64,000 bases of DNA from assembly GCA_900079765.1 (NCBI GenBank), contig LT599017.1, forward strand, positions 1,116,001 to 1,180,000. Reading direction: 5' to 3'. The notes beneath the pieces were generated by a model that did no database searches, was not told the origin of the DNA, and saw only the letters and a program-made list of their open reading frames with translations. The DNA comes from an uncultured Eubacteriales bacterium. GTDB taxonomy: Bacteria; Bacillota; Clostridia; Oscillospirales; Oscillospiraceae. Shown in pieces: positions 1-64,000 of this stretch (position 1 is its first letter; each line of letters opens with the position of its first letter). The translations under genes were made by a program, and so were the position numbers.

Positions 1-168
1 GAGGCGCTGTATGGTGAGCTCTGGCAGAGGCTCAACCGCGAAGTACCCGCCATCTGGTGTTATCAACGCAATGAGTTCTGGGTGGCCAATCGCGCTCTGG
101 TGGGCTTGAAGTGCGATAGCTACAACGAATTCTTCCACAATTTCTATCAGGTTTCCATCAAGGAATAG
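1..168 (+). CDS. ABC importer substrate-binding protein, family 5, C-terminal end (partial)
   Basis: The first 55 codons are open from the window edge to a TAG at 166-168. The translation ends in NFYQVSIKE and contains the W/Y/N-rich tail typical of extracellular family 5 (peptide/nickel/opine) binding proteins. Such proteins capture a peptide or similar solute outside the membrane and pass it to DppB/DppC-type permeases, and exactly such permeases follow 38 bases downstream on the same strand. Only the tail is present, so substrate, signal peptide and lipobox cannot be seen. The family call is inference from the tail and the neighbours. Confidence 0.6.
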   Translation, partial: EALYGELWQRLNREVPAIWCYQRNEFWVANRALVGLKCDSYNEFFHNFYQVSIKE

Positions 169-206
169 GTTCGGCCTGAAACGGCGCAGAGTACTGGGGG
201 GGTTGG

Positions 207-1178
207 ATGGCGCGTTCCGTACTGCGGCGGCTGGGGTATGCTCTGGCCGTGCTGCTGCTGGTGTCCCTGCTGGTGTTTTCCCTCATGGCGCTCCTCCCCG
301 GGGACTATGTCCGCGCCGCCCTGGCGGGCAGCCGGGTGTCCCCAGCCTTCGCCGAGGGGCTGCGCCGGGTGTATGGGCTTGACATTCCCGCCTGGCGGCG
401 GTATCTCCACTGGCTTTCCGCCGCTGTCCGGGGCGACCTGGGATATTCCTTCTCCCATGGGCGGGGCGTTCTCTCGGTGATCGCCTCGACCCTGCCGGTG
501 ACGGTGCTGGTGGGGGGGCTCTCCTTCGCGCTGGAGCTGCTGCTGGGCATCTGCCTGGGGTGTGCCTCCGCCTGGAGGGCGGGCCGAACGGTGGACAGGC
601 TTGGGGTGGCCTTTTCCCTGCTCACCGTGTCCTTGCCCCCCTTTGTGTTGGCTCTCTTTTTGCAAAAATGGCTGGTGCTGGACCTTCGGCTCTTTCCTCT
701 GTCGGGCCTCTCAACGCCCGGCACGCCGACGACGGTGCTTGACGTGCTGTCCCACCTGGTCCTCCCATGCCTTACTTTGGCCCTCCTGGAGGCGGGGCGG
801 CTCTCCCGTTATGTCCGCGCCTCCATGCTGGAGGTCCTCGCCTCCGAGTACATTCGCGCCGCGAGGGCAGGCGGTATCGATTTTTTTCATATTTTGGGGC
901 GTTACGCCCTGCGCAATGCCCTCCTGCCGGTGGTGACTTATCTGGGGCTCTCTCTGCCCGTCCTCTTTGGCGGGGCGCTGGTCATCGAGACGGTATTCTC
1001 CCTGCCCGGGCTGGGCTTGGCGGCCTATAACGCCGTTCTGACCCGGGATTACCCGCTGGTCATGGGTATCACCATGCTCCTGTGCCTTGTGACGGTGGCC
1101 GGCAATCTCCTGGCAGACCTTTTATACCGCGCCGCCGATCCCCGGGTGCGGGTGGGGAAGGGGGCGCAGTGGACTTGA
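207..1178 (+). CDS. DppB/OppB-type ABC permease
   Basis: This is a 323-residue inner-membrane permease with about six hydrophobic segments, the usual size of the DppB family. The N-terminus has the family pattern RRLGYALAVLLLVSLLVFSL followed by LPGDYVRAAL. The EAA loop that contacts the ATPase is visible near residue 215 as EYIRAARAGG, followed by ALRNALLPVV. A G-run (GGGGGGTTGG) just before the ATG at 207 serves as ribosome site. It forms one half of the channel with the next gene, whose start overlaps this stop codon, which indicates translational coupling. The substrate is probably a peptide or similar small solute, but the sequence does not fix it. Confidence 0.9.
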   Translation: MARSVLRRLGYALAVLLLVSLLVFSLMALLPGDYVRAALAGSRVSPAFAEGLRRVYGLDIPAWRRYLHWLSAAVRGDLGYSFSHGRGVLSVIASTLPVTVLVGGLSFALELLLGICLGCASAWRAGRTVDRLGVAFSLLTVSLPPFVLALFLQKWLVLDLRLFPLSGLSTPGTPTTVLDVLSHLVLPCLTLALLEAGRLSRYVRASMLEVLASEYIRAARAGGIDFFHILGRYALRNALLPVVTYLGLSLPVLFGGALVIETVFSLPGLGLAAYNAVLTRDYPLVMGITMLLCLVTVAGNLLADLLYRAADPRVRVGKGAQWT

Positions 1179-2032
1179 TGTGGATGAAAAAGCGCACGGC
1201 CCGCCACGCTGCTCTGCGGCGGAAGCGCTTGGGGCTCCTGCTGCTGGGGGCGCTGGTCCTCTTCGCCGCCGCAGGGCCGCTGCTCTCGCCCTTTTCCCTG
1301 CAGCGCACCGACCTGGCGGGCGCCTACCTGCCGCCCCTGACGGGCGGGCATCTGCTGGGCACCGACCTGGTGGGGCGGGACGTGCTGACTCTGCTTATGA
1401 GCGCCCTCGGCGTGTCCCTGACGGTGGCCCTGTGCGCGGTGACGGTGCAGGTGCTGCTGGGGGTGCTGCTGGGCCTCGCCTCGGGCTGCCTGGGCAGAGC
1501 CATAGACCGCTGCATCATGGCGGCGGTGGACACGGTGCTCAGCCTACCCACTCTGCTTGTACTGCTGATGGCCTCCGCCCTTTTGGGAAAGCTGGAGCTG
1601 GGGACGTTCGTCCGCACAGGGCTGGTGGCGGCGGTCATCGGACTGCTGTCCTGGCCAGCCTGTGCCCGGCTGGTGCGGGGGGAGACCCTGCGCCTGCGGG
1701 AGCAGGGCTTTATTACCGCCGCGGCTGCGGGCGGCGTGGCCCCGGGAAGAATTTTGGCCTGCTATCTGCTGCCGAATCTCATGCCCCAGGTGGCGGTCAC
1801 CGCAACACTGGGCATCGGGGACGCCATCATTGCTGAGTCTGTGCTCTCCTTTTTGGGGCTGGGGGTCAGTCCGCCGCTGGTCTCTCTTGGGGGCATGATC
1901 CGCTCTATGGCGCGGCTTGCCGACCTGCGCAGCCGGCCCTGGCTCTGGCTTGGGGCGGGGATCCTGGTGATTTTGTGCGTCGCAGCCTTCCATCTGATAG
2001 GCGTGGGACTGGAGGAGGGGAAGAGATGCTGA
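1178..2032 (+). CDS. DppC/OppC-type ABC permease
   Basis: This is the second membrane half of the importer, about 284 residues. After a basic start (MWMKKRTARH) it has the DppC-type N-terminal segment, then GTDLVGRDVLTLL, which is diagnostic for this permease class, and the EAA loop near AAAAGGVAPGR. I placed the start at ATG 1178, which overlaps the upstream TGA. A GTG at 1169 in the same frame is closer to the AAGGGGG ribosome site (1158-1164) and may be the true start. The end overlaps the ATPase start by seven bases, so the three genes form one tightly coupled operon. Confidence 0.88.
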   Translation: MWMKKRTARHAALRRKRLGLLLLGALVLFAAAGPLLSPFSLQRTDLAGAYLPPLTGGHLLGTDLVGRDVLTLLMSALGVSLTVALCAVTVQVLLGVLLGLASGCLGRAIDRCIMAAVDTVLSLPTLLVLLMASALLGKLELGTFVRTGLVAAVIGLLSWPACARLVRGETLRLREQGFITAAAAGGVAPGRILACYLLPNLMPQVAVTATLGIGDAIIAESVLSFLGLGVSPPLVSLGGMIRSMARLADLRSRPWLWLGAGILVILCVAAFHLIGVGLEEGKRC

Positions 2033-2979
2033 CGGTCACCGATTTATCCACCCGTTTCGGAGCCTATGCGGTCACGGAGGGGCTGAGTTTCACCGTGGAG
2101 CCGGGGTCCACCACCTGCCTGATCGGCGAATCGGGCTGCGGCAAGACGGTTACCTTACTCTCTTTGCTGGGCCTTTCAAGGGGGACGGTAAGCGGCAGCG
2201 TCGCCCTGGAGGGGCGCGAGCTGCTGGGTCTCTCTCCCAGGGCGTGGCGGCGGGTGCGGGGGCGGGAGATCTCCATGATCTTTCAGGAGCCGCAGAGCGC
2301 GCTCAACCCAGTGATGACGGTGGGGCGCGGGCTGTGTGAGCTCATCGCCGCTCACCGCCCCATGGGTGCCGCCCTCCTCCGGCGGGAGGCCGAGGGGCTG
2401 ATGGCCGCAGTGGGCCTCCCCGGGCCTTCGACCCTTTTTGACCGCTATCCCCATGAGCTCTCCGGCGGTATGCGCCAGCGGGTGCTCATTGCCGGGGCGC
2501 TGGCCCACAGCCCCAGGCTGGTGCTGGCCGACGAGCCCACCTCCGCCCTGGATATGACCATTCGGGCGCAGATCATCGACCTCTTCGGACGGCTGAAGCG
2601 GGAGCGCTCGTGCTCCTTCCTCATCGCCACCCACGACCTGGCCCTGGTGCGCCGACTGGCGGACCGGGTGCTGGTGATGTACGCCGGGGAGCTGGTGGAG
2701 CAGGGAGAGGCGGCCGAGGTGCTCTCCACTCCCCGCCACCCCTATACCCGTGCCCTGCTGGCCGCGGCCCGGGAGGAGGGGCCTCTCTCCCTGCTGGAGG
2801 GGGAGCCTCCGTCTCCAGCCGCCTTCCCGACCGGCTGCCGTTTTCACCCCCGCTGCCCCGACAGCTTGCCCGCATGCGCGCTGGCCCGCCCCGCGATGGA
2901 GGGTGGGAGTGACCATATGTGGCGCTGCCCCCTGAAAATTTCGGCAAGTGCCATATCCTGTCCAGAGAGCAAGTCATAA
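2026..2979 (+). CDS. DppD/OppD-type ABC ATPase
   Basis: This is a 317-residue cytoplasmic ATPase that powers the importer. Walker A GESGCGKT lies at residues 34-41, the signature LSGGMRQRV near 145, Walker B with VLADEPTSALD near 165-175, and the H-loop in ATHDLALV. The C-terminus carries the oligopeptide-transporter zinc-type motif GCRFHPRCPDSLPAC found in DppD/DppF. The start is ATG 2026, after GGAGGGGAAGAG, overlapping the permease stop. Importers of this class usually use two different ATPases. No DppF follows before the terminator at 3061, so this one may act as a homodimer or borrow a partner encoded elsewhere. Confidence 0.9.
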   Translation: MLTVTDLSTRFGAYAVTEGLSFTVEPGSTTCLIGESGCGKTVTLLSLLGLSRGTVSGSVALEGRELLGLSPRAWRRVRGREISMIFQEPQSALNPVMTVGRGLCELIAAHRPMGAALLRREAEGLMAAVGLPGPSTLFDRYPHELSGGMRQRVLIAGALAHSPRLVLADEPTSALDMTIRAQIIDLFGRLKRERSCSFLIATHDLALVRRLADRVLVMYAGELVEQGEAAEVLSTPRHPYTRALLAAAREEGPLSLLEGEPPSPAAFPTGCRFHPRCPDSLPACALARPAMEGGSDHMWRCPLKISASAISCPESKS

Positions 2980-3060
2980 GACTGGAGAAAGCGCGGCCAT
3001 GGACTAAAATCTCCGATGGGAGCGACTGCCAAGCACTGTGAAAGAGAGAACTATGGGATG

Positions 3061-3106
3061 ACGGCAAAGACGCCGCGCGGAGAAAACCGCGCGGCGTCTT
3101 TGCCGT
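3061..3106 (+). terminator. Perfect 20-bp stem-loop after the peptide importer
   Basis: ACGGCAAAGACGCCGCGCGG at 3061-3080 is exactly complementary to 3087-3106, with a six-base loop AGAAAA. It lies 80 bases after the ATPase stop. No clear T-run follows, so it may be a terminator, an mRNA 3' stabiliser, or both. No gene is visible in 2980-3275 apart from this hairpin and the ribosome site of the next gene. Confidence 0.75.
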
Positions 3107-3275
3107 CTATCTATCTGGGCTGCGGCTGTTGGGGTAATGGCCGAAGACGCAATTCCTTATAATAATCGAGCCGCGTCTATAAAGGAAATTTTACGTAAAC
3201 TCTACATTGCCAATATGGAAAGCGGTAAAAAAAACCTCTACACTAAACGTTAGTTTTAGCAAGGAGGTAACAAGT

Positions 3276-6200
3276 TTGAAGAACCTGAAACAGCGCCTGA
3301 TGGCAGGCGCACTGAGCTGTACCATGCTGCTGGGTATGCTCCCGGGCGGCGCCGCGGCGGAAGGGGAAATCCAGGCACCGGGACTTGGGGAGGTGTCCAT
3401 GGAGTGGAGCCGGGACATATACAACGGCGTCGCTCTGGACCATATCACCAGTGAAAACGAGTACGGGCTCCAGAAAAGCTATACGGTTACTTATAATCCC
3501 ACGGCCACCGAGATCAGGCCGGTCCTCAACTACGGCCCATATGTCATGGGCGGCGACATTATGTCGGACATGGTGGCCCAGGTGGAGGCCGACGGCTCCA
3601 AGGTGGTCTTTGCCATCAACGGCGACGCCTACGATACCAGCAACGGCGTCTCCAATGGCCTGATGATCAAAAACGGCGTCCTGATCTCCACATCGAATAG
3701 CAGCGGTACCCAGGCTGTGGGCTTTAAGGCCGATGGCACAGCCATCTATGGGCGTACCAGCTTGAACATTACCGCCACGCCGGACGGTGGAGCTCCCATC
3801 ACGGTGCTTCACGTGAACAAGGAGCGTAAGCTGGACACGGAGAACGTGTATCTGCTTACAGAGCAGTTTGCCAAGACCACCAGCTCCACCCAGCCCGGCG
3901 TGGAGGTGGTGCTCAACGTCACCACCCCCGGCTACCAGGGGCTGGTCGTCGGCGGGCAGCTTACCGCCACGGTGGCCAGCGTCAACCGGGTGGAGGCCAA
4001 CGTAAATAAGAACAACACTCCCATCGGTACGGGTCAGATCGTTTTGAGCGCCAACAGCGGCAGCAGCCGCTACGCCGCGCTGAACGCTCTTAGCGCCGGC
4101 CAGACCGTGACGGTGGACGTGCGCAACAACAACAGCGACGTGGACTGGAGTCAGGCCGTCCAGGCCCTGGGCATCTTTCACGTGCTGATGCAGGACGGCG
4201 TGCTCAACGAGGGTGCGTATGAGAATGCGGAAATCCACCCCCGCACCGTGCTGGGCATCAAGGCCGACGGCTCACTGGTACTGTTCCAGTGCGACGGCCG
4301 CCAGGCGGGCTGGGCCCTTGGCGTCAGCTTTAAGAACATTGTGGACTATCTGAAAAGCGAGGGCTGCGTCACCATCTTCAACTTCGACGGCGGCGGCAGC
4401 TCCACCATTACAGCCACTTTGCCCGGCGACGAGAACTCCACCATTCTCAACCGCCCCTCCGACGGCAACGAGCGGGCCAACTGCAACGCGCTGCTCTTTG
4501 TGGCCACCAGCCAGCCTGACACGAGCAGGGAGCTCCTCCACGTCTACCCAGACATCAAGGAGGGGTACGGCAACAAGGTCATGGTGCTGGAAAACGGCAA
4601 GCTGGGCCTGAAGGTGGGGACCACCGATGGCAACTACCACTATCAGGGGCTGGGCGATGCGTCCCTCAAGTATGCCACGGAGGGCGGTATCGGCTCCGTC
4701 TCCAAGGATGGTGTACTGACGGCGGCGGCGGGGACCCATGAGGGCAAGATCACGGTCTCCACCCAGGATGGCTCCGCCAGCGGCGAGCTGGAGGTCCAGG
4801 TGGTGGACTCCCTCACCAAGCTGACCGCCGACCGGTCTATCTTGTCGGTGGCCCCTAAGGCCACCACCCGGATGAGCTTTACCGCCGAGTATAACGGCAG
4901 CCCCGTGGTGCTTACCAGCGAGGCGCTCACCTTCCGGCTCTCCGACAGCTCCCTGGGTGCGATCGCCGCCGACGGCACCTTTACCGCCGCCGATACCCAG
5001 GGCACGGGTGAGCTGAAGATCTCCTACAAGGACTATACCCTCACTTTGCCGGTGGAGATCGGCAAACTGCCAGTACCCCTCAACGACTTTGAGGAGGACT
5101 TCACCGAGGCCGGGTGGAAGTGGCGCTACTTCAATGGCGCCGACGGAGGTTTGGGAGACCGGGGCGGTGACGCCAGGATGTCCATCAACTACGATGAGCG
5201 GTACGTTAAGAGCGGCGACGGCTCCCTGCGGGTGGACTATGACTTTGCCACCAAGCCCCTCACCGGTACAGTCACCTGTGAGACAGGCCCTATTGACTAC
5301 CTGTATCTGGAGGGGCAGCCCAAGGCCATCGGCTGCTGGATCTACGGTGACGGCAACGGGGCCTGGGTGCGCATCCAGCTAGCTCCCTCCGCCTATGCCG
5401 GCGACGTCTATGTAAACTGGGTGGGCTGGAGATACGTGGAGAACGCCATTCCCACTACCGCATCTTTCCCGTACCGCCTGGTGTACGGCGTGCGCGTCCT
5501 TGGCACCGCCAGCGTTGCCAACGGAAAGAAGGGCACCATCTATGTGGACGGTCTGCGGGCAGTGTACGACTTTAAAAATGACGACACGCTGGCCCCTGAG
5601 CTGATTCCCGGCACCGGCGTGACCCCGGCCGACGGCGCGGCGGACGTGGTGAATGAGCCCGACATCTCCATCTCCGTCCGGGACCCTCAGGTGGAGGGGC
5701 AGGCCTATACCGGCATCAATACCGAGCGGACCAAGCTGTGGATCAATGGCAAGGTCATGGAGCATAACGCGATTCAGCAGGAGGTGGCGGCCGACGGCTC
5801 GGTGAAGATCACCTTCCACCCAGGGGCGCTCACCGCCCTGCGCCCAGGCCTGAACAAAATCAAATACCGGGTGGAGGACAACGCGGGAAATAAGTTCTTT
5901 AAGGAGTGGTTCTTCACTGTGGCGGGCTATGCCGTCAATCTGGAGGAGACCTACCCCATAGACGAGAAGGCCGCCGCGGGCAGCACGTTCCACTATATCG
6001 TCAACGCCACCGATTATAAAAACTTTGAGGAATTTCAGTTTGAGCTGGGTTTCGACCCCAAGTATGTGACTCTGGTGGACGCCAAGTACGACAGCCGCCT
6101 CTCCGCTGCCGTGAGTGAGGTGGATGACACAAGCGGCTCCGTCCGGTACACCCTCACCGGCATGTCCGCCCTCCAGAAGGATAAGGACTCCCCCCTAGTG

Positions 6201-9200
6201 GACCTGACCTTCCAGGTGGGCAGGACAGCAGGCGGCCAGACCGGCGTCAAGGTCAAAAAGGCCGCAGTCCGACAGACCGGCGAGGTGGCCGGCACAGACC
6301 TGGTGCTGGACGGCTATGACCGGGAGGTCGCCCTCAAGTATACCCTCTCCTGGACTGGTTCCACCGTGGGAGGAGCCACCACACTCAAGCTGGCCGACAG
6401 CGTTGGCAGCCCAGTCCCGGGCTTAGGGTTTCACGTGACTCTGAACGATGAGCCTGTGGACTATAAAGAGGTGACCGGCTCCGACGGCACGGTGACCACC
6501 AGCCTCTTCGGCAGCTATCCCGTCGACACCCAATTCCAGGTCTGGGTGGAGGACGGGGACGGCGCGCTTAGCAATACCCAAAAGATTACCGTTTACGACA
6601 GCCTGGGTACCGCCGATCCCGCCAAGATGACCGTCACCACCGGCGAGGACCCCGCCACCGCCGTAGGCATCAGCTGGGAGACCAGCCTAGGAGTCAGCGA
6701 GGGAAGTCTGATCATCGGCAAGACCGCCGACTTGACCGGTGAGGACACCCGGATTCTGCCCGCCGCAAGCAGGGCCATTGATACCAGCATGTACGGCTAT
6801 GTCCGCAACTACCGGTCCTGGGGCGTCCGAGCCACCGAACTTGAGCCTGACACCACCTACTACTACCAGGCGGGCTATGAGGGCCATTACAGCCCCATCC
6901 GGAGCTTCACCACAGCCCCTGCCGACGGGGACCTGACCCTGGCCTTCTACGGCGACATTCAGGGTGCCTATGATCAGTTCCCCAATGCCATTGGAGCTCT
7001 GGAGGAGCTGTATCCCGACATCGACCTGAATCTCCAGGCCGGCGACGTATCCGACAACTCCCAGGCCTACAGTGACTGGGTCAGCGCCTACAGCGGCTTT
7101 GGAGACTACCTCAGCAACCGCATCTGGGCCCCCACCATAGGCAACCACGACTCCGACAACGATGCTCAGGCGTTTACTTCCTACTTCTACGGTCCGGACA
7201 ACGGCACCTATGATACCCCTCGCAACTACTGGTTCAGGGTGGGCGATATCCTCTTCTACAACCTGGATACGGAGGCCACCTATACCTATGACCCTGGTTT
7301 CGTCGGGCAGATCGCACATATGAAGGAGGTCTTCGCAGCCTCCGACGCCAGCTATAAGGTGGTGCTGATGCACCGCTCAGCGTATCCCATGAACTATAAT
7401 GAGGCCGACGTCCGCGCCCTGCACGCCGACTTTGAGGAGATGGGGGTCAGTCTGGTACTCTCCGGCCACGACCACATCTACCACCGCACCGAGATGTACG
7501 GCGGCGAGAAGGCCCCCGGCTCCGGCATCGCCTACATAGTGGGCGGCTGCTCCTCCGGGTCTAAGTTCTACGACGCCGACAGCAATGGGCGCCCCTGGCA
7601 GGGCGTGGTCTATGACGAAAATAACCCGGTATTCTCCGTGCTCAAGCTGCGGGACGGCGTCCTCACCATTGAGGCATACGCACTCAAAAACGGTGTGCGC
7701 ACGCTGGTGGATGAGTTCACCGTACTGAAACGCGGGGATGACGCCATGCTGGAGGCCGCCAAGTCCATCGTGGAGAAGGCGGAGGGGCTGGGTACCCTTG
7801 CCCAGGCCACCGCTGACAGCGCTGAGAAGGCCGCCGAGGCCCTGACCGCTGCCATCCTCGCTTTGCCCGGTTTCTCGGTTACAGGGGCCGGTGTCCAAGT
7901 CGAAATTGCCGACTTTAAGGAGGCCGTGGCCGGCGACGTGGAGAACTACGCCGGTACTGACGGCAGCTTTACCTATACCATTACCCTGTCCCTGAGCGGC
8001 AAGACCGCCGCTTTGGAGCCCAAGGTGGGCGCTGTTACCGCCACGGCCTATGTGCCGGCGGAGCTGAGCGGCGGCGTGTCCATCGTGGACGAGGCCCGCT
8101 ACGGGGAGACCCTTACCGCCGTAACCACGGGCCTGACGCCCGCAGGCGCAAATCTGGCGTACCAGTGGATCCAGGTAAATAGCGGGAAGACCGTTGGCAG
8201 CGAGAGCAGTTACACCGTCATGGCGGAAGACATCGGCAGCATCCTCACCCTTACCGTCACCGGCACGAAGGGCTATGAGGGCAGCTTTACCGCTGAGACC
8301 GGGGTGATTGGTAAGGCGCTACGGACCATGCCCGAGCATGTGGGCAAGACCGATGTGAGCGAGGAGGGCGGTACGGGTGCCCTCACCGGCCTGGATGCCT
8401 CCATGGAGTACAAGGCCGCGTCTGACGAGGGCTGGACTGCCGTAGAGGGGGAGACCGTGGAAGGGCTGGCCCCCGGCAAATACCTGGTGCGCTATGGCGA
8501 GACCGAGACCCAGGAGCCCAGCGGCGCCATCGCCGTGACCATTCTGGGCTATGGAGCACCCCCGCGAAACGAGACCCCCATCGCCCAGTTTGATGCCGCT
8601 GCCATGATCCTCTCAAACGTATCCGAGGGAATGGCCTACTCTCTGGACGGCGGCGCGACCTGGACCTCCGCGGAGGGGCATGAGGTGACGCTCTCCGAGG
8701 AGGAAGTGACCACCACGTACGGCATTCGGGTCTATGCCCCCGGCGTGGAGGGGGAGAGCAGCGATTCAGAGGAACAGGTTATCGCTCTGACCCGGGCGGC
8801 CGCACCCGCGGGCGTGGGCCGTATCGGCCAGACTGCCGACGCATCCGGCGCCATCACAGGCGTGGACCGCGCTATGGAGTATAAGGCAAAAAATGACGAG
8901 ACGTGGATCGCAGTCAGCGAGAGTGCCGACGTTGTGGAGGTAGAGCCCGGCGTCTATCTGGTGCGGGTGGCCGGCTCCGGCACGACCCTGGCCAGCCAGG
9001 CGGTGACCGTTGCCGTGGCCGCCTATGTGGCGCCGGTTGCCACCGGTGTGACCCTGGACAGGACCAGCCTGAACCTCTACCACAACGCAAGCCCCCGCAC
9101 CGCCACCCTGACCGCCGCCGTTCTCCCTGAGGGGGCGGACCAGACGGTGACCTGGAGCTCCAGCGACGAGAGCGTGGCCACGGTGGAAAACGGAGAGGTC

Positions 9201-10202
9201 CGGGCCGTGGGGGCCGGAACCGCCACGATCACGGCTACCTCCGCCGACGGCGGTTTTGCCGCTCAGTGCAGCGTTCAGGTCAGCACCTACACGTCTCGCG
9301 ACGATTCCGGCAGCTCCAACTCCGGGCAGAAGCCGACTGAGCCCAACGTGACGGTGACGCCGTCCGGCATCAGGATACAGACCACTACCGCGTCTGACGG
9401 AGGCGTCGAAGTCGCGGTGGAGGTGCCCGCCAAGGCAGTGGAGAACGGCAAGGTCCTTTTGCCCATCGAGAGCCAGAGCGTCGCCGCCAGAGACGGCAAA
9501 GCCAGGCTGCAGATCAGCCTGCCCGCTGCGGAGGGATCGATACGGGTGGAAATCCCGGTGCGCGGCGTCACGCCCGGCACTGTGGCCGTGCTGGTGAGCG
9601 CTGACGGGACGGAGGAGATACTCAAGAGCACCGTCGCTACCGAGAACGGGTTGTCCGTGGCTCTGAGCGGTACGGCCTCCATCAAGATCGTAGATAACAC
9701 GAAGTCTTTTAACGACGTGGACAGCGCCAACTGGAGCGCCGAGGCTGTAAACTTCGTCACCAGCAGAGAGCTCTTCAACGGTACGGGCGCAGACAAGTTC
9801 AGCCCTGATATGGAGATGAGCCGCGCCATGCTGATGACGGTCCTCTACCGCTTTGACGGCGGCAAGGATTCCGGCAATGGCGGGACCTGGTATGAGTCGG
9901 CCCGGACCTGGGCGGTGGCGCAGGGCATTTCCGACGGGACCAATCCCGACGGCAGCATTACCCGTGAGCAGCTCGCAGCCATCCTGTACCGATACGCGGG
10001 CAGCCCCGCCGTTAACGGCGGAACGGCCGCCTTTGGGGACAGCGGCCGGATTTCCGGTTTTGCTCAGGATGCCATGGCATGGGCGGTGTCTAGCGGCCTC
10101 ATCACCGGCAGACCCGGCAATCTGCTGGCTCCTCAGGACGGCGCGACACGCGCCGAGGTCTCTGCCATCCTGATGCAGTTTGCAGCGCTGTACGCAAATT
10201 AA
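3276..10202 (+). CDS. Giant S-layer protein: phosphodiester glycosidase + metallophosphatase + SLH
   Basis: This exported surface protein has 2308 residues. The start is TTG 3276, seven bases after a perfect AAGGAGGT (3261-3268); an upstream in-frame ATG at 3207 has no such site. A signal peptide covers about residues 1-27 (ending GGAAAEGE). Visible modules in order are: phosphodiester glycosidase/NAGPA-like domain (about 60-430, with FNFDGGGSST near 368); bacterial Ig-like stretches; a jelly-roll carbohydrate-binding-like region (about 600-768); a cohesin-like domain (about 888-1005); a purple-acid-phosphatase fibronectin-like domain (about 1111-1213); a metallophosphatase with FYGDIQ, GNHDSD (about 1289) and GHDHIYH (about 1397); two copies of a 70-residue module around MEYKA (about 1710 and 1867); a Big2 domain (about 1919-2003); and three SLH repeats (about 2144-2308) that bind wall polymer. 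It probably removes a sugar from a phosphodiester and then the phosphate, at the cell surface. The substrate is unknown. Confidence 0.85.
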   Translation: MKNLKQRLMAGALSCTMLLGMLPGGAAAEGEIQAPGLGEVSMEWSRDIYNGVALDHITSENEYGLQKSYTVTYNPTATEIRPVLNYGPYVMGGDIMSDMVAQVEADGSKVVFAINGDAYDTSNGVSNGLMIKNGVLISTSNSSGTQAVGFKADGTAIYGRTSLNITATPDGGAPITVLHVNKERKLDTENVYLLTEQFAKTTSSTQPGVEVVLNVTTPGYQGLVVGGQLTATVASVNRVEANVNKNNTPIGTGQIVLSANSGSSRYAALNALSAGQTVTVDVRNNNSDVDWSQAVQALGIFHVLMQDGVLNEGAYENAEIHPRTVLGIKADGSLVLFQCDGRQAGWALGVSFKNIVDYLKSEGCVTIFNFDGGGSSTITATLPGDENSTILNRPSDGNERANCNALLFVATSQPDTSRELLHVYPDIKEGYGNKVMVLENGKLGLKVGTTDGNYHYQGLGDASLKYATEGGIGSVSKDGVLTAAAGTHEGKITVSTQDGSASGELEVQVVDSLTKLTADRSILSVAPKATTRMSFTAEYNGSPVVLTSEALTFRLSDSSLGAIAADGTFTAADTQGTGELKISYKDYTLTLPVEIGKLPVPLNDFEEDFTEAGWKWRYFNGADGGLGDRGGDARMSINYDERYVKSGDGSLRVDYDFATKPLTGTVTCETGPIDYLYLEGQPKAIGCWIYGDGNGAWVRIQLAPSAYAGDVYVNWVGWRYVENAIPTTASFPYRLVYGVRVLGTASVANGKKGTIYVDGLRAVYDFKNDDTLAPELIPGTGVTPADGAADVVNEPDISISVRDPQVEGQAYTGINTERTKLWINGKVMEHNAIQQEVAADGSVKITFHPGALTALRPGLNKIKYRVEDNAGNKFFKEWFFTVAGYAVNLEETYPIDEKAAAGSTFHYIVNATDYKNFEEFQFELGFDPKYVTLVDAKYDSRLSAAVSEVDDTSGSVRYTLTGMSALQKDKDSPLVDLTFQVGRTAGGQTGVKVKKAAVRQTGEVAGTDLVLDGYDREVALKYTLSWTGSTVGGATTLKLADSVGSPVPGLGFHVTLNDEPVDYKEVTGSDGTVTTSLFGSYPVDTQFQVWVEDGDGALSNTQKITVYDSLGTADPAKMTVTTGEDPATAVGISWETSLGVSEGSLIIGKTADLTGEDTRILPAASRAIDTSMYGYVRNYRSWGVRATELEPDTTYYYQAGYEGHYSPIRSFTTAPADGDLTLAFYGDIQGAYDQFPNAIGALEELYPDIDLNLQAGDVSDNSQAYSDWVSAYSGFGDYLSNRIWAPTIGNHDSDNDAQAFTSYFYGPDNGTYDTPRNYWFRVGDILFYNLDTEATYTYDPGFVGQIAHMKEVFAASDASYKVVLMHRSAYPMNYNEADVRALHADFEEMGVSLVLSGHDHIYHRTEMYGGEKAPGSGIAYIVGGCSSGSKFYDADSNGRPWQGVVYDENNPVFSVLKLRDGVLTIEAYALKNGVRTLVDEFTVLKRGDDAMLEAAKSIVEKAEGLGTLAQATADSAEKAAEALTAAILALPGFSVTGAGVQVEIADFKEAVAGDVENYAGTDGSFTYTITLSLSGKTAALEPKVGAVTATAYVPAELSGGVSIVDEARYGETLTAVTTGLTPAGANLAYQWIQVNSGKTVGSESSYTVMAEDIGSILTLTVTGTKGYEGSFTAETGVIGKALRTMPEHVGKTDVSEEGGTGALTGLDASMEYKAASDEGWTAVEGETVEGLAPGKYLVRYGETETQEPSGAIAVTILGYGAPPRNETPIAQFDAAAMILSNVSEGMAYSLDGGATWTSAEGHEVTLSEEEVTTTYGIRVYAPGVEGESSDSEEQVIALTRAAAPAGVGRIGQTADASGAITGVDRAMEYKAKNDETWIAVSESADVVEVEPGVYLVRVAGSGTTLASQAVTVAVAAYVAPVATGVTLDRTSLNLYHNASPRTATLTAAVLPEGADQTVTWSSSDESVATVENGEVRAVGAGTATITATSADGGFAAQCSVQVSTYTSRDDSGSSNSGQKPTEPNVTVTPSGIRIQTTTASDGGVEVAVEVPAKAVENGKVLLPIESQSVAARDGKARLQISLPAAEGSIRVEIPVRGVTPGTVAVLVSADGTEEILKSTVATENGLSVALSGTASIKIVDNTKSFNDVDSANWSAEAVNFVTSRELFNGTGADKFSPDMEMSRAMLMTVLYRFDGGKDSGNGGTWYESARTWAVAQGISDGTNPDGSITREQLAAILYRYAGSPAVNGGTAAFGDSGRISGFAQDAMAWAVSSGLITGRPGNLLAPQDGATRAEVSAILMQFAALYAN

Positions 10203-10264
10203 AGGGTAAAGACAGAATCAAAAATTTGACTGGGCACCGCAACAAATCATAAGACGAGAAAGAG

Positions 10265-10299
10265 AAATCTGCTTTTTGATACGATCAAAAAGCAGATTT
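10265..10299 (+). terminator. 16-bp perfect hairpin between convergent genes
   Basis: AAATCTGCTTTTTGAT (10265-10280) pairs exactly with ATCAAAAAGCAGATTT (10284-10299) around a three-base loop, and a T-rich CTTATTTTCTT follows. It sits between the surface-protein stop (10202) and the convergent pyrophosphatase stop (10355), so it can end transcription from either side. Confidence 0.85.
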
Positions 10300-10354
10300 C
10301 TTATTTTCTTGAGTTAACTCCATGAACCAGCAAAGCCCTAAAGAAAAATGCCCT

Positions 10355-12442
10355 TTAGAAAATGGAGAAAGCGAGGAACAGCGACGACATCAGCGAGGCT
10401 ACCAGAGAAACTACCGTGATCTGCGTATTGATCGAAGGACCGGCGGTATCCTTAAACGGATCGCCCACCGTATCGCCTACCACGGCTGCCTTATGCGCCG
10501 CGCTGCCTTTTCCGCCGTTTCCGCCGGCCTCAACATACTTTTTCGCATTGTCCCAAAGACCGCCTGAGTTGCTCATAAATAGCGCAAGCAGCAGGCCGCT
10601 GACAATATTGCCGGCCAAATAGCCGCCGGTGGCCTCCACACCACCAATAAATCCTACCAGCAGCGTTACGGCAATGCTGATCACTCCCGCGGGAATCAGC
10701 TCGCGCAGAGCGCCGTGCGTCGCGATATCGATGCACTTGTCGTACTCCGGGACAACGCCCGGTTTGCCCTCTCTCAGGCCGACAATTTCACGGAACTGGC
10801 GGTGAATTTCAGCCACCATACGCTGAGCGTTGCGGTTGACTCCCAAAATCAGCAATGCCGAGAAAACAGCGGGTACCGCCGCTCCGATGAGCATCCCAAA
10901 GAACACCTTCGGATTGATGATATCGAATCCGGTCAGCACGATCTTGCCGGCGGCCTCGTTTACCTCGCTCATAAAAGCGCCCAGCAGTGAAATGATGGTG
11001 AGCCCCGCGGCGGCAATCGCAAAGCCCTTGGTGACCGCCTTGACCGTGTTTCCCGCGCTGTCGAGCGAGTCGGTGATTTTCAGAGCTTCCTCACCCAGAT
11101 CGCCCATCTCAACCAGCCCGCGCGCATTGTCCGCGATCGGTCCGTAAGCGTCGTTGGAGATAATCATGCCTACGATGGAGAGCATGCCTACCGCAGCCAT
11201 GGAAATACCAAACATTCCTGCCATGGGGTTCTGTGGAGCGATCGGCGCGCAGATGTTGTAGGACAAAAGCGCCGCAACCGCGATTCCCACCATGGCTGGG
11301 AGTACGCTCAAAAATCCGTACGAAATGCCTGAAAGGATGGTAAAGGCCGGCCCGGATTCCGAGGCCTCGGCTACGTTGCGTACAGGCTTTTGGGTATCAT
11401 TGGTGAAGTAATCGCTGGTAATACCAATGATAACGCCTACAAACAGGCCGATTGCGGCGGCGCCCCAGATGCGCCAGTCAAACCGGAAAAGTGCCGTGGC
11501 GCCGGCTGTTAAAACGGTGAAGACTGCCGTTGTGATATAAGTACTCATATTCAGCGCATGCGTGGGATCGCCCTTTTTCCCCATGCGGGCCGCCATAACG
11601 CCGATGATGGAGGAGAGCAGGCCCAGCGCCGCATAACAGAAGACCATCGTGGTGTAGTTGACGCCTACCTGCTTTCCAAGCGTAATCGCCATCACCAATG
11701 CCGCGGCCATGGAGGCCACGTTGGAGTCAAACAGGTCAGCGCCCATACCGGCCACGTCGCCTACGTTGTCGCCTACGTTATCCGCAATCACAGCAGGGTT
11801 GCGGGGGTCGTCCTCGGGAATTCCCAGCTCAACCTTACCCACCAGGTCGGCGCTGATGTCGGCTGTCTTGGTGAAGATACCGCCGCCCGCCTTGGCAAAG
11901 AGCGCAAGAGAGCTGGCGCCAAAGCTAAAGCCCAGAAGCGTGGTTGTGTCCTGTGTCAGCAGGAAGACAAGGGACACGCCCAGAAGTGAGCTTCCAACCA
12001 CGGCCATACCCATGACCGCGCCGCCGCGAAACGCCGAGAGAAACGAAAGGCTCAGCCCCTTCTGGGCCGACTCGGCCGTCTTGACGTTGGCCTGAGTGGC
12101 CACCTGGATTCCGATCTTACCGGCAATCGCCGAGAACACGGTACCTGCGATGTACGCTAACGACATGGAAATGTTATGCCACGCCCCGTATCCCGACCAG
12201 ATCGGCTGTGGAAGGAAAACGAAAATCAGTACAGCCACAATACCGCAAAACTTGGCCAGCACGCTGTATTCCTTGCGCAAAAAGGCGTTGGCCCCTTTGC
12301 GGATATACCCGCCGACCTCGGCCACTCTCGGGTTTTGGGACGGTTGGCGCCCAATCCACCGATAAAGCCAGGCTGCAAACGCGAACGCCAGGAGAGAGAC
12401 CGCGATGGAAACACACAAGAACAAAACCAGATCGCTACCCAT
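10355..12442 (-). CDS. hppA: Membrane-bound ion-pumping pyrophosphatase
   Basis: This integral membrane pump of about 695 residues hydrolyses pyrophosphate and exports H+ or Na+. Family signatures include DNVGDNVGDVAGMGADLFDS (about 218-237), the acidic EDDPRNPAVIADN just before it, and GDTVGDPFKDTAGPSIN near the C-terminus. An ATG at 12460 opens the frame, but the GGAGG ribosome site lies inside those first codons, so ATG 12442 is the better start. The selectivity segment reads GNTVKAVTKG, with Lys at the position (about 467) that is Ala in K+-dependent pumps. By established family rules this points to a K+-independent and therefore probably proton-pumping enzyme, although annotation pipelines usually name such genes K+-stimulated sodium pumps. 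Confidence 0.95.
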   Translation of the reverse strand: MGSDLVLFLCVSIAVSLLAFAFAAWLYRWIGRQPSQNPRVAEVGGYIRKGANAFLRKEYSVLAKFCGIVAVLIFVFLPQPIWSGYGAWHNISMSLAYIAGTVFSAIAGKIGIQVATQANVKTAESAQKGLSLSFLSAFRGGAVMGMAVVGSSLLGVSLVFLLTQDTTTLLGFSFGASSLALFAKAGGGIFTKTADISADLVGKVELGIPEDDPRNPAVIADNVGDNVGDVAGMGADLFDSNVASMAAALVMAITLGKQVGVNYTTMVFCYAALGLLSSIIGVMAARMGKKGDPTHALNMSTYITTAVFTVLTAGATALFRFDWRIWGAAAIGLFVGVIIGITSDYFTNDTQKPVRNVAEASESGPAFTILSGISYGFLSVLPAMVGIAVAALLSYNICAPIAPQNPMAGMFGISMAAVGMLSIVGMIISNDAYGPIADNARGLVEMGDLGEEALKITDSLDSAGNTVKAVTKGFAIAAAGLTIISLLGAFMSEVNEAAGKIVLTGFDIINPKVFFGMLIGAAVPAVFSALLILGVNRNAQRMVAEIHRQFREIVGLREGKPGVVPEYDKCIDIATHGALRELIPAGVISIAVTLLVGFIGGVEATGGYLAGNIVSGLLLALFMSNSGGLWDNAKKYVEAGGNGGKGSAAHKAAVVGDTVGDPFKDTAGPSINTQITVVSLVASLMSSLFLAFSIF

Positions 12443-12873
12443 AATGCCCAGAACCTCCATTACTTAGTTTTTTTGATTACGTGCTCTTTCGGTAGCCGCT
12501 GCGTGTGAAGAAACAGGCGGCTGTGGTACGGCGCTTGCCAGCCTGTCCACTTGGGGAGCACTCTGCGTCAGGACTTTTTCTCCGCTCAGCCACTATCGAA
12601 CGGCTCTGGCTGCTCCGGTCGATAGGGTTCCAAGATATAGGTGCACCATTTTTCCCCAATTATATTTTATGAGCGGCTTTCGTAGTATAGACCTCAAAAA
12701 AGACAAGCGCCTTTACAAAAGGCAACACCGTACAATACCGGGTTATAAAAGCCGAAGGTTCGAACACAGGATACCTCTTTCCGGCGGCGTTCAGGGCGGC
12801 GCGCTACACCTGCCTCTGCCGCGCCGCATAATATGGAGAAGAAAACTGCCAAGAGCAGAAAGGAGAGATACTT
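12443..12873 (-). promoter_or_regulatory. Intergenic region with structured leader of the pyrophosphatase gene
   Basis: About 430 bases separate two divergent starts and I see no gene in them. Read on the minus strand as the pyrophosphatase leader, there are two local hairpins: CTATCGA pairs with TCGATAG (12593-12625, plus three further G-C pairs inside), and AGGCGGC pairs with GCCAGCCT with one bulge (12515-12544). A further GTCC/GGAC pairing links 12546 to about 12575. This could be a regulatory RNA, but I cannot match it to a known riboswitch class by eye. On the plus strand the region ends with AAAGGAGAG before the DUF2935 gene. Confidence 0.35.
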
Positions 12874-13752
12874 ATGCAGTCAAGCGAACGATATGTGGTT
12901 TTCTCCCTGGAGCTGCATATATTTTTTTCCCGCATCATGAAAGAACACTCACTCTTCCTGATGGCGGGCTTTACTCCCGTAAACGCGTCCTTCAACCGGG
13001 AGGCTGATCGATACAGGCGTGGCTTTGAGAGCTTGCTCTGCCGGGCCGTCTCATTGAGCGACGGAGTCGTGCGGCAGGAAGTGCTTAGCTCCGGCGAGGT
13101 GGTCACCCCATTTACTCCGCTGGCCGAGCAGCAGACCCAGAGCTTCACCGGCATCCCCATCAACCAGAACATCACCGCCCAGGCCGAGCACCTGCGGCCC
13201 GGCCTCCGCGCCGTCTGGAGCCCTGACCTGTTTCGTCAAGTCAGGTCCCTCAACCGCACGGCTCTAGAGCTTTTGGACGGGCTGATCTCCCTGAAGGAGC
13301 AAATCCTGTCCTTTGTTTTGGACTGCCGAATGTTCACCATAAACTACCCACTGCTTCTCGAACACATCATTCGGGAGGCGAAACTGTACCGGGAGTATGT
13401 GGAGCGGCTGGAGTTGGACGGGGATCTGGACCCCCAGGTTATGGGAGAGATCGAGAAGTTCTGGAATCAGATCATGATGGAGCACGCGCTTTTCATCCGG
13501 GGTCTGCTGGACCCGTCGGAGAACGAGCTGGTGGAGACCGCCGATAGCTTTGCAAAAGATTACGCCCGTCTGCTTGAGAGCAGCCGCTCCGCCCAGGACG
13601 CCGCTCTGGCGGAGACCGAAAAATTCCGGGATTTCAAGAGGGCGGGGGTGAGCGGCATCGAAGAGTGCAAAATCCGCTCCATTATTCTCCCGCTGCTCGC
13701 CGATCATGTCTTGCGGGAGGCTAACCACTACCTCCGGTTACTAAGGGAATAG
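12874..13752 (+). CDS. DUF2935 family protein (two-lobed helical metal-binding protein)
   Basis: This is a soluble 292-residue protein of the DUF2935 family, common in Clostridia and Bacilli, whose members form two four-helix bundles with His/Glu metal ligands. Each half has the characteristic pattern, MKEHSLFL near residue 28 and MMEHALFIRGLLDP near 190, plus EHIIREAK and DHVLREANHY. There is no signal peptide or membrane segment. AAAGGAGAG lies seven bases before the ATG. It is a single-gene unit closed by the hairpin at 13766. Biochemical function is not established for the family; a role in metal or oxygen handling is only an inference from the hemerythrin-like layout. Confidence 0.85.
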   Translation: MQSSERYVVFSLELHIFFSRIMKEHSLFLMAGFTPVNASFNREADRYRRGFESLLCRAVSLSDGVVRQEVLSSGEVVTPFTPLAEQQTQSFTGIPINQNITAQAEHLRPGLRAVWSPDLFRQVRSLNRTALELLDGLISLKEQILSFVLDCRMFTINYPLLLEHIIREAKLYREYVERLELDGDLDPQVMGEIEKFWNQIMMEHALFIRGLLDPSENELVETADSFAKDYARLLESSRSAQDAALAETEKFRDFKRAGVSGIEECKIRSIILPLLADHVLREANHYLRLLRE

Positions 13753-13765
13753 ACTTAAATTAAAA

Positions 13766-13797
13766 GCGCCGGAGTTTCACACTTGAGACTCCGGCGC
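13766..13797 (+). terminator. Terminator hairpin after the DUF2935 gene
   Basis: GCGCCGGAGT (13766-13775) pairs with ACTCCGGCGC (13788-13797), and the stem can extend inward by up to three pairs (one G-U). The downstream sequence ATATTGTTT is moderately T-rich. It lies between convergent genes. Confidence 0.8.
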
Positions 13798-13813
13798 ATA
13801 TTGTTTGGAATGG

Positions 13814-14464
13814 CTAGGGCTGTTCAAGCTCTTGACGGCCCGGTTTTTCAGCTGAGTGCTTTTTAAGAAAAGAATAGGAAAGTCCGATCAGCTTAGAGAG
13901 CAGGAAAAAACTTAGGATAGTTCCTTCTCTTATATATAGGCTGTGGCTGAATACGAAAGTAAGCAGCAAGGTACTGACCAAAAATAAAATGTCAAACCGC
14001 ATTCGGATTGTCGCCAGACTGCGGCCAAGTTTTTGACCCAATAGAATGCACAGGCTTTCAAGTGGGAAGCGGATGATTTCCATAGCCAGAATTGCGCCCA
14101 GGCTTAGAGAAGCTAGTAAAAGCCCGATGATAAATATAATTACTTTCATATAGTAGGTTTGAATGATCAAGTGGTTTAAAATGATGTAAACATAAAAGTT
14201 AACGATATAGCCATTTGCTATAGTCGCGGCTATTTGAATCATGTCCAGACGATTGATACGAGAGCGCTTGATTATAAGATAGGCGATAAAAAACATCATG
14301 TTTAAAATGTTTAGAACAGTTCCGACTTCTAAGTTGAATAGGTCCCCCAAAATCAAAGAAAATGCATTAAACATACTTTGACCAATTCCTGCTTTGATTT
14401 GCAGAGAAATACCGAAACCCAGCATCATAAAAGCGAAGAAAGAGTATAATATTTTTTTCATCAT
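13814..14464 (-). CDS. YczE/YyaS-like integral membrane protein
   Basis: This 216-residue membrane protein has about five or six hydrophobic helices. The N-terminal pattern MLGFGISLQIKAGIGQSMFN resembles the YczE/YyaS/YitT group (small Gly and Lys in the first helices), for which no transport substrate is firmly known. A short charged cytoplasmic tail follows the last helix. The ATG at 14464 is preceded by AGGTGAAAT. The gene is markedly AT-rich and uses AT-rich codons, unlike the GC-rich genes around it but like its divergent neighbour, so the pair was probably acquired together. The regulator next door may control it. Confidence 0.7.
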   Translation of the reverse strand: MMKKILYSFFAFMMLGFGISLQIKAGIGQSMFNAFSLILGDLFNLEVGTVLNILNMMFFIAYLIIKRSRINRLDMIQIAATIANGYIVNFYVYIILNHLIIQTYYMKVIIFIIGLLLASLSLGAILAMEIIRFPLESLCILLGQKLGRSLATIRMRFDILFLVSTLLLTFVFSHSLYIREGTILSFFLLSKLIGLSYSFLKKHSAEKPGRQELEQP

Positions 14465-14519
14465 ATTTCACCTCAGATAATTTCTGTAAACATGCTATAA
14501 TGAAAAAGGAAAATGAAAT

Positions 14520-15176
14520 ATGAGAAACTTCACATTGGGAGAGAAAATAGATATGTTTTTTCAACATGAAGTGCCCACAGTAGTGTTTGAAAATGGAAAG
14601 AAAAGAATTTTTCGAAAAAACGACCATATTTATAAAATTAACAGCAGTCCGATATATTGCTATTTTATTCTGTCTGGGACTGCCAAAATTTATATTGATC
14701 ATAAAAACGGACGACGTTCGATTCTTGACTTTATAGGGGAAAATGACTGGTTAGGTGAGCTTTCCTTGTTCTGCGATGAATCAGACATAAAAGAAAACAA
14801 AGTTCTTCAAGATATAGAATGTTTGGAATTTGACATAGATGAATTGCGAAAACTGTGCGAAGAAAATGCAAAAGTTTCTTTTTATTTTGCATCGTATATT
14901 GCCGATAAGCTGTTGGCAAGAAGCTACCGAATGAGCGAGAGCTTAAATTATTCCCTTAATAGTAGGCTTGCAGCGTTTATCCTTCAATATCAGCGGGGGG
15001 GCGTATATAATATTCCTCATACAGATGTTTCGGAGTATATGAATGTAAGCTATCGCCATGTGCTGTATGTCATTCAGCAATTCGGAGAACTGGGGATACT
15101 AAAAAAAGAAAAGGGAAAAGAATATGTTGTTTCTGATATAGAAAAATTGAAGGAATTACAGGGAAGAGCAAAATGA
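14520..15176 (+). CDS. Crp/Fnr-family transcriptional regulator
   Basis: This 218-residue DNA-binding regulator has an N-terminal cyclic-nucleotide-binding-like beta-roll (about 20-110; GENDWLGELSLF is the usual effector-pocket region) and a C-terminal winged helix (about 140-218; DVSEYMNVSYRHVLYVIQQF). There is no cysteine cluster, so it is not an oxygen-sensing FNR of the iron-sulfur type. It most resembles YeiL-like members. It is divergent from the YczE-like gene, with a TATAAT at about 14495 and an AAAGGAAA ribosome site. AT content is high across the gene. The effector and targets are unknown. Confidence 0.85.
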   Translation: MRNFTLGEKIDMFFQHEVPTVVFENGKKRIFRKNDHIYKINSSPIYCYFILSGTAKIYIDHKNGRRSILDFIGENDWLGELSLFCDESDIKENKVLQDIECLEFDIDELRKLCEENAKVSFYFASYIADKLLARSYRMSESLNYSLNSRLAAFILQYQRGGVYNIPHTDVSEYMNVSYRHVLYVIQQFGELGILKKEKGKEYVVSDIEKLKELQGRAK

Positions 15177-15179
15177 AAG

Positions 15180-15212
15180 CCCCCTCACTACCGGGGCAGG
15201 TTCGTGAGGGGG
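15180..15212 (+). terminator. Terminator hairpin between convergent genes
   Basis: CCCCCTCAC (15180-15188) pairs with GTGAGGGGG (15204-15212). It lies five bases after the regulator stop and just before the convergent histidine kinase stop at 15228, so it can serve both. Confidence 0.75.
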
Positions 15213-15227
15213 TACGGAAAAAATCAA

Positions 15228-16613
15228 TCATTCACTTTTTGGGAGTACAACCGTAAAGCGGCTGCCAGTGCCCTCGGCGCTTTCCACCGTTATTCTTCCG
15301 TTGTGTGCTTCAACAATCGACTTTGCAATGGTCAGTCCAATGCCTGCCCCTCCGGTTTTCCTGTTGCGGGATTGGTCTGTTCGATAAAATCGTTCAAAAA
15401 TATAGGGCAGATCCTTTTGAGGGATACCAATTCCGTCGTCCTCAACGACGACGATACCCTTTGTATCCTCGTCCTTTACCTGAACTCGTATATGTCCGCC
15501 ATCGGGGGTATACTTAATGGCATTGGACAGCAGATTGGTGATTACCTGAGTGATTCTGTCTTTGTCTGCCTGAATGCCGGAGGCGACCCCGTCTATACTT
15601 ATTTCGATGTTCTTGTTATCCGCCTCTTTTTCAAAATTGCCGCAAACGGCGCGAGCAACTTCGATCAAGTCTACGTCGGCAATATTCAGCCTGACATTTT
15701 CCTGCTCCAGCTTTGCCAGGCGATCCAGGTCTATCACCAGACTGCCGAGCCTTTTGACTTCCTCCACGCAGCTGTTCAGCCTTTCCGGGGTAGCTTCCCA
15801 AAGCCCCTCCGCCATAGCCTCCAAATGCGAGCGAATTGCCGTAAGCGGTGTGCGCAGCTCGTGCGCGATATCCGCAGTCAGTTGCTTTCGATACTGCTCC
15901 TGCCTGTCGAGAGCACCCGCCATATTGTTGATGGAGGAAATAAGCGCGCTCAATTCCTTGGTTTTTGTTTCGCTCTCAAATCGGATGCTATAGTTCCCGC
16001 CGGATATCTGGCCGGCAATTTCTGCTGTTTTTGTGATAGGCCGCGCGATTTTATGCGCCAGAAACGCCCCGGTGATAATCGATACGGCACAGGAAACCAC
16101 CCCGATGATCAGCAAAAGAGCATTGAGCGTATTAATAAATCGAAAGTCATTTTCCTTTAGAAAATATGGGCCGTAAGCCTTAATGGAAACAGACCCGATC
16201 TTTTGGTCTCCCTGCATCAGATCATAGACGTAGGTCGTAAAACCGCCGCTGTTTTCCCTCTGGTTCATGCGCTCTGTGATATCATTCATAATCTGCCTGC
16301 ATAGAGACATATCGTGGCTTTCCGCGTCCCAGATCATTGTCTCCGACGTATCGTAAACAGACAAAACGTAACCGTCATATAAAGAATACATTCCAATTGC
16401 ATGAAGATAGTCTGAATTCCAGCTTCGAGTCATCCCGTTATAGAGATTTTCTAAATCACCGACAATTTTTTCGCGCTGCCCCTGCTCCTGACTGATGATA
16501 TATTCCTTAAACTGCTTATTTACCGCCGCATTGGCAAGCAGACTGATAAGCGCGACCATGACGAGGACAATGGTCATAATATATAATGAGAGCTGTGAAC
16601 GCAGACTCCTCAT
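15228..16613 (-). CDS. Sensor histidine kinase of the copper operon
   Basis: This is a 461-residue membrane kinase. The first helix (about 8-30) and second helix (about 165-188) frame an extracellular sensor of about 130 residues. HAMP follows, then a HisKA domain with IAHELRTPLTAIRSH (phosphorylated His about 251) and an ATPase domain with NLLSNAIKYTPDGG, DDGIGIP and GGAGIGLTIA. The start is ATG 16613, nine bases after GGAGGGG; an upstream TTG at 16631 overlaps the ribosome site and is less likely. It is the last gene of the minus-strand copper operon, directly after its response regulator, so copper or envelope redox state is a plausible signal. Confidence 0.9.
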   Translation of the reverse strand: MRSLRSQLSLYIMTIVLVMVALISLLANAAVNKQFKEYIISQEQGQREKIVGDLENLYNGMTRSWNSDYLHAIGMYSLYDGYVLSVYDTSETMIWDAESHDMSLCRQIMNDITERMNQRENSGGFTTYVYDLMQGDQKIGSVSIKAYGPYFLKENDFRFINTLNALLLIIGVVSCAVSIITGAFLAHKIARPITKTAEIAGQISGGNYSIRFESETKTKELSALISSINNMAGALDRQEQYRKQLTADIAHELRTPLTAIRSHLEAMAEGLWEATPERLNSCVEEVKRLGSLVIDLDRLAKLEQENVRLNIADVDLIEVARAVCGNFEKEADNKNIEISIDGVASGIQADKDRITQVITNLLSNAIKYTPDGGHIRVQVKDEDTKGIVVVEDDGIGIPQKDLPYIFERFYRTDQSRNRKTGGAGIGLTIAKSIVEAHNGRITVESAEGTGSRFTVVLPKSE

Positions 16614-16617
16614 CGAT

Positions 16618-17319
16618 TCAGTCCCCTCCAAACTTGTAGCCTAAGCCGTGAACAGTCAATACATAAACAGGGTTTTTGGGATCATCCTCAATTTTCTGCC
16701 GGATGTTTTTAATATGACTGTCAATCGCCCGGTCAAACCCATCGAAATCATTACCCAGCGCAGTGGCGATAAGCTCTTCGCGGGTGAATACCTTGCCGGG
16801 ATATTTAATCAATGCGGATAGTATTTTTAATTCGCTTGGCGTCAGGGTGAAGGTGTTATCCTTTTTCAGCAAAAGGCCTTTTTCAAAGTCGACGACCAGA
16901 TCGCCGTTGTGCCACGAATTTCGCACGGTCAGCGGGACAAGGTCATCTCCCGCTCTGCGCAGCAGCGCTTCCACGCGCGCGTACAGTTCCTTCAGGCCAA
17001 ACGGCTTCGTCATATAATCGTCGGCGCCAAGGCCGAGACCCTGCACCACATTTTCTTCCTCAACCTTGGCTGTGAGCATAATAATAGGCACGCGAGATTT
17101 TTTCCTGATTTGAGAGCAGACCTCCTCACCCAAAAGTCCGGGCATCATCAAATCCAGAATCACCAGCGATATGTTTTGATGGTTGAATATCTCCAAGGCC
17201 GCCTGGCCGTTGTCCGCTGAGTAAACTCGAAACCCCTTGCTTGTCAGCAGGGCGGACACTACCTCCAATATTTTGGGCTCGTCGTCTACGACCAGGATGC
17301 TTTTATTCTCATTGTTCAC
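16618..17319 (-). CDS. OmpR-family response regulator of the copper operon
   Basis: This is a 233-residue regulator. The receiver domain (about 8-120) contains VVDDEP, the phospho-acceptor Asp in LVILDLMMPG and the conserved Lys in DDYMTKPFG. The DNA-binding winged helix (about 135-230) has TLTPSELKILSALI, FTREELI and HIKNIRQKIEDDP. A GTG at 17319 after TGGAG gives the usual OmpR length; longer in-frame extensions begin at weak codons. It lies 65 bases after copZ and four bases before the kinase start. It is likely to regulate this operon from a promoter upstream of 23607. Confidence 0.9.
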   Translation of the reverse strand: MNNENKSILVVDDEPKILEVVSALLTSKGFRVYSADNGQAALEIFNHQNISLVILDLMMPGLLGEEVCSQIRKKSRVPIIMLTAKVEEENVVQGLGLGADDYMTKPFGLKELYARVEALLRRAGDDLVPLTVRNSWHNGDLVVDFEKGLLLKKDNTFTLTPSELKILSALIKYPGKVFTREELIATALGNDFDGFDRAIDSHIKNIRQKIEDDPKNPVYVLTVHGLGYKFGGD

Positions 17320-17384
17320 ATACACCAGCTCCAGTCTCTCAAGTGCAAGGGGGAGTCGCTTTGACGGCGGCTCCCCCTTGCATA

Positions 17385-17594
17385 TCAACCAACGATCTCA
17401 TACCCCTGATCGTCAATCTCTGCTTTGATTGTATCCAGCGGGCTTTGAGTCGGATCATATGTTACCGTCACGGTTTTGCCGTTCAAGTCCACCGATACAT
17501 TCTCTATTCCGGGCAGCGCGCCAACCGCCTTTGTGATTGCCTTTACGCAGTGCTCACAGGACATTCCATCTACCTTTAAAATAGTTTGTTCCAT
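17385..17594 (-). CDS. copZ: CopZ-like copper chaperone (HMA domain)
   Basis: This 69-residue cytoplasmic protein is a single heavy-metal-associated domain with the Cu(I)-binding motif MSCEHC near residues 10-15 and the usual C-terminal GYEIV. Such chaperones carry Cu(I) to CopA and to regulators. The start is ATG 17594, after TGGAGG with seven-base spacing. It lies between the frameshifted unknown gene and the response regulator, in the same operon as the copper ATPase. Confidence 0.9.
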   Translation of the reverse strand: MEQTILKVDGMSCEHCVKAITKAVGALPGIENVSVDLNGKTVTVTYDPTQSPLDTIKAEIDDQGYEIVG

Positions 17595-17676
17595 TATAAT
17601 ACCTCCAGTTATGAATGGCAAGTCATCTGCCGTGATGATCCGGTGCGCCGGACGTGTTCTCTTCGATTTGAGCAGG

Positions 17677-18400
17677 TTACTTCAAATTAAAGGGTTTCAA
17701 GAATTTATATACGTCTGTTGCTTTTCCGTCTATCTCCACGCTGACTGTGGTGTAAACCCAGCCCTCAACCTTTTCGGGGTCAACGCCTGCGGCAATCAAC
17801 GGCTCCGGATTGAGGACAAACACGATGTCCTTATCCTGATTTTCCTTTGTGACACTGTTTGTCTGCATATCCTTGGCCCATTCGAACATATTGCCGTTGC
17901 CAAGACTTACGTTATAGTGATCCAGCGCGGTGTGATAGCCGACCGAGCTGCGGTATTTGCTGACGATTTGTTCATAGGCCGCCAGCGGGGTGGGTTCGCC
18001 CTGATAGATGAGCTTATCGCTGCCAAGCTTGGTTCCCACCATAAGCATCCCATCATAAGCCGCATAATATTCCGGCAGCTTGCTCGTGTCCAGCCCGGCG
18101 GTTACAAATGGCGCTGCATCAAGCTCCAGCATCACGTCATGCAGGGGGCTGCTGCTGTAATCCCCGCTCCAAATAAATCGGACCGAGCCGTCAGGCGCTT
18201 CCAGCGACCAGCCGGCGTTTTCCTCGTCTGCGGTCACTTTGCTGCCGGATGCCGTCAAAACCTTTTCAAATGATGCGGAGGAGTCCTTTCCGACAACGTC
18301 GAGGGTTCCCGCTTGCGGTTTTCAGGATGGCGATCAGGATTGCCGCGACGGCTACTATAACGATTCCCAATACCGAAATTAATTTTATATTTTTTTTCAT
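17677..18400 (-). pseudogene. Membrane-anchored extracellular protein of copper operon, with +1 frameshift
   Basis: The ATG at 18400 overlaps the copA stop (ATGA) and opens with a signal anchor ([20 protein letters not shown]). After about 30 codons, near GGGAACCC (about 18310-18316), the frame is lost and soon stops. The rest of the protein continues in another frame as VVGKDSSASFEK..., ending at 17677 in FLKPFNLK. Removing one base in GGGAACCC restores a single product of about 240 residues: one N-terminal helix and a soluble outer domain. I recognise no family. No Cys is visible in the outer domain; acidic and aromatic residues dominate. It may be a recent mutation, a sequencing error, or a programmed shift. 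The translational coupling to copA and copZ argues for a role in copper handling. Confidence 0.7.
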
Positions 18401-20886
18401 GCCGCTGCCACCGTTTCCTTTCCGATTGTTGTTTTAAACCTTTTCAGCCTCAGCGCGTTGGTAAGAACGGAGACCGAGCTCAGGCTCATGGCCGCCGCCG
18501 CAAATATGGGGTTGAGCAGGGGGCCGCCGAACAGATAAAGGACACCCGCCGCGACGGGTATGCCGATAACATTGTAGGCAAAGGCCCAGAACAGATTTTG
18601 CTTGATATTGCGGATGGTCTTTTTGCTCAGGAGAATGCCTGTTGGAACATCCATCAGGTCTGAACGCATCAGGACAATATCGGCAGATTCCATGGCCACG
18701 TCGGTGCCGGAACCGATTGCGATACCGATGTCCGCCTGAGCCAGCGCGGGTGCGTCGTTGATTCCGTCGCCAACCATCGCAACCTTGCGGCCCTGAGCCT
18801 GCAGCTTCTTCACTTCATTGGATTTATCCTGCGGAAGTACCTCGGCAAGCACATGGTCAATGCCGACCTGCTTGGCGATGGCCGCGGCAGTCTTCTTGTT
18901 ATCGCCGGTGATCATCGCAACCTCGATGCCCATCTTGTGCAGCTCTTTAATCGCGGCGCGGCTGCTCTGCTTGACAACGTCCGCAACGGCGACAAGGCCG
19001 GAGAGCCTGCCGTCCAAAGCGACGTACATGGGCGTCTTGCCTTCCTCTGCCAGCCTGTCGCTGGACTCCTCCAGGGCGGACAGCGGGATGCCCCGTTCCT
19101 CCATCAGCTTGCGGTTGCCCGCCAGAACGGTCTGTCCGCCGATTTGAGCCTCAATGCCCCTGCCTGTGAGGGATTCGAAGCTTTCCATCGTGAGCAGTTC
19201 AAACCCGGCGTCCTCGGCGCCATGGACGATTGCCTGCCCCAGGGGGTGCTCCGAGCCTTTTTCCGCTGAAGCGGTTATTTGCAGCAGCCTATCCTTTTCA
19301 ACGCCATTCACGGTGAGGACATCTGTCACTGTGGGCTTGCCTTCGGTAATGGTTCCGGTTTTATCAAAAATGATCGTGTTTATCTTATGTGCGGTTTCCA
19401 GCGCTTCGCCGCCTTTGATCAGAATACCGTTCTCGGCGCCCTTGCCGGTTCCGACCATAATCGCGGTGGGGGTTGCCAGTCCCAACGCGCAGGGGCAGGC
19501 GATCACCAGTACGGCGGTAAATCTGGTGAGCGCGAGCTCCAGGCTGCCGGTGCCAAGATACCATGCGACTCCAGCAAGCACCGCGATCACGCATACCACA
19601 GGGACAAAGTAGCCGGAGACAATATCCGCCATCTGGGCAATCGGCGCCTTTGAGCCCTGCGCGTCCTCAACCAGCTTGATAATTTGTGCCAGGGCGGTGT
19701 CGCTGCCGATCTTCTCCGCCTTAAAGCGAATGGTTCCCGTGGTGTTCAGCGAAGCCGTGTAAACAGGATCTCCGGCCTTTTTATCCACCGGCATGCTCTC
19801 GCCGGTCAGCATGGATTCGTCGATGGAGGTATGCCCATCGAGCACGGAACCGTCAACCGGAATTTTCGTGCCGGGCTTTACCACAAGAATGTCGCCGATC
19901 TCCACCTCGTCGATCGGGATTTCCTTTTCCATGCCATCCTGCAAAATAATGGCCGTTTTCGGGGCAAGCCCCATCAGTTTCTTAATCGCCTCGCTGGTTC
20001 GGCCTTTTGAGACCGCCTCAAGCGTCTTGCCAAGTAGGATCAGGGTTATAATTACCCCCGCTGTTTCATAGTACAGATGATCAACCGCTGCGAAGCTGCC
20101 ATTCGCGATCAGCCATGTGTTAAAGAGACTGTACAGGACGGCGGCTGTCGTACCGATCGCAATGAGCGAATCCATATTCGGGCTGCGCTGCCACAGCGAT
20201 TTAAAGCCTATGGTATAGAACTTATAGCCTACGCCGATTACCGGCAGCACCAACAGCAGCTCCACCAGCGCGTAAAGCAGGGGGAATTGCATTGGGGCAA
20301 GCCACGCAGGGAACGGCAGCCGAATGAATTTAATCATCGGTGCCATAGCGATGTATAAAAGAGGAATCGAAAACACAGCCGAAACAATAAACTTTGTCCT
20401 AAGAACCTTGATCTCTTTTTGCTTGCGTTGTCTGTCCTCGTCCGCCGCGTCTTGCTTATTTATTTCCAGTGCCTTATATCCGGCCTTTTCAATGGCCTCG
20501 CGAATTGATGACAGCCGCACTGTCTGAGGTTCGTATACCACCGTGGCTTTCTCCGTGGCAAAATTGACCGAGGCGCTTGTTACGCCATCCAGCTTTTTTA
20601 CAGCCTTTTCAACGCGTTGTGCACAGGCGGCGCAGGACATGCCCCCGATTGGAATGGTCACGCTGCTGCTGCTCGTTTTCTCCACGACCTCATATCCGAT
20701 TTTTTCAACTGCGGCTTTGATGTCGGTAAGCGGCAGAACGCCTGCGTCGTATTCTACGAACAGTTTTTCGCTTGCAAGGTTCACGGAAGCCTGCTCGATG
20801 CCGGATAGCTTCCGCACCGTTTTTTCGATTCTTTGGGCGCAGGCGGCGCAGGTCATGCCTCTGATGTTCAATACTTGACTGATCAT
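18397..20886 (-). CDS. copA: Copper-exporting P1B-type ATPase
   Basis: This 829-residue membrane pump moves Cu(I) out of the cytoplasm. Two N-terminal HMA domains carry GMTCAAC (about 10-16) and GMSCAAC (about 82-88). The transmembrane metal site is CPC (about 464-466) in [11 protein letters not shown], the phosphorylated Asp is in [11 protein letters not shown] (about 507), and the hinge is [14 protein letters not shown] and the HP dipeptide in SEHPLG are present, and the C-terminal helices carry the YN and MSLSS copper residues. The ribosome site AAGGAG precedes the ATG. It has the expected length for two-HMA CopA. It lies in the middle of the operon with CopZ downstream. Confidence 0.97.
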
Positions 20887-21030
20887 AATAACTCCTTTAC
20901 GGATTTGCTTATTTCGTATTTGAGGTGTAGTGCCGCGGCTGCGATCTCGTTATCAGCTTGCGTCCGATATTGGAAGCCATGTATGGCAGGGGAAAGTTGT
21001 GGATGCGGATTCTCTCTTGTTTCCAAACGG

Positions 21031-21585
21031 TCAATAGGACCTTTTCCAATTGGCGAAGATGCCCGTGGACTCCTTGAGAAACTCATAGGAGATCGTGATG
21101 GAGCTGTCTGTCACGGTCTTATTTTGATCAAAAATGGGCCAGGGGTTGCAGCCGCCGGATTCTACCTCAACGCGGTCCATAGGGAATTGATTGCCGCAGT
21201 TCTGGCAAACCAGCTTATTGCCCTGCTGTTTATAGTAGCCTCTGCCGGAATCATAGCAGACCTGACAGGTGTTAAAAGCTGTACGGATGGACCCGTCGGC
21301 AGCTTCCACGGCCACCACTTCCAAGCGCGTCCCGTCAATATCGACCGGGTAGAATTTTGCTGTTTCAGATAGATCGCTGATCGGTATCACAAGATCCTGA
21401 TCGGCGGTAACAGAAGCCGGAGTGCCGGCTGCGGGCTCGGAATTACCGCCCAAGCCGCGGCCGACCAGCACGGCGACGGCAATCAGGATGACCGCAAAAA
21501 CCGAGACAATCGCCACTGGTATCTTCCACTTTGCTGCGGAGCGGACTTTCTTCTGATTATTGGATGCCTTTTTATTCTGTGCCAT
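21031..21585 (-). CDS. DUF2318 domain protein, membrane-anchored
   Basis: This 184-residue protein has one N-terminal membrane helix (about 22-44) and an outside domain of the DUF2318 family. The cysteine motifs are CQVCYDSGRGYY (Cys about 106 and 109) and CQNCGNQFPM (about 128-131), followed by GGCNPWP. Family members occur with iron or copper uptake and export systems and are predicted to bind metal or carry electrons; none of this is shown for this copy. Here it sits between the SafE-cupredoxin fusion and copA in the copper operon. The 145 bases between it and copA hold no gene that I can see. Confidence 0.85.
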   Translation of the reverse strand: MAQNKKASNNQKKVRSAAKWKIPVAIVSVFAVILIAVAVLVGRGLGGNSEPAAGTPASVTADQDLVIPISDLSETAKFYPVDIDGTRLEVVAVEAADGSIRTAFNTCQVCYDSGRGYYKQQGNKLVCQNCGNQFPMDRVEVESGGCNPWPIFDQNKTVTDSSITISYEFLKESTGIFANWKRSY

Positions 21586-21613
21586 AATGAACTCCTCCTG
21601 TAAATATTTTCAT

Positions 21614-21721
21614 TTAGTCCTTGTGATTTTTATCCTTGGGCTTGTCACGCATAAAGAAAACCGCGATGATAATTCCGGCAACCGGCAGAATACAGTGCCA
21701 GTGACTGATCAGAAAATCCAT
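21614..21721 (-). CDS. 35-residue membrane peptide in copper operon
   Basis: This small ORF starts at ATG 21721, after GAAGGTGGATC, and encodes MDFLISHWHC followed by a hydrophobic helix and a charged tail rich in Lys and Asp (PKDKNHKD). The His-Trp-His-Cys at the membrane entrance could bind metal. It fills the gap between the SafE fusion (stop 21751) and the DUF2318 gene (start 21585), with tight spacing, which supports a real gene. A similar layout, a short HW-containing helix, is seen in small DUF2933-like copper-linked proteins, but I cannot establish homology by eye. Confidence 0.6.
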   Translation of the reverse strand: MDFLISHWHCILPVAGIIIAVFFMRDKPKDKNHKD

Positions 21722-21750
21722 GTATGATCCACCTTCCATATGCGGTATTT

Positions 21751-23607
21751 TCAATGACAGCTCGGAGCGCCGCCGCCGGCCTCGAATACTTCTGGGGGCC
21801 AAATCAATGTCTTAAAGTCGGACACCTCTTTCTTTATGGCGTCAAGGTCGATGTGATTGATGTCATCCACCACCTTCACATATCCAAAAAGGGTGCCGTC
21901 GCCGTTTGAAAAATCAAAGTCACCGCTTGGATAAAGGTAAAGCGGGCTTTTGGATGCGGTTAAAGGAACCTGTGTCGTATAGTAGGGAACGAGCAACGTA
22001 AAGTTGCTGTCCTTGGACGAGGTATTGCTTATGATCCATTCCGTTTCGATATTTGCCTGAACAACAACGACCGCGGGCTGGAACCCCTCATCTGTCAGTT
22101 CGATTGATACCTGCTGATAGTTATCTTCCTGTAACGCAACAGCAACTTCATTGGTTGGGATGACGTAGTTCGCGGGAACCGGCTCCTTTGGTGTGCCGCT
22201 CTCAATTAAACCCTCCTGGCCGGCGGAATCACTGCTTGCCGGGACCTCCGAGCCGGATTCCACAACCTTGATTGTGCCTCGGATCATACCCATCCAGCAG
22301 CTGAAAGGGAAGGACCCTGTCTTGGACGGAGTAAATTCGATCACGTTTTCTCCCGTCTTAAATTGATACTCGATATTGTACTCAGGGATAAATACTCGGT
22401 TATTGCAGCCATTGACACTGCCCTGCGGCGCGTCGATCATCCATTTCACAGGCAGTCCGGCCTGTACGGTAATCGATGGATATCTGCCGGACGACAGGGT
22501 GCTGTTAACGATCTGAACGCCGTCTTCCACCTTGACGCTGTTTTCTGCAGTGCCGGAATTCGGGGTCAGGCTATCCGGCAGCAACGCGGGAAGCGACCAG
22601 CCAGATAGGCTCCAGCCCTGAGAAAACATCGACATACCCAGCACGACGACCAGTACTGCGCCCACAGTCATGACCTTGTGCGTGAATTTTTTTCCCAGAG
22701 CCGAGCTCAGCGCGCCAAGTCCGAACATCAATGGCACCGTCCCCAGACTGAACAGGAACATTGAGAGTGCGCCGGCGAACGGACTGCCTGTAGACAGGGC
22801 GTAAATCTGCATGGCCTGAAGAGGGCCACAGGGCATCAGACCGTTCAATAGGCCTACAAACAGGGGGCTTTTGCTGCCGGATTTTTGTTTATCTATTTGA
22901 CGGGCGAAAACACCGGGCAATCTTGGGTTGAGTCTGCGCAGCCACGGGAAGATGCCAAGCATATTGATTCCCATGATGACCATGAAGATACCGGCGATTA
23001 GTTTAAGTACGCCCTGCATGGTGTTGGAGAACGTAACCACTGAGCCCAAGGCCCCTACGATGAAACCGACGACCGTATAAGAAATCACGCGCCCCAGGTT
23101 GTATAACAACGTTGGCCTGAGGGTGGGAAAAAGGCCGGTTTTTCCATCGGGAGCGTCACTGCGGGGAATGCATTGGGACAGGTTAATTCCGCCGCACATG
23201 GCCACGCAATGCACAGAGGTCAGAAGGCCAATGAAAAACAGCATGCCGTACCCCATGTTGGCGTCGGCCAGCTGGCTTGGCACAAGCAGGTTCAATATTC
23301 CAAACCGCTGCAAAAGCAGGTACAGGGAAACGATGATCACAAAAAGACCAGCGATTCGTTTCGCGCCGGGGGCTTGCAGCTCGCGGTCTGTCAAAACGGT
23401 ATAATCAAGCTTTTGAATAATCGCGGCAATGTTCTTGAACGTGATAAGGTCATTATCATACACAATGTCCGCGGTACCCGCGCTGTAGCTGACTTTTGCG
23501 GACTTTATTCCCGCAGTATTGCGTAGTTTCTTTTCGATCTTGTTTTGACAGCTGATACACGTCATCCCGCCTATGCGCAGATGCCTTTCCTTTATAGAGG
23601 ATTCCAT
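21751..23607 (-). CDS. HMA-SafE/TauE-cupredoxin fusion protein
   Basis: This 618-residue fusion heads the copper operon. Residues 8-75 form an HMA domain with GGMTCISC (Cys 17 and 20). About 125-355 are the six-helix SafE/UreH-like membrane region with TSVHCVAMCGG and GLLNGLMPCGPLQAMQ, cysteine motifs seen in cytochrome-maturation-like copper carriers. Two outside cupredoxin-like domains follow (about 380-475 and 505-600). The first has NGCNN and SCWMGM, plausible Cys/Met copper ligands; the second lacks these. ATG 23607 follows GGGAGGTCATCCA. It probably moves or hands copper from the cytoplasm to extracellular cupredoxin sites. The fold assignments are solid; the direction of copper flow is inference. 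Confidence 0.88.
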   Translation of the reverse strand: MESSIKERHLRIGGMTCISCQNKIEKKLRNTAGIKSAKVSYSAGTADIVYDNDLITFKNIAAIIQKLDYTVLTDRELQAPGAKRIAGLFVIIVSLYLLLQRFGILNLLVPSQLADANMGYGMLFFIGLLTSVHCVAMCGGINLSQCIPRSDAPDGKTGLFPTLRPTLLYNLGRVISYTVVGFIVGALGSVVTFSNTMQGVLKLIAGIFMVIMGINMLGIFPWLRRLNPRLPGVFARQIDKQKSGSKSPLFVGLLNGLMPCGPLQAMQIYALSTGSPFAGALSMFLFSLGTVPLMFGLGALSSALGKKFTHKVMTVGAVLVVVLGMSMFSQGWSLSGWSLPALLPDSLTPNSGTAENSVKVEDGVQIVNSTLSSGRYPSITVQAGLPVKWMIDAPQGSVNGCNNRVFIPEYNIEYQFKTGENVIEFTPSKTGSFPFSCWMGMIRGTIKVVESGSEVPASSDSAGQEGLIESGTPKEPVPANYVIPTNEVAVALQEDNYQQVSIELTDEGFQPAVVVVQANIETEWIISNTSSKDSNFTLLVPYYTTQVPLTASKSPLYLYPSGDFDFSNGDGTLFGYVKVVDDINHIDLDAIKKEVSDFKTLIWPPEVFEAGGGAPSCH

Positions 23608-23785
23608 TGGATGACCTCCCGAGTAATCTGATCCATAAATCATTACTTATTTTTAAAAGCCCTTTTAGTACCGTCGCTGGTTCTCCGTTCACACCTTCTG
23701 ACGGGCCCGATTGTAACAAGCAAATTTGTAAAAGTTATGTGCTCAAAAATTTTTTCTGAATGCTGCCGCCAGCGTCGTTAATTGA

Positions 23786-23819
23786 CAAAAAAATACCCTG
23801 TCATTGGCTTGACAGGGTA
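23786..23819 (-). terminator. Rho-independent terminator of the LytTR kinase operon
   Basis: On the minus strand TACCCTGTCA pairs perfectly with TGACAGGGTA (23794-23819), with loop AGCCAA, followed by a run of T (23786-23793). It lies 20 bases after the kinase stop and separates it from the copper operon promoter region (23608-23785). Confidence 0.95.
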
Positions 23820-23839
23820 AGAAAGCGCATAAAATTAAT

Positions 23840-25783
23840 TTATAGACCGGCATCTCCGCGAGATTCGGGAAACGCGGCCATCAGGGTAAATACCGTATCG
23901 CTGTGCTCAGTTTTTAAGTAGCCGCCGCAGGCGTTTACCACCTTTTGAATATTTTGCAGGCCGATGCCGTGGCATGACTTTTCCTTTGAAGTGAGATAAT
24001 GCCCATCCGCCAGATTTACCGCGCCGTCATAAGCGTTTGCAATTTTAATCAGAAGCTGGCCGTTTACCGGACCGGCCTCTGCCGAAACAAAGTGTGTTTC
24101 CGGGTTCTCCAGCTTTTTGCAGGCCTCCAGCGCGTTTTCCAGCGCGTTGCCCAGCACGACGCAGAGGTCGCTGTCGCTGACCGAAAGCCCCTTGGGAATC
24201 CGGCAGGCGCAGTGGAAGGGGATGCGCAGCTCCTTCAACCGTAGGGAATAAAACCCCAGAATGGAGTTTGCCACCACGTTTTCACAGAATACCGGCAGCG
24301 GCTCCGTGTCGGTTTTCCCAGCGTATTCGCTTAAAAAGCGGCCAAGTTCTTCATAACGCCCCTCGTCGGACAGGCGGCCCAGCACGCTGACAAAATGGTG
24401 AAAGTCATGCCGGATGGCGCGGACTTCACCCATCTGAGTGCTGAGCGCGCCGTAATACGCCGACTGCATGGCAATCTGCTCTCTTGCCGACGCGAGATGT
24501 GCGGAGGAAACGGCAAAGTCACGGGATATGTCTGCCGCCTGTATGGACGCAACCAGGCTGAGGATCATGAGGTAGCCGGTAAACAGCACGAGCAGCGTCA
24601 GGGATAAATTCAAATATAGATTGCCGTTGATGTAATAGCAGTCAATAATCAGTCCGGTAATCGCCAAAACCGCGCCCCAGTAAACCAACAAGCCATATTT
24701 TTTCAGCTGCCGCCGGTGAAGATATATCTTGAAAAAAGCATAGATCTCCATCAGGAAGGCGCATACGGGAAACAGAACGGTCAGATGCCGGTTATAGAAA
24801 CCGTGAGGGATGAAAAGGTACAGCAAATACAGCACCGTGTAGTAGAGCAGAAGCCCCAGCTTTTCCTTTCGGGAAAACAGGATACCCAGAAGCTCCTGAA
24901 TCAGAAAAATGAGCAGGTACTTAAACGCAAAGGAGAGGAGAAACATCAGCGGGTTGACGGCTTCGTAGGAAAGACGAAAGAACACGGTATTCTGCCAGAA
25001 ACCGTAAAACTCCGTGGTCAGCATAATGCGCAGCAGTACAAACAGGCCGATGACCGGCATCCAGACGCTGCGCCGGACCGTCCGGAAAGACAGGACGTAC
25101 CCCAGGATCAAGATAAAGAAGGAAAACAGCGCGGTTCCGAACAGGAGAAAACGCAGGTTGTTTCGGATGCTGCCGCTTTGTACGGCGCTCTCATAATCCA
25201 TCATCAAGGGAGCCATGTACAGCCCTGCGAACCGTGAGGTAGCAACTTCGATTATGACCTCATGCTCTTGGTTTGCGGCTAGCGTCACGGGAGAAAGGCG
25301 CACCTTGGTTGTTGTGAAAACCTCCGTCGGAGTCTTCGTTACAACACCGCTTTCCGAGGTGAGCGCCCCGTCGACAAAGACCCGGTAGGCGCTGCCGAAA
25401 TCGGGGAGATAGATGGTCACGGGGCTGGAAGCCTGCAAGGCTTCCAGCCGGAGCCGGTAGCTCGCGAACCCGCTTGACGGCAGGTAGCCTCCACTCGTCT
25501 TATATTTTGACCAGTAATCCGGCACACGGATGAAAAAATCCGGCTCGGTCTCCCGCTGCGGCTCGGTGGCAAGGAGGCGGTTCCAGTAAAACTCCCATTC
25601 GCCGTCGAGAATAACGCGCTCGCCCTCAGACAAATAGGGAAGGCGAACACGCCCGTCCTCCGCTGCGGGAACGTTGCTTACACTGTGATAAAGGAGCGTA
25701 TAGACCACCGGAAGATGGGATACAGCAAGGGCGAAAAGCAGTCCCAGGACCAAAAGAATTTCAGGGCGTCCCGGTCGTTTCAT
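23840..25783 (-). CDS. 7TM-DISM-type GHKL sensor kinase (AgrC-like catalytic part)
   Basis: This 647-residue kinase has an N-terminal helix (about 8-28), an extracellular jelly-roll domain (about 35-215, starting GEWEFYWNRL, as in 7TMR-DISM receptors), seven membrane helices (about 225-430) and a cytoplasmic GHKL kinase (about 445-640). The dimerisation His is in IRHDFHHFVS (about 459), and the ATP site includes LGNALENALEAC and GHGIGLQNIQ-like sequence near the end. The start is ATG 25783, overlapping the regulator stop as ATGA; longer frames upstream lie inside the regulator gene. It should signal through the LytTR regulator upstream. The ligand could be a sugar-like or peptide compound, but this is not determinable here. 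Confidence 0.9.
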   Translation of the reverse strand: MKRPGRPEILLVLGLLFALAVSHLPVVYTLLYHSVSNVPAAEDGRVRLPYLSEGERVILDGEWEFYWNRLLATEPQRETEPDFFIRVPDYWSKYKTSGGYLPSSGFASYRLRLEALQASSPVTIYLPDFGSAYRVFVDGALTSESGVVTKTPTEVFTTTKVRLSPVTLAANQEHEVIIEVATSRFAGLYMAPLMMDYESAVQSGSIRNNLRFLLFGTALFSFFILILGYVLSFRTVRRSVWMPVIGLFVLLRIMLTTEFYGFWQNTVFFRLSYEAVNPLMFLLSFAFKYLLIFLIQELLGILFSRKEKLGLLLYYTVLYLLYLFIPHGFYNRHLTVLFPVCAFLMEIYAFFKIYLHRRQLKKYGLLVYWGAVLAITGLIIDCYYINGNLYLNLSLTLLVLFTGYLMILSLVASIQAADISRDFAVSSAHLASAREQIAMQSAYYGALSTQMGEVRAIRHDFHHFVSVLGRLSDEGRYEELGRFLSEYAGKTDTEPLPVFCENVVANSILGFYSLRLKELRIPFHCACRIPKGLSVSDSDLCVVLGNALENALEACKKLENPETHFVSAEAGPVNGQLLIKIANAYDGAVNLADGHYLTSKEKSCHGIGLQNIQKVVNACGGYLKTEHSDTVFTLMAAFPESRGDAGL

Positions 25784-26508
25784 AGGGCCTGTCCTCCGCC
25801 CATCTGGGAGAACAGGCAGGCATAGTACCGTTCCTTCGCTTCCTTTGCGTATTTCCTTGAAATGCTGATCATGGTCTGCCCGATGCGGAAATAGACGTCT
25901 CCGGCTTCCGTCACGTGGGAAAGGTTTACGAGAAAGCTCTGGTGGCAGCGGAAAAAACATTGCTCCGGCAGCTCTTTTAGAATCTCCTCCAGCCTTCCGT
26001 AACACTGCAGGATGTTTTCACCCGCAAGATGGAGCAGAAGGAGCTTATCCCTGCTTTCGATATATCGAATCTGCCGGCAGTCCACGCTATGTACGGTTCC
26101 TTTGTACTGGATGCGGATTTTATGTATGCTTTCTTTTCTGAGCTCATCCAGCGCGCGGCTCAGCACTGCATATAAGCGCGCCCGGTCAAAAGGCTTGACG
26201 ATATAATTGAATGCGAATACCTCATAGGCCTGCGGATAATGATCCTTGCTGGAGGAGAGGAAAATAATCTTCAGGTCTTTTAGTATGGTTCTTATTTTTT
26301 GTGCTGTCTGGATACCGTCCAGTCCCGGCATATAGATGTCGAGAAACAGAAGGTCGGCGGTGAAGCTGCCGTCCAAGAGTTCTTCCATCAGCGTTTTCCC
26401 GCTGGTAAAAGAGCTGATTTCAAATAAAGAGTCATAGGCGGAAAGGGCGACAGATAACGCGTTGATATCCTCCGCCACATCGTCGCAAATCGCTATTTTA
26501 ATTGGCAC
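25780..26508 (-). CDS. LytTR-family response regulator
   Basis: This 242-residue AgrA/LytR-type regulator has a receiver domain at about 1-120 (CDDVAEDI, phospho-Asp in LLFLDIYMPG, Lys in NYIVKPFDR) and a LytTR DNA-binding domain at about 135-235 (IRYIESRDKLLLLH, CFFRCHQSFLVNL). GGAGGCGGTGACG precedes the ATG. It is first in a two-gene unit with its kinase. LytTR regulators bind pairs of direct repeats spaced about 12 bases; I did not find an unambiguous pair in the 26509-26600 promoter region, which does contain a TATAAT on the minus strand. Confidence 0.92.
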   Translation of the reverse strand: MPIKIAICDDVAEDINALSVALSAYDSLFEISSFTSGKTLMEELLDGSFTADLLFLDIYMPGLDGIQTAQKIRTILKDLKIIFLSSSKDHYPQAYEVFAFNYIVKPFDRARLYAVLSRALDELRKESIHKIRIQYKGTVHSVDCRQIRYIESRDKLLLLHLAGENILQCYGRLEEILKELPEQCFFRCHQSFLVNLSHVTEAGDVYFRIGQTMISISRKYAKEAKERYYACLFSQMGGGQAL

Positions 26509-26717
26509 GTCACCGCCTCCAATTCGATTATATGATCAATAATTATACCATAATTTTTGTCAATATCCAGATGGTTTTATGGCTGCTATTTCAGCGTTTT
26601 TGTCTGTGCGGCTGGGTTTGCCGTCTTGATCGGCAAACCTCGGAGAACCGAACGCGCTTTCGGGACATTCGGCATACGGGCCCTATTTGAAAATGATATT
26701 TTCTTGAATTCTCTTTA

Positions 26718-26742
26718 ATATTTCGTCAATTCGAAATATAAT
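26718..26742 (+). promoter_or_regulatory. Palindrome overlapping the -10 box of the membrane LuxR gene
   Basis: ATATTTCG (26718-26725) and CGAAATAT (26732-26739) form a perfect inverted repeat separated by TCAATT. The right arm overlaps a TATAAT (26737-26742), 39 bases before the ATG at 26782. This position suits a repressor site. A second hairpin, GGTTTGCCG/CGGCAAACC, lies upstream at 26615-26639. The -35 box is weak. Confidence 0.5.
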
Positions 26743-26781
26743 ATGAAAGGCAAATATATTTTGATGGCAGGGAGGGTCAGT

Positions 26782-28230
26782 ATGCGAAAGATGCCCCTAA
26801 GCGCCCCAAAGCCCCCGCCTGAAATTGACCGCGTGGTGAGCATCAAGGGGCTTCAAAAGCACAATCTCCCCCACATTTTTATATGGGTTATTTACTATGC
26901 TTGGGTTGTGTCCTTTGCAACCTGGTGGACGGCCTCACCGCTTGCGGAAAATGGTTTCAGCATGGAGATTCGCAGCCTGCTGCACACCATAATTCTGGTT
27001 TCCTCCGGCCTGGTCATATTGATTATCCGAAAAGAGTGGTTTTTCAAAACAGCCCGTATCGGAGCGATACTGGTTATCGCGGGTGTTATCCTCTTCCTGA
27101 CCGCTCCGAACGCGCAGGTCCAACGGTTTTATGCCGTCATCATTGGAACGGCTCTTGGCATGATCAACACGAGCATTCTGATGCCGTTTGTTTTTACCCT
27201 CAACAATACGGAAAAGCTGTACGCGGTCGTTGGCAGCAATGTGCTGATCTGCCTGATTTCACTTTTTCAGGAGGGCAACGCAGGGAATTACTTGCGGCGA
27301 GGCGGAGATCTGGTGTTATCCGCCGTTATGCTGGCTATCGCGCTGGGTGCAATCCTGCTTTTCAACAAAAATAGCTTGCCGGTCGCCTTGGAAATCGCCG
27401 GCATCGACACGCCGATGCTTCATTCAAGGATATACCTGACGCTTTTTTTCAACTGTATTTTTGCCATTCTTTGCAAAGGTGTTGGCAAGGGCCTCCTCAA
27501 TATTGCCGCTTCTGTTTCCGAGTACCCGCTCTTGCTATGGCATTATCTCGGCGGCTTGGCTGGATGCGTGGCCTATTTTGCCGTCTATGCCCGCTTCAAA
27601 AGGTCAATTGTTTGGATCGGCGACATTACGTTCGGTTCTTTTGCGATGGGCCTGTTCTGTAACACCTTTGCTGCGCGAATACCGGAACTGGCGGTGGCTT
27701 TTGCCTTTCTGCTGGGGCTTGGGAGCACGGCTGGAATGATCAATATGTACTACGTCATAGGCGTAGTGGGTAAAAAGTTCAACAGTATGCGTTATCTGAG
27801 GCTGTCCATTTTTTTTATAGGCATATGCGGCGGCGTGTCAGGTGTTGCGGTAGGTAATTTCATCCACAGCAAGAATACCTTTGAGGTATCCGCGATTGCG
27901 TCCATTGTTTCAGTCGCTGTAATGCTGCTATTTATCATGCTCTCCGCGGTTGTAATGCAGTCACAGTATTATGATGATTGGGCGAAGGATTCGGAAAAGA
28001 CGGAGATCGACAATGAGCAGTTAGATATGTTCAAGAAATATCGCTTGAGCAAACGTGAGATCGAAGTATGCAAGCTGCTTCTCCAGGGCTATACGATGCG
28101 TCAGATATCGGGCATTTTATCCATTGCCTATTCCACGGTCAATACATACTGCACCTCGGCATACCGCAAGCTGGAGATCAACAGCAAGACGGAGCTGCTG
28201 CTATTGTTCAAGGATTATCAAATGAAATAG
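26782..28230 (+). CDS. Membrane-bound LuxR-type regulator with MFS-like domain
   Basis: This 482-residue protein has about 12 hydrophobic helices (about 30-400), arranged like a major-facilitator domain, fused to a C-terminal LuxR/GerE helix-turn-helix (about 415-480; LSKREIEVCKLLLQGYTMRQ then STVNTYCTSAYRKL). Such fusions are widespread in gut Eggerthellaceae and Clostridia and are thought to sense a small molecule with the membrane part and regulate neighbouring genes. ATG 26782 follows AGGGAGGGTCAGT. The downstream protease and surface-protein genes are candidates for control. Whether the membrane part transports anything is unknown. Confidence 0.85.
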   Translation: MRKMPLSAPKPPPEIDRVVSIKGLQKHNLPHIFIWVIYYAWVVSFATWWTASPLAENGFSMEIRSLLHTIILVSSGLVILIIRKEWFFKTARIGAILVIAGVILFLTAPNAQVQRFYAVIIGTALGMINTSILMPFVFTLNNTEKLYAVVGSNVLICLISLFQEGNAGNYLRRGGDLVLSAVMLAIALGAILLFNKNSLPVALEIAGIDTPMLHSRIYLTLFFNCIFAILCKGVGKGLLNIAASVSEYPLLLWHYLGGLAGCVAYFAVYARFKRSIVWIGDITFGSFAMGLFCNTFAARIPELAVAFAFLLGLGSTAGMINMYYVIGVVGKKFNSMRYLRLSIFFIGICGGVSGVAVGNFIHSKNTFEVSAIASIVSVAVMLLFIMLSAVVMQSQYYDDWAKDSEKTEIDNEQLDMFKKYRLSKREIEVCKLLLQGYTMRQISGILSIAYSTVNTYCTSAYRKLEINSKTELLLLFKDYQMK

Positions 28231-28258
28231 CTGGGTTACACTATCTACCGGCAGTCTG

Positions 28259-28293
28259 AGCGCCTCATTAGAACTAATGAGGCGCTGTTTTTA
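28259..28293 (+). terminator. Strong rho-independent terminator
   Basis: AGCGCCTCATTAG (28259-28271) pairs exactly with CTAATGAGGCGCT (28274-28286) and is followed by GTTTTTA. It ends the membrane LuxR transcript 29 bases after the stop. Confidence 0.93.
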
Positions 28294-28400
28294 TGCTCTC
28301 ATGCGAGCTAATGAATAGACGCAGACGCCTTTCTCAAGCAGGATAAGGATGCGGCCGGCAAACTCCACTCAAAGGCACAGGCGTTTTTGGAGGTGATTGA

Positions 28401-28766
28401 ATGGCACTGTTTGACAGATTAAAGCGCATGTTGATTTCGGAAGAGAAACGAAAGACGAGCGAACACCCGGCAGCAAAACAGAGCGCCGGCGGACAGGGCG
28501 CGTTGCCTGCCGCAGGGAGACAGCGAAAGGCGGCCCAAAGCGGCAGACAGGTGCGCCTCTCCCGGCTGACGCCCAGGGAGCATGACCTTTATCTCCTGCT
28601 GCTGGAAGGCTTTACGCTGAAGGAAGCTGCAAAACAGCTCTCGATCAAATACTCAACCGCGAATTCGCATATGTCGGGAATCTACAAAAAGCTGGGGGTC
28701 AATTCCAGGGCGGAGCTGATTATCAATTATCGAGGCATCAACGGCGAGAAAACCCAAGCCCCCTGA
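28401..28766 (+). CDS. Small LuxR-type HTH protein
   Basis: This 121-residue cytoplasmic protein has a short basic, Ala/Gln-rich N-terminal half (to about residue 50) and a LuxR/GerE DNA-binding domain (about 52-110; LTPREHDLYLLLLEGFTLKE, STANSHMSGIYKKLGVNSRA). There is no receiver or sensor domain. The HTH closely parallels that of the membrane LuxR gene 200 bases upstream (Y-S-T-x-N core in both), suggesting duplication. TGGAGGTGATTGA precedes the ATG. It begins a same-strand series running to 32110 and may control it. Confidence 0.82.
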   Translation: MALFDRLKRMLISEEKRKTSEHPAAKQSAGGQGALPAAGRQRKAAQSGRQVRLSRLTPREHDLYLLLLEGFTLKEAAKQLSIKYSTANSHMSGIYKKLGVNSRAELIINYRGINGEKTQAP

Positions 28767-28808
28767 CGGGACAAAACACTTCAAATTGAAATAATGGAGG
28801 GTCATAGA

Positions 28809-29198
28809 ATGGAAGATCATAAAAATAGCGCTGAAAACCACGAGACGCTGACCAAGCAGACAACGGTTCCACAGCAGACTCAGGAGGACGGCTATACGTC
28901 CGAGGACATTGAAAAAGGCAAAACCATGGCGGGGCTTTCCTATCTCCTGTTCTTTTTACCGCTGATCGCCTGTCCCGATTCAAAGTACGGGAGATTTCAC
29001 GCGAACCAATCGCTCTTGCTCTTGATTACAGGGATAGCGGGCAACGTGATATTGGGCGTCATCCCAGTGATCGGCTGGATGCTGATGCCGGTGTTCGGAA
29101 TCGGTGTGTTAGCCCTGGGCATTATGGGACTCATCAACGGATTCGGAGGAAAGGCAAAGAGACTGCCCATCATCGGGAAGTTCACCGTCCTGAAATAA
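28809..29198 (+). CDS. DUF4870/Tic20-like small membrane protein
   Basis: This 129-residue protein has a polar N-terminus of about 45 residues and then two or three hydrophobic helices. The core GLSYLLFFLPLI, with FHANQSLLLLI and the C-terminal GKAKRLPIIGKFTVLK, fits the DUF4870/Tic20-like group (FHxxQ motif). The start is ATG 28809 after GGAGGGTCATAGA; an ATG 15 bases earlier overlaps that site. The function of the family is not known. It lies 60 bases before the protease gene on the same strand. Confidence 0.75.
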   Translation: MEDHKNSAENHETLTKQTTVPQQTQEDGYTSEDIEKGKTMAGLSYLLFFLPLIACPDSKYGRFHANQSLLLLITGIAGNVILGVIPVIGWMLMPVFGIGVLALGIMGLINGFGGKAKRLPIIGKFTVLK

Positions 29199-29257
29199 GG
29201 CCACCCTGCCCGAGTGAGAAAATTGTATTTCAATTACAGAATGTAAGGTGGGCTTCC

Positions 29258-30958
29258 ATGATCAAACGTACTCTGATCAGCGTTTTTGCCGCGCTGTTGC
29301 TCCTCATGACGTTTCCAAGCGCCGCGGCTGCCGTGCCGATGGATACGCGTACGCTGGCGACAACAAACAAGCCCGGCGTGGTTCTCGTGCAGACTACTTG
29401 GACCGCAGACGTCACCTGGTATGAATTTTCCATCGACGACAGTTTTACTTATGATCTTGGGCTGGAATTGGAGCGAATGGTGTCAGCCGGAGAAATCGGA
29501 ACCAGCGATCAGGAGCTGTATCAGGCTATGGTGGCCTTAATGATTTCGTATATGGAATATTATACCTACCCCAATGGAAATATCGAAACCGAGCAGATGA
29601 GCACCGCCGCTGTGGGCACGGGCTTTATCGTCACGCCTGACGGCTATCTGGTCACAAACGCCCATGTGGTGCATACGGACGAGGAGGCGCTCACCCTGCA
29701 GTTTGCTATGACCTCCCTGGAGAACTATGCTGTGGAGGCAGCCGATTCCTTTATGGAGGAATTGCGGCGCGAGGGGTATCAAATGTCGCAGGAGGAATGG
29801 GACGGCATCGCAAGCGCCTGGTACCGCCTGTTGGCGCAGAGCATGGAAATTAAAAACCTGCAGGCCTCCTACCAATGCTATATCGGCAACGTATCGCCCG
29901 GAAGCGATGTTTCCGCGAAAGGGAAGGGGCTTGACCTGTGCAAGATTGGGGAGCCGATACCCGGCAAAGACATCGCCATACTAAAAATGGAGGGCACTAA
30001 TCTTCCCACCGTGAAGCTGGGCGATGACACGAAGCTGAAGACGGGGGACCGTGTGTACGCGATGGGGTACCCGGCCCTGGCCACCCTGTCGGAGACGCTG
30101 AACGTGGCTCAGGCAATCCAAGAGCCCACGCTGACGCAGGGCATTATCAGCGCCAGGAAGGAGATGGCGGGCGGCTGGAGCATATTGCAGACCGACGCGG
30201 CCATACATGGAGGCAACTCAGGCGGCCCGTTGTTCAACGAAGCGGGCGAGGTCATCGGCGTCAATACCTTTGGCATGCTTGACCCCTCCAGCGGCACGCA
30301 GGCCGCGGGCATGAATTTTGCCGTGCCCATCAGCATTGCCAAGCAATTCCTCAACGAAATCAACGTACAGCCCTCGGAAAGCGCCTTTACGGCAAATTTC
30401 AAACAAGCGCTGACGGCGTATAACGACGGCGACTACCGTGCGGCGCTTGAGCTGCTGCGGGGAATCAACGAAACAAATCCCGGCTTCCCCGTCGTGCAGG
30501 AATTGCTGGCCGAGGCGCGCCAGGCGGCGGACGCAAACCCTCAGCCTGACACAATCGGAAACCCCGCGGAAGCATTCGCCCCGGCGGACAAGGCCCAAAG
30601 CGATACGGTTTTGGGTATGCCCCCGGTGGTGGTGTATGCAGGCGCGGCAGGCCTCGCGTTCACCGCTGCGGCGGCACTGATTCTTCTAACTAGGAAGAGA
30701 AGCCGTGCCATCGTTGTGCCGGCACAGCCGCCCTCACACCAAATACCCGGCACGCTGACCGCGCAGCCAGCCGCCGCGGCTCCGGAAGAAAACGCCGCGC
30801 GCTGCGCGGGGTGCGGCGCGGCGCTGGCGGCAAACGCGAAATTCTGCAACGCGTGCGGCGAAGCCGTGCGGCAAGCGCCCACAAATTGCCCCGGCTGCAG
30901 TGCGCCGCTAGCGCCCGGCTCCAAGTTCTGCAATGCATGCGGCGCGAAAATACCCTGA
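29258..30958 (+). CDS. HtrA-like membrane serine protease with C-terminal zinc ribbons
   Basis: This 566-residue protein begins with a signal peptide (about 1-27). A trypsin-like domain has the catalytic triad His136 in TNAHVV, Asp238 in KDIAIL and Ser321 in GGNSGGPLF. About 100 residues separate His and Asp, a longer gap than in classic HtrA, filled by a predicted helical insert. No PDZ domain is evident. A TPR-like stretch follows (about 385-425; YNDGDYRAALELLRGI), then a membrane helix (about 469-490) and two CxxC zinc ribbons (CAGCGAAL...CNACGE and CPGCSAPL...CNACGA). The protease is outside; the ribbons are probably cytoplasmic if the helix orientation is standard. It likely degrades or senses damaged exported proteins. 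Confidence 0.88.
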   Translation: MIKRTLISVFAALLLLMTFPSAAAAVPMDTRTLATTNKPGVVLVQTTWTADVTWYEFSIDDSFTYDLGLELERMVSAGEIGTSDQELYQAMVALMISYMEYYTYPNGNIETEQMSTAAVGTGFIVTPDGYLVTNAHVVHTDEEALTLQFAMTSLENYAVEAADSFMEELRREGYQMSQEEWDGIASAWYRLLAQSMEIKNLQASYQCYIGNVSPGSDVSAKGKGLDLCKIGEPIPGKDIAILKMEGTNLPTVKLGDDTKLKTGDRVYAMGYPALATLSETLNVAQAIQEPTLTQGIISARKEMAGGWSILQTDAAIHGGNSGGPLFNEAGEVIGVNTFGMLDPSSGTQAAGMNFAVPISIAKQFLNEINVQPSESAFTANFKQALTAYNDGDYRAALELLRGINETNPGFPVVQELLAEARQAADANPQPDTIGNPAEAFAPADKAQSDTVLGMPPVVVYAGAAGLAFTAAAALILLTRKRSRAIVVPAQPPSHQIPGTLTAQPAAAAPEENAARCAGCGAALAANAKFCNACGEAVRQAPTNCPGCSAPLAPGSKFCNACGAKIP

Positions 30959-31006
30959 TTCTAGGAACAAATTTTACAGCATGATTAAAACAAACAGGAG
31001 GCAATT

Positions 31007-32110
31007 ATGAAACGTAAACTTTTGACTATCTTTTTAAGCTTCGTGCTGATGCTCGGCGTGCTGCCTATGACGGCGCTGGCGAGCGACGACCCCTTTGCAC
31101 TGGAGGCGCCGACAGATCTTACCGCGCAGTTGAAACAGGACTTGAACGGACTGCCCTATTTTGAGCTTAGGGTGACCATTCCCGAAAGCGTAAAAGCGTT
31201 GAACGCAAAGATACTTGAAAATTCGGAGTATTTTGAAGGCAAAATGTGCGCTGAAATAGAGCTCACCTTTGAATATAAATATGGAGCGTACGATTGGAAC
31301 GAGGGGCCATCACAATACTGGAATACCTCGGCTTATGTTGCCGACTTTCTTGAGGACGGCTACTTTGAATACTATCCCCTTGACAGCTCCACCAATTTTG
31401 AGGATGTGGACATCAAAAGTGAAACCTATTTCTTCCGAGTGCGCTTTGAAACGATGTGGGGGTATGTCGACGACTGGATGGACAAAGAGATCTACTCCGG
31501 ATATTCCAATATTGTTCAAATAGGGAACCCCGCCTATTGGAGCACTGCAAGCACATGGGCGACGCCAGAATTGCAGAAAGCGGCCGATACGGGCCTCATC
31601 CCCGACATCCTCAAAGGCGCGGATATGACAAAGCCCATTACCCGCGAGGAGTTTGCCGAGCTTTCGGTACTGCTCTATGAACAGGTGACGAAACAGGCGA
31701 GTGTGCCGGTATTCCCCAATCCCTTCGTAGACACCACAAACCCGCAGATTTTAAAGGCCTACCAGCTGGGGATTACATCGGGAACCTCGGCTACCACCTT
31801 TGCGCCGAAGACACTCATCAACCGGGAACAGTGCGCCGCCATGCTGTTTCGCGCGATCAAGGCCATCGAGCCGAATGACAGCTATAGCATAGAGGGGGTA
31901 AAGGACTTCCCCGACCAAGCGCAAATATCTGGCTGGGCGGTGGAGGCCACCAAATATATGTATAAAATCGGCGTTATCAGCGGGGATTCGGGCGGCAATT
32001 TTATGCCCAAAGCCACCACGACCGCGCAGGAGGCCGCGGGCTACGGAATGGCGACAAGGGAGCAGGCCATCGTGCTATCCCTGCGAACCTATGAAAAGCT
32101 TGGCAAGTAA
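31007..32110 (+). CDS. Secreted SLH-domain surface protein
   Basis: This 367-residue protein has a clear signal peptide (about 1-26, ending in ALA). An N-terminal domain of about 150 residues, rich in Tyr, Phe, Asp and Glu, matches no family I recognise. Three SLH-like repeats follow (about 180-360: TWATPELQKAADTGLIPD, ILKAYQLGITSGTSATTFAP, EATKYMYKIGVISGDSGGNF), which tie it to wall polymer. ATTAAAACAAACAGGAGGCA gives a good ribosome site. It follows the protease by 48 bases and may be its substrate or co-regulated partner. It ends in the palindromic terminator at 32206. Confidence 0.85.
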   Translation: MKRKLLTIFLSFVLMLGVLPMTALASDDPFALEAPTDLTAQLKQDLNGLPYFELRVTIPESVKALNAKILENSEYFEGKMCAEIELTFEYKYGAYDWNEGPSQYWNTSAYVADFLEDGYFEYYPLDSSTNFEDVDIKSETYFFRVRFETMWGYVDDWMDKEIYSGYSNIVQIGNPAYWSTASTWATPELQKAADTGLIPDILKGADMTKPITREEFAELSVLLYEQVTKQASVPVFPNPFVDTTNPQILKAYQLGITSGTSATTFAPKTLINREQCAAMLFRAIKAIEPNDSYSIEGVKDFPDQAQISGWAVEATKYMYKIGVISGDSGGNFMPKATTTAQEAAGYGMATREQAIVLSLRTYEKLGK

Positions 32111-32205
32111 AGAAGGCCATGCAAGGTAAAATATATAGATTCCACTCTGTGGATTACTGCTGAAAGCTTAGTCCTCTCGCAGGTCCAGCGAGTCTCAAAA
32201 AACCA

Positions 32206-32245
32206 TAGAAGAGCCGCTGAATCATAAGATTCAGCGGCTCTTCTA
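32206..32245 (+). terminator. Palindromic terminator, copy 1 of a dispersed repeat
   Basis: TAGAAGAGCCGCTGAATC (32206-32223) pairs without mismatch with GATTCAGCGGCTCTTCTA (32228-32245) around ATAA. It lies between the SLH protein (stop 32110) and the convergent VOC gene (stop 32317), so it can end both. The core recurs at 38239 and 52139. Confidence 0.88.
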
Positions 32246-32316
32246 AATAATCCGGAAGCCGTCCCCTTTATCTATATTCTCTTTTGCTGCATCTTGTGGC
32301 GGCGTGATTTTCGCAA

Positions 32317-32799
32317 TCAACTGTTATATGCTTTTCGCAGCTGCGCGATGTCCAGCTTTTTCATCGTGAGCATGGCGCTGTTTACCTTCTCCGCCTTTAC
32401 CGGATCGGGGTCGGAAAGCAGCTGATTGAGCTCGACGGGAACAATTTGCCAGGAGAGTCCGAACTTGTCGGTCAGCCAGCCGCATTCGCCGGGCTCGCCT
32501 TCCTTACAGAACGCATCCCACAGCCGGTCAACCTCTTCTTGTGTGTCGCAGTTCACCATGAGCGATATGGCGGGTGTAAAGGCGAACACAGGGCCTCCGT
32601 TTATGGCGATATAACCCTGCCCGTCCAACGTGTATTCTACCGTCAGGACAGAGTCTTCCAACATACCTGATACTTTGGCACCGGAGGCGCCGTAATAGGT
32701 AGTCTTGCTGACCGCGGAATTCTTGAACAAGGAGACATAAAACTTGGCGGCTTCTTCCGCCTGGGTATCAAACCACAGGTTCGTAATGATTTTCTGCAT
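32317..32799 (-). CDS. PhnB-like VOC-fold protein
   Basis: This 160-residue cytoplasmic protein is of the 3-demethylubiquinone-methyltransferase-like/PhnB family (vicinal oxygen chelate fold). NLWFDTQAEEAAKFYVSLF at the start, YIAINGGPVFAFTPAISLMV in the middle and WQIVPVELNQLLSDPDP near the end are characteristic. Members are often of unknown function despite the methyltransferase name. ATG 32799 follows CGGGAGGTG; an earlier frame start has no ribosome site. It forms a single-gene unit. Confidence 0.88.
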   Translation of the reverse strand: MQKIITNLWFDTQAEEAAKFYVSLFKNSAVSKTTYYGASGAKVSGMLEDSVLTVEYTLDGQGYIAINGGPVFAFTPAISLMVNCDTQEEVDRLWDAFCKEGEPGECGWLTDKFGLSWQIVPVELNQLLSDPDPVKAEKVNSAMLTMKKLDIAQLRKAYNS

Positions 32800-32932
32800 G
32801 CAAACACCTCCCGTTTTTTTATGATGGTAGTATAGCATATTTCGTTGTATATTGTCCCTGCTTCATTTCATTGTAAAAAGCACTTGCTTAAGCAAGTGCT
32901 TTTTACATGGTTGTGCGCTGTGATCCATAAAT

Positions 32933-33736
32933 CTATGGCTGGGCGTGGTACCGCCCTTTTGGAATGACCAATGGCGAGCGGGAGACGGGATCCTCCATTA
33001 CCACGCATTCAAGGCCATAGATGTCCCTTATGATCGCGCTGGTTATGATCTCCGAAGGCATTCCTTCTGCTACAAGCTGGCCTTTGCGCATTGCAAAGAT
33101 ATAGTCGGCATATCGGGCGGACAGGTTGATGTCGTGCAGGACCATAACGATGGTCGTATGATGCCTTTGGTTCAGGTCGGTCAGCAGGTCGAGAATCTCC
33201 ACCTGGTAGGTGATGTCCAAAAATGTAGTGGGCTCATCCAGGAATAGGATGTCTGTCTGCTGCGCCAGTGCCATCGCAATCCAAACGCGCTGCCGCTGCC
33301 CGCCGGAGAGCTCATCAATATTGTGATTTGCAAGCTCGGTGATGTTCATGATCTCCATCGCTTCCGCCACGGCGGCATAGTCCTCCTTGCTCCAGCCGCT
33401 CAGCGCCTTCTGATGCGGGAAACGGCCCCGCCCAACGAGATCAGCCACCGTAATGCCCTCCGGGACGATCGGCGTCTGGGGCAGAAGTCCGAGCGTTCGG
33501 GCAAGCTGCTTGGGAGGGATCTTTCCGATTTGCTTCCCGTCCAGCGTAATCTCCCCGCCCATGGGTTTCATCAGCCGCGCCATGGTCTTCAGCAAGGTGG
33601 ATTTACCACAGGCGTTTGCCCCGATGATGACGCTGATTTTCCCATCGGGAATCGTCAGGCTGATGCCGTTGACAATCACCTTGGCGTCGTAACCGGATAT
33701 GGTCTGTTCTGTTTTAAAAGTGTGAGCTATACGCAT
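32933..33736 (-). CDS. Siderophore ABC importer ATPase (FecE/FepC type)
   Basis: This 267-residue cytoplasmic ATPase has Walker A GANACGKST (39-47), signature LSGGQRQRVWIAMAL and Walker B ILFLDEPTTFLD, as in FepC/FecE, followed by HDINLSARYAD, the typical H-loop of this group. Its ATG overlaps the last base of the upstream permease stop. It is the last gene of a four-gene iron-chelate importer and energises uptake through the two permeases. The organism would use it to collect ferric siderophores or related chelates; the exact chelate is not determinable. Confidence 0.93.
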   Translation of the reverse strand: MRIAHTFKTEQTISGYDAKVIVNGISLTIPDGKISVIIGANACGKSTLLKTMARLMKPMGGEITLDGKQIGKIPPKQLARTLGLLPQTPIVPEGITVADLVGRGRFPHQKALSGWSKEDYAAVAEAMEIMNITELANHNIDELSGGQRQRVWIAMALAQQTDILFLDEPTTFLDITYQVEILDLLTDLNQRHHTTIVMVLHDINLSARYADYIFAMRKGQLVAEGMPSEIITSAIIRDIYGLECVVMEDPVSRSPLVIPKGRYHAQP

Positions 33737-34767
33737 TAAAATTCACCATTGCGATTCATTTTTATCAGCAGAAAAATCAGGTACGGCGCTCCGAGAATCC
33801 CCGTGATGACGCCTACCGGGAACCTGGTCTCAAAAGCAAACTGCCCGAACAGGTCGGCGGACAAAACCAGAACGGCCCCAAAGAGTCCGGCTGGCACCGT
33901 GTGGGAACATCCGCCGCCCACAAGCCGCTTTGCAATCGGGCACGCCAGGAATGAGATGAAAGAGATCGGGCCGGTGGCCGCCGTAGCTATGGCCACCAGG
34001 AAGACCGAGCTGACAATAAGGAGCACCCTCGTCCTGCCGGTATGTACGCCAAGGGACAGGGCAGAGTCTTCTCCCAACTCCAGCATGGACAAATCGCGTC
34101 CAAAAAAGACGACGACCGGTGTCAGCAGCAACGTGGCCGATACAATAGGCGCTAGGCCTTCCATTTGGGATCCGTTCAGGCTGCCGCTCAGCCACCGCAG
34201 CGCGGCGGGAACATTGCTTTCCGAGCTGATGAGCAGCAGCCAGGAAATCAAAGCGTTGAGCATCGCCTGCAGGCCCAGCCCGATCAGAATCAGGCGGCCG
34301 CCCGAAAAGCGTTTGCTCCCTGTGAGTATGTACGTTACGAGCACGGTGGCAAGCCCGCCCGCGACCGACAGTGCCGAGGTGACCGCGCCGCTAGCCTGAA
34401 GGACGACGATGCTGAACACGGCGGCGGCGCTGGAGCCTGATGTAATACCGATGATATTCGGGTTTGCGAGCGGGTTGCGCAGCAGGGTCTGGAATACGCT
34501 GCCGGCAAGGCCGAACGCGAATCCCGAAAAGAGGCCCGCGAGCATTCTGGGCAGCCGTATGGTATTCACGGCAAAGGAAACCCCCTGCATCTGCTCGCCC
34601 GATAGGGCGCGCACCACGTCCGACACCGGATAAATGGTATTGCCAAGCATAAGCATCGCACAGCACAGAAGCACGGCCAACGCGCCGAGTATGGCCGTAA
34701 CCAGCACAAAGCGGAAACGCCGTTTGCTCCGGCCAATTTTGATAAATGCAATCGTTTCTTCTCTCAT
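33736..34767 (-). CDS. FecCD-family siderophore permease
   Basis: This 343-residue membrane protein has about ten helices of the FecCD/BtuC fold. Conserved motifs include RLPRMLAGLFSGFAFGLAG, RNPLANPNIIGITSGSS and GPISFISFLACPIAKRLVGG (the ATPase-coupling region). It pairs with the next permease upstream, whose stop overlaps its start by four bases. Length and motif order are normal for the family. Confidence 0.93.
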   Translation of the reverse strand: MREETIAFIKIGRSKRRFRFVLVTAILGALAVLLCCAMLMLGNTIYPVSDVVRALSGEQMQGVSFAVNTIRLPRMLAGLFSGFAFGLAGSVFQTLLRNPLANPNIIGITSGSSAAAVFSIVVLQASGAVTSALSVAGGLATVLVTYILTGSKRFSGGRLILIGLGLQAMLNALISWLLLISSESNVPAALRWLSGSLNGSQMEGLAPIVSATLLLTPVVVFFGRDLSMLELGEDSALSLGVHTGRTRVLLIVSSVFLVAIATAATGPISFISFLACPIAKRLVGGGCSHTVPAGLFGAVLVLSADLFGQFAFETRFPVGVITGILGAPYLIFLLIKMNRNGEF

Positions 34768-35807
34768 ATTGTACGCACTTTCGATTTGATAGCGATATAG
34801 ATCAGCGCGGGGGCGCCGATGAAGGCGGTGACCACGCCCACCTCAAGCTCTGTGGGCGAACCCAGCAGTCTGCCGGCCACATCTGCAATGGTTAAAATGA
34901 CCGCGCCGGAAATCGCCGACATTGGAATGAGATACAGCAGGTTTGGCCCAAGCACAAGGCGCATCAGATGGGGGGCCAGCAGGCCGATAAAACCGATGGG
35001 CCCGGCGAGCGCCGTCACCGCGCCGCAGAGCAAAACCCCGCCGACTGCCGCTGTCGCCCGCAAAATTCCTGTCCGCACGCCGAGACCGGTTGCGGCCTCA
35101 TCGCCAAGGGCGAGCGCGTTCAGCGCGGGGGCGGAGACAACTGCAATCAGCATCCCGGCCGCCCAAAAGGGCAGCAAGATCAATACCGCGCTCCAGTTTG
35201 CCGAACCAACGCTGCCCACCTGCCAATACCGGAACATATCCATGACAAACGAACGGGGGATCAATACGGCGCTGACCAGGGAAGAGAGAGCGGCGCTGGT
35301 TGCGGCCCCGGCTAAAACGAGCTTGATGGGCGTCGCGCCGCCGCGCCCGGCCGACCCGATTGCATAAACAAAGACCGCGGTAACGGCAGCGCCCGCAAGC
35401 GCTGCCGTTATGTACTGCGTGGGGGACTGTATGCCCAAGAACGCGACCGCACAGACGACGGATAGGGAAGCTCCGGTATTGACGCCTAAAATTGAGGGGT
35501 CTGCGATCGGGTTTCTAGTAACAGCCTGCATCAGGGAGCCCGATACGCCCAGCGCGCCCCCGCACAGCAGACTGAACACGGTGCGGGAAACACGCTTTCT
35601 AACAATGTTGGCGCCGTAAGAGTCCACTTCGGGATGAAAGAGGCCGTCGGCCAACTCCTGAAGCGTCAGCCATTTGGAACCCAAGGCCAGAGACAATAGA
35701 AACCCTAGCACAATGAGAAATAGCCCCAAAGCAAGGACGGTCTTGAATCGTTTGGGAGCGTGCAGCGAAAGCTGGCTGCCGTCATCATGCCTGGAGGACT
35801 TATCCAT
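34764..35807 (-). CDS. FecCD-family siderophore permease
   Basis: This membrane protein of about 347 residues forms the other half of the channel. Key stretches are SRTVFSLLCGGALGVSGSLM, RNPIADPSILGVNTGASLSV and GPIGFIGLLAPHLMR. The start is ATG 35807, whose codon lies within the last codons of the binding-protein gene (stop 35800-35802); the in-frame TTG at 35819 is less likely. Translational coupling with the binding protein is therefore expected. Confidence 0.92.
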   Translation of the reverse strand: MDKSSRHDDGSQLSLHAPKRFKTVLALGLFLIVLGFLLSLALGSKWLTLQELADGLFHPEVDSYGANIVRKRVSRTVFSLLCGGALGVSGSLMQAVTRNPIADPSILGVNTGASLSVVCAVAFLGIQSPTQYITAALAGAAVTAVFVYAIGSAGRGGATPIKLVLAGAATSAALSSLVSAVLIPRSFVMDMFRYWQVGSVGSANWSAVLILLPFWAAGMLIAVVSAPALNALALGDEAATGLGVRTGILRATAAVGGVLLCGAVTALAGPIGFIGLLAPHLMRLVLGPNLLYLIPMSAISGAVILTIADVAGRLLGSPTELEVGVVTAFIGAPALIYIAIKSKVRTI

Positions 35808-36879
35808 TGCTCTTGTCAAGCGCTTCCGCGATCAGAGCAAGGTACTCATCTATGGTATATTCGATAGACAGCGGGTTCGGGTTGCCAGCGGCTCCAAGGG
35901 GAGTGTTGCCCGGGATCAACACGACGGCACCTTTCTTAACAGCCGGAATTTTGCCCAGCACAGGGTCGGCCTTGACTGCCTGATAGAGCTCGTCCGAGCC
36001 ATAACCGATGATGATGTCCGCATCGTACAGCGCGTCGGCATTTTCCGCGCTGAGGGACTGGGAGTACTTTGTGGAATCCTCAATTACACTCAGAACGCTT
36101 TCGGGATAGGTTAAGCCAAGCTCATACAAAAATGCACCGCGGGGGTCGGTGGGGGTATACATATGCAGCTTGGACAGATCGGTCGCGTTGAAGTTGACCC
36201 ATACCACCGTTTTATCCTTGAGCTGGGGATATTCCGCGGCCTTCTCAGCAATCAGCGCCTCAGTATCCGCAATGAGCTGTTCGCCCTCTTCCACCATGCC
36301 CATGCCCATGGCAGTGTAGGTCACCTGCTCCCTCCACTGCGTCATCCAGGGGGTGGTCTGGTAAGGTACGACCGGGGCAATGCGGTTTAGGATGTCATAA
36401 TCCTCCTGGGTGATTCCGGAGTAGGCCGCCATAATGACATCGGGCTTAGAATCGGCAATGGCTTCAAAATCGAGACCGTCCGTGTCCTGAAACACGTTGG
36501 GGTTCTCTTCGCCCAGTTCCTTAAGTTTCGCTTTTGTCCAGGGCAGAAGGCCGCTGTCGTCCTCTACGCCGTAATTGGCGGCGGAGAACCCAACCGGAAC
36601 AACGCCAAGCGCCAGCACCACATCGTGGTTAGCCCACTGGATCGTAGCAATACGCTCAGGCTTGCTTTCAATGATGGTTTCGCCGAATGCGTGCTTGATT
36701 ACAACGGGGAACTCTCCTTCGCCCGTCTCCGGCAGGGAAGTGGCGCTGCTGTCGGGAGTTTGAGAGGGAGAGGGCGTGCTGCCGGGGCCTGCCTCGGGGG
36801 CCGAGCAAGCGGCCAGCAGGGACAGGAAAAGAGCCGTGGACAAGAATAGGCCTGTGGAAGCTTTTAGCTTAGAAAACAT
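35800..36879 (-). CDS. Iron-siderophore binding lipoprotein
   Basis: This 359-residue exported protein has a lipobox LLAAC with the lipidated Cys at about 25, followed by a Pro/Ser/Thr-rich linker. The domain matches the FepB/FatB-type periplasmic binding family: PERIATIQWANHDVVLALGV, KPDVIMAAYSGITQEDYDIL and a middle helix with the typical KAxxYPQ pattern. It captures ferric chelate outside the membrane. It is first in its operon and lies directly under the promoter and operator at 36922-36979. Confidence 0.92.
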   Translation of the reverse strand: MFSKLKASTGLFLSTALFLSLLAACSAPEAGPGSTPSPSQTPDSSATSLPETGEGEFPVVIKHAFGETIIESKPERIATIQWANHDVVLALGVVPVGFSAANYGVEDDSGLLPWTKAKLKELGEENPNVFQDTDGLDFEAIADSKPDVIMAAYSGITQEDYDILNRIAPVVPYQTTPWMTQWREQVTYTAMGMGMVEEGEQLIADTEALIAEKAAEYPQLKDKTVVWVNFNATDLSKLHMYTPTDPRGAFLYELGLTYPESVLSVIEDSTKYSQSLSAENADALYDADIIIGYGSDELYQAVKADPVLGKIPAVKKGAVVLIPGNTPLGAAGNPNPLSIEYTIDEYLALIAEALDKSNG

Positions 36880-36921
36880 GTGCAGTCTCCTCGTTGATAT
36901 GTATTGAGCGATAGGCTCTGC

Positions 36922-36979
36922 GGTTAGTTGTAGCTAACCAACGGAGACAATTATAACCTCCCTCTGTTGCGGTTGTCAA
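36922..36979 (-). promoter_or_regulatory. Consensus promoter and inverted-repeat operator of siderophore importer
   Basis: On the minus strand a perfect TTGACA (36974-36979) and TATAAT (36950-36955) are separated by 18 bases. Ten bases further on, GGTTAG (36934-36939) and CTAACC (36922-36927) form an inverted repeat around a six-base centre, covering the expected start of transcription. This is what an iron-dependent repressor site would look like. The half-site GGTTAG is shared with DtxR/IdeR boxes, but the spacing differs, so the regulator is uncertain. Confidence 0.8.
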
Positions 36980-37030
36980 TATGAAACTAAAAATAACAAA
37001 AATAATTTTAGCAAGCGCGGACGGCCGCGC

Positions 37031-38044
37031 TTAAATTGCGAAACTGTGATTGATCAGCAGGTTACAAGGGCAGATCAGATGAAACGGCTTTGCATCTCTA
37101 TCGTAGGCCAGATGGAGGGCGATATCAAACGCACGCATTGTGATCTCGTCGTCCGGAATCGTGATCATCGAGAGAGACGGAATGTAATTCATGGCAAGGT
37201 CTGCATCTCCGGACGACCCAAAACAGATCAGCTCCGCATTTTTGGGGACCAGAAATTCATTGCGCGCCAAAAGGGGAATAGCGCCGTAGGCCAAGCTGCT
37301 GTTCATGCAAATAATGATTTCCGGCTTTTCATGCATGCCCAAAATCCGGCGTGCGGCAATGGCGCCGCCTATTGTCGTATTATCCGTTGTAATGAAAGAA
37401 TGCTCAGGAATTTGTATCCCGCTATCAGCACAGGTACGGATAAACAGATCGAGATATTCGTTCCCGCTCTCTCGGGTGTCGCTGCCGGCCAGTATAACCA
37501 CGCGCTGATATCCTTTGGCGGCAACCATTTTCACCACCCGGGAAATGACCTCTCCAACCTGGCTGGAGACGCTGGAAAACCGTTTGCTGCTGGCATTGTG
37601 CAGTACAAAGGGCATATACGTTTCAAGCTTTTCCAGGTTCTCCGCGTCGGCATTGCTGTCCACGCCAATAACGGCCGCGTTATAGGCGCTCATATCCACC
37701 TCTTTTATTTTCTCCAGCAGCAGTCCTTTTTTATAGGGACACATCAAAATGCTGTAGTCGGATTTTGTCTGCTCAATGTGCCTGCTGATACTGGCGTATA
37801 CAACGTTCATATCCATTCTGGCGGAGTCCATGGGGGTGAAAAAGGCAATGGTCGCTTGCATCTCCCGGATAAAATCCCCGATGTCCGGAGAGTTAATCTT
37901 GTAGCCAAGCTGTGTGGCAGCCTTCCATACCTTGCGTACGGTTTTATCCGCCACCTTATGCTCCTTTGCCGAGCCATTCAGCACAAAGCTGACTGTGGTT
38001 ATAGATACTCCAGCTAGTTTAGCGACGTCTTTCATCACGGCCAT
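37031..38044 (-). CDS. LacI-family transcriptional regulator
   Basis: This 337-residue repressor has an N-terminal LacI helix-turn-helix (about 3-55; DVAKLAGVSITTVSFVLNGS, then VRKVWKAATQLGYKIN) and a periplasmic-binding-type effector domain (about 65-330). The effector is presumably a sugar or nucleoside, but no sugar operon lies beside it. GGGGAGGTAACCGGAC precedes the ATG. The gene stands alone between the siderophore operon and dedA, with its own promoter. A link to iron uptake is possible but not supported. Confidence 0.9.
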   Translation of the reverse strand: MAVMKDVAKLAGVSITTVSFVLNGSAKEHKVADKTVRKVWKAATQLGYKINSPDIGDFIREMQATIAFFTPMDSARMDMNVVYASISRHIEQTKSDYSILMCPYKKGLLLEKIKEVDMSAYNAAVIGVDSNADAENLEKLETYMPFVLHNASSKRFSSVSSQVGEVISRVVKMVAAKGYQRVVILAGSDTRESGNEYLDLFIRTCADSGIQIPEHSFITTDNTTIGGAIAARRILGMHEKPEIIICMNSSLAYGAIPLLARNEFLVPKNAELICFGSSGDADLAMNYIPSLSMITIPDDEITMRAFDIALHLAYDRDAKPFHLICPCNLLINHSFAI

Positions 38045-38095
38045 GTCCGGTTACCTCCCCTGAGCTGCCCTGGGCCAGCTCTTTGTCCAGGATAT

Positions 38096-38124
38096 ACTAT
38101 ACAGCTTTTTGTGGACAGGTTCAA
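38096..38124 (-). promoter_or_regulatory. Promoter of the LacI regulator gene
   Basis: On the minus strand TTGAAC (38119-38124) and TATAGT (38096-38101) are separated by 17 bases, and the ATG follows about 50 bases downstream. Spacing is ideal and both boxes are near consensus. I did not find a convincing LacI palindrome next to it. Confidence 0.7.
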
Positions 38125-38238
38125 ATCAAATAATTAAAAAACTAAAATTATTTTTTCGTGGCACCCGGGCCCGGCGTCGGGCGAAAAAAATTCCCCCAAG
38201 GGGGGTGTTCAGACTTGCTTATGTTTGAAAAATCCAAC

Positions 38239-38274
38239 AAAAAGCCGCTAAATCCTAAGATTCAGCGGCTTTTT
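38239..38274 (-). terminator. Palindromic terminator, copy 2 of the dispersed repeat
   Basis: AAAAAGCCGCTAAATC (38239-38254) faces GATTCAGCGGCTTTTT (38259-38274) around CTAA; one A replaces G in the left arm. Read on the minus strand it ends in a T-run and lies five bases after the dedA stop, so it is a good intrinsic terminator for dedA. Confidence 0.88.
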
Positions 38275-38278
38275 CTGG

Positions 38279-38932
38279 TTAGCCTTCTGACGTTGCATCG
38301 TCTTTTTCGGCAATACCGTGTTTTTTCAGAAATCTCTTTTTGATGAAGATTATTACTGCTGCCATGGCGAGCAGGGCTAAAATACCAACGGCGATAACGG
38401 AATACAAATTGACATATCCCACAATGCTTCCCCAGGCAACGCCTGCGAGCTTTCCGAGAAAAACCAGCACGATATTCCAAATGGCTGTGCCCAGCGTTGT
38501 TAAGAGCATGAATACGCTCATTTTCATTTTGGCCGCCCCTGCCGGAATGGAGATCAGGCTTCGTACCAGAGGAATAAAACGGCAGAAGAAAACGGTTTTA
38601 TTTCCGTGATGCGAAAACCAGCTCCCTGCTCTGTGCACGTCCTCTTTTTTCAGATGCAGTCTTCTGCCGAGCTTACTTTCAAAGAACCGCACCAGCCGTT
38701 CCGCGCTCAATAGCCTTCCGAGATAATATAGGACGAGCGCGCCGAAGACAGACCCGATTGTGGCTGAGACAATCACGCCCCATGTATTCATGCCGCTGAC
38801 CGTCGTCATGAATCCTCCAAAAGTCAAAATGACTTCAGAAGGGATTGGCGGAAAGATATTTTCAGCCGCAATCAAAAATGCGATCCCGATATAGCCAAAG
38901 CTGTTTATAACGTCAAACATTATTTGGTCCAT
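38279..38932 (-). CDS. DedA-family membrane protein
   Basis: This 217-residue integral membrane protein of the DedA/VTT family is linked by established work to undecaprenyl-phosphate or phospholipid flipping. Visible motifs are FLIAAENIFPPIPSEVILTFGG near the N-terminus (ENIFPPIPSE is the core) and FFCRFIPLVRSLISIPAGAA (the FxRxxPxxR signature, complete). Several hydrophobic helices complete it. It is divergent from a sensor kinase 280 bases away; a link to the neighbouring two-component system is possible since such systems often monitor the envelope. Confidence 0.92.
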   Translation of the reverse strand: MDQIMFDVINSFGYIGIAFLIAAENIFPPIPSEVILTFGGFMTTVSGMNTWGVIVSATIGSVFGALVLYYLGRLLSAERLVRFFESKLGRRLHLKKEDVHRAGSWFSHHGNKTVFFCRFIPLVRSLISIPAGAAKMKMSVFMLLTTLGTAIWNIVLVFLGKLAGVAWGSIVGYVNLYSVIAVGILALLAMAAVIIFIKKRFLKKHGIAEKDDATSEG

Positions 38933-39065
38933 GAAAGCTCCTCCAATGCCCTAACATCGCTTCGGGTGCCGGCTCACCGCTCCGCCGGCCCTTTTAGTAA
39001 TTAAGTGCTATGGTAACATCTCAATATAAACTCCAGTCAAATGGGAGTTAAACTCTTCATAAACT

Positions 39066-39112
39066 GCATAGAAAAGCGGGTTTGTCAAATTGGAAAAACC
39101 GCTTTTCTATGC
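39066..39112. repeat. Inverted repeat in the dedA/kinase intergenic region
   Basis: GCATAGAAAAGCGG followed by GTTT is mirrored by AAACCGCTTTTCTATGC (39096-39112), giving a stem of at least 14 pairs with a loop of about 10-13 bases. It lies about 100 bases before the kinase start. It could be a terminator stopping read-through, an operator, or the remnant of a small palindromic element. Downstream on the plus strand a TATACT at about 39171-39182 may be the kinase promoter. Confidence 0.6.
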
Positions 39113-39210
39113 GATACAGAATAAAATTTTGCATTGTTTATGTTGGGTTTAAGACTATCCGAAAATTAATGCTATACTTTAGATTATACTTTGGCAGGGT
39201 GGTATTCTAT

Positions 39211-40683
39211 ATGAAACAAAAGGTCATGCTTACGAAAAATATAACCATTAAAAATCGGCTCGTCATTTCCAATGTTTTGATGATTCTCGTTCCGGTGGTA
39301 ATCACCGCATTTATTGGGCTTGTATGCGTGGGCATTGTCTGGTTTACCATCCGATACGGCGCGGGCCTCGGTTTTGAGAACAGCGGAGATTTTTATAAGG
39401 CCAGCCGGGGTGTCTCCGTGATCGTCGAGAAAGTGCTGAGCGAGGGAACCCCCGCAAAACGGAAGGAAAAGCTGGCAGGAATCAGCGGCATGCTTGACAA
39501 AAACGCCATGGCACTTTCTGTGGATTCCTCCGGCGAAAATCTCTATCGGTATGGGCATGCGGCCGAGGCAGACGGAACCCTGCTGGAAGCAGTGATGACG
39601 ATGGGCGGCGAGGGCTTTGTTTCCAACGGAAACCGGGAGCTGTATGTCCATCAGGCCAAAATTGACGGCGTCGTTTACCGCATCGCTATTTTTGCCAGTC
39701 CGTCGGAGCTGTCCTACAATACCCTGAAGATTGCCCTTGTATTTTCGGCCATTCTTTTGGTACTTGCCATCTTCTTGTCCATCCTGCTTACGAACCGATT
39801 CCTGACCAAATTCGTGTTTCGAAAAATCGAGCAGCCGCTGGACATTCTTTCAGGCGGGGTGAGACAGATCAGCGAGGGAAATCTGGAGTACCGCATTGAA
39901 TATGAATGTCAGGATGAGTTCTCTTCCATCTGCGCCGATTTCAATGAAATGGCCGCCCGGCTCAAAGCCTCCGTGGAGCGGACAGAGCGGCATGAGCAAA
40001 GCCGCAAGGAGCTGTTGGTCGGCATTTCGCATGACCTGCGCAGCCCGCTGACCTCTATCCGCGCCTATGTGGAGGGGCTGCTGGACGGCGTCGCGAAAAC
40101 GCCGGAAGCCCAAAGCGGATATCTGGATATCATCAAGAGCAAAGCGGAGGATATAGACCGCATGTTAACCAAGATATTCCTGTTCTCAAAAATGGAGCTG
40201 GGCGAGTATCCGGATAATCCGGAACTACTGCGGCTCGACGACGAGGTGCGGCAGCTCGTGCGGGCCTTGGGTGCTGAATATGAAGAGAAAGGGCTGCTTT
40301 TTTTGGCCGATGCACTGGCACCGGCAGCGGTGTCCGCTGACCCGGATCAGCTTCGGCGTGTGCTGACCAACATTATAGAAAACAGCGTTAAGTATAAAAC
40401 AAAGGACATGGGAACTCTGACCATCTCCCTGCGGGAGGAAGACGACGGATACCGCCTGTCTCTTTGCGACGACGGACCCGGCGTTCCCGAGGACGCGCTG
40501 CCCCATCTGTTTGAGGTGTTTTACCGCAGCGATCCTTCACGGCAGGACCCACATCGCGGCAGCGGCCTTGGACTTGCCATCGCGGCCAATGCGATACAGC
40601 GCATGAAAGGAACCATTGAGGCGAAAGCCGGAGAAAACGGCGGTCTGGAAATCGCAATTTGCCTGCCGAAAGCGGAGGAATAG
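39211..40683 (+). CDS. Sensor histidine kinase with HAMP domain
   Basis: This membrane kinase of about 490 residues has helices at about 18-45 and 175-200 framing an outside sensor, then HAMP (about 200-255), HisKA with ISHDLRSPLTSIRAY (His about 274) and an ATPase domain with IIENSVKYKT, DDGPGVPEDAL and GSGLGLAIAAN. The start is ATG 39211 after CAGGGTGG; the longer open frame upstream lacks a ribosome site and starts inside the inverted repeat. It is first of a two-gene unit, the reverse of the usual order. Its input is not evident. Confidence 0.9.
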   Translation: MKQKVMLTKNITIKNRLVISNVLMILVPVVITAFIGLVCVGIVWFTIRYGAGLGFENSGDFYKASRGVSVIVEKVLSEGTPAKRKEKLAGISGMLDKNAMALSVDSSGENLYRYGHAAEADGTLLEAVMTMGGEGFVSNGNRELYVHQAKIDGVVYRIAIFASPSELSYNTLKIALVFSAILLVLAIFLSILLTNRFLTKFVFRKIEQPLDILSGGVRQISEGNLEYRIEYECQDEFSSICADFNEMAARLKASVERTERHEQSRKELLVGISHDLRSPLTSIRAYVEGLLDGVAKTPEAQSGYLDIIKSKAEDIDRMLTKIFLFSKMELGEYPDNPELLRLDDEVRQLVRALGAEYEEKGLLFLADALAPAAVSADPDQLRRVLTNIIENSVKYKTKDMGTLTISLREEDDGYRLSLCDDGPGVPEDALPHLFEVFYRSDPSRQDPHRGSGLGLAIAANAIQRMKGTIEAKAGENGGLEIAICLPKAEE

Positions 40684-40684
40684 G

Positions 40685-41374
40685 ATGGAGAGAATACTAA
40701 TAATAGAAGACGACGCGGCTATCGCCGCCATTGAGCGGGACTACCTTGTCATTGACCGTTTTGAGGTGGAGATCGCGCAGGACGGGAGGAGCGGCATGGA
40801 AAGAGCCCTGCAGGGCGGCTTTGATCTGATCCTGCTGGATCTGATGCTGCCCGGTATCGATGGCTTTACTGTCTGCCGCAGGCTGCGTGAGGCGCTGGAC
40901 ATTCCCATCCTGATAGTTACGGCACGGCGGGAGGATATTGATAAGATACGCGGGCTGGGACTTGGCGCGGACGATTATGTTGAAAAGCCCTTTTCTCCTA
41001 GCGTGCTGGTGGCGCGGGTCAAAGCACATCTGGCGCGGTATGCCAGGCTGAAGAAAATGGACAGGACCGCGCCGACACAGCTCGCCATTGGCAGTATCCT
41101 CATCAACACCGGTACCCGCCGGGTCTATGTGAACGACATTGAAATCGATCTGAAGAACAAGGAATATGAGCTTTTGGCGTTCATGGCGCTAAACGCTGAT
41201 GTGGTATTCAGCCGGGAAACGCTTTACGAGCGCATTTGGGGCATGGACGCAATGGGCGACAACGCAACAGTCGCCGTCCACATCAACCGGCTGAGGGATA
41301 AGATTGAGGAAGATCCGGGCAATCCCCGATATATACAGACAGTGCGGGGGGCAGGTTATCGGCTTAAGGCGTAA
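40685..41374 (+). CDS. OmpR-family response regulator
   Basis: This is a 229-residue regulator. The receiver part has IIEDDAAI, phospho-Asp in LILLDLMLPG and Lys in DDYVEKPFSP; the winged helix has LKNKEYELLAFMAL, FSRETLYERIWG and HINRLRDKIEEDP. ATG 40685 follows the kinase stop by one base, with GGAGGAATAGG as ribosome site. No obvious target gene follows; the divergent dedA is the closest candidate. Confidence 0.92.
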   Translation: MERILIIEDDAAIAAIERDYLVIDRFEVEIAQDGRSGMERALQGGFDLILLDLMLPGIDGFTVCRRLREALDIPILIVTARREDIDKIRGLGLGADDYVEKPFSPSVLVARVKAHLARYARLKKMDRTAPTQLAIGSILINTGTRRVYVNDIEIDLKNKEYELLAFMALNADVVFSRETLYERIWGMDAMGDNATVAVHINRLRDKIEEDPGNPRYIQTVRGAGYRLKA

Positions 41375-41479
41375 TGGATACCCGCGCCGGTTGCTATGTA
41401 TCGGTTATGCGCATAAGGAGCACCTTCGAAGGCCCATCCGCATTTTCGAAAAAGTCAAGAAGAGGCCGCTAAATCTGTA

Positions 41480-41536
41480 ACAGCAAGCAAAACGGCGCTC
41501 GGAGCCATAGGCCCGAGCGCCGTTTTTGCTTGCTGT
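41480..41536. terminator. Long bidirectional terminator
   Basis: ACAGCAAGCAAAACGGCGCTCGG (41480-41502) pairs with the sequence at 41513-41536, with one bulged T, around a short loop. It separates the convergent regulator (stop 41374) and stalk-domain protein (stop 41620). Just before it, AAGAGGCCGCTAAATC (about 41460-41475) matches one arm of the dispersed palindrome but lacks the partner arm. Confidence 0.85.
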
Positions 41537-41619
41537 AATAGGCTTTTGTACAAGATGCGTATGTTACAACAAGCCCTTTGCGGTTACGCGGCGCACCTGG
41601 AAGAGCGGGTGCCGGGACA

Positions 41620-43095
41620 TCAGTCCCCGCCGGTATGGGTGAGATAGCGGTAGAAGGCGCTGTTGACATAGAGGTCGGTGAGCTCGACCTTCAGGTCGGG
41701 GGCCTTCTCAGCGACCACCTTGGCGATGGCGGCGGTGCCGTCCACAGTGCTGAAGGGGTGGATGGTATAGGCGCCGTCGCGGATCACGTTGTCCTTGATG
41801 AGTGTAAAACTCTTAGTGTCCGCCATGGGGACGGCGGAGGTATACAGGGGCTGGAACCAGGCGCCATAGAGCAGCGAGTCGGTGGGGACGCCTTCCTCAT
41901 CCACCTTTTCAAGCCACTTTTTGGCATAGGCATTGACGACGCGGTCAAAGTCGTTCTTCTCCGCCAGGGTATCAAACTCCAGCTTCATGTCGTACTCGGT
42001 GGCGTAGCAGAGGTAGCGGCCGCCCTCAATGGGTTTCACCTCATAGGTGTCGCTCATGGTCAGACCCTTGGGGTCGCCCCACTCCACCATGTACTCATAG
42101 ATGGAGGTCTTGGGCTCCAGAGCCACCTTGGCGTTGATGCCCTCGCCATTCAGGAGGGCGATGAGCTGCCCGGCATGGGTGATATCGCTGTGACCGTACT
42201 GGAGGGTATACGCGGGCAGGAAGTTGGCGTTGTAGCCGTCAAATTTCAGGTTGTAGCCGGTGGAAGCGCCCGCGATGACCAGGTCTGCCCCCAGCTGGGA
42301 GAGCTTTTCGTCGTCGAAGTTGCCGAAGGTCTTCCAGGCGGACTGGAGCTTGGCATAGATATCGCTGTCACTGGCCATGCCCAGGTAGCTGCGGCCGCGG
42401 CCCGAGACTTCCACGGCGTTCATCAGCAGGGTGGAGGCGGTGGCGGCGTCCAGCGGGGCGTTAAAGTTCCAGCCGGCGAAGGCCAGGGAGCAGTCCAGAG
42501 CCGCGGCCACATAGGGGGCGTACTCCTCGGCCACACCGGTCACGCCGCAGGCGGCCAGACGCTGGGCGGCCTTCTGGGGATTGACCGCGGCGGTATAGGT
42601 GAGGGCAAGCTCGTCCATGCCCGCCAGAGCCAAGGCGTCCTTCACGGCCTGGGCCACGGAGATATCGGCACCGGTGCCGGAGGATGTCTCTCCGCCCAGC
42701 TTCTTCAGCGCGGCGTCAAAGTCGGCGCGGGAGACCGTGGCGCTGAAAGGGGCGATGTCGAAGTAGGTCTTCAGGTACTCGGCGTCCTTGGCGTCGGAGG
42801 TGTCGGCGCCCAAATAGACGGTGGTGTTGGCACCGTTGTAGGCCACGGTCTGGTCCAGCGCGCCGGCAATGGCACGGACGGGAAGGTAGGTGGTGCCGTT
42901 TGAGGCAAAGACCTCCACAGGGCTGCCCTTGGCGTCGGTGGGATTGAGCGCTTTGCCGTCCACATAGAGATGGATGCCGGAGTCTACCTCCATGTTTCTC
43001 TTAATCAGCGCGGCACCCGCGGGGAGGGCCATGGCCAGCACCAGGGCGGTGATCAGGATGCCGCTGAGGAGACGGCTTCGGGTAGGCTTTTTCAT
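41620..43095 (-). CDS. Secreted stalk-domain protein of unknown function
   Basis: This 491-residue exported protein has a signal peptide at about 1-28 (ending AGAA). Residues about 38-100 form a copper-amine-oxidase-N-like stalk domain (LYVDGKALNP, TTYLPVRAIAGALDQ, TVYLG), a wall- or surface-display module in Clostridia. The remaining ~390 residues match no family I know: mostly soluble, rich in Ala, Tyr and Asp, with one mid-region Cys. It is the last gene of the BMP importer operon, 66 bases after the permease, so it may help acquire the imported solute. No enzyme motif is visible. Confidence is high for secretion, low for role. Confidence 0.75.
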   Translation of the reverse strand: MKKPTRSRLLSGILITALVLAMALPAGAALIKRNMEVDSGIHLYVDGKALNPTDAKGSPVEVFASNGTTYLPVRAIAGALDQTVAYNGANTTVYLGADTSDAKDAEYLKTYFDIAPFSATVSRADFDAALKKLGGETSSGTGADISVAQAVKDALALAGMDELALTYTAAVNPQKAAQRLAACGVTGVAEEYAPYVAAALDCSLAFAGWNFNAPLDAATASTLLMNAVEVSGRGRSYLGMASDSDIYAKLQSAWKTFGNFDDEKLSQLGADLVIAGASTGYNLKFDGYNANFLPAYTLQYGHSDITHAGQLIALLNGEGINAKVALEPKTSIYEYMVEWGDPKGLTMSDTYEVKPIEGGRYLCYATEYDMKLEFDTLAEKNDFDRVVNAYAKKWLEKVDEEGVPTDSLLYGAWFQPLYTSAVPMADTKSFTLIKDNVIRDGAYTIHPFSTVDGTAAIAKVVAEKAPDLKVELTDLYVNSAFYRYLTHTGGD

Positions 43096-43161
43096 GTTCT
43101 GTTTCTCCTTCCGCTTACTTTTATAGTCTGCCGGGCGTTCCCGGCGAAGAGATAAAAAGAA

Positions 43162-44130
43162 TCACCGTTTGCCCTTGTCGTAAATTTCGCCGAGGGCGCG
43201 GGGGGCACGGTTCGTTTTGGAGAAGAAAATGAGCAGCAGCAAAGTGATGAGGTAGGGCAGAATCATAAAGAGGTCGGAGAAGGCGGCAGGGAGGCCCATG
43301 ACCTGAGTCAGGGTGAAACCGCCGGACCGTGCGAAGCCGAAGATGAGGCAGGCGCCCAGCGTGGGCATGATCTGCCAGTTGCCGAAGATAAGGCCGGCGA
43401 TGGCCAGATATCCGTAGCCCATATAGATGCCGGGGGAGAACTGGGCCGAGATGGAATAGGCAAAGCAGATGCCGCCCAGGCCCGACAGCGCGCCCGAGAC
43501 CATGACGGCGCCAAACCGGACCCGCCCCACGTCCACGCCCGCCGCGTCCACGGCGTGGGGGTTGTCGCCGCAGGCCCGCAGGTGCATGCCGAAGGGGGTC
43601 TTATAGAGGACATACCACGCGAGAAAGGCCACCGCGAGGATGACCAGTTCGAATGGGTAAATGCTGGAGAAGACGGCCCCAAAGACGGGGATGGAGGAGA
43701 GGCCGGGCACCGAAAAGCGCACCGAGGTGGCGAGCACGAACTTATTGGAGGGCGCGCCGAAGACGGTGGCGTTCAACTGGCTGGTGAGGAAGGTGGTAAG
43801 GGCCATGGCAAGGATGTTGACGACCACACCGCTGATGACCTGGTTGGCCTTGAATTTTACGCATAGAACGGCGTGGAGCAGGGAGTAGAGCGCGCCGCCC
43901 AGCATGGCAAAGAGTATGGCGATGAACATGGGCGCCTGGCTGCCCGCGGCGAACAGCCCGGCGGTCAGCGTGGCCGCCAGCGCGCCGATGAACGCGCCCA
44001 TGCCCTGAAGTCCCTCGATTGCCAGATTGGTGACGCCGCTCCGCTCGGAGTAGATGCCGCCGATGGCCATGATGAAAAGGGGGAGGGCAAAGGAGAGGCC
44101 GTCGATGATCATGGTGTTGATGATATTCAT
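43162..44130 (-). CDS. Nucleoside-type ABC permease (NupQ/YufQ-like)
   Basis: This 322-residue membrane permease of the BMP-associated branch (branched-chain permease fold) has GGIYSERSGVTNLAIEGLQG at the N-terminus, diagnostic for nucleoside and simple-sugar importers of this type, and CGDNPHAVDAAGVDVGRVRF in the coupling loop. It pairs with the next upstream permease, overlapping by four bases. The substrate is probably a nucleoside or a derivative. Confidence 0.93.
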   Translation of the reverse strand: MNIINTMIIDGLSFALPLFIMAIGGIYSERSGVTNLAIEGLQGMGAFIGALAATLTAGLFAAGSQAPMFIAILFAMLGGALYSLLHAVLCVKFKANQVISGVVVNILAMALTTFLTSQLNATVFGAPSNKFVLATSVRFSVPGLSSIPVFGAVFSSIYPFELVILAVAFLAWYVLYKTPFGMHLRACGDNPHAVDAAGVDVGRVRFGAVMVSGALSGLGGICFAYSISAQFSPGIYMGYGYLAIAGLIFGNWQIMPTLGACLIFGFARSGGFTLTQVMGLPAAFSDLFMILPYLITLLLLIFFSKTNRAPRALGEIYDKGKR

Positions 44131-45305
44131 ACGCCCGCCTCCTTCCCTTTGCCCCGCGCGCCCCTGCCCGTGAAAAGCTTTTCATCCTCCGCCCGCTGAC
44201 GGGCGCGCTGCAGGAGGTAGCCGATGAAGGCGCCGCAGGCGGCGAAGAGCAGGATGAGCCCGGTGATGAGGCTGCCGATCTCCTGGCGGACGCCGATGGA
44301 GGAGCTCATGTAGGTGCTCCCCTTATCGATCACGGTGATGAAGAAGGAGGAGAAGAGGATGCCGACGGGGCTGGAATTGCCCAGCAGAGACACCGCGATG
44401 GCGTCAAAGCCCGTGGAGATGAGCACGTCGGGCTGGATAGAGCCGTAGTAGCCCAGGTAGTAAGTCACCCCGGCCAGGCCGGCCAGCGCGCCCGATAGGG
44501 CCATGGAGAGAATGGTGGCCCTTCCAACGTCAATGCCGGCGTACCGGGCGGCCCTGGGGTTGGCGCCCACGGTGGCGAACTCAAAGCCCACCTTCATCTT
44601 CCGGAAGAGAAACTGGACCAGCACGACGGCCAGGAGCGCCAGAACAATGCCCAAGGGGAGGTCCATCTTCAGATCTCCCACCGGGGTATCCATAAGAGAG
44701 AGCCGGGCGGCGGCATTGATGGCCTTGGACTGGCGGGAGACCGGATCGGCCAGGAAGTACTTGATGACAAAGCTGGACAGGTACCGGACAGTGTAGTTGA
44801 GCATGATGGCCGAGACCACCTCGTTGATGTTCCACTTGTACTTGAGGAAACCGATGAGGGCGGCTACCGCAGCACCCGTGACCGCGCCCACCAAAATGAC
44901 CGCGGGCTTGGCGAGGAGCGCGGGCAGGGGACTGTAGCCCACCAGCACGGTGGCGACGAGGCCGGAGAGGAGCATCTGGCCGGAGACGCCGATGTTGAAG
45001 AGGCCCGCTTTAAAGGCCACGGCCACCGAGAGAGAGGCGAAGAGCATGGGAGTCCAGGCATTGATGAGACTCATAAAGTCAGTGAGTATGCTCTTTTTCC
45101 CTGCGTAGGACGCCTTGGGCAGGAGCCCCGCGCCCTGGAGAAAGCTGGCGTAGGTGGTGATGGGATTCTTGCCCAGAATGAGCAGGACGACGGCGCCCGC
45201 AAGAAGACTCAGCAAAATGGCAAAGAGGGGAATGGTGATTCTCTGGCGTTTCTCATCGCCCATAACGGCGAGAAAGGCCCGCTTGACGGGATTTGGCTTC
45301 TTCAC
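44127..45305 (-). CDS. Nucleoside-type ABC permease (NupP/YufP-like)
   Basis: This 392-residue permease is the partner of the one that follows. GLFNIGVSGQMLLSGLVATV and VGANPRAARYAGIDVGRATI mark the family. An unusually basic C-terminal tail is predicted on the cytoplasmic side. The start overlaps the ATPase stop by four bases. It is normal for this family and longer than NupQ-type partners. Confidence 0.93.
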   Translation of the reverse strand: MKKPNPVKRAFLAVMGDEKRQRITIPLFAILLSLLAGAVVLLILGKNPITTYASFLQGAGLLPKASYAGKKSILTDFMSLINAWTPMLFASLSVAVAFKAGLFNIGVSGQMLLSGLVATVLVGYSPLPALLAKPAVILVGAVTGAAVAALIGFLKYKWNINEVVSAIMLNYTVRYLSSFVIKYFLADPVSRQSKAINAAARLSLMDTPVGDLKMDLPLGIVLALLAVVLVQFLFRKMKVGFEFATVGANPRAARYAGIDVGRATILSMALSGALAGLAGVTYYLGYYGSIQPDVLISTGFDAIAVSLLGNSSPVGILFSSFFITVIDKGSTYMSSSIGVRQEIGSLITGLILLFAACGAFIGYLLQRARQRAEDEKLFTGRGARGKGKEAGV

Positions 45306-46834
45306 GCCTTCTTCACCCCCATCATGAACTGGCCCACCTCGTTGGTGGTCAGGCTGTCGGCGGGCGCGATCTTTAATAGCTCGCCAGAGTAGAGGACGCC
45401 GATGGTGTCCGCGAGACCCATGATCTCATCAAGCTCCAGGCTGATGAGAAGAATGGCGTGCCCCGCGTCCCGCTGCTCCAGGATCTGGCGGTGGATGTTC
45501 TCAATCGCTCCGATATCGAGGCCCCGGGTGGGCTGGACGAAGATCATCAGGGGGGACCCCAGCTCGATCTCCCGGGCGACGATGGCCTTTTGCTGGTTGC
45601 CGCCCGACATGGAGCGGACGATGGTATCCTTCCCCTGGCCGGAGCGGACGTCGTACTCCTCAATGAGCGTTTCCCCGTATTTGTCGAACTCGTCCTCGTG
45701 GAGGATGCCCTTTCGGCAGAAGGGGGGCTTATAGTAGCTCTTGAGAGCCAGGTTGCTGGAGAGGGGAAAGTCCAGCACCAGGCCTACCTCATGCCGGTCT
45801 TCGGGGATATAGGAGATACCGGCCTCGCTCCTGGCGCGGACGCTGGAGCAGGTGATGTCGGCCCCCTGAAGCTTGATGCTGCCCTCGGCTGCGCTCAGCA
45901 TACCGGCAACCGCGTCGGCGATCTCGGTCTGGCCGTTGCCGGAGACGCCCGCAATGGCAAAAATCTCCCCCGCCCGGATGGAGAAGGACACGTCCTTCAC
46001 CACGGGGAAGCCATCGGTGTTTTTCACGGTGAGGTGCTCGACCTTCAAAACCTCGCCGCCGAACCTGGGCGCATTCTTCTCCACGGAAAAGTCCACCTCC
46101 CGGCCCACCATCAGGTTTGCCATGGTCTGGGTGGAGGTGGAGGGTACGTCCAGCACGTCGACGAGCTTGCCCCGGTTCAGGATGGCGCAGCGGTCGGCCA
46201 CCTGCTTGATCTCCTCCAGCTTGTGGGTGATGAGGATGATGGTCTTTCCGCCCTCCCGCAGCGAGCGGATGATCTTGAGGAGAAAGTCGATCTCCTGAGG
46301 GGTGAGTACGGCGGTGGGTTCGTCAAAAATGAGGATTTCCGCCTCGCGGTAGAGCATCTTTAAAATCTCGACGCGCTGCCGGGTGGAGACGTTTACATCC
46401 TCAATTTTTGCCCTGGGGTCCACCTCCAGGCCGTACTGCCTGGAGAGGGCGGCCACCTTCTCATTGGTGCCCTTGATGTCCACCACCGGGAGAAGTCCGG
46501 CACGGCGCTTGGGCTCGATGCCCAGGATGATGTTCTCGGCAATGGTGTAATTGCTCACCAGCTTGAAGTGCTGGTGCACCATGCCGATGCCAAGCTTGGT
46601 GGCGTAGTTGGGAGAAGAGATGTGCTCTCTCTTGCCCCGGACCCAGATCTCCCCCTCGTCGGGCTCGTACATGCCGAACAGCATACTCATGAGGGTGGAT
46701 TTGCCCGCGCCGTTTTCGCCCAGCAGGGCGAAAATCTCACCTTTCCTGATTCCCAGGGAAATGTCACTGTTGGCTACGATGCCTGGAAAGCGTTTGGTGA
46801 GGCCCCGCATTTCCACGATGTACTCGTCTGCCAT
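45302..46834 (-). CDS. Dual-domain nucleoside ABC ATPase (NupO/YufO-like)
   Basis: This cytoplasmic ATPase of about 510 residues has two nucleotide-binding domains. The first has Walker A GENGAGKST, a signature reading VSTRQRVEILKML in place of LSGGQ, and Walker B ILIFDEPTAVLTPQE. The second has the degenerate GVSGNGQTE in place of Walker A and SGGNQQKAIVARE as signature, the arrangement usual for RbsA/YufO proteins. ATG 46834 and ATG 46840 are both possible starts behind GAGGAG. It follows the binding-protein gene and a stem-loop. Confidence 0.93.
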   Translation of the reverse strand: MADEYIVEMRGLTKRFPGIVANSDISLGIRKGEIFALLGENGAGKSTLMSMLFGMYEPDEGEIWVRGKREHISSPNYATKLGIGMVHQHFKLVSNYTIAENIILGIEPKRRAGLLPVVDIKGTNEKVAALSRQYGLEVDPRAKIEDVNVSTRQRVEILKMLYREAEILIFDEPTAVLTPQEIDFLLKIIRSLREGGKTIILITHKLEEIKQVADRCAILNRGKLVDVLDVPSTSTQTMANLMVGREVDFSVEKNAPRFGGEVLKVEHLTVKNTDGFPVVKDVSFSIRAGEIFAIAGVSGNGQTEIADAVAGMLSAAEGSIKLQGADITCSSVRARSEAGISYIPEDRHEVGLVLDFPLSSNLALKSYYKPPFCRKGILHEDEFDKYGETLIEEYDVRSGQGKDTIVRSMSGGNQQKAIVAREIELGSPLMIFVQPTRGLDIGAIENIHRQILEQRDAGHAILLISLELDEIMGLADTIGVLYSGELLKIAPADSLTTNEVGQFMMGVKKA

Positions 46835-46853
46835 CCACATCACGCTCCTCATT

Positions 46854-46899
46854 AAGAGGGCCGCGGCTAAAATATCACAATAGTTTAGCCGCGGCTCTT
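46854..46899 (-). terminator. Intra-operon stem-loop between BMP and ATPase genes
   Basis: AAGAG(GG)CCGCGGCTAAA (46854-46871) pairs with TTTAGCCGCGGCTCTT (46884-46899), with a one-base difference in the G-run. It lies between the binding-protein stop (46907) and the ATPase start, and no T-run follows on the minus strand. Such hairpins often partly block read-through or protect the upstream mRNA so that binding protein exceeds permease. It is the only clear interruption in this operon. Confidence 0.7.
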
Positions 46900-46906
46900 A
46901 TCCATA

Positions 46907-48100
46907 TTAAAGGCCGGGGAACTCCTCGGGAGTGGTGCCGCTGAAGTTGGCGGCGGGCGCGATGGCGCCGTCCTTCACCTTGCCGTAGAGGTCGGCCAGG
47001 GTCTTCAGGGTGTCCGCGCTCAGCTGCTGACGGCCCTCGGCGGATACGTAGCCGGTGGAGTCGGTGTCGGCGTGGAGGACCACGTTGCCGCCCTTGAAGG
47101 AGCCGTCGACCACGGCGTTGAGCTGCCGCTCCACGTTGATTGCCATGTTTTTGAGGACGCTGGTGAGCATGATGTTGGCCGAGCCGTTTGTGCCGTCGTT
47201 GTACTGATCCACGTCGCAGCCGATGACCATCACGTTGCCTGCCTCCTTGGCGGCGGTGAACACGCCGTTGCCCGAGGCGCCGGCGGCCACGAAGATGATA
47301 TCGCAGCCCTGCTGGATGAGGGCGTTGCCCACCACCTTGCCCTGGGCCTCGTCGCCGAAGTTGCCGGTGTAGTTGCCGCCCACGTTGGCCCCGGTCACGT
47401 CGGTGCCGGCATAGGAGGCGATCTCCACGACCTCAGCCTTGGCGCCCAGGTTCTTGACGGCGTAGTTCACGCCGGATTCAAAGCCAAACTGGTAGTTGAC
47501 GTTGGAGGGATAGGCGACGCCGTTTACCACGGCCACCTTGCCGGTCTTGGTCTCAAGGGCGGCGGACACGCCGGCAAAGAAGCCGCTCTCGTTCTCGGCA
47601 AACTGCATGGCGTAGACGTTCTCCAGCTCCACGTCGGCGCCGTCGGCGGAGGGGAAGGAGTCCACCAGGATGAACTTCTTGGTGGGGTTCTCCTGCGCCA
47701 CGGTGGAGATGCCGGCAAACTGGAAACCGGTACAGACCAGCACGTCGTAGTCAGCCACGATGTCGGTCACAGCCTGGACGGCGGCGGCGGGGTCGCCGGT
47801 GGACTCCTGGACGGGGGTCACGCTGTCGATGTTGCCGCGGGCGGCGATGAAATTCTTGATGCCGTTGTAGTTGTCCTCATTGAAGGAGCCGTCGTCCACG
47901 GTGTTGGGGCTGGTGACGATGGCGATCTTCAGGGGAGTGGCGGCGGGAGTGGTGCTGCTGGGGGCCGTGCTGGCGCTGGGGGCGGGGGTAGAGGAGCCGG
48001 AGGGGGCGGGAGACGTGCCGCCGGTGCCGCCGCAGGCGGCCAGAGCGAAGACCATGGACGCGGAGAGGAGTAGCGCGGTCAGTTTTTTACCGATTTTCAT
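46907..48100 (-). CDS. BMP-family (PnrA/Med-like) substrate-binding lipoprotein
   Basis: This lipoprotein of about 397 residues has a lipobox ALAAC with Cys at about 23, then a low-complexity Ser/Pro/Ala/Thr-rich linker. The domain belongs to the basic membrane protein family, which binds purine nucleosides (PnrA of Treponema) or similar ligands: SPNTVDDGSFNEDNYNGI and GVAYPSNVNYQFGFESGVN near the centre. ATG 48100 follows AAGGAGG by a good distance; ATG 48106 is too close to it. It captures the solute for the permease pair encoded downstream. Confidence 0.93.
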   Translation of the reverse strand: MKIGKKLTALLLSASMVFALAACGGTGGTSPAPSGSSTPAPSASTAPSSTTPAATPLKIAIVTSPNTVDDGSFNEDNYNGIKNFIAARGNIDSVTPVQESTGDPAAAVQAVTDIVADYDVLVCTGFQFAGISTVAQENPTKKFILVDSFPSADGADVELENVYAMQFAENESGFFAGVSAALETKTGKVAVVNGVAYPSNVNYQFGFESGVNYAVKNLGAKAEVVEIASYAGTDVTGANVGGNYTGNFGDEAQGKVVGNALIQQGCDIIFVAAGASGNGVFTAAKEAGNVMVIGCDVDQYNDGTNGSANIMLTSVLKNMAINVERQLNAVVDGSFKGGNVVLHADTDSTGYVSAEGRQQLSADTLKTLADLYGKVKDGAIAPAANFSGTTPEEFPGL

Positions 48101-48149
48101 GTTCATTTTCCTCCTTAAATCATATGCCTGTAAGCCGCCGGGAAGGCGG

Positions 48150-49223
48150 TCATTCAGCGAAGAGCGCGGCCAGGGACTCGGTATAGGGTGCGCGGCAGAT
48201 GCCCTTCTCCGTGACGATGCCGGCAATGAGGGTGTTGTCGGTCACGTCGAAGGCGGGGTTGTAGCATTTGACTTCGGGCAGAGCCATAGGCTCGCTATAG
48301 AACTTGCTCTTGATTTCGCCTGGGTCGCGCAGCTCGATCTCAATGTCCGCGCCGGTCTTGCACTTCATATCGATGGTGGAGGTAGGGCCCAGGACGTAGA
48401 AGGGGATGCCGTAGTGCTTGGCGAGGATGGCCACACCGCTGGTGCCGATCTTATTTGCGGCGTCGCCGTTGGCGGCTACCCGGTCACACCCCACAAAACA
48501 GGCCTGGATCCAGCCGTTCTTCATAACGATGGAGGCCATATTGTCACAGATGAGGGTCACGTCGATGCCCGCCTTCTGCAGCTCATAGGAGGTGAGGCGC
48601 GCGCCCTGGAGGAGGGGGCGGGTCTCGTCGGCAAAGACCTTAAACTCCATGCCCTTCTCCTTGCCGAGGAACAGGGGGCCCAGGGCGGTGCCGTACCGGG
48701 AGGTGGCCAGGGGGCCGGCGTTGCAGTGGGTGAGTATGCCGTCTCCGTCCTTGATGAGGGTGAGGCCGTACTCGGAGATGGCCCGGCACATGGCGATATC
48801 CTCCTCGTGGATGGCCCGGCACTCCCGGCCCAGCAGCTCCACCACCTGGGCCACCGGCATGTCGGCGTTGGCGGAGACCACGCGCTCCATGCGGTTCAGG
48901 GCCCAGGAGAGGTTCACGGCGGTGGGGCGGGAGGAGTTGAGGTACTCCTTGTGCTCATGGAATTTCTTGGCGAAAGAGGCATAGCTGCCTTCATCCATCT
49001 GTGCGGAGAGCGCATAGACGCAGTAGGCCGCGCAGATGCCGATGGCGGGCGCGCCGCGCACCCGGAGGAGGAGAATGGCCTCGTACATCTCCTCGGGGGT
49101 GCGGAGCGTCAGGTACTCGGTGCGATTGGGGAGCTGGGTCTGGTCGATAATGACTACGCTTTTCCCGTCGTCCCCCAGGCGGACGTTATCCACATGGGTA
49201 ACCTTGGTCACAGAGTCGGACAT
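48150..49223 (-). CDS. mtnA: MtnA-like (methylthio/5-deoxy)ribose-1-phosphate isomerase
   Basis: This 357-residue member of the eIF2B-related isomerase family has [20 protein letters not shown] near residue 54, [13 protein letters not shown], the active-site Cys in [20 protein letters not shown], the catalytic Asp in LICDNMAS, and the phosphate site near [17 protein letters not shown]. Established members convert 5-methylthioribose-1-phosphate or 5-deoxyribose-1-phosphate to the ribulose form. The start has a reasonable ribosome site (GAAAGGAGCC). Its position between an aldolase unit and a nucleoside importer favours a salvage role; the exact substrate is inferred. Confidence 0.9.
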
Positions 49224-49279
49224 GCGGTAGGCTCCTTTCTATTCCCCATTTATCGTAGGGGCGCACAGTGCGCGCTCAC

Positions 49280-50038
49280 TCAGTAATTCATATATCCGCC
49301 GTCCACCGTGAGCAGGTGGCCGTTGACATAGTCGGAGGCATGGGAGGCCAGGAAAATCACCGGACCCATCAGATCCTCGGGGACGCCCCAGCGGCCCAGC
49401 GGGATCTGGGCGGTGATGGAGGCCACGGCCTCTTTCTGCTTGCGGAGATTTCCCGTATTATCGGTGACCATATAGCCCGGCGCGATGCCGTTTGTCTGGA
49501 TGCCGTATTTACCCCACTCGTTGGCGAGGGCATGGGTAAGGCCGGCCACGGCGTGCTTGCTGGCCACATAGGCCGCGTCCCCCGAGCCGCCCTTCCAGGA
49601 TTGGACCGAGCAGGTGTTGATGATCTTACCGCCGCCCAGGGCAATCATCTGTTTGCCGATCTCCCTTGTCAAAAGGAAGAGGGAGCGGAGATTTACTTCC
49701 ATCACGGCATCAAAGTCCTCCATGCTGTGGTCCTCGGCAGGGGAGAGGCGGATGATGCCGGCGTTGTTGACCAAAATGTCCACATGGCCGAAGGCGGCGA
49801 TGGCCTCGGCCGCGACGGCGGGGACGGCAGCTCGGTCGCCCAGGTCTGCTTTGATCTCATAGGTCCGGCGGCCCAGCGCCTCGACCTGGGCCTTGGTGTC
49901 CCCCATGCCGCGCGGCCCCACGCCGATGATGTCGGCCCCAGCCCCCGCAAGGGCCACAGCCATGGCCTGGCCCAGCCCCCGGCTCACGCCGGTGACCAAA
50001 GCCGCCTTGCCTTCCAGAGAGAAGAGAGAGAGGTCCAT
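49280..50038 (-). CDS. Short-chain dehydrogenase/reductase (SDR)
   Basis: This 252-residue classical SDR has a cofactor motif TGVSRGLG (about 15-22), NNAGIIRL (about 88) and the catalytic pair YVASK, with Ser in NTCSVQSW. It most resembles gluconate 5-dehydrogenase/KduD-like enzymes that interconvert keto and hydroxy groups of sugar acids or sugars with NAD(P). ATG 50038 follows AAGGAGG; an ORF extension upstream is in the cupin gene. It lies between the cupin gene and mtnA and might process an aldolase product or a related sugar. Confidence 0.92.
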   Translation of the reverse strand: MDLSLFSLEGKAALVTGVSRGLGQAMAVALAGAGADIIGVGPRGMGDTKAQVEALGRRTYEIKADLGDRAAVPAVAAEAIAAFGHVDILVNNAGIIRLSPAEDHSMEDFDAVMEVNLRSLFLLTREIGKQMIALGGGKIINTCSVQSWKGGSGDAAYVASKHAVAGLTHALANEWGKYGIQTNGIAPGYMVTDNTGNLRKQKEAVASITAQIPLGRWGVPEDLMGPVIFLASHASDYVNGHLLTVDGGYMNY

Positions 50039-50051
50039 AGCCGTCGCCTCC

Positions 50052-50498
50052 TTATTCATAGATCTCGTTGGGGAGCGGGCGCTCGGGGAGCAGGCAGTCC
50101 TCATCCCGGAAGGCGGGAGCCACCACGCAGGAGACTAAGACGAAGTCCCCGTCCACCACCCGGGTGGTCTGCCACTGCCCGGCCGGGGCTGCAATTTGAA
50201 AGCCCTCCGCCTCGTCCAGCCGCGGCCCCAAACGGAGGGTTTGCCCGGCGACAGGGGCGCTTCCGTCGCCGCCCAAAGTCATCTCCAGGCTGCCCCCCTG
50301 GTGCCAGCACCAGACTTCGCTCGGCTCCAGCCTGTGCCAGCGGGAGATCTCTCCCCGCCGGAGCATGTAGTAGATGTAGCTGCAGGTGTCGTTCCCGCCG
50401 TTCTCGACGCCGGAGCGCCAGACAAAGCGGAACCAGCCGCCCTCCGGGTGGGGCTCCAGGCACAATTTTTCAATGAGCTCTTCGGCTGTGTGAATCAT
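50052..50498 (-). CDS. Cupin DUF985 family protein
   Basis: This 148-residue protein of the Cupin_5/DUF985 group has LEPHPEGGWFRFVWRSG, SYIYYMLRRGEISRWHRLEP and WCWHQGG; the two His residues (in SRWHRL and CWHQGG) fit cupin metal or sugar sites. The family has no agreed function; some members appear beside sugar metabolism. ATG 50498 overlaps the DeoR stop as ATGA, and GGGGAGACGAA is the ribosome site. The SDR follows at 13 bases. Confidence 0.88.
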   Translation of the reverse strand: MIHTAEELIEKLCLEPHPEGGWFRFVWRSGVENGGNDTCSYIYYMLRRGEISRWHRLEPSEVWCWHQGGSLEMTLGGDGSAPVAGQTLRLGPRLDEAEGFQIAAPAGQWQTTRVVDGDFVLVSCVVAPAFRDEDCLLPERPLPNEIYE

Positions 50499-51301
50499 TT
50501 CGTCTCCCCCTTGGGCATGGCCTCCACCACGCGGACGCCGCGCTGGGCAAAGAATTCGCCCCAACCGTCGTCCAGCGTGTCCAGAATGACGGCGTTCAGG
50601 CTTTCAAGGCCGGAGATGCGGTAAAAAGCGGTGAGGCCCAGCTTGGTGCGGTCGGCCACAAGATAGCGCTCTTTGGCACGGCTGAGCATCAGGCGGCGCA
50701 GACTGCCGTTGACGGGAAGCCCGTCGGTGACATCCCCCTCACGGCTCAGACCCCGGCAGGAGACGAAGGCTTTGTCCACATAGTAGGTGCACAGCGCCTC
50801 CTCCGCGGTGGGTCCCACAAAGCACTGGGTCTTCCGATCCAGCTTGCCGCCGACCAGGTGGAGCCTGCAGGAGGAGCGCCCGGAGAGGAAGTTGGCGATT
50901 TTCAAAGAGTTGGTGACCACCGTCAGCCCATCAAAGTCCGTGAGGTGCCGGGCGATGGCTAGGCAGGTAGTACTCTCGTCCAGAGAGACCGTATCCCCGG
51001 GATGGACCAGCTCGGCGCAGGCGCGGCCGATGGAGGCCTTGGCCTCGGTGAGGAGGGATTCCCGGATGGTGATGTCGACCTCGTTGCGGACGCCCTGGTG
51101 AATATACGCGCCCCCGTAGGTCTTGATGAGCTTGCCCTCCTGCTCCAGAATGGACAAGTCCTTGCGCACAGTCTCTCCGGTGACGGAGAAGACCTCGCAG
51201 AGGTCTTTCACCAGCACGCTCTTGTTCCGGGTTAGCAGGTCCATAATTTTGGCGCGGCGCTCGGGGGCAAGCAAGGCAGCGCCCGGCTCCGGCCGGTTCA
51301 C
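50495..51301 (-). CDS. DeoR-family transcriptional regulator
   Basis: This 268-residue repressor has an N-terminal DeoR helix-turn-helix (about 15-70; PERRAKIMDLLTRNKSVLVK and SVTGETVRKDLSILEQEGKL, then the family hallmark KTYGGAY) and a C-terminal sugar-phosphate sensor domain (about 75-250; DTVSLDESTTCLAIA, TNSLKIANFLS). A GTG at 51301 overlaps the aldolase stop (CAGTGA). It probably responds to a sugar phosphate in the same pathway and binds the palindrome upstream of the aldolase. Confidence 0.93.
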   Translation of the reverse strand: MNRPEPGAALLAPERRAKIMDLLTRNKSVLVKDLCEVFSVTGETVRKDLSILEQEGKLIKTYGGAYIHQGVRNEVDITIRESLLTEAKASIGRACAELVHPGDTVSLDESTTCLAIARHLTDFDGLTVVTNSLKIANFLSGRSSCRLHLVGGKLDRKTQCFVGPTAEEALCTYYVDKAFVSCRGLSREGDVTDGLPVNGSLRRLMLSRAKERYLVADRTKLGLTAFYRISGLESLNAVILDTLDDGWGEFFAQRGVRVVEAMPKGETK

Positions 51302-51957
51302 TGCCTGCCCCCGGCCAGCTTTTGATAAAAGCCGGTCATAGAGCGGAGCGTCTCGGCCTGTTCGGGGCTGATCTCCACCCCGCCGCCCAGGCGGTCCACG
51401 TATAAGTAAACCTTTGCGGTCTGCTCGACGACCTCCAACCGGTCGAAGGCCGACCAGAGAGACGGCCCCCAGGCGAGCGCGCCGTGGTTGGCGAGGAGGA
51501 TGGCGCTGTGGTCCGCGACAAAGGGCGCCACGCTGTCAGGCACCTGGTCGGTGGAGGGCATGGCAAACTCGGTGACGGGAACGTCACCCAGACCCACCAC
51601 CATTTCGGCGAGATATCGCTCCTTCAAAGGGCGGCGGGCAATGGCGAAGGCGGTGGAGACGGGGGGGTGGGCGTGGACCACGCTCATCACGTCGGGCCGA
51701 GCACGGAAGACCATCAGATGCATCTTGCTCTCGCTGGAGGGATAGCGATCGCCCTCCAGAATATTGCCCTCCAGATCGGTATGCACCAGCATGTCGGCGG
51801 TCATGCGCCCCTTACTCACCCCGGAGGGGGTAATCAGAATCTCGTTTTCGGCTACCCGGACCGAGATGTTCCCGTCATTGCTTACCACATAGCCACGGTC
51901 GTACAGGAGCTTGCCCACGAGGCAAATTTCTTCTTTGATACGGTCCAAAGAATCCAT
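51298..51957 (-). CDS. Class II aldolase (FucA/DrdA-like)
   Basis: This 219-residue zinc aldolase of the fuculose/ribulose-phosphate family has SNDGNISVR (about 29-37), TPSGVSKGRM, the acidic SSESKMH, zinc ligands in VVHAHPPVSTAFAI (His-x-His) and a further His in LANHGALAWG. Members split a ketose-1-phosphate to dihydroxyacetone phosphate and an aldehyde. With the MtnA-like isomerase in the same operon, the best guess is 5-deoxyribulose-1-phosphate or methylthioribulose-1-phosphate as substrate. ATG 51957 follows GAAAGAGAG; longer frames start in the promoter. It is first in the operon. Confidence 0.88.
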   Translation of the reverse strand: MDSLDRIKEEICLVGKLLYDRGYVVSNDGNISVRVAENEILITPSGVSKGRMTADMLVHTDLEGNILEGDRYPSSESKMHLMVFRARPDVMSVVHAHPPVSTAFAIARRPLKERYLAEMVVGLGDVPVTEFAMPSTDQVPDSVAPFVADHSAILLANHGALAWGPSLWSAFDRLEVVEQTAKVYLYVDRLGGGVEISPEQAETLRSMTGFYQKLAGGRQ

Positions 51958-52025
51958 ATGTATCACTCTCTTTCTCAACTGACGCCTGGACTCGGCCACT
52001 ATTGAGTCAAATGTCGAAATCAACA

Positions 52026-52092
52026 AAAACCAATTGAAATCAATTGGTTTTCCCTTTTTTGAAAGTGTAGCATAGACTCCGGCAAAGCGCAA
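52026..52092 (-). promoter_or_regulatory. Promoter and palindromic operator of the aldolase operon
   Basis: On the minus strand TTGCGC (52087-52092) and TACACT (52064-52069) are separated by 17 bases. Twelve bases further, AAAACCAATTG (52026-52036) and CAATTGGTTTT (52041-52051) form a perfect 11-pair inverted repeat around AAAT. It lies over the expected transcription start, a good position for the operon's own DeoR protein. The ATG is 70 bases downstream. Confidence 0.72.
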
Positions 52093-52138
52093 GATAGAAC
52101 GCCTGTTTTCTGGTAAAAGCACAAAATCAGGGGAAAAA

Positions 52139-52170
52139 AGAGCCGCTGAATCATAAGATTCGGCGGCCTT
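52139..52170 (-). terminator. Palindromic terminator, copy 3 of the dispersed repeat
   Basis: AGAGCCGCTGAATC (52139-52152) faces GATTCGGCGGCCTT (52157-52170) around ATAA; one position is a G-T pair and one is mismatched. On the minus strand it is followed by TTTTTT and lies 57 bases after the stop of the 52227 gene. It is thus the terminator of that gene, upstream of the aldolase promoter. Confidence 0.82.
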
Positions 52171-52226
52171 TCCGGCAGGTATATGATAGGTGCCGGATTC
52201 AATATTGTGTTGGTTTTATACCTATA

Positions 52227-52796
52227 TTACCCTTTAACCTTTTTGATGGGCAGCCATAACTTAAACCCAACCAATCCGGCGTCACCGATATTTGGATTCT
52301 TCCACCATTCCCTTGAAAAAAGCTGTTCTTCCCTGTGGCGCCTTTCTTGAAAATCAAATTCATACCCATCCATATCCTTTAAGTACTCAGACATAACGCC
52401 GAAAGCTGTTTGCATGGATGAACCAATATCTATACTTCCGTCATCATGGAACTCATTCAATGCGATATCTCCCACTAAAAATAATCCTTTCGGCGCATCA
52501 CAAACATCAGCGCCTAAAAAACGATCGCCATTTCCTTCCTCTCCAAGCAAAAACATCTGCATGACATATTCGTGTGAACCCGCTTCCTCATTAGGCTGAT
52601 GTTCTTCCCCCTCCTGGTGATGCCCCTTAGGTGCACACCCGACACAGCGGCGAGCAGCGTAATCACTTAGATTATGAACAGCCCATTCCCGCAGTAAATC
52701 TCCAGCCACTCCCTCCGGCCCTTTGCAGTTTGCAAGAAAAGAAACCACGCGTTCATTGCTGTGTTCTTCAATACGAATCAAAGGATTTATGTCCAT
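52227..52796 (-). CDS. Uncharacterised soluble protein with Cys/His-rich stretch
   Basis: This 189-residue protein is of no family I recognise. There is no signal peptide or membrane helix. A central CVGCAPKGHHQEGEEHQ (about 51-67) is rich in Cys, His and Glu and could bind metal. Acidic stretches follow, with FLVGDIALNEFHDDGSIDIG and a C-terminal WLPIKK. ATG 52796 follows GGAGGGAATTTC. It has lower GC than its neighbours. It is transcribed alone, ending in the palindromic terminator. It is probably a real gene given the ribosome site and terminator. Confidence 0.6.
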   Translation of the reverse strand: MDINPLIRIEEHSNERVVSFLANCKGPEGVAGDLLREWAVHNLSDYAARRCVGCAPKGHHQEGEEHQPNEEAGSHEYVMQMFLLGEEGNGDRFLGADVCDAPKGLFLVGDIALNEFHDDGSIDIGSSMQTAFGVMSEYLKDMDGYEFDFQERRHREEQLFSREWWKNPNIGDAGLVGFKLWLPIKKVKG

Positions 52797-53272
52797 ATTG
52801 AAATTCCCTCCGTTCATTCAAATTTGAAATGAACTATATTATATCAAAGAACGCTGCAGATTTACAGAACTCTCTATCTTATAAACTGCTGGACCATGGC
52901 TTCAGATTTTAAATTTGAAGCTCAATTCCAAATAGAGGTGAGAGAAAAGCGCGGTGCGACTTGAGCAGAAGTTCTTTAAGAAAAAAGAATTTGGGGGGCA
53001 AAAGCATTGAAAACGCAGAAAAAACGCGAATTATGCAAAATGACGAAGGGCCTGGGCTTATGCAAAAAATTCGCTTGACATTATTTTGTCGATATATTAT
53101 ATATTAATTGTATACACGATATATACGATGTGTGTATCGCGCAAGAGGGATGGGGGAAAGCCGCATGAGCGCAGCAGACCCTCCTGGGAAAGAGAGGTCT
53201 TGTACAAGGAAAAAACATGATTCCCGAGCGGCGTATTTCAAAATCGGATTAAAAATGTTTGGAGGAGTTTAA
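52797..53272 (+). promoter_or_regulatory. Intergenic region with promoter and GntR-like operator
   Basis: In these 476 bases I see no gene. A strong promoter on the plus strand comprises TTGACA (53075-53080) and TATATA (53098-53103), with a 17-base spacer. Directly downstream lies TTGTATACAC (53108-53117), with the 8-base palindrome TGTATACA that resembles FadR/FCD-type GntR operators, and a further GTGTGTATCG. About 155 bases of 5' leader precede the MFS start at 53273. No GntR gene is within the window. Confidence 0.62.
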
Positions 53273-54496
53273 GTGTCACAAACTGAGAATGGCATCAAAA
53301 AGTATAGCTTGCCGATGTCTGTCATCTGTGGTTTCATGCTCTCGATGGGCGCGATCCACATGGATACCATCAACTGGACCCTGCCTAAGATCGCGCAGGA
53401 CCTGTCCAGCGGCAACAGCACCCTCATGGTCACTTCCGGCTTTTTCTATGGCATGATGATCGGCCATGTTCTGGTCGGCCCTATCTCCGATATGATCGGA
53501 AAGAAAAAGACCATGCTGCTGGGCTTTTTCATCTGCATCGTGGGCGCCATCATTGGCGCCAACTCCACCAGCCTGAGCGGGCTCATCGTCGCCCGCATGG
53601 TGCAGGGCCTGGGCGGAGCCGCCACCTCTAACGCTGCCCGCGCGGTGGGCGGCGACGCAGGCAAGGGCAAGGCCAGCGCCTTCGCCCTCACCTTCATGCA
53701 GATATTCTCCGGAGCGATCCCCATCATCCTGCCCCTGTCCGGCAAGTGGGTAGGCAACACCTGGGGCTGGCCCTCTATCTTCTGGCTGCAGGCCATCATC
53801 TGCGCTATCCTGTGTGTGCTCATGCTGATCTTCGTGGAGGAGACCTCCACCACCATGGGCAAGGGCTGCTTCCAGAGAATGGTTCGTGACTTCAAGAGCT
53901 GCATGCTCAGCCCCGAGTACCTGATGTTCGCCTTCTGTTTCGCCTTCAACATGGCGCTCTTCTTCTGCTACACCGGCTCCGCCTCCTTCGCCATGGTCAC
54001 CGAGCTGGGCATGGACAACAACGCCTACGCCAATATGTACGCCATCAACGCCGCCGTCATGGTGCCCGGCGCGATGCTGGGCCGTTTCCTGGCCAAGCGC
54101 ACCAAGCCCCAGACCACCATCCGTGTGTTTAACGTGCTCCAGGCCGCGGTGGCCATCATCATCAGCGTCCTGTTCATGACTCACGCCGCCAGCTACCAGC
54201 TCCTCCAGTTCGTGTGGTGGGTCTTCCCCTTCATTCAGGGCATCACCCTTCCCACCGCTCTGGCTTTGGGCCTGAACGCCTCCGGTAACATCACCGGCTC
54301 CGGCGCCGCCTTTATGGGCTTTGTGCAGTATGTGTTTTCCTCCATCACCACCACCATGCTCGCCTCCATCAAGGCCACCGGCTCCATCGGCAGCGTCATC
54401 GGCTGGATCATGACCGCCTGCGCCATCCTGTCCTTCGTCTGCTGCACCGCGGGCATCAAGCTGCTCAAGAAACGCAACCCGGACGCCGTAGCCTGA
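53273..54496 (+). CDS. Major facilitator superfamily carrier
   Basis: This 407-residue membrane carrier has about 12 helices. The start is GTG 53273, after TGGAGGAGTTTAA. The MFS loop signature appears as GPISDMIGKKKTMLLGF near residue 70, and ARMVQGLGGAATSNAARAVG marks the fourth and fifth helices, as in Bcr/CflA-type drug or metabolite carriers. It is the first gene of a unit with two hydrolases of carbon-carbon bonds, so import of their substrate is more likely than drug export. The solute is unknown. Confidence 0.88.
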   Translation: MSQTENGIKKYSLPMSVICGFMLSMGAIHMDTINWTLPKIAQDLSSGNSTLMVTSGFFYGMMIGHVLVGPISDMIGKKKTMLLGFFICIVGAIIGANSTSLSGLIVARMVQGLGGAATSNAARAVGGDAGKGKASAFALTFMQIFSGAIPIILPLSGKWVGNTWGWPSIFWLQAIICAILCVLMLIFVEETSTTMGKGCFQRMVRDFKSCMLSPEYLMFAFCFAFNMALFFCYTGSASFAMVTELGMDNNAYANMYAINAAVMVPGAMLGRFLAKRTKPQTTIRVFNVLQAAVAIIISVLFMTHAASYQLLQFVWWVFPFIQGITLPTALALGLNASGNITGSGAAFMGFVQYVFSSITTTMLASIKATGSIGSVIGWIMTACAILSFVCCTAGIKLLKKRNPDAVA

Positions 54497-54548
54497 CGGG
54501 CGGGGGAGACTCTGGGGCCCATACGAAAATCAATAAGGAGATACTCAA

Positions 54549-55397
54549 ATGGCTTATACATACAGCAAGTACCAGCCCTTCCGTACCCATCTGGAGGACT
54601 ACGCCGAGAAGTGGAGCGGCATGGCCCGCCTGCGCCGGGAGGACGGTATCCTGGAAGTCCGTTTCCATACGGACGACGGCCCGGCCCGTTTCTGCGAGGC
54701 CATCCACGCCGGTTACCTGGGGCTGCTCTTCGACATCGGCCACGATCCCGATAATGAGCTGGTCATCATCACCGGTACCGGGGACAGCTACCTCTCCCTG
54801 GCCGACGAGGAGATGTCCTTCGTACACGTGGACTATACCAGCAGCGTGACCTACGACTGGTGGTATCTGGTGGCCACCCGGGTCCCCCTGGCCTGGCTGG
54901 ACCTTCCCGTGCCCGTCATCTGCGCCGTCAACGGCCCCTTCACCATCCACCCCGAGTCGGTGCTCCTGTCCGACTACATCATCGCGGGGGACAACACCTA
55001 CACCGTGGACCGCCACCTGCAGGACGCGGGCTGCGCCCCTGTCGATGGCATCAACATCCTCTATGATAAACTGCTTGGGCCCAACGCGGGCCGCGCCATG
55101 CTCATGAACGGCGAGGTCATCAACGCCCAGCGGGGCAAGGACCTGGGCATCTTCGCCGAGGTCGTGCCTCACGGGCAGGAGCTCGCCCGCGCCTGGGAAT
55201 TTGCCCGGGACTATATGAAGAAGGTCCCCTCCCGGATGGTGCGCCGCATGACCCGTGAGGCCTTTACCCAGCCCCTGCGCGAGGCCTTTACGAAGGACAT
55301 CCGCTCCAGCCTCTGCCACGAGTGCTATTCCTCCGAACTGCGGACGGATTCGACTCCCGAGGCGGGCCACCAGAACATGGTGAACAAGGAGAAGTAA
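54549..55397 (+). CDS. Crotonase-fold protein resembling 6-oxocamphor hydrolase
   Basis: This 282-residue member of the enoyl-CoA hydratase/isomerase superfamily has GTGDSYLSLADEEM, LDLPVPVICAVNGPFTIHPE and LSDYIIAGDNT in the usual order. The later DRHLQDAGCAPVDGINIL places a His and an Asp where 6-oxocamphor hydrolase has catalytic His145 and Asp154, so a beta-diketone hydrolase role (retro-Claisen) is the best guess, not CoA chemistry. There is no CoA-anchoring motif that I can be certain of. AAGGAG precedes the ATG by eight bases. It lies between the carrier and an FAH-type hydrolase. Confidence 0.75.
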   Translation: MAYTYSKYQPFRTHLEDYAEKWSGMARLRREDGILEVRFHTDDGPARFCEAIHAGYLGLLFDIGHDPDNELVIITGTGDSYLSLADEEMSFVHVDYTSSVTYDWWYLVATRVPLAWLDLPVPVICAVNGPFTIHPESVLLSDYIIAGDNTYTVDRHLQDAGCAPVDGINILYDKLLGPNAGRAMLMNGEVINAQRGKDLGIFAEVVPHGQELARAWEFARDYMKKVPSRMVRRMTREAFTQPLREAFTKDIRSSLCHECYSSELRTDSTPEAGHQNMVNKEK

Positions 55398-55464
55398 TTT
55401 TTACTCAAAAGATTCGGCGAAGGAGTGACACTCCTGATACCAGTTTGAAAAAGGAGTGACCTAT

Positions 55465-56541
55465 ATGAAACTTGTCACATTTGAAGTAGAGACTCTTTTC
55501 GGTGAGGTGCGCCGCCTGGGCGCCATCCGGAAGGATGGTTATATCGTTGACCTCACCGCGGCGCGGGAGCTGCAGCTGGCCGCCCGGGGCGTGGCTCAGC
55601 CCTGGGTCCGGGCGGGACGTGACTGCCCGGATACAATGCTGGCCTTTATCCGTGCCGGCCAGCCCGCCCTGGACGCGGCGGCAGAGACTCTGGAGTTCGC
55701 GGCGGATCTGGGTACGGAGCGGGTGAACGGCGTCACCGCGGTGTTTGACTGCGCGGCGGTGCGTCTGCTCACGCCGCTGCCCAGGCCCAACTCCATCCGC
55801 TGTTTCTCCCTCAGCGAGAAGCACATGCTTGCGGGCATCGCCTCCATGCAGGACAGCGCCATGTGGGGCGGCACCAAGCCCTCCCTCACCGCGCTGCCCC
55901 CCGAGTGGTACAACCTGCCCACCTACTATAAGACCAGTACCTGCGAGGTCTACGGGCCTGACGACCTTGTGCCCTGGCCCGCCCTCACAGGTCGGTTTGA
56001 CTATGAGATGGAGGTGGCCGCAGTCATCGGGACCCGGGGCCGCCAGGTCTCCGTTGAGGACGGCGACAGCTACATCTTCGGGTATACCCTCTATAACGAC
56101 TGGAGTGCCCGCGATTTCCAGAACCGGGAGATGAGCGTGAACCTGGGGCCTGGTCTCTGTAAGGACAATGCCTCCTCCCTCGGCCCCTGCATCGTCACCC
56201 GGGACGAGTTCGACCTGATGGGCGCGCGGTTCACGGTGAAGGTGAACGGCGAGCTCTGGGCCGACACCAAGGTAGATTTCCACTTCCCCCTGGCCAAACT
56301 TGTGGAATATGTCTCCGAGGTGCAGACCATCTACCCTGGCGACATCTTTACCAGCGGCACTCTGCCCGGCGGCAGCGGCGCTGAGAAGAAGCTCTGGATA
56401 CCCGAAGGAGCCGTTGTGGAGCTGGAGGCCGAGGGTATGGGCGTCCTGCGCAACCGGGTCGGCGTGCGCGGGGAAGCTGCGCCTCTTCCCGCGGCCCAGC
56501 GCCCATGGAGCGCGGTCGCCAGGACTGAGGACGACGCGTAA
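55465..56541 (+). CDS. Fumarylacetoacetate hydrolase family protein
   Basis: This cytoplasmic protein of about 358 residues has a C-terminal FAH domain (about 110-345): FDYEMEVAAVIG, YTLYNDWSARDFQNREMS, LGPCIVTRDEFD and FTSGTLPGG. The acidic residues for the divalent metal (Glu in FDYEMEVA, Asp in NDWSARD) are visible. Members hydrolyse acyl-pyruvates, fumarylacetoacetate and related beta-diketones, or decarboxylate. The start is ATG 55465, eight bases after AAGGAG; an in-frame GTG lies nine bases earlier. It likely acts after the crotonase-fold enzyme in a ring-cleavage or diketone pathway; the substrate is not known. Confidence 0.88.
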   Translation: MKLVTFEVETLFGEVRRLGAIRKDGYIVDLTAARELQLAARGVAQPWVRAGRDCPDTMLAFIRAGQPALDAAAETLEFAADLGTERVNGVTAVFDCAAVRLLTPLPRPNSIRCFSLSEKHMLAGIASMQDSAMWGGTKPSLTALPPEWYNLPTYYKTSTCEVYGPDDLVPWPALTGRFDYEMEVAAVIGTRGRQVSVEDGDSYIFGYTLYNDWSARDFQNREMSVNLGPGLCKDNASSLGPCIVTRDEFDLMGARFTVKVNGELWADTKVDFHFPLAKLVEYVSEVQTIYPGDIFTSGTLPGGSGAEKKLWIPEGAVVELEAEGMGVLRNRVGVRGEAAPLPAAQRPWSAVARTEDDA

Positions 56542-56561
56542 AAAGCTTGAAACAATGCGGT

Positions 56562-56604
56562 GGCGGAGACGATTCCTGGAGCCTCTCCTGGGATCGTCTC
56601 CGCC
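56562..56604 (+). terminator. Stem-loop between FAH gene and ABC operon
   Basis: GGCGGAGACGAT (56562-56573) pairs with ATCGTCTCCGCC (56593-56604), and the enclosed bases can pair further. No T-run follows, so it may be a partial terminator or an mRNA end stabiliser separating the catabolic genes from the importer genes. Confidence 0.65.
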
Positions 56605-56710
56605 TCGGCGGCTTTCCTCCGCGGTGGTCAGGATTTGCATTTGACAACCATCCGGATCAAACGTATACTTCATGAATACATGAGGGACGGGCTTCTTTTA
56701 GAGGTGGAAA

Positions 56711-58402
56711 ATGACAAAGAAAATCAGCAGAGCGGCGCCCCTTTTTCTGGCGCTGGCACTGGCGCTCTCAGCCTGCGCCGGCACGCCCGCACCCAGCCAG
56801 AGCACCTCCCCTGACGAGGCGGCCAACGGCTCCTCCATTACCCGGAGCGTCAACGGGTCCGGCCAGAACATCACCTATGTCCACGCCGCCGAGGACATTC
56901 TCATGGAAAAGCCCGGCGACGCCCGTACCCTCTATGTGGGCGCCTATGGGGAGAACTATGTCACCAGCACCCTCTCCACCGTAGGGTATAATAACCTCAT
57001 TGCCATCTCCTTGATTTACGACACCCTCTTTTCCAAGAACTTTCAGACAGGAGAGGTGGAGTGCCGCATTGCCGAGCGGTATGAATTCATTGAGGACCAG
57101 GACGGGCCCATCCTGCACGTGGTCATCCGGTCCGGCCTCTATTTCCAGAGCGGCGACCCCATCACCGCCGCAGACTGCTTCGACTCCACCATCGGAAGGT
57201 TTGCCAAGACCGGCATAGTGCGCACCTACCTGGGGGACACCGTCGATGTGGACAACTCCTGGTACGAGGGAGACCGCGACCTCTATATCCGTCTCAGGCA
57301 GTACGACAGGACGGTACTTGAGTGCCTGTCCTGCCAGTGGTTCAATATTGGAAACTCCAGCTTTGAGGAGACCGCCACTGAGGAGGACTTCTGGGACAAG
57401 GTGGATGGCTCGGGCCCCTTTATCATTGAGGAGCAGATCTCCGGCGACTCCATGCGTCTGAAGGTGGACGACAATTACTGGGGCTGGGGCATCGTGGCGG
57501 AGCGGCCGAATTATGACTATATGGAGGTCAAGTTCTACTCCGAGGCCTCCATCATGGTCATCGACTATGAGAACGGCCAGCTGGACTGCTGCCTGGGTCT
57601 GGGCGTCAGCGATACAGAGCGTATTCTCTCCCAGGGAGAGACCCACAGCAATTTAAAACTTGCCTCCTCCGGCAACTACACCGTGATCTGCCTGCCGGCC
57701 TATAAAAAGGCCTTCAGCGATCCCAGAGTGCGAGAAGCCGTTTACTGCGCCATCGACACAGACGCCACCGCGGAGGCGGCCTACGGCGCGCTGGGCATAG
57801 AGATGAGCTCCTACGTCTCCTCCATGGCCCCCTACCGCCGGGAGTACCGGACGAACCGCTACGACCCTGACCGGGCTCGCCAGCTGCTGGCCGAGGCCGG
57901 ATACCGGGACGGAGACCTGACGCTCAACACGGTGGTCGCTTCCAGTGACGCTGCCGCCACTTCCATGGCGGAGATCATTCAGGCCTTTCTGGCCGAGGTG
58001 GGCATCAAGCTGACCATTGAGTCCTACGATTTCCCCACGGCGGTCCAGCTGCAGAGAAACGGCAGCGTGGACCTGTGCATCACCACGTTCTATACCATGA
58101 ACGCGGACATCTCGGGCTGTTTCATCCAGCTCCCGGAGGGGAGCTATAACCAGGCCGCCTGGCTCACCCAGCTGGACAGCGAGCTGGAGGCGCGGCTCCA
58201 GAGCGGGCGCTATACCAGCTCCGAGGAGGACGCGGAGGCGGACTACGCCTGGATACAGGACTGGCTGGATGAGAACATGTGGTACATCCCGATGGTGGAG
58301 TACAACACGGCGTTTCTCGCAAGAGACTATGTGGATGATTCCGGTTTCGATAATCTCATGCATACCCGGGACATCCGCGGCCTGGACCTTGTCAAGGACT
58401 GA
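56711..58402 (+). CDS. Peptide-type (family 5) substrate-binding lipoprotein
   Basis: This 563-residue exported protein has the lipobox LSACAG with Cys at about 21, then a Pro/Ser/Thr linker. The family 5 fold is shown by YNNLIAISLIYDTLFSKN, SGLYFQSGDPITAADCFDS and YDPDRARQLLAEAGYRDGD. The domain is standard in size. GAGGTGGAAA precedes the ATG. It captures the solute for the Dpp-type permeases that follow. The ligand could be a peptide, but the neighbouring hydrolase genes make another organic solute possible. Confidence 0.92.
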   Translation: MTKKISRAAPLFLALALALSACAGTPAPSQSTSPDEAANGSSITRSVNGSGQNITYVHAAEDILMEKPGDARTLYVGAYGENYVTSTLSTVGYNNLIAISLIYDTLFSKNFQTGEVECRIAERYEFIEDQDGPILHVVIRSGLYFQSGDPITAADCFDSTIGRFAKTGIVRTYLGDTVDVDNSWYEGDRDLYIRLRQYDRTVLECLSCQWFNIGNSSFEETATEEDFWDKVDGSGPFIIEEQISGDSMRLKVDDNYWGWGIVAERPNYDYMEVKFYSEASIMVIDYENGQLDCCLGLGVSDTERILSQGETHSNLKLASSGNYTVICLPAYKKAFSDPRVREAVYCAIDTDATAEAAYGALGIEMSSYVSSMAPYRREYRTNRYDPDRARQLLAEAGYRDGDLTLNTVVASSDAAATSMAEIIQAFLAEVGIKLTIESYDFPTAVQLQRNGSVDLCITTFYTMNADISGCFIQLPEGSYNQAAWLTQLDSELEARLQSGRYTSSEEDAEADYAWIQDWLDENMWYIPMVEYNTAFLARDYVDDSGFDNLMHTRDIRGLDLVKD

Positions 58403-58427
58403 GGAAGAAAACTCCGAGGTGATTTCG

Positions 58428-59351
58428 TTGCTTAAATACATCGTAAAGAGCATACTGCTGGTGATTCCCACGATGCTGGGCGTGGCCCTCATCGTCTTCA
58501 CGATCAACTACCTGACCCCGGGGGACCCGGTCGCCATTTATTACGACTTCGACTATACCCAGGAGCAGTATGACCAAAAGGCCGCGGAGTGGGGCCTGGA
58601 TAAGCCCTACGCCGAGCAGTTCGTCGCCTATCTCAAAAATATTGTCACGAAACTGGACTTCGGCTACTCCTACTATAGCGGCAAGAGCGTCATGTCCGAG
58701 CTGACCGCCCGCTTTCCCGTCTCCCTGCGCCTGGGACTCATCTCGGTGGCGCTGACGGTGGTCATCGGAATCCCGTTTGGCATCATATCAGCCACCCGGC
58801 AGTACTCCCTCCTGGACTATTCGGTGACCTTTATCTCTCTTTTCTTTGCCGCGGTTCCCGGCTTTTGGCTGTCTATGATGATGATCCTCCTCTTCTCCCA
58901 GCGGCTGGGGTGGCTGCCCGCCTCAGGTCTGACGGACTGGAGAAGCTATATCATGCCCGTCATCGCCTCCTCGGCCCAGTACATCGCCTCTGTTACCCGC
59001 CAGACCCGCTCCAGTATGCTGGAGGTCATCCGCCAGGACTACATACGCACCGCCCGCGCCAAGGGAATCGGCGAGAAGGCGGTCATCCACCGGCACGCTC
59101 TGCGCAACGCGCTGCTGCCGGTGGTCACGCTGGTTGGCCTTCAGGCCGGGGCGGTAATCGCGGGCTCCGCCATCATTGAGGCTGTCCACTCCTTTCCCGG
59201 CATGGGCGGGCTTATGATGACCGCCATCAACAATAAGGACTACAGCAGTATCCAGGCTGTCGTCCTGCTGCTGTCCGCCGTGGTATGCTTTATCAATGTG
59301 ATGGTGGACGTGCTCTACGCCTTAATCGACCCCAGGGTAAAGGTTCGCTGA
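58428..59351 (+). CDS. DppB/OppB-type ABC permease
   Basis: This permease of about 307 residues has the typical MLKYIVKSILLVIPTMLGV start (the first residue here is coded by TTG at 58428), the NYLTPGDPV segment and the EAA loop YIRTARAKGIGEKAVIH with ALRNALLPVV. The TTG follows CGAGGTG by six bases and gives the family N-terminus; the open frame upstream overlaps the binding-protein gene and is artefactual. It is the first of four coupled importer genes. Confidence 0.9.
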   Translation: MLKYIVKSILLVIPTMLGVALIVFTINYLTPGDPVAIYYDFDYTQEQYDQKAAEWGLDKPYAEQFVAYLKNIVTKLDFGYSYYSGKSVMSELTARFPVSLRLGLISVALTVVIGIPFGIISATRQYSLLDYSVTFISLFFAAVPGFWLSMMMILLFSQRLGWLPASGLTDWRSYIMPVIASSAQYIASVTRQTRSSMLEVIRQDYIRTARAKGIGEKAVIHRHALRNALLPVVTLVGLQAGAVIAGSAIIEAVHSFPGMGGLMMTAINNKDYSSIQAVVLLLSAVVCFINVMVDVLYALIDPRVKVR

Positions 59352-59409
59352 CCCGGAAGAAGGAAACGAACGCCCGGTCTGTCGGGCGGAGCAAGGAGCG
59401 AGTAATCGC

Positions 59410-60294
59410 ATGGAAATGGGAACTGAAAAGCAGGGGGGCCGGGGAGGCGGGCGGCACAGCCAGTGGGGCGACGTGTGGCTTCGGTTCCGCAGGAACCGGG
59501 TCGCTATGGTCTCCCTGGTCCTCCTTATCCTGATCATCCTCGTCACCGTGGGCTCCGAGGTCATTGCGCCCTATGCCTATGGGAAAATAGACCTGCCGGA
59601 GCGGTTTCAATTCCCCTCCGCACTCCACTGGTTCGGTACGGATAACCTGGGGCGGGACATCCTCTCCCGTGTGCTGGTAGGGGGAAAAATCTCCCTTCTT
59701 GTGGCCTTCCTCTCGGTGGGGCTGGCCGCAGTTGCCGGCTCCCTCCTGGGTGCGGCGGCGGGCTATTTCGGCGGGAAGTGGGAGCTGCTCATTATGAAGT
59801 GCACCGACGTGCTCATGGCCATTCCCGCCTTCCTGCTGGCGGTGAGCGTTTCCGTGGCGCTGGGTACCGGCGTGCTCGAAACAGCGCTGGCGGTGGGGCT
59901 GTGCAACATCCCAAGGTTTGTCCGGCTCATGCGGGCGGAGACCCTGGCGGTAAAGGGCAGGGAGTTCATCGAGGCCGCCCGGTCCTGCGGGTCCTCTCAT
60001 GGGAGGATCATCCTGCGGCATGTGTTCCCCAACGCGCTCTCCTCCACCATCGTCAATGTGACGCTGGGCGTAAGCACCGCGATTTTACAGATTTCCGGGC
60101 TCAGTTTCGTAGGCCTGGGCGTCCAGCCGCCTAACCCGGAGTGGGGCTCCATGCTGGCCAGCGGGCGGACCTATATTCGGGACTTCTGGCCAATGGTGGT
60201 CTTTCCGGGCATTGCCATCGTGGTGACGCTGATTCTCTTTAACCTGGTGGGCGACGGCCTCAGGGACGCGATGGACCCGAAACTGAAACGGTGA
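59410..60294 (+). CDS. DppC/OppC-type ABC permease
   Basis: This 294-residue permease has the class marker FGTDNLGRDILSRVLVGGK and the EAA loop EFIEAARSCGSSHGRIILRH, with six helices. AAGGAGCGAGTAATCGC precedes the ATG. It pairs with the preceding gene to form the membrane channel. Its hydrophilic 28-residue N-terminus is normal for the family. Confidence 0.92.
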   Translation: MEMGTEKQGGRGGGRHSQWGDVWLRFRRNRVAMVSLVLLILIILVTVGSEVIAPYAYGKIDLPERFQFPSALHWFGTDNLGRDILSRVLVGGKISLLVAFLSVGLAAVAGSLLGAAAGYFGGKWELLIMKCTDVLMAIPAFLLAVSVSVALGTGVLETALAVGLCNIPRFVRLMRAETLAVKGREFIEAARSCGSSHGRIILRHVFPNALSSTIVNVTLGVSTAILQISGLSFVGLGVQPPNPEWGSMLASGRTYIRDFWPMVVFPGIAIVVTLILFNLVGDGLRDAMDPKLKR

Positions 60295-60306
60295 GGAGCA
60301 TGGGAC

Positions 60307-61293
60307 ATGAGCGCGCTGCTTGAAATCAAAGACCTTGTGATCCAATATGTTACCTGCGCGGGCGTTGTGGAGGCCGTCAACGGCATCACCCTCCATATAG
60401 AAAAAGGGGAGACCCTTGGCCTGGTGGGAGAGACCGGCTCCGGCAAGACCACCACGGCGCTGGGCGTTATGGGCCTGCTGCCCAGGCCCCAGGGAAAAAT
60501 CGCCGGGGGGAGCATCTCGTTCAATGGGGAGGACCTCACCCGGAAAACCGAAAAAGAGATGAACGCGGTCCGCAGCAGCCAGATCTCCATGATCTTTCAG
60601 GACCCCATGACCGCCCTCAACCCGGTTATGCGGGTGCGGGAGCAAATCGAGGAGGTCATCGCGCAGCATAACAAAATATCCAGGGCGGAGGCCCAGAAAC
60701 GGGCCATGGACATGCTGGAGTTGGTGGGCATCCCCGCCTCCCGCGGGGAGGAGTATCCCCACCAATTCTCAGGCGGCATGAAACAGCGGGTGGTCATTGC
60801 CATTGCCCTGGCCTGCGCTCCGGCGCTGATCCTGGCGGACGAGCCCACCACCGCCCTGGATGTCACCATCCAGGCCCAGGTGCTGGACATGATGAACAGG
60901 CTGAAAAAGGAGCTGGGCACTGCCATGCTCCTCATCACCCACGACCTTGGCGTGGTAGCTGAGACCTGCGACCGGGTGGCCGTCATGTACGCCGGACAGA
61001 TCGTGGAGGCCGGGGGCATGGAGGACATCTACGAGGCCGCCGCCCACCCCTACACCCAGGGCCTGTTCGGCTCCATCCCATCCCTGGACGAGGAGGTGGA
61101 GATCCTCTGTCCCATTCCCGGTCTGATGCCGGACCCCATGGATCTGCCCTCCGGGTGCGCGTTCCATCCCCGCTGCCCCTGGGCCACGGGGGAGTGCGCC
61201 AGAATCGACCCGCCAGCCTTTGAGACTGGTCCGGGCCATCTCGTCAGGTGCCTGCGCTGCCGGCCCGACGGCTGGTCAGCGGGAAAGGAGTGA
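60307..61293 (+). CDS. DppD/OppD-type ABC ATPase
   Basis: This 328-residue ATPase has Walker A GETGSGKTT, signature FSGGMKQRVVIAIAL, Walker B LILADEPTTALD and the C-terminal motif GCAFHPRCPWATGEC. GAGGAGC precedes the ATG at 60307. It works with the following ATPase to power the importer. In contrast with the incomplete importer at 1-2979, this operon has both ATPases. Confidence 0.94.
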   Translation: MSALLEIKDLVIQYVTCAGVVEAVNGITLHIEKGETLGLVGETGSGKTTTALGVMGLLPRPQGKIAGGSISFNGEDLTRKTEKEMNAVRSSQISMIFQDPMTALNPVMRVREQIEEVIAQHNKISRAEAQKRAMDMLELVGIPASRGEEYPHQFSGGMKQRVVIAIALACAPALILADEPTTALDVTIQAQVLDMMNRLKKELGTAMLLITHDLGVVAETCDRVAVMYAGQIVEAGGMEDIYEAAAHPYTQGLFGSIPSLDEEVEILCPIPGLMPDPMDLPSGCAFHPRCPWATGECARIDPPAFETGPGHLVRCLRCRPDGWSAGKE

Positions 61294-61299
61294 CGGAAG

Positions 61300-62271
61300 A
61301 TGGATGAGCTTATAAAGGTCAGGAATCTGAAGAAATACTTTGCCGCCTCATCCGGCAAGCTCCACGCCGTGGACGGGCTGAGCTTTTCCATCCAGAGGGG
61401 AAAGACCCTTGGCGTGGTGGGGGAGTCGGGCTGCGGCAAGTCCACCCTGGGGCGGGCCCTGATCGGCCTGCTGGACGTGACGGAAGGGGAGGTCGTCTTT
61501 AAGGGCAGGGACATCACCCACGCCAAGGGGCGGGAGCGCAAGGCGCTCTGCCGGGAAATGCAGATGATCTTTCAGGATCCCTTCTCCTCGCTGGACCCCC
61601 GCCTGTGCGCCTTCGACCTGATCGCGGAGCCGCTCGCCGTCTTTAAGGTCTGCAAGACCCGGGACGAGCTGGAAAAGCGGGTTGGTGCGCTGATGGATAC
61701 CGTGGGAATCTCCGAGCAGATGGCCTATTCCTACCCCTATGAGCTGGACGGCGGGCGGCGCCAGCGTATCGGCATTGCAAGAGCCCTTGCCCTGGAGCCT
61801 GACTTCATCGTCTGCGACGAGCCGGTGTCCGCTCTGGATGTCTCGGTGCAGGCCCAGTTTCTCAATCTGCTGAAAAAGCTCCAGCGCGGCCGGGGAATCA
61901 CCTATCTCTTCATCACCCACGACCTGTCCGTCGTCAAGCATATCTCAGATGATGTCCTGGTGATGTATATGGGCCGGATGGTGGAAAAGGCCCCTTCCAA
62001 AAAGCTGTTTGAGGCACCGTTACACCCCTATACCAAAGGCCTTCTCTCCGCCATTCCCATTCCTAAGCTCCGGGGTCGGCGGGAGCGGATCATCATGAAA
62101 GGGGAGATCACCTCTCCCATTGATCCCGAGCCCGGCTGCCGCTTCGCGGCCCGGTGTCCCTACGCCAGGGAGCTGTGCTTCCGTGCCCAGCCGGAGCTGG
62201 TCCAGCTGCAGCCCGAGCATTTCGTCGCCTGCCATTTCGTGGAGGAGATCAACGGCCTGTCCGCAGGTTGA
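61300..62271 (+). CDS. DppF/OppF-type ABC ATPase
   Basis: This 323-residue ATPase is the partner of DppD. Walker A GESGCGKST, Walker B DFIVCDEPVSALD and GCRFAARCPYARELC at the end are clear. The signature reads YELDGGRRQRIGIA, with Asp where Ser is usual in LSGGQ, a slight variant. AAAGGAGTGACGGAAG precedes the ATG six bases after the DppD stop. It completes the importer. Confidence 0.94.
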   Translation: MDELIKVRNLKKYFAASSGKLHAVDGLSFSIQRGKTLGVVGESGCGKSTLGRALIGLLDVTEGEVVFKGRDITHAKGRERKALCREMQMIFQDPFSSLDPRLCAFDLIAEPLAVFKVCKTRDELEKRVGALMDTVGISEQMAYSYPYELDGGRRQRIGIARALALEPDFIVCDEPVSALDVSVQAQFLNLLKKLQRGRGITYLFITHDLSVVKHISDDVLVMYMGRMVEKAPSKKLFEAPLHPYTKGLLSAIPIPKLRGRRERIIMKGEITSPIDPEPGCRFAARCPYARELCFRAQPELVQLQPEHFVACHFVEEINGLSAG

Positions 62272-62303
62272 GCAAGAAATCATTGAATGTGTGGTGAGAA
62301 GGG

Positions 62304-63185
62304 ATGAGACTGCGCCGTGCCTCCATGGGGCTGGCTGTGCTGTTTCTGCTGGCCTGGCTGGCGGCAGGGGCCGCAGCCGTAGAATATGCGGGGAATGACC
62401 GGGATACGGTGCTCGGCGTCAGCGAGGGGGCCATGTCCCCCAGGCGCACCTCCGTTTCCTATGGCTCCAGGGTGGAGGAGACCGCACTGGGCGATTTCGT
62501 GGCCGACGCCTTCCGCATCGAGACCGGGGCCGCCGTCGCCGTGGTATGTGGGGGACACCTGAAAGAGAGTCTCCCCGGCGGGGAGCTTACCAAGACCTCG
62601 GTCTACGCTGTCTTTGAGGAGGACCACACGGTGGGGGTGGCCGAGCTGCCTGTCAGCCTGTTTTTTGAGATCCTGGAGCACGCAGTGGGCCAAACGGCTA
62701 TCGACGAGGCTGAGCGGATAGACCCAAACTCCGGTTTTGACGGCTTTCCCCAGGTATCCGGTTTCCGTTTCACCTATGACGTATCCCAGCCGACAGGGGA
62801 GCGCGTCCGAGAGGTGACTCTGGACGACGGGCGCTCCCTGAGTGCCACAGATCAGGGAACGGTCACGATGGCCGCGCCCGGGGACCTGCTGCGGGGAGAG
62901 TTGGGGTTTACGATGCTCCGGGGTACGGCCTATTCCGAAGTGGGCACGCAGGCCGAGCTTCTTGCCGCCTATATCGCCTCCCGGCCCGGGGAGATTTCCA
63001 GGCCGGACACCGGGCGGATACAGGCGGTGGGGACGGCGGACAACTCCATTTACCGCAGCCTGGGCATAGGGAAATTCCTGCCCTATATGATTTTGATTGC
63101 GCTTCTGGTCACACTGCCCCGGCAGAAAAACCGAGAGCGAAATATGGACGGCACGTTCACCAGACGCCCGGCCAAAGCTCCTTAA
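62304..63185 (+). CDS. Orphan 5'-nucleotidase C-terminal domain protein, membrane-anchored
   Basis: This 293-residue exported protein has a signal peptide at about 1-25, a domain like the 5'-nucleotidase C-terminal (substrate-binding) domain at about 45-240 (EETALGDFVADAFRIETGA is the hallmark), and a C-terminal membrane helix (about 258-278) with a basic tail. The N-terminal metallophosphatase that cleaves the phosphate in normal 5'-nucleotidases is missing. So it may only bind a nucleotide-like ligand, or act with a separate phosphatase. It follows the importer by 32 bases with GAGAAGGG as ribosome site. Confidence 0.82.
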   Translation: MRLRRASMGLAVLFLLAWLAAGAAAVEYAGNDRDTVLGVSEGAMSPRRTSVSYGSRVEETALGDFVADAFRIETGAAVAVVCGGHLKESLPGGELTKTSVYAVFEEDHTVGVAELPVSLFFEILEHAVGQTAIDEAERIDPNSGFDGFPQVSGFRFTYDVSQPTGERVREVTLDDGRSLSATDQGTVTMAAPGDLLRGELGFTMLRGTAYSEVGTQAELLAAYIASRPGEISRPDTGRIQAVGTADNSIYRSLGIGKFLPYMILIALLVTLPRQKNRERNMDGTFTRRPAKAP

Positions 63186-63270
63186 ACAAATTACGCCAGT
63201 CTGCGTCAGAGACACTTCGGTTTATCCCCCCTTATGCCTTGCAGCGCAGCGGAAAGGTATGATAATCATT

Positions 63271-64000
63271 ATGAAAGAAGTCTATATTGTCAGCTGCTGC
63301 CGTACCGCGATCGGCAGCTTTGGCGGCATGCTGAAGGACGTTCCCGCTGTCGAGCTGGGTGCCATTACCGTGAAAGAGGCGCTCAAGCGCGGCAATGTGA
63401 ACCCGGAAAATGTGGACGAGGTCATGTATGGCGGCGTGCTCACCGCTGGCCTGGGCCAAAATATAGCCCGGCAAGTGGGCCTGAAGGCCGGAATCCCTAT
63501 GGCAACTCCCGCCTACACGATCAATATGGTGTGCGGTTCCGGCATGAAAAGTGTCATTGAGGCCGCCCGCAGCATCGTGGCTGACGACGCCGACATCATA
63601 GTAGCCGGGGGCACCGAGAACATGTCAATGTCCCCCTACGTCCTTCCCGACGAGCGCTGGGGCGGACGCATGGGCGATAAAAAAGTTATAGACACCATGA
63701 TTCGCGACGGCCTTTGGGACGCCTGCAATGACTACCATATGGGCACCACCGCCGAGAACATCTGCGATCTGTGGGGCATCACACGCCAGGAGATGGATGC
63801 GTTCTCCGTCCGCTCTCAGGAGCGCGCGGTAGCCGCCCGCGACTCTGGCCGGTTCGACGACGAGATCGTCCCTGTCCCCGTCAAGGTGAAGAAACAGGTG
63901 GTGGAGTTCGCCCGGGACGAGTATCCCAAGGACGGCACCACCCTGGAGAGCATCTCCAAGCTCCGCGGCGCTTTCCCTGTTGGTCCCGAGTCCCCCAACC
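63271..64000 (+). CDS. Thiolase (acetyl-CoA acetyltransferase-like), 5' part
   Basis: This frame is open from ATG 63271 to the window edge (243 codons) and continues outside. It begins MKEVYIVSCCRTAIGSFGG and has the active-site Cys in NMVCGSGMKS near residue 90 and the family GGTENMSMSPYVLP. Thiolases condense or split acyl-CoAs. An alternative ATG is at 63259; GGAAAGG at about 63251 serves either. The missing C-terminal half holds the second catalytic Cys and His, so activity cannot be confirmed. It may process acyl-CoA from the diketone hydrolases upstream or belong to butyrate synthesis. Confidence 0.9.
   Translation, partial: MKEVYIVSCCRTAIGSFGGMLKDVPAVELGAITVKEALKRGNVNPENVDEVMYGGVLTAGLGQNIARQVGLKAGIPMATPAYTINMVCGSGMKSVIEAARSIVADDADIIVAGGTENMSMSPYVLPDERWGGRMGDKKVIDTMIRDGLWDACNDYHMGTTAENICDLWGITRQEMDAFSVRSQERAVAARDSGRFDDEIVPVPVKVKKQVVEFARDEYPKDGTTLESISKLRGAFPVGPESPN

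Follow-up and report, generated by a model that had tools for sequence, protein, structure and literature searches.

The window, by which we mean the entire 64-kb stretch of DNA analyzed here, belongs to a 3.67-Mb genome in a single contig that has five loci with NAGPA (phosphodiester glycosidase) domains, one of which encodes a 1,033-amino-acid NAGPA-SLH protein. At positions 3276 to 10202 of the plus strand (stop codon included), the list of open reading frames gives a frame of 2,308 amino acids with a TTG start codon at 3276, preceded by a ribosome-binding site that we rate as good (AAGGAGGT, 3261 to 3268, plus strand); this frame is a real gene. Upstream (207 to 2979, plus strand) lie open reading frames that, read by eye, resemble parts of an ABC transporter of the oligopeptide/nickel type, namely two permeases and an ATPase. 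A convergent frame of 701 amino acids (10355 to 12460, minus strand) looks, also by eye, like a membrane-bound pyrophosphatase, and was not seen as a conserved neighbor of fused genes of the kind described here.

The features of the 2,308-residue protein, all on the plus strand, begin with a putative signal peptide (3276 to 3359, residues 1 to 28), read by eye from the sequence with cleavage near AAA-EG. A NAGPA domain follows at 3378 to 4505 (residues 35 to 410), assigned from Pfam, alignments, and an AlphaFold fold match; its Pfam match (PF09992, E = 2.9e-27) scores 96.4 bits against a curated cutoff of 25, with the best stretch at residues 246 to 408 and a second stretch N-terminal to it. 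Next come two Ig-like beta domains (4506 to 5057, about residues 411 to 594), a beta-jelly-roll module (5061 to 5573, residues 596 to 766) with fold matches to FlaA1 (Z = 15.4) and CBM11 (Z = 13.1), and a further Ig-like domain (5655 to 5921, about residues 794 to 882), seen in the AlphaFold model and in Big_13 matches of relatives that fall below the cutoff. Because the alignment rows miss some of the Ig-like domains, these assignments were made from predicted secondary structure alone. The phosphatase half consists of a Pur_ac_phosph_N (FN3-like) domain at 6618 to 6914 (residues 1115 to 1213; PF16656, E = 8.3e-10, with a fold match) and a calcineurin-like phosphoesterase domain at 6936 to 7745 (residues 1221 to 1490), assigned from Pfam (Metallophos, PF00149, residues 1221 to 1402, E = 1.4e-11), an alignment of 78 proteins, and a fold match. 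A Big_2 domain (Pfam; 9099 to 9275, residues 1942 to 2000) precedes the C-terminal SLH anchor (9690 to 10190, residues 2139 to 2305; Pfam E = 8.4e-17, 61.3 bits against a cutoff of 20.8).

The initial annotation of this DNA named three SLH repeats and a cohesin-like domain. The three SLH repeats are seen by eye and only two stretches exceed the Pfam threshold, but residues 2143 to 2299 align over the SLH region of Bacillus anthracis Sap, so three repeats are a fair reading. The cohesin-like domain (5928 to 6281, about residues 885 to 1002) has no Pfam Cohesin match in the window protein itself, but the aligned region of one relative (L075) does match Cohesin (5.7e-7); the Foldseek match to 2w1n has an E value of 1.5e-8 but an rmsd of 13.6.

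The annotation had also suggested structure prediction and domain search as a check on the two enzyme domains, and both halves showed homology to the named families and kept the conserved residues. By sequence, the first half is nearest to two solved structures, the DUF2233 protein 3ohg and animal NAGPA, and the second, as a weak match, to wheat purple acid phytase. AlphaFold models were made of residues 35 to 790 (mean pLDDT, 86.7) and 775 to 1500 (79.5). Compared with NAGPA and DUF2233 structures, the modeled NAGPA half (residues 35 to 410) gave Z scores of 21 to 33, with BPSS2145 at 33.5, BACOVA_00430 at 26.7, and animal NAGPA at 21 to 22. Its key residues are N115, D117, R323-T324, D340-G-R, D371GGGS375, S395, and R400, and in alignments the domain shares the RT and DGGGS motifs with animal NAGPA, the window version of the latter reading NFDGGGS. 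The modeled phosphatase half (residues 1112 to 1493) matched kidney-bean purple acid phosphatase (6hwr) with a Z score of 38.9 over 370 residues (rmsd, 3.1) and PhoD with a Z score of 26.1. The domain reading of the annotation thus holds, apart from one correction to the phosphatase.

The metal motifs read earlier in the phosphatase (FYGDIQ, GNHDSD, and GHDHIYH) are present, as are all five calcineurin-like metal motifs (D, GD, GNH, H, and GHxH), with ligands at D1227, D1257, N1290, H1291, H1366, H1398, and H1400. At two positions that hold His or Tyr in other families, this protein has Q1229 and D1260; the residue two after the first Asp is Gln in 77 of 78 relatives. The Tyr of GDxxY is the defining ligand of purple acid phosphatases and makes their site purple. 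Here this motif reads GDVSD, with Asp1260 in place of the Tyr and Asp in 76 of 78 relatives, so the domain is PAP-like and not purple; a purple acid phosphatase proper is ruled out, and the earlier label "PAP-type" does not hold in its strict sense. On sequence and model, the domain is a calcineurin-like phosphoesterase of the PAP fold with a predicted activity.

When 84,980 species genomes were scanned with the core, at least 526 relatives matched it, some over one half only, and the best 80 of these were kept. The genera among these best 80 include Paenibacillus, Bacillus, Neobacillus, Sporosarcina, Levilactobacillus, Massilioclostridium, and uncultured Clostridia. In whole-genome searches, NAGPA surface proteins of about 1,000 amino acids that lack the phosphatase were numerous, as were PAP-like proteins that lack NAGPA; proteins with both were fewer. 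In nine relatives, Pfam confirmed the order NAGPA, PAP_N, Metallophos, followed by one of three kinds of C terminus: SLH, FIVAR repeats (with an LPXTG-like end in L057), or none. Across 78 fused proteins, the same core is joined to SLH in 35 and to an LPXTG-like anchor in 5, and the rest have no recognized anchor.

The active sites are nearly invariant in these 78 proteins, which come from many Bacillota genera. NAGPA residues N115, D117, D340, D371 to S375, S395, and R400 are kept in 76 to 77 of them, R323 and T324 in 70, and the phosphoesterase ligands in 77 to 78; misalignment of one sequence may account for the lone deviating row at most catalytic columns. The NAGPA and phosphatase trees agree (Mantel r = 0.93, with 0 of 2,000 permutations as high), sharing 32 of 45 and 51 supported splits, with 5 in conflict. 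The retention of both sites and the congruence of the trees thus indicate that the fusion arose once or only rarely and was then retained; the NAGPA and phosphatase domains are inherited together, mostly vertically. This co-inheritance favors a shared job for the two active sites but falls short of proving a sequential reaction.

A 904-amino-acid protein (L061:2902-5613) has the same jelly-roll region and a PAP-like phosphatase and no NAGPA; it is a possible half-ancestor, and its architecture means that the fusion could stem from two existing families joined at a shared module. Three NAGPA-only proteins (L189, L190, and L191) share about 67% identity with the NAGPA half of a Bacillaceae fused protein, and both the phosphatase half and the Pho box described below are absent from their loci, a pattern that possibly reflects one event. 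Another Bacillaceae locus (L188, genome G885) holds a fused gene with two internal stop codons (one TGA and one TAA), apparently a decaying copy. In one genome that also carries a fused gene, a separate frame of 506 amino acids (G893:C11:65528-66847) encodes the phosphatase half only, at 69% identity.

Across genera we found no conserved neighbors of the fused gene; its neighbors are lineage specific, so none that is conserved ties it to a phosphate or glycan pathway, and in the loci compared it does not lie inside a wall-polymer cluster. We also looked at other large NAGPA proteins, of about 1,450 to 1,950 amino acids (L064 to L072, in genomes G295, G210, G230, G046, G284, G120, G184, and G364). 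In L064 to L068 and L072, the adjoining genes encode glycosyltransferases, a polysaccharide flippase, or a TupA-like ATP-grasp protein, which points to cell surface glycans as the substrate of these large proteins. A search for a Stealth-type GlcNAc-1-phosphotransferase found none in the window's genome and was equally silent in control genomes, so this absence carries no weight.

Since no neighbor was conserved, promoters were examined instead. PHO boxes, including those of Bacillus subtilis, are known to be built from 11-nt direct repeats (PMC4415409). As a PhoP-like pattern, we scored pairs of TTHAYA (TT[ACT]A[CT]A) spaced by exactly 11 or 22 bp. In the discovery set, 11-bp pairs lie upstream of 14 of 77 fused genes and 5 of 222 intergenic controls (P = 8e-6), and 22-bp pairs upstream of 15 of 77 and 5 of 222 (P = 2e-6); most Paenibacillus and clostridial members of this set have no box. 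The pattern was fixed after discovery and then applied to 22 further fused genes from Bacillaceae (the family of G770), where an 11-bp pair was found in 10, a 22-bp pair in 9, and either in 13. Dinucleotide shuffles gave 11-bp pairs in 1.4% and 22-bp pairs in 1.2%, and other spacings were mostly empty in the 22 genes. The fused genes counted are related orthologues, so these numbers overstate their independence. The excess is smaller against intergenic flank open reading frames of the same loci (13 of 22 versus 13 of 68, P = 6e-4), which may share boxes with the fused genes. Within the same Bacillaceae genomes, TTHAYA pairs precede 10 of 12 PstS genes, 0 of 18 genes for TupA-like (tungstate transporter) proteins, and 0 of 12 NAGPA-only genes. 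This split between PstS and TupA-like proteins was made by sequence after the counts had been seen: a first control with the best PF12849 matches had given boxes in 2 of 20, and most of these matches turned out to be tungstate proteins of the TupA-like kind.

The window gene itself has no TTHAYA pair upstream. It does have a Pho-box-like direct repeat with an 11-bp period, TTTACG-N5-TCTACA (3190 to 3206, plus strand), 69 bp before the start codon, found by the pattern scan and by a scan with a pstS promoter, and a -10-like hexamer TACACT followed by AAAC (3239 to 3244, plus strand), found by direct sequence comparison. The pstS gene of the window's genome (TIGR02136, above cutoff) has the promoter repeats TTTACG-CATAC-TTTACA, and TTTACA-type repeats occur at pstS in several order-level relatives. 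We scanned the genome's own 59-bp pstS promoter, chosen for comparison after the boxes of the relatives had been seen, without gaps along both strands of the window (about 128,000 positions). The best match starts at 3190 (34 of 59, next best 30 of 59), and none of 200 shuffled queries scored as high. When the query is cut to its 40-bp repeat part, position 3190 is again best (25) but is equaled by 9 of 200 shuffles; part of the full score therefore comes from the -10 region. The same scan in the 20-kb locus of the orthologue in genome G206 ranked the orthologous site first (30 of 59). The spacing from the first repeat to the -10 hexamer is 49 bp in the window gene, in pstS, and in the G206 orthologue, the latter two with TATACT. 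The window gene has two clear repeats, which are degenerate, and its genome's pstS has more. With one mismatch allowed, TTTACR-N5-TTTACA occurs 31 times versus 34 for the reversed control in one genome and 27 versus 22 in another, with no clear excess; the case for Pho control of the window gene, which we consider moderate, therefore comes from the whole promoter layout.

NAGPA cleaves a sugar-1-phosphodiester on its sugar side, and the phosphomonoester that remains is a phosphatase substrate. With a probability of roughly 55%, we propose that the window protein is a Pho-controlled, SLH-anchored, secreted enzyme that acquires phosphorus in two steps, glycosidase then phosphatase; both activities, their order, the substrate, and the induction are predicted elements of this model. 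Low phosphate would probably induce the gene via PhoP-type boxes. The NAGPA domain would cleave a sugar-1-phosphate diester, freeing the sugar, and the PAP-like di-metal phosphoesterase of the same chain would next free inorganic phosphate from the phosphomonoester left behind. The jelly-roll and cohesin-like modules may hold a glycan or a partner protein, and the surface anchor would retain products at the cell. Together with a promoter of the phosphate starvation type and a surface anchor, this chemistry is most simply read as a way to scavenge phosphate from phosphoglycans, either foreign or the cell's own. The initial guess of such a role gains support from the PhoP boxes enriched in Bacillaceae relatives and from the pstS-like promoter of the window gene. 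A bolder version, which we offer tentatively and would not bet on, is a Pho-regulated two-stroke machine that cycles on glycosyl-1-phosphate polymers. On such a polymer the steps would have to alternate, removing the end sugar, the exposed phosphate, and then the next sugar, and this need would explain the lasting fusion of the domains.

Other explanations share some of this evidence. It is possible, at less than even odds, that the protein turns over the envelope and, like PhoD and GlpQ in B. subtilis, acts on anionic polymers of its own wall (teichoic or secondary wall polymer linkage units) and not on foreign glycans: SLH or LPXTG anchoring holds it on that wall, PhoD is its nearest match among bacterial structures whose role is known, and other large NAGPA genes sit in clusters with glycosyltransferases and a flippase. 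However, the fused gene itself lies outside wall-polymer clusters, and its CBM-like and cohesin-like modules equally suggest outside targets. We are similarly doubtful that the domains act on separate substrates and were joined merely for display on the same surface, without a sequential reaction. Each domain is also found alone, NAGPA in the SLH proteins of about 1,000 amino acids of many relatives and the phosphoesterase in PAP-like proteins without NAGPA, and the phosphoesterase may, like PhoD, cleave diesters; yet the pair has been inherited together for long, with congruent trees, while its anchors changed, and the three close NAGPA-only relatives that lack the phosphatase half also lack the Pho box. 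A role in signaling, in which the phosphoesterase frees a signal or nutrient during sporulation or development as proposed for B. subtilis ShfP, seems improbable to us: its domain makeup places the phosphoesterase with ShfP in a published radiation of calcineurin-like surface domains (PMC11488536), but in the relatives examined it is Pho boxes that are conspicuous. That the protein is a surface adhesin with decayed enzyme domains, as its very long chain of many Ig-like, CBM-like, and SLH modules might suggest, was already disfavored and is hardly credible given the near invariance of both active sites.

To our knowledge, surface proteins of Bacillota commonly carry NAGPA domains, few of which have an assigned substrate. 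For such a phosphodiester glycosidase of unassigned role, a conserved partner enzyme and a promoter of the phosphate starvation type provide a testable hypothesis, that phosphate is freed from sugar-phosphate polymers in the gut, in soil, or in the cell's own wall. If true, the two-stroke version of the model would place a route from phosphoglycans beside the PhoD/GlpQ route on teichoic acids. A literature search, mostly of journals outside subscription, found no paper linking NAGPA proteins with the Pho regulon or phosphate starvation.

Among known systems, animal NAGPA (the mannose-6-phosphate uncovering enzyme) and the DUF2233 structures 3ohg and 6ozd have the same fold and the RT, DG, and DGGGS motifs; unlike animal NAGPA, the window protein is bacterial, surface anchored, and fused to a phosphatase. 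Plant purple acid phosphatases and phytases share its two-domain fold of an FN3-like and a catalytic domain (Z = 33 to 39) and the seven metal-ligand positions but not Asp1260, which stands in place of their Tyr. In B. subtilis, PhoD and GlpQ under PhoPR free phosphate from wall teichoic acid (PMC6232261), a precedent for secreted, Pho-controlled phosphodiesterases; PhoD has the fold of the window phosphatase (Z = 26), whereas these are separate enzymes without a glycosidase domain. Bacillota proteins that pair NAGPA with TelC-type enzymes (eLife 2025, PMC12419801) are likewise large surface proteins in which NAGPA is half of a two-enzyme core, but their partner is a lipocone (prok-TelC) enzyme proposed to act in conflict between bacteria. 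Surface phosphoesterases with calcineurin-like domains also form the ShfP radiation (Sci Adv 2024, eadq0791, PMC11488536), in which the partner domains include FN3/Pur_ac_phosph_N and SLH and, in some members, NAGPA, a combination also found in the window protein, which by domain makeup is of the ShfP type (a secreted calcineurin-like domain with FN3 and adhesion domains). The combination is thus not undescribed, as had been suggested. In the parts of that article covered here, the NAGPA fusions appear as domain architectures, with no two-step or Pho-controlled role put forward for them, and the protein tested is B. subtilis ShfP, which lacks NAGPA. The architecture is therefore already on record, and what the present analysis adds to it is the conservation of both sites, the congruence of the domain trees, the enrichment of PhoP boxes, and the pstS-like promoter match.
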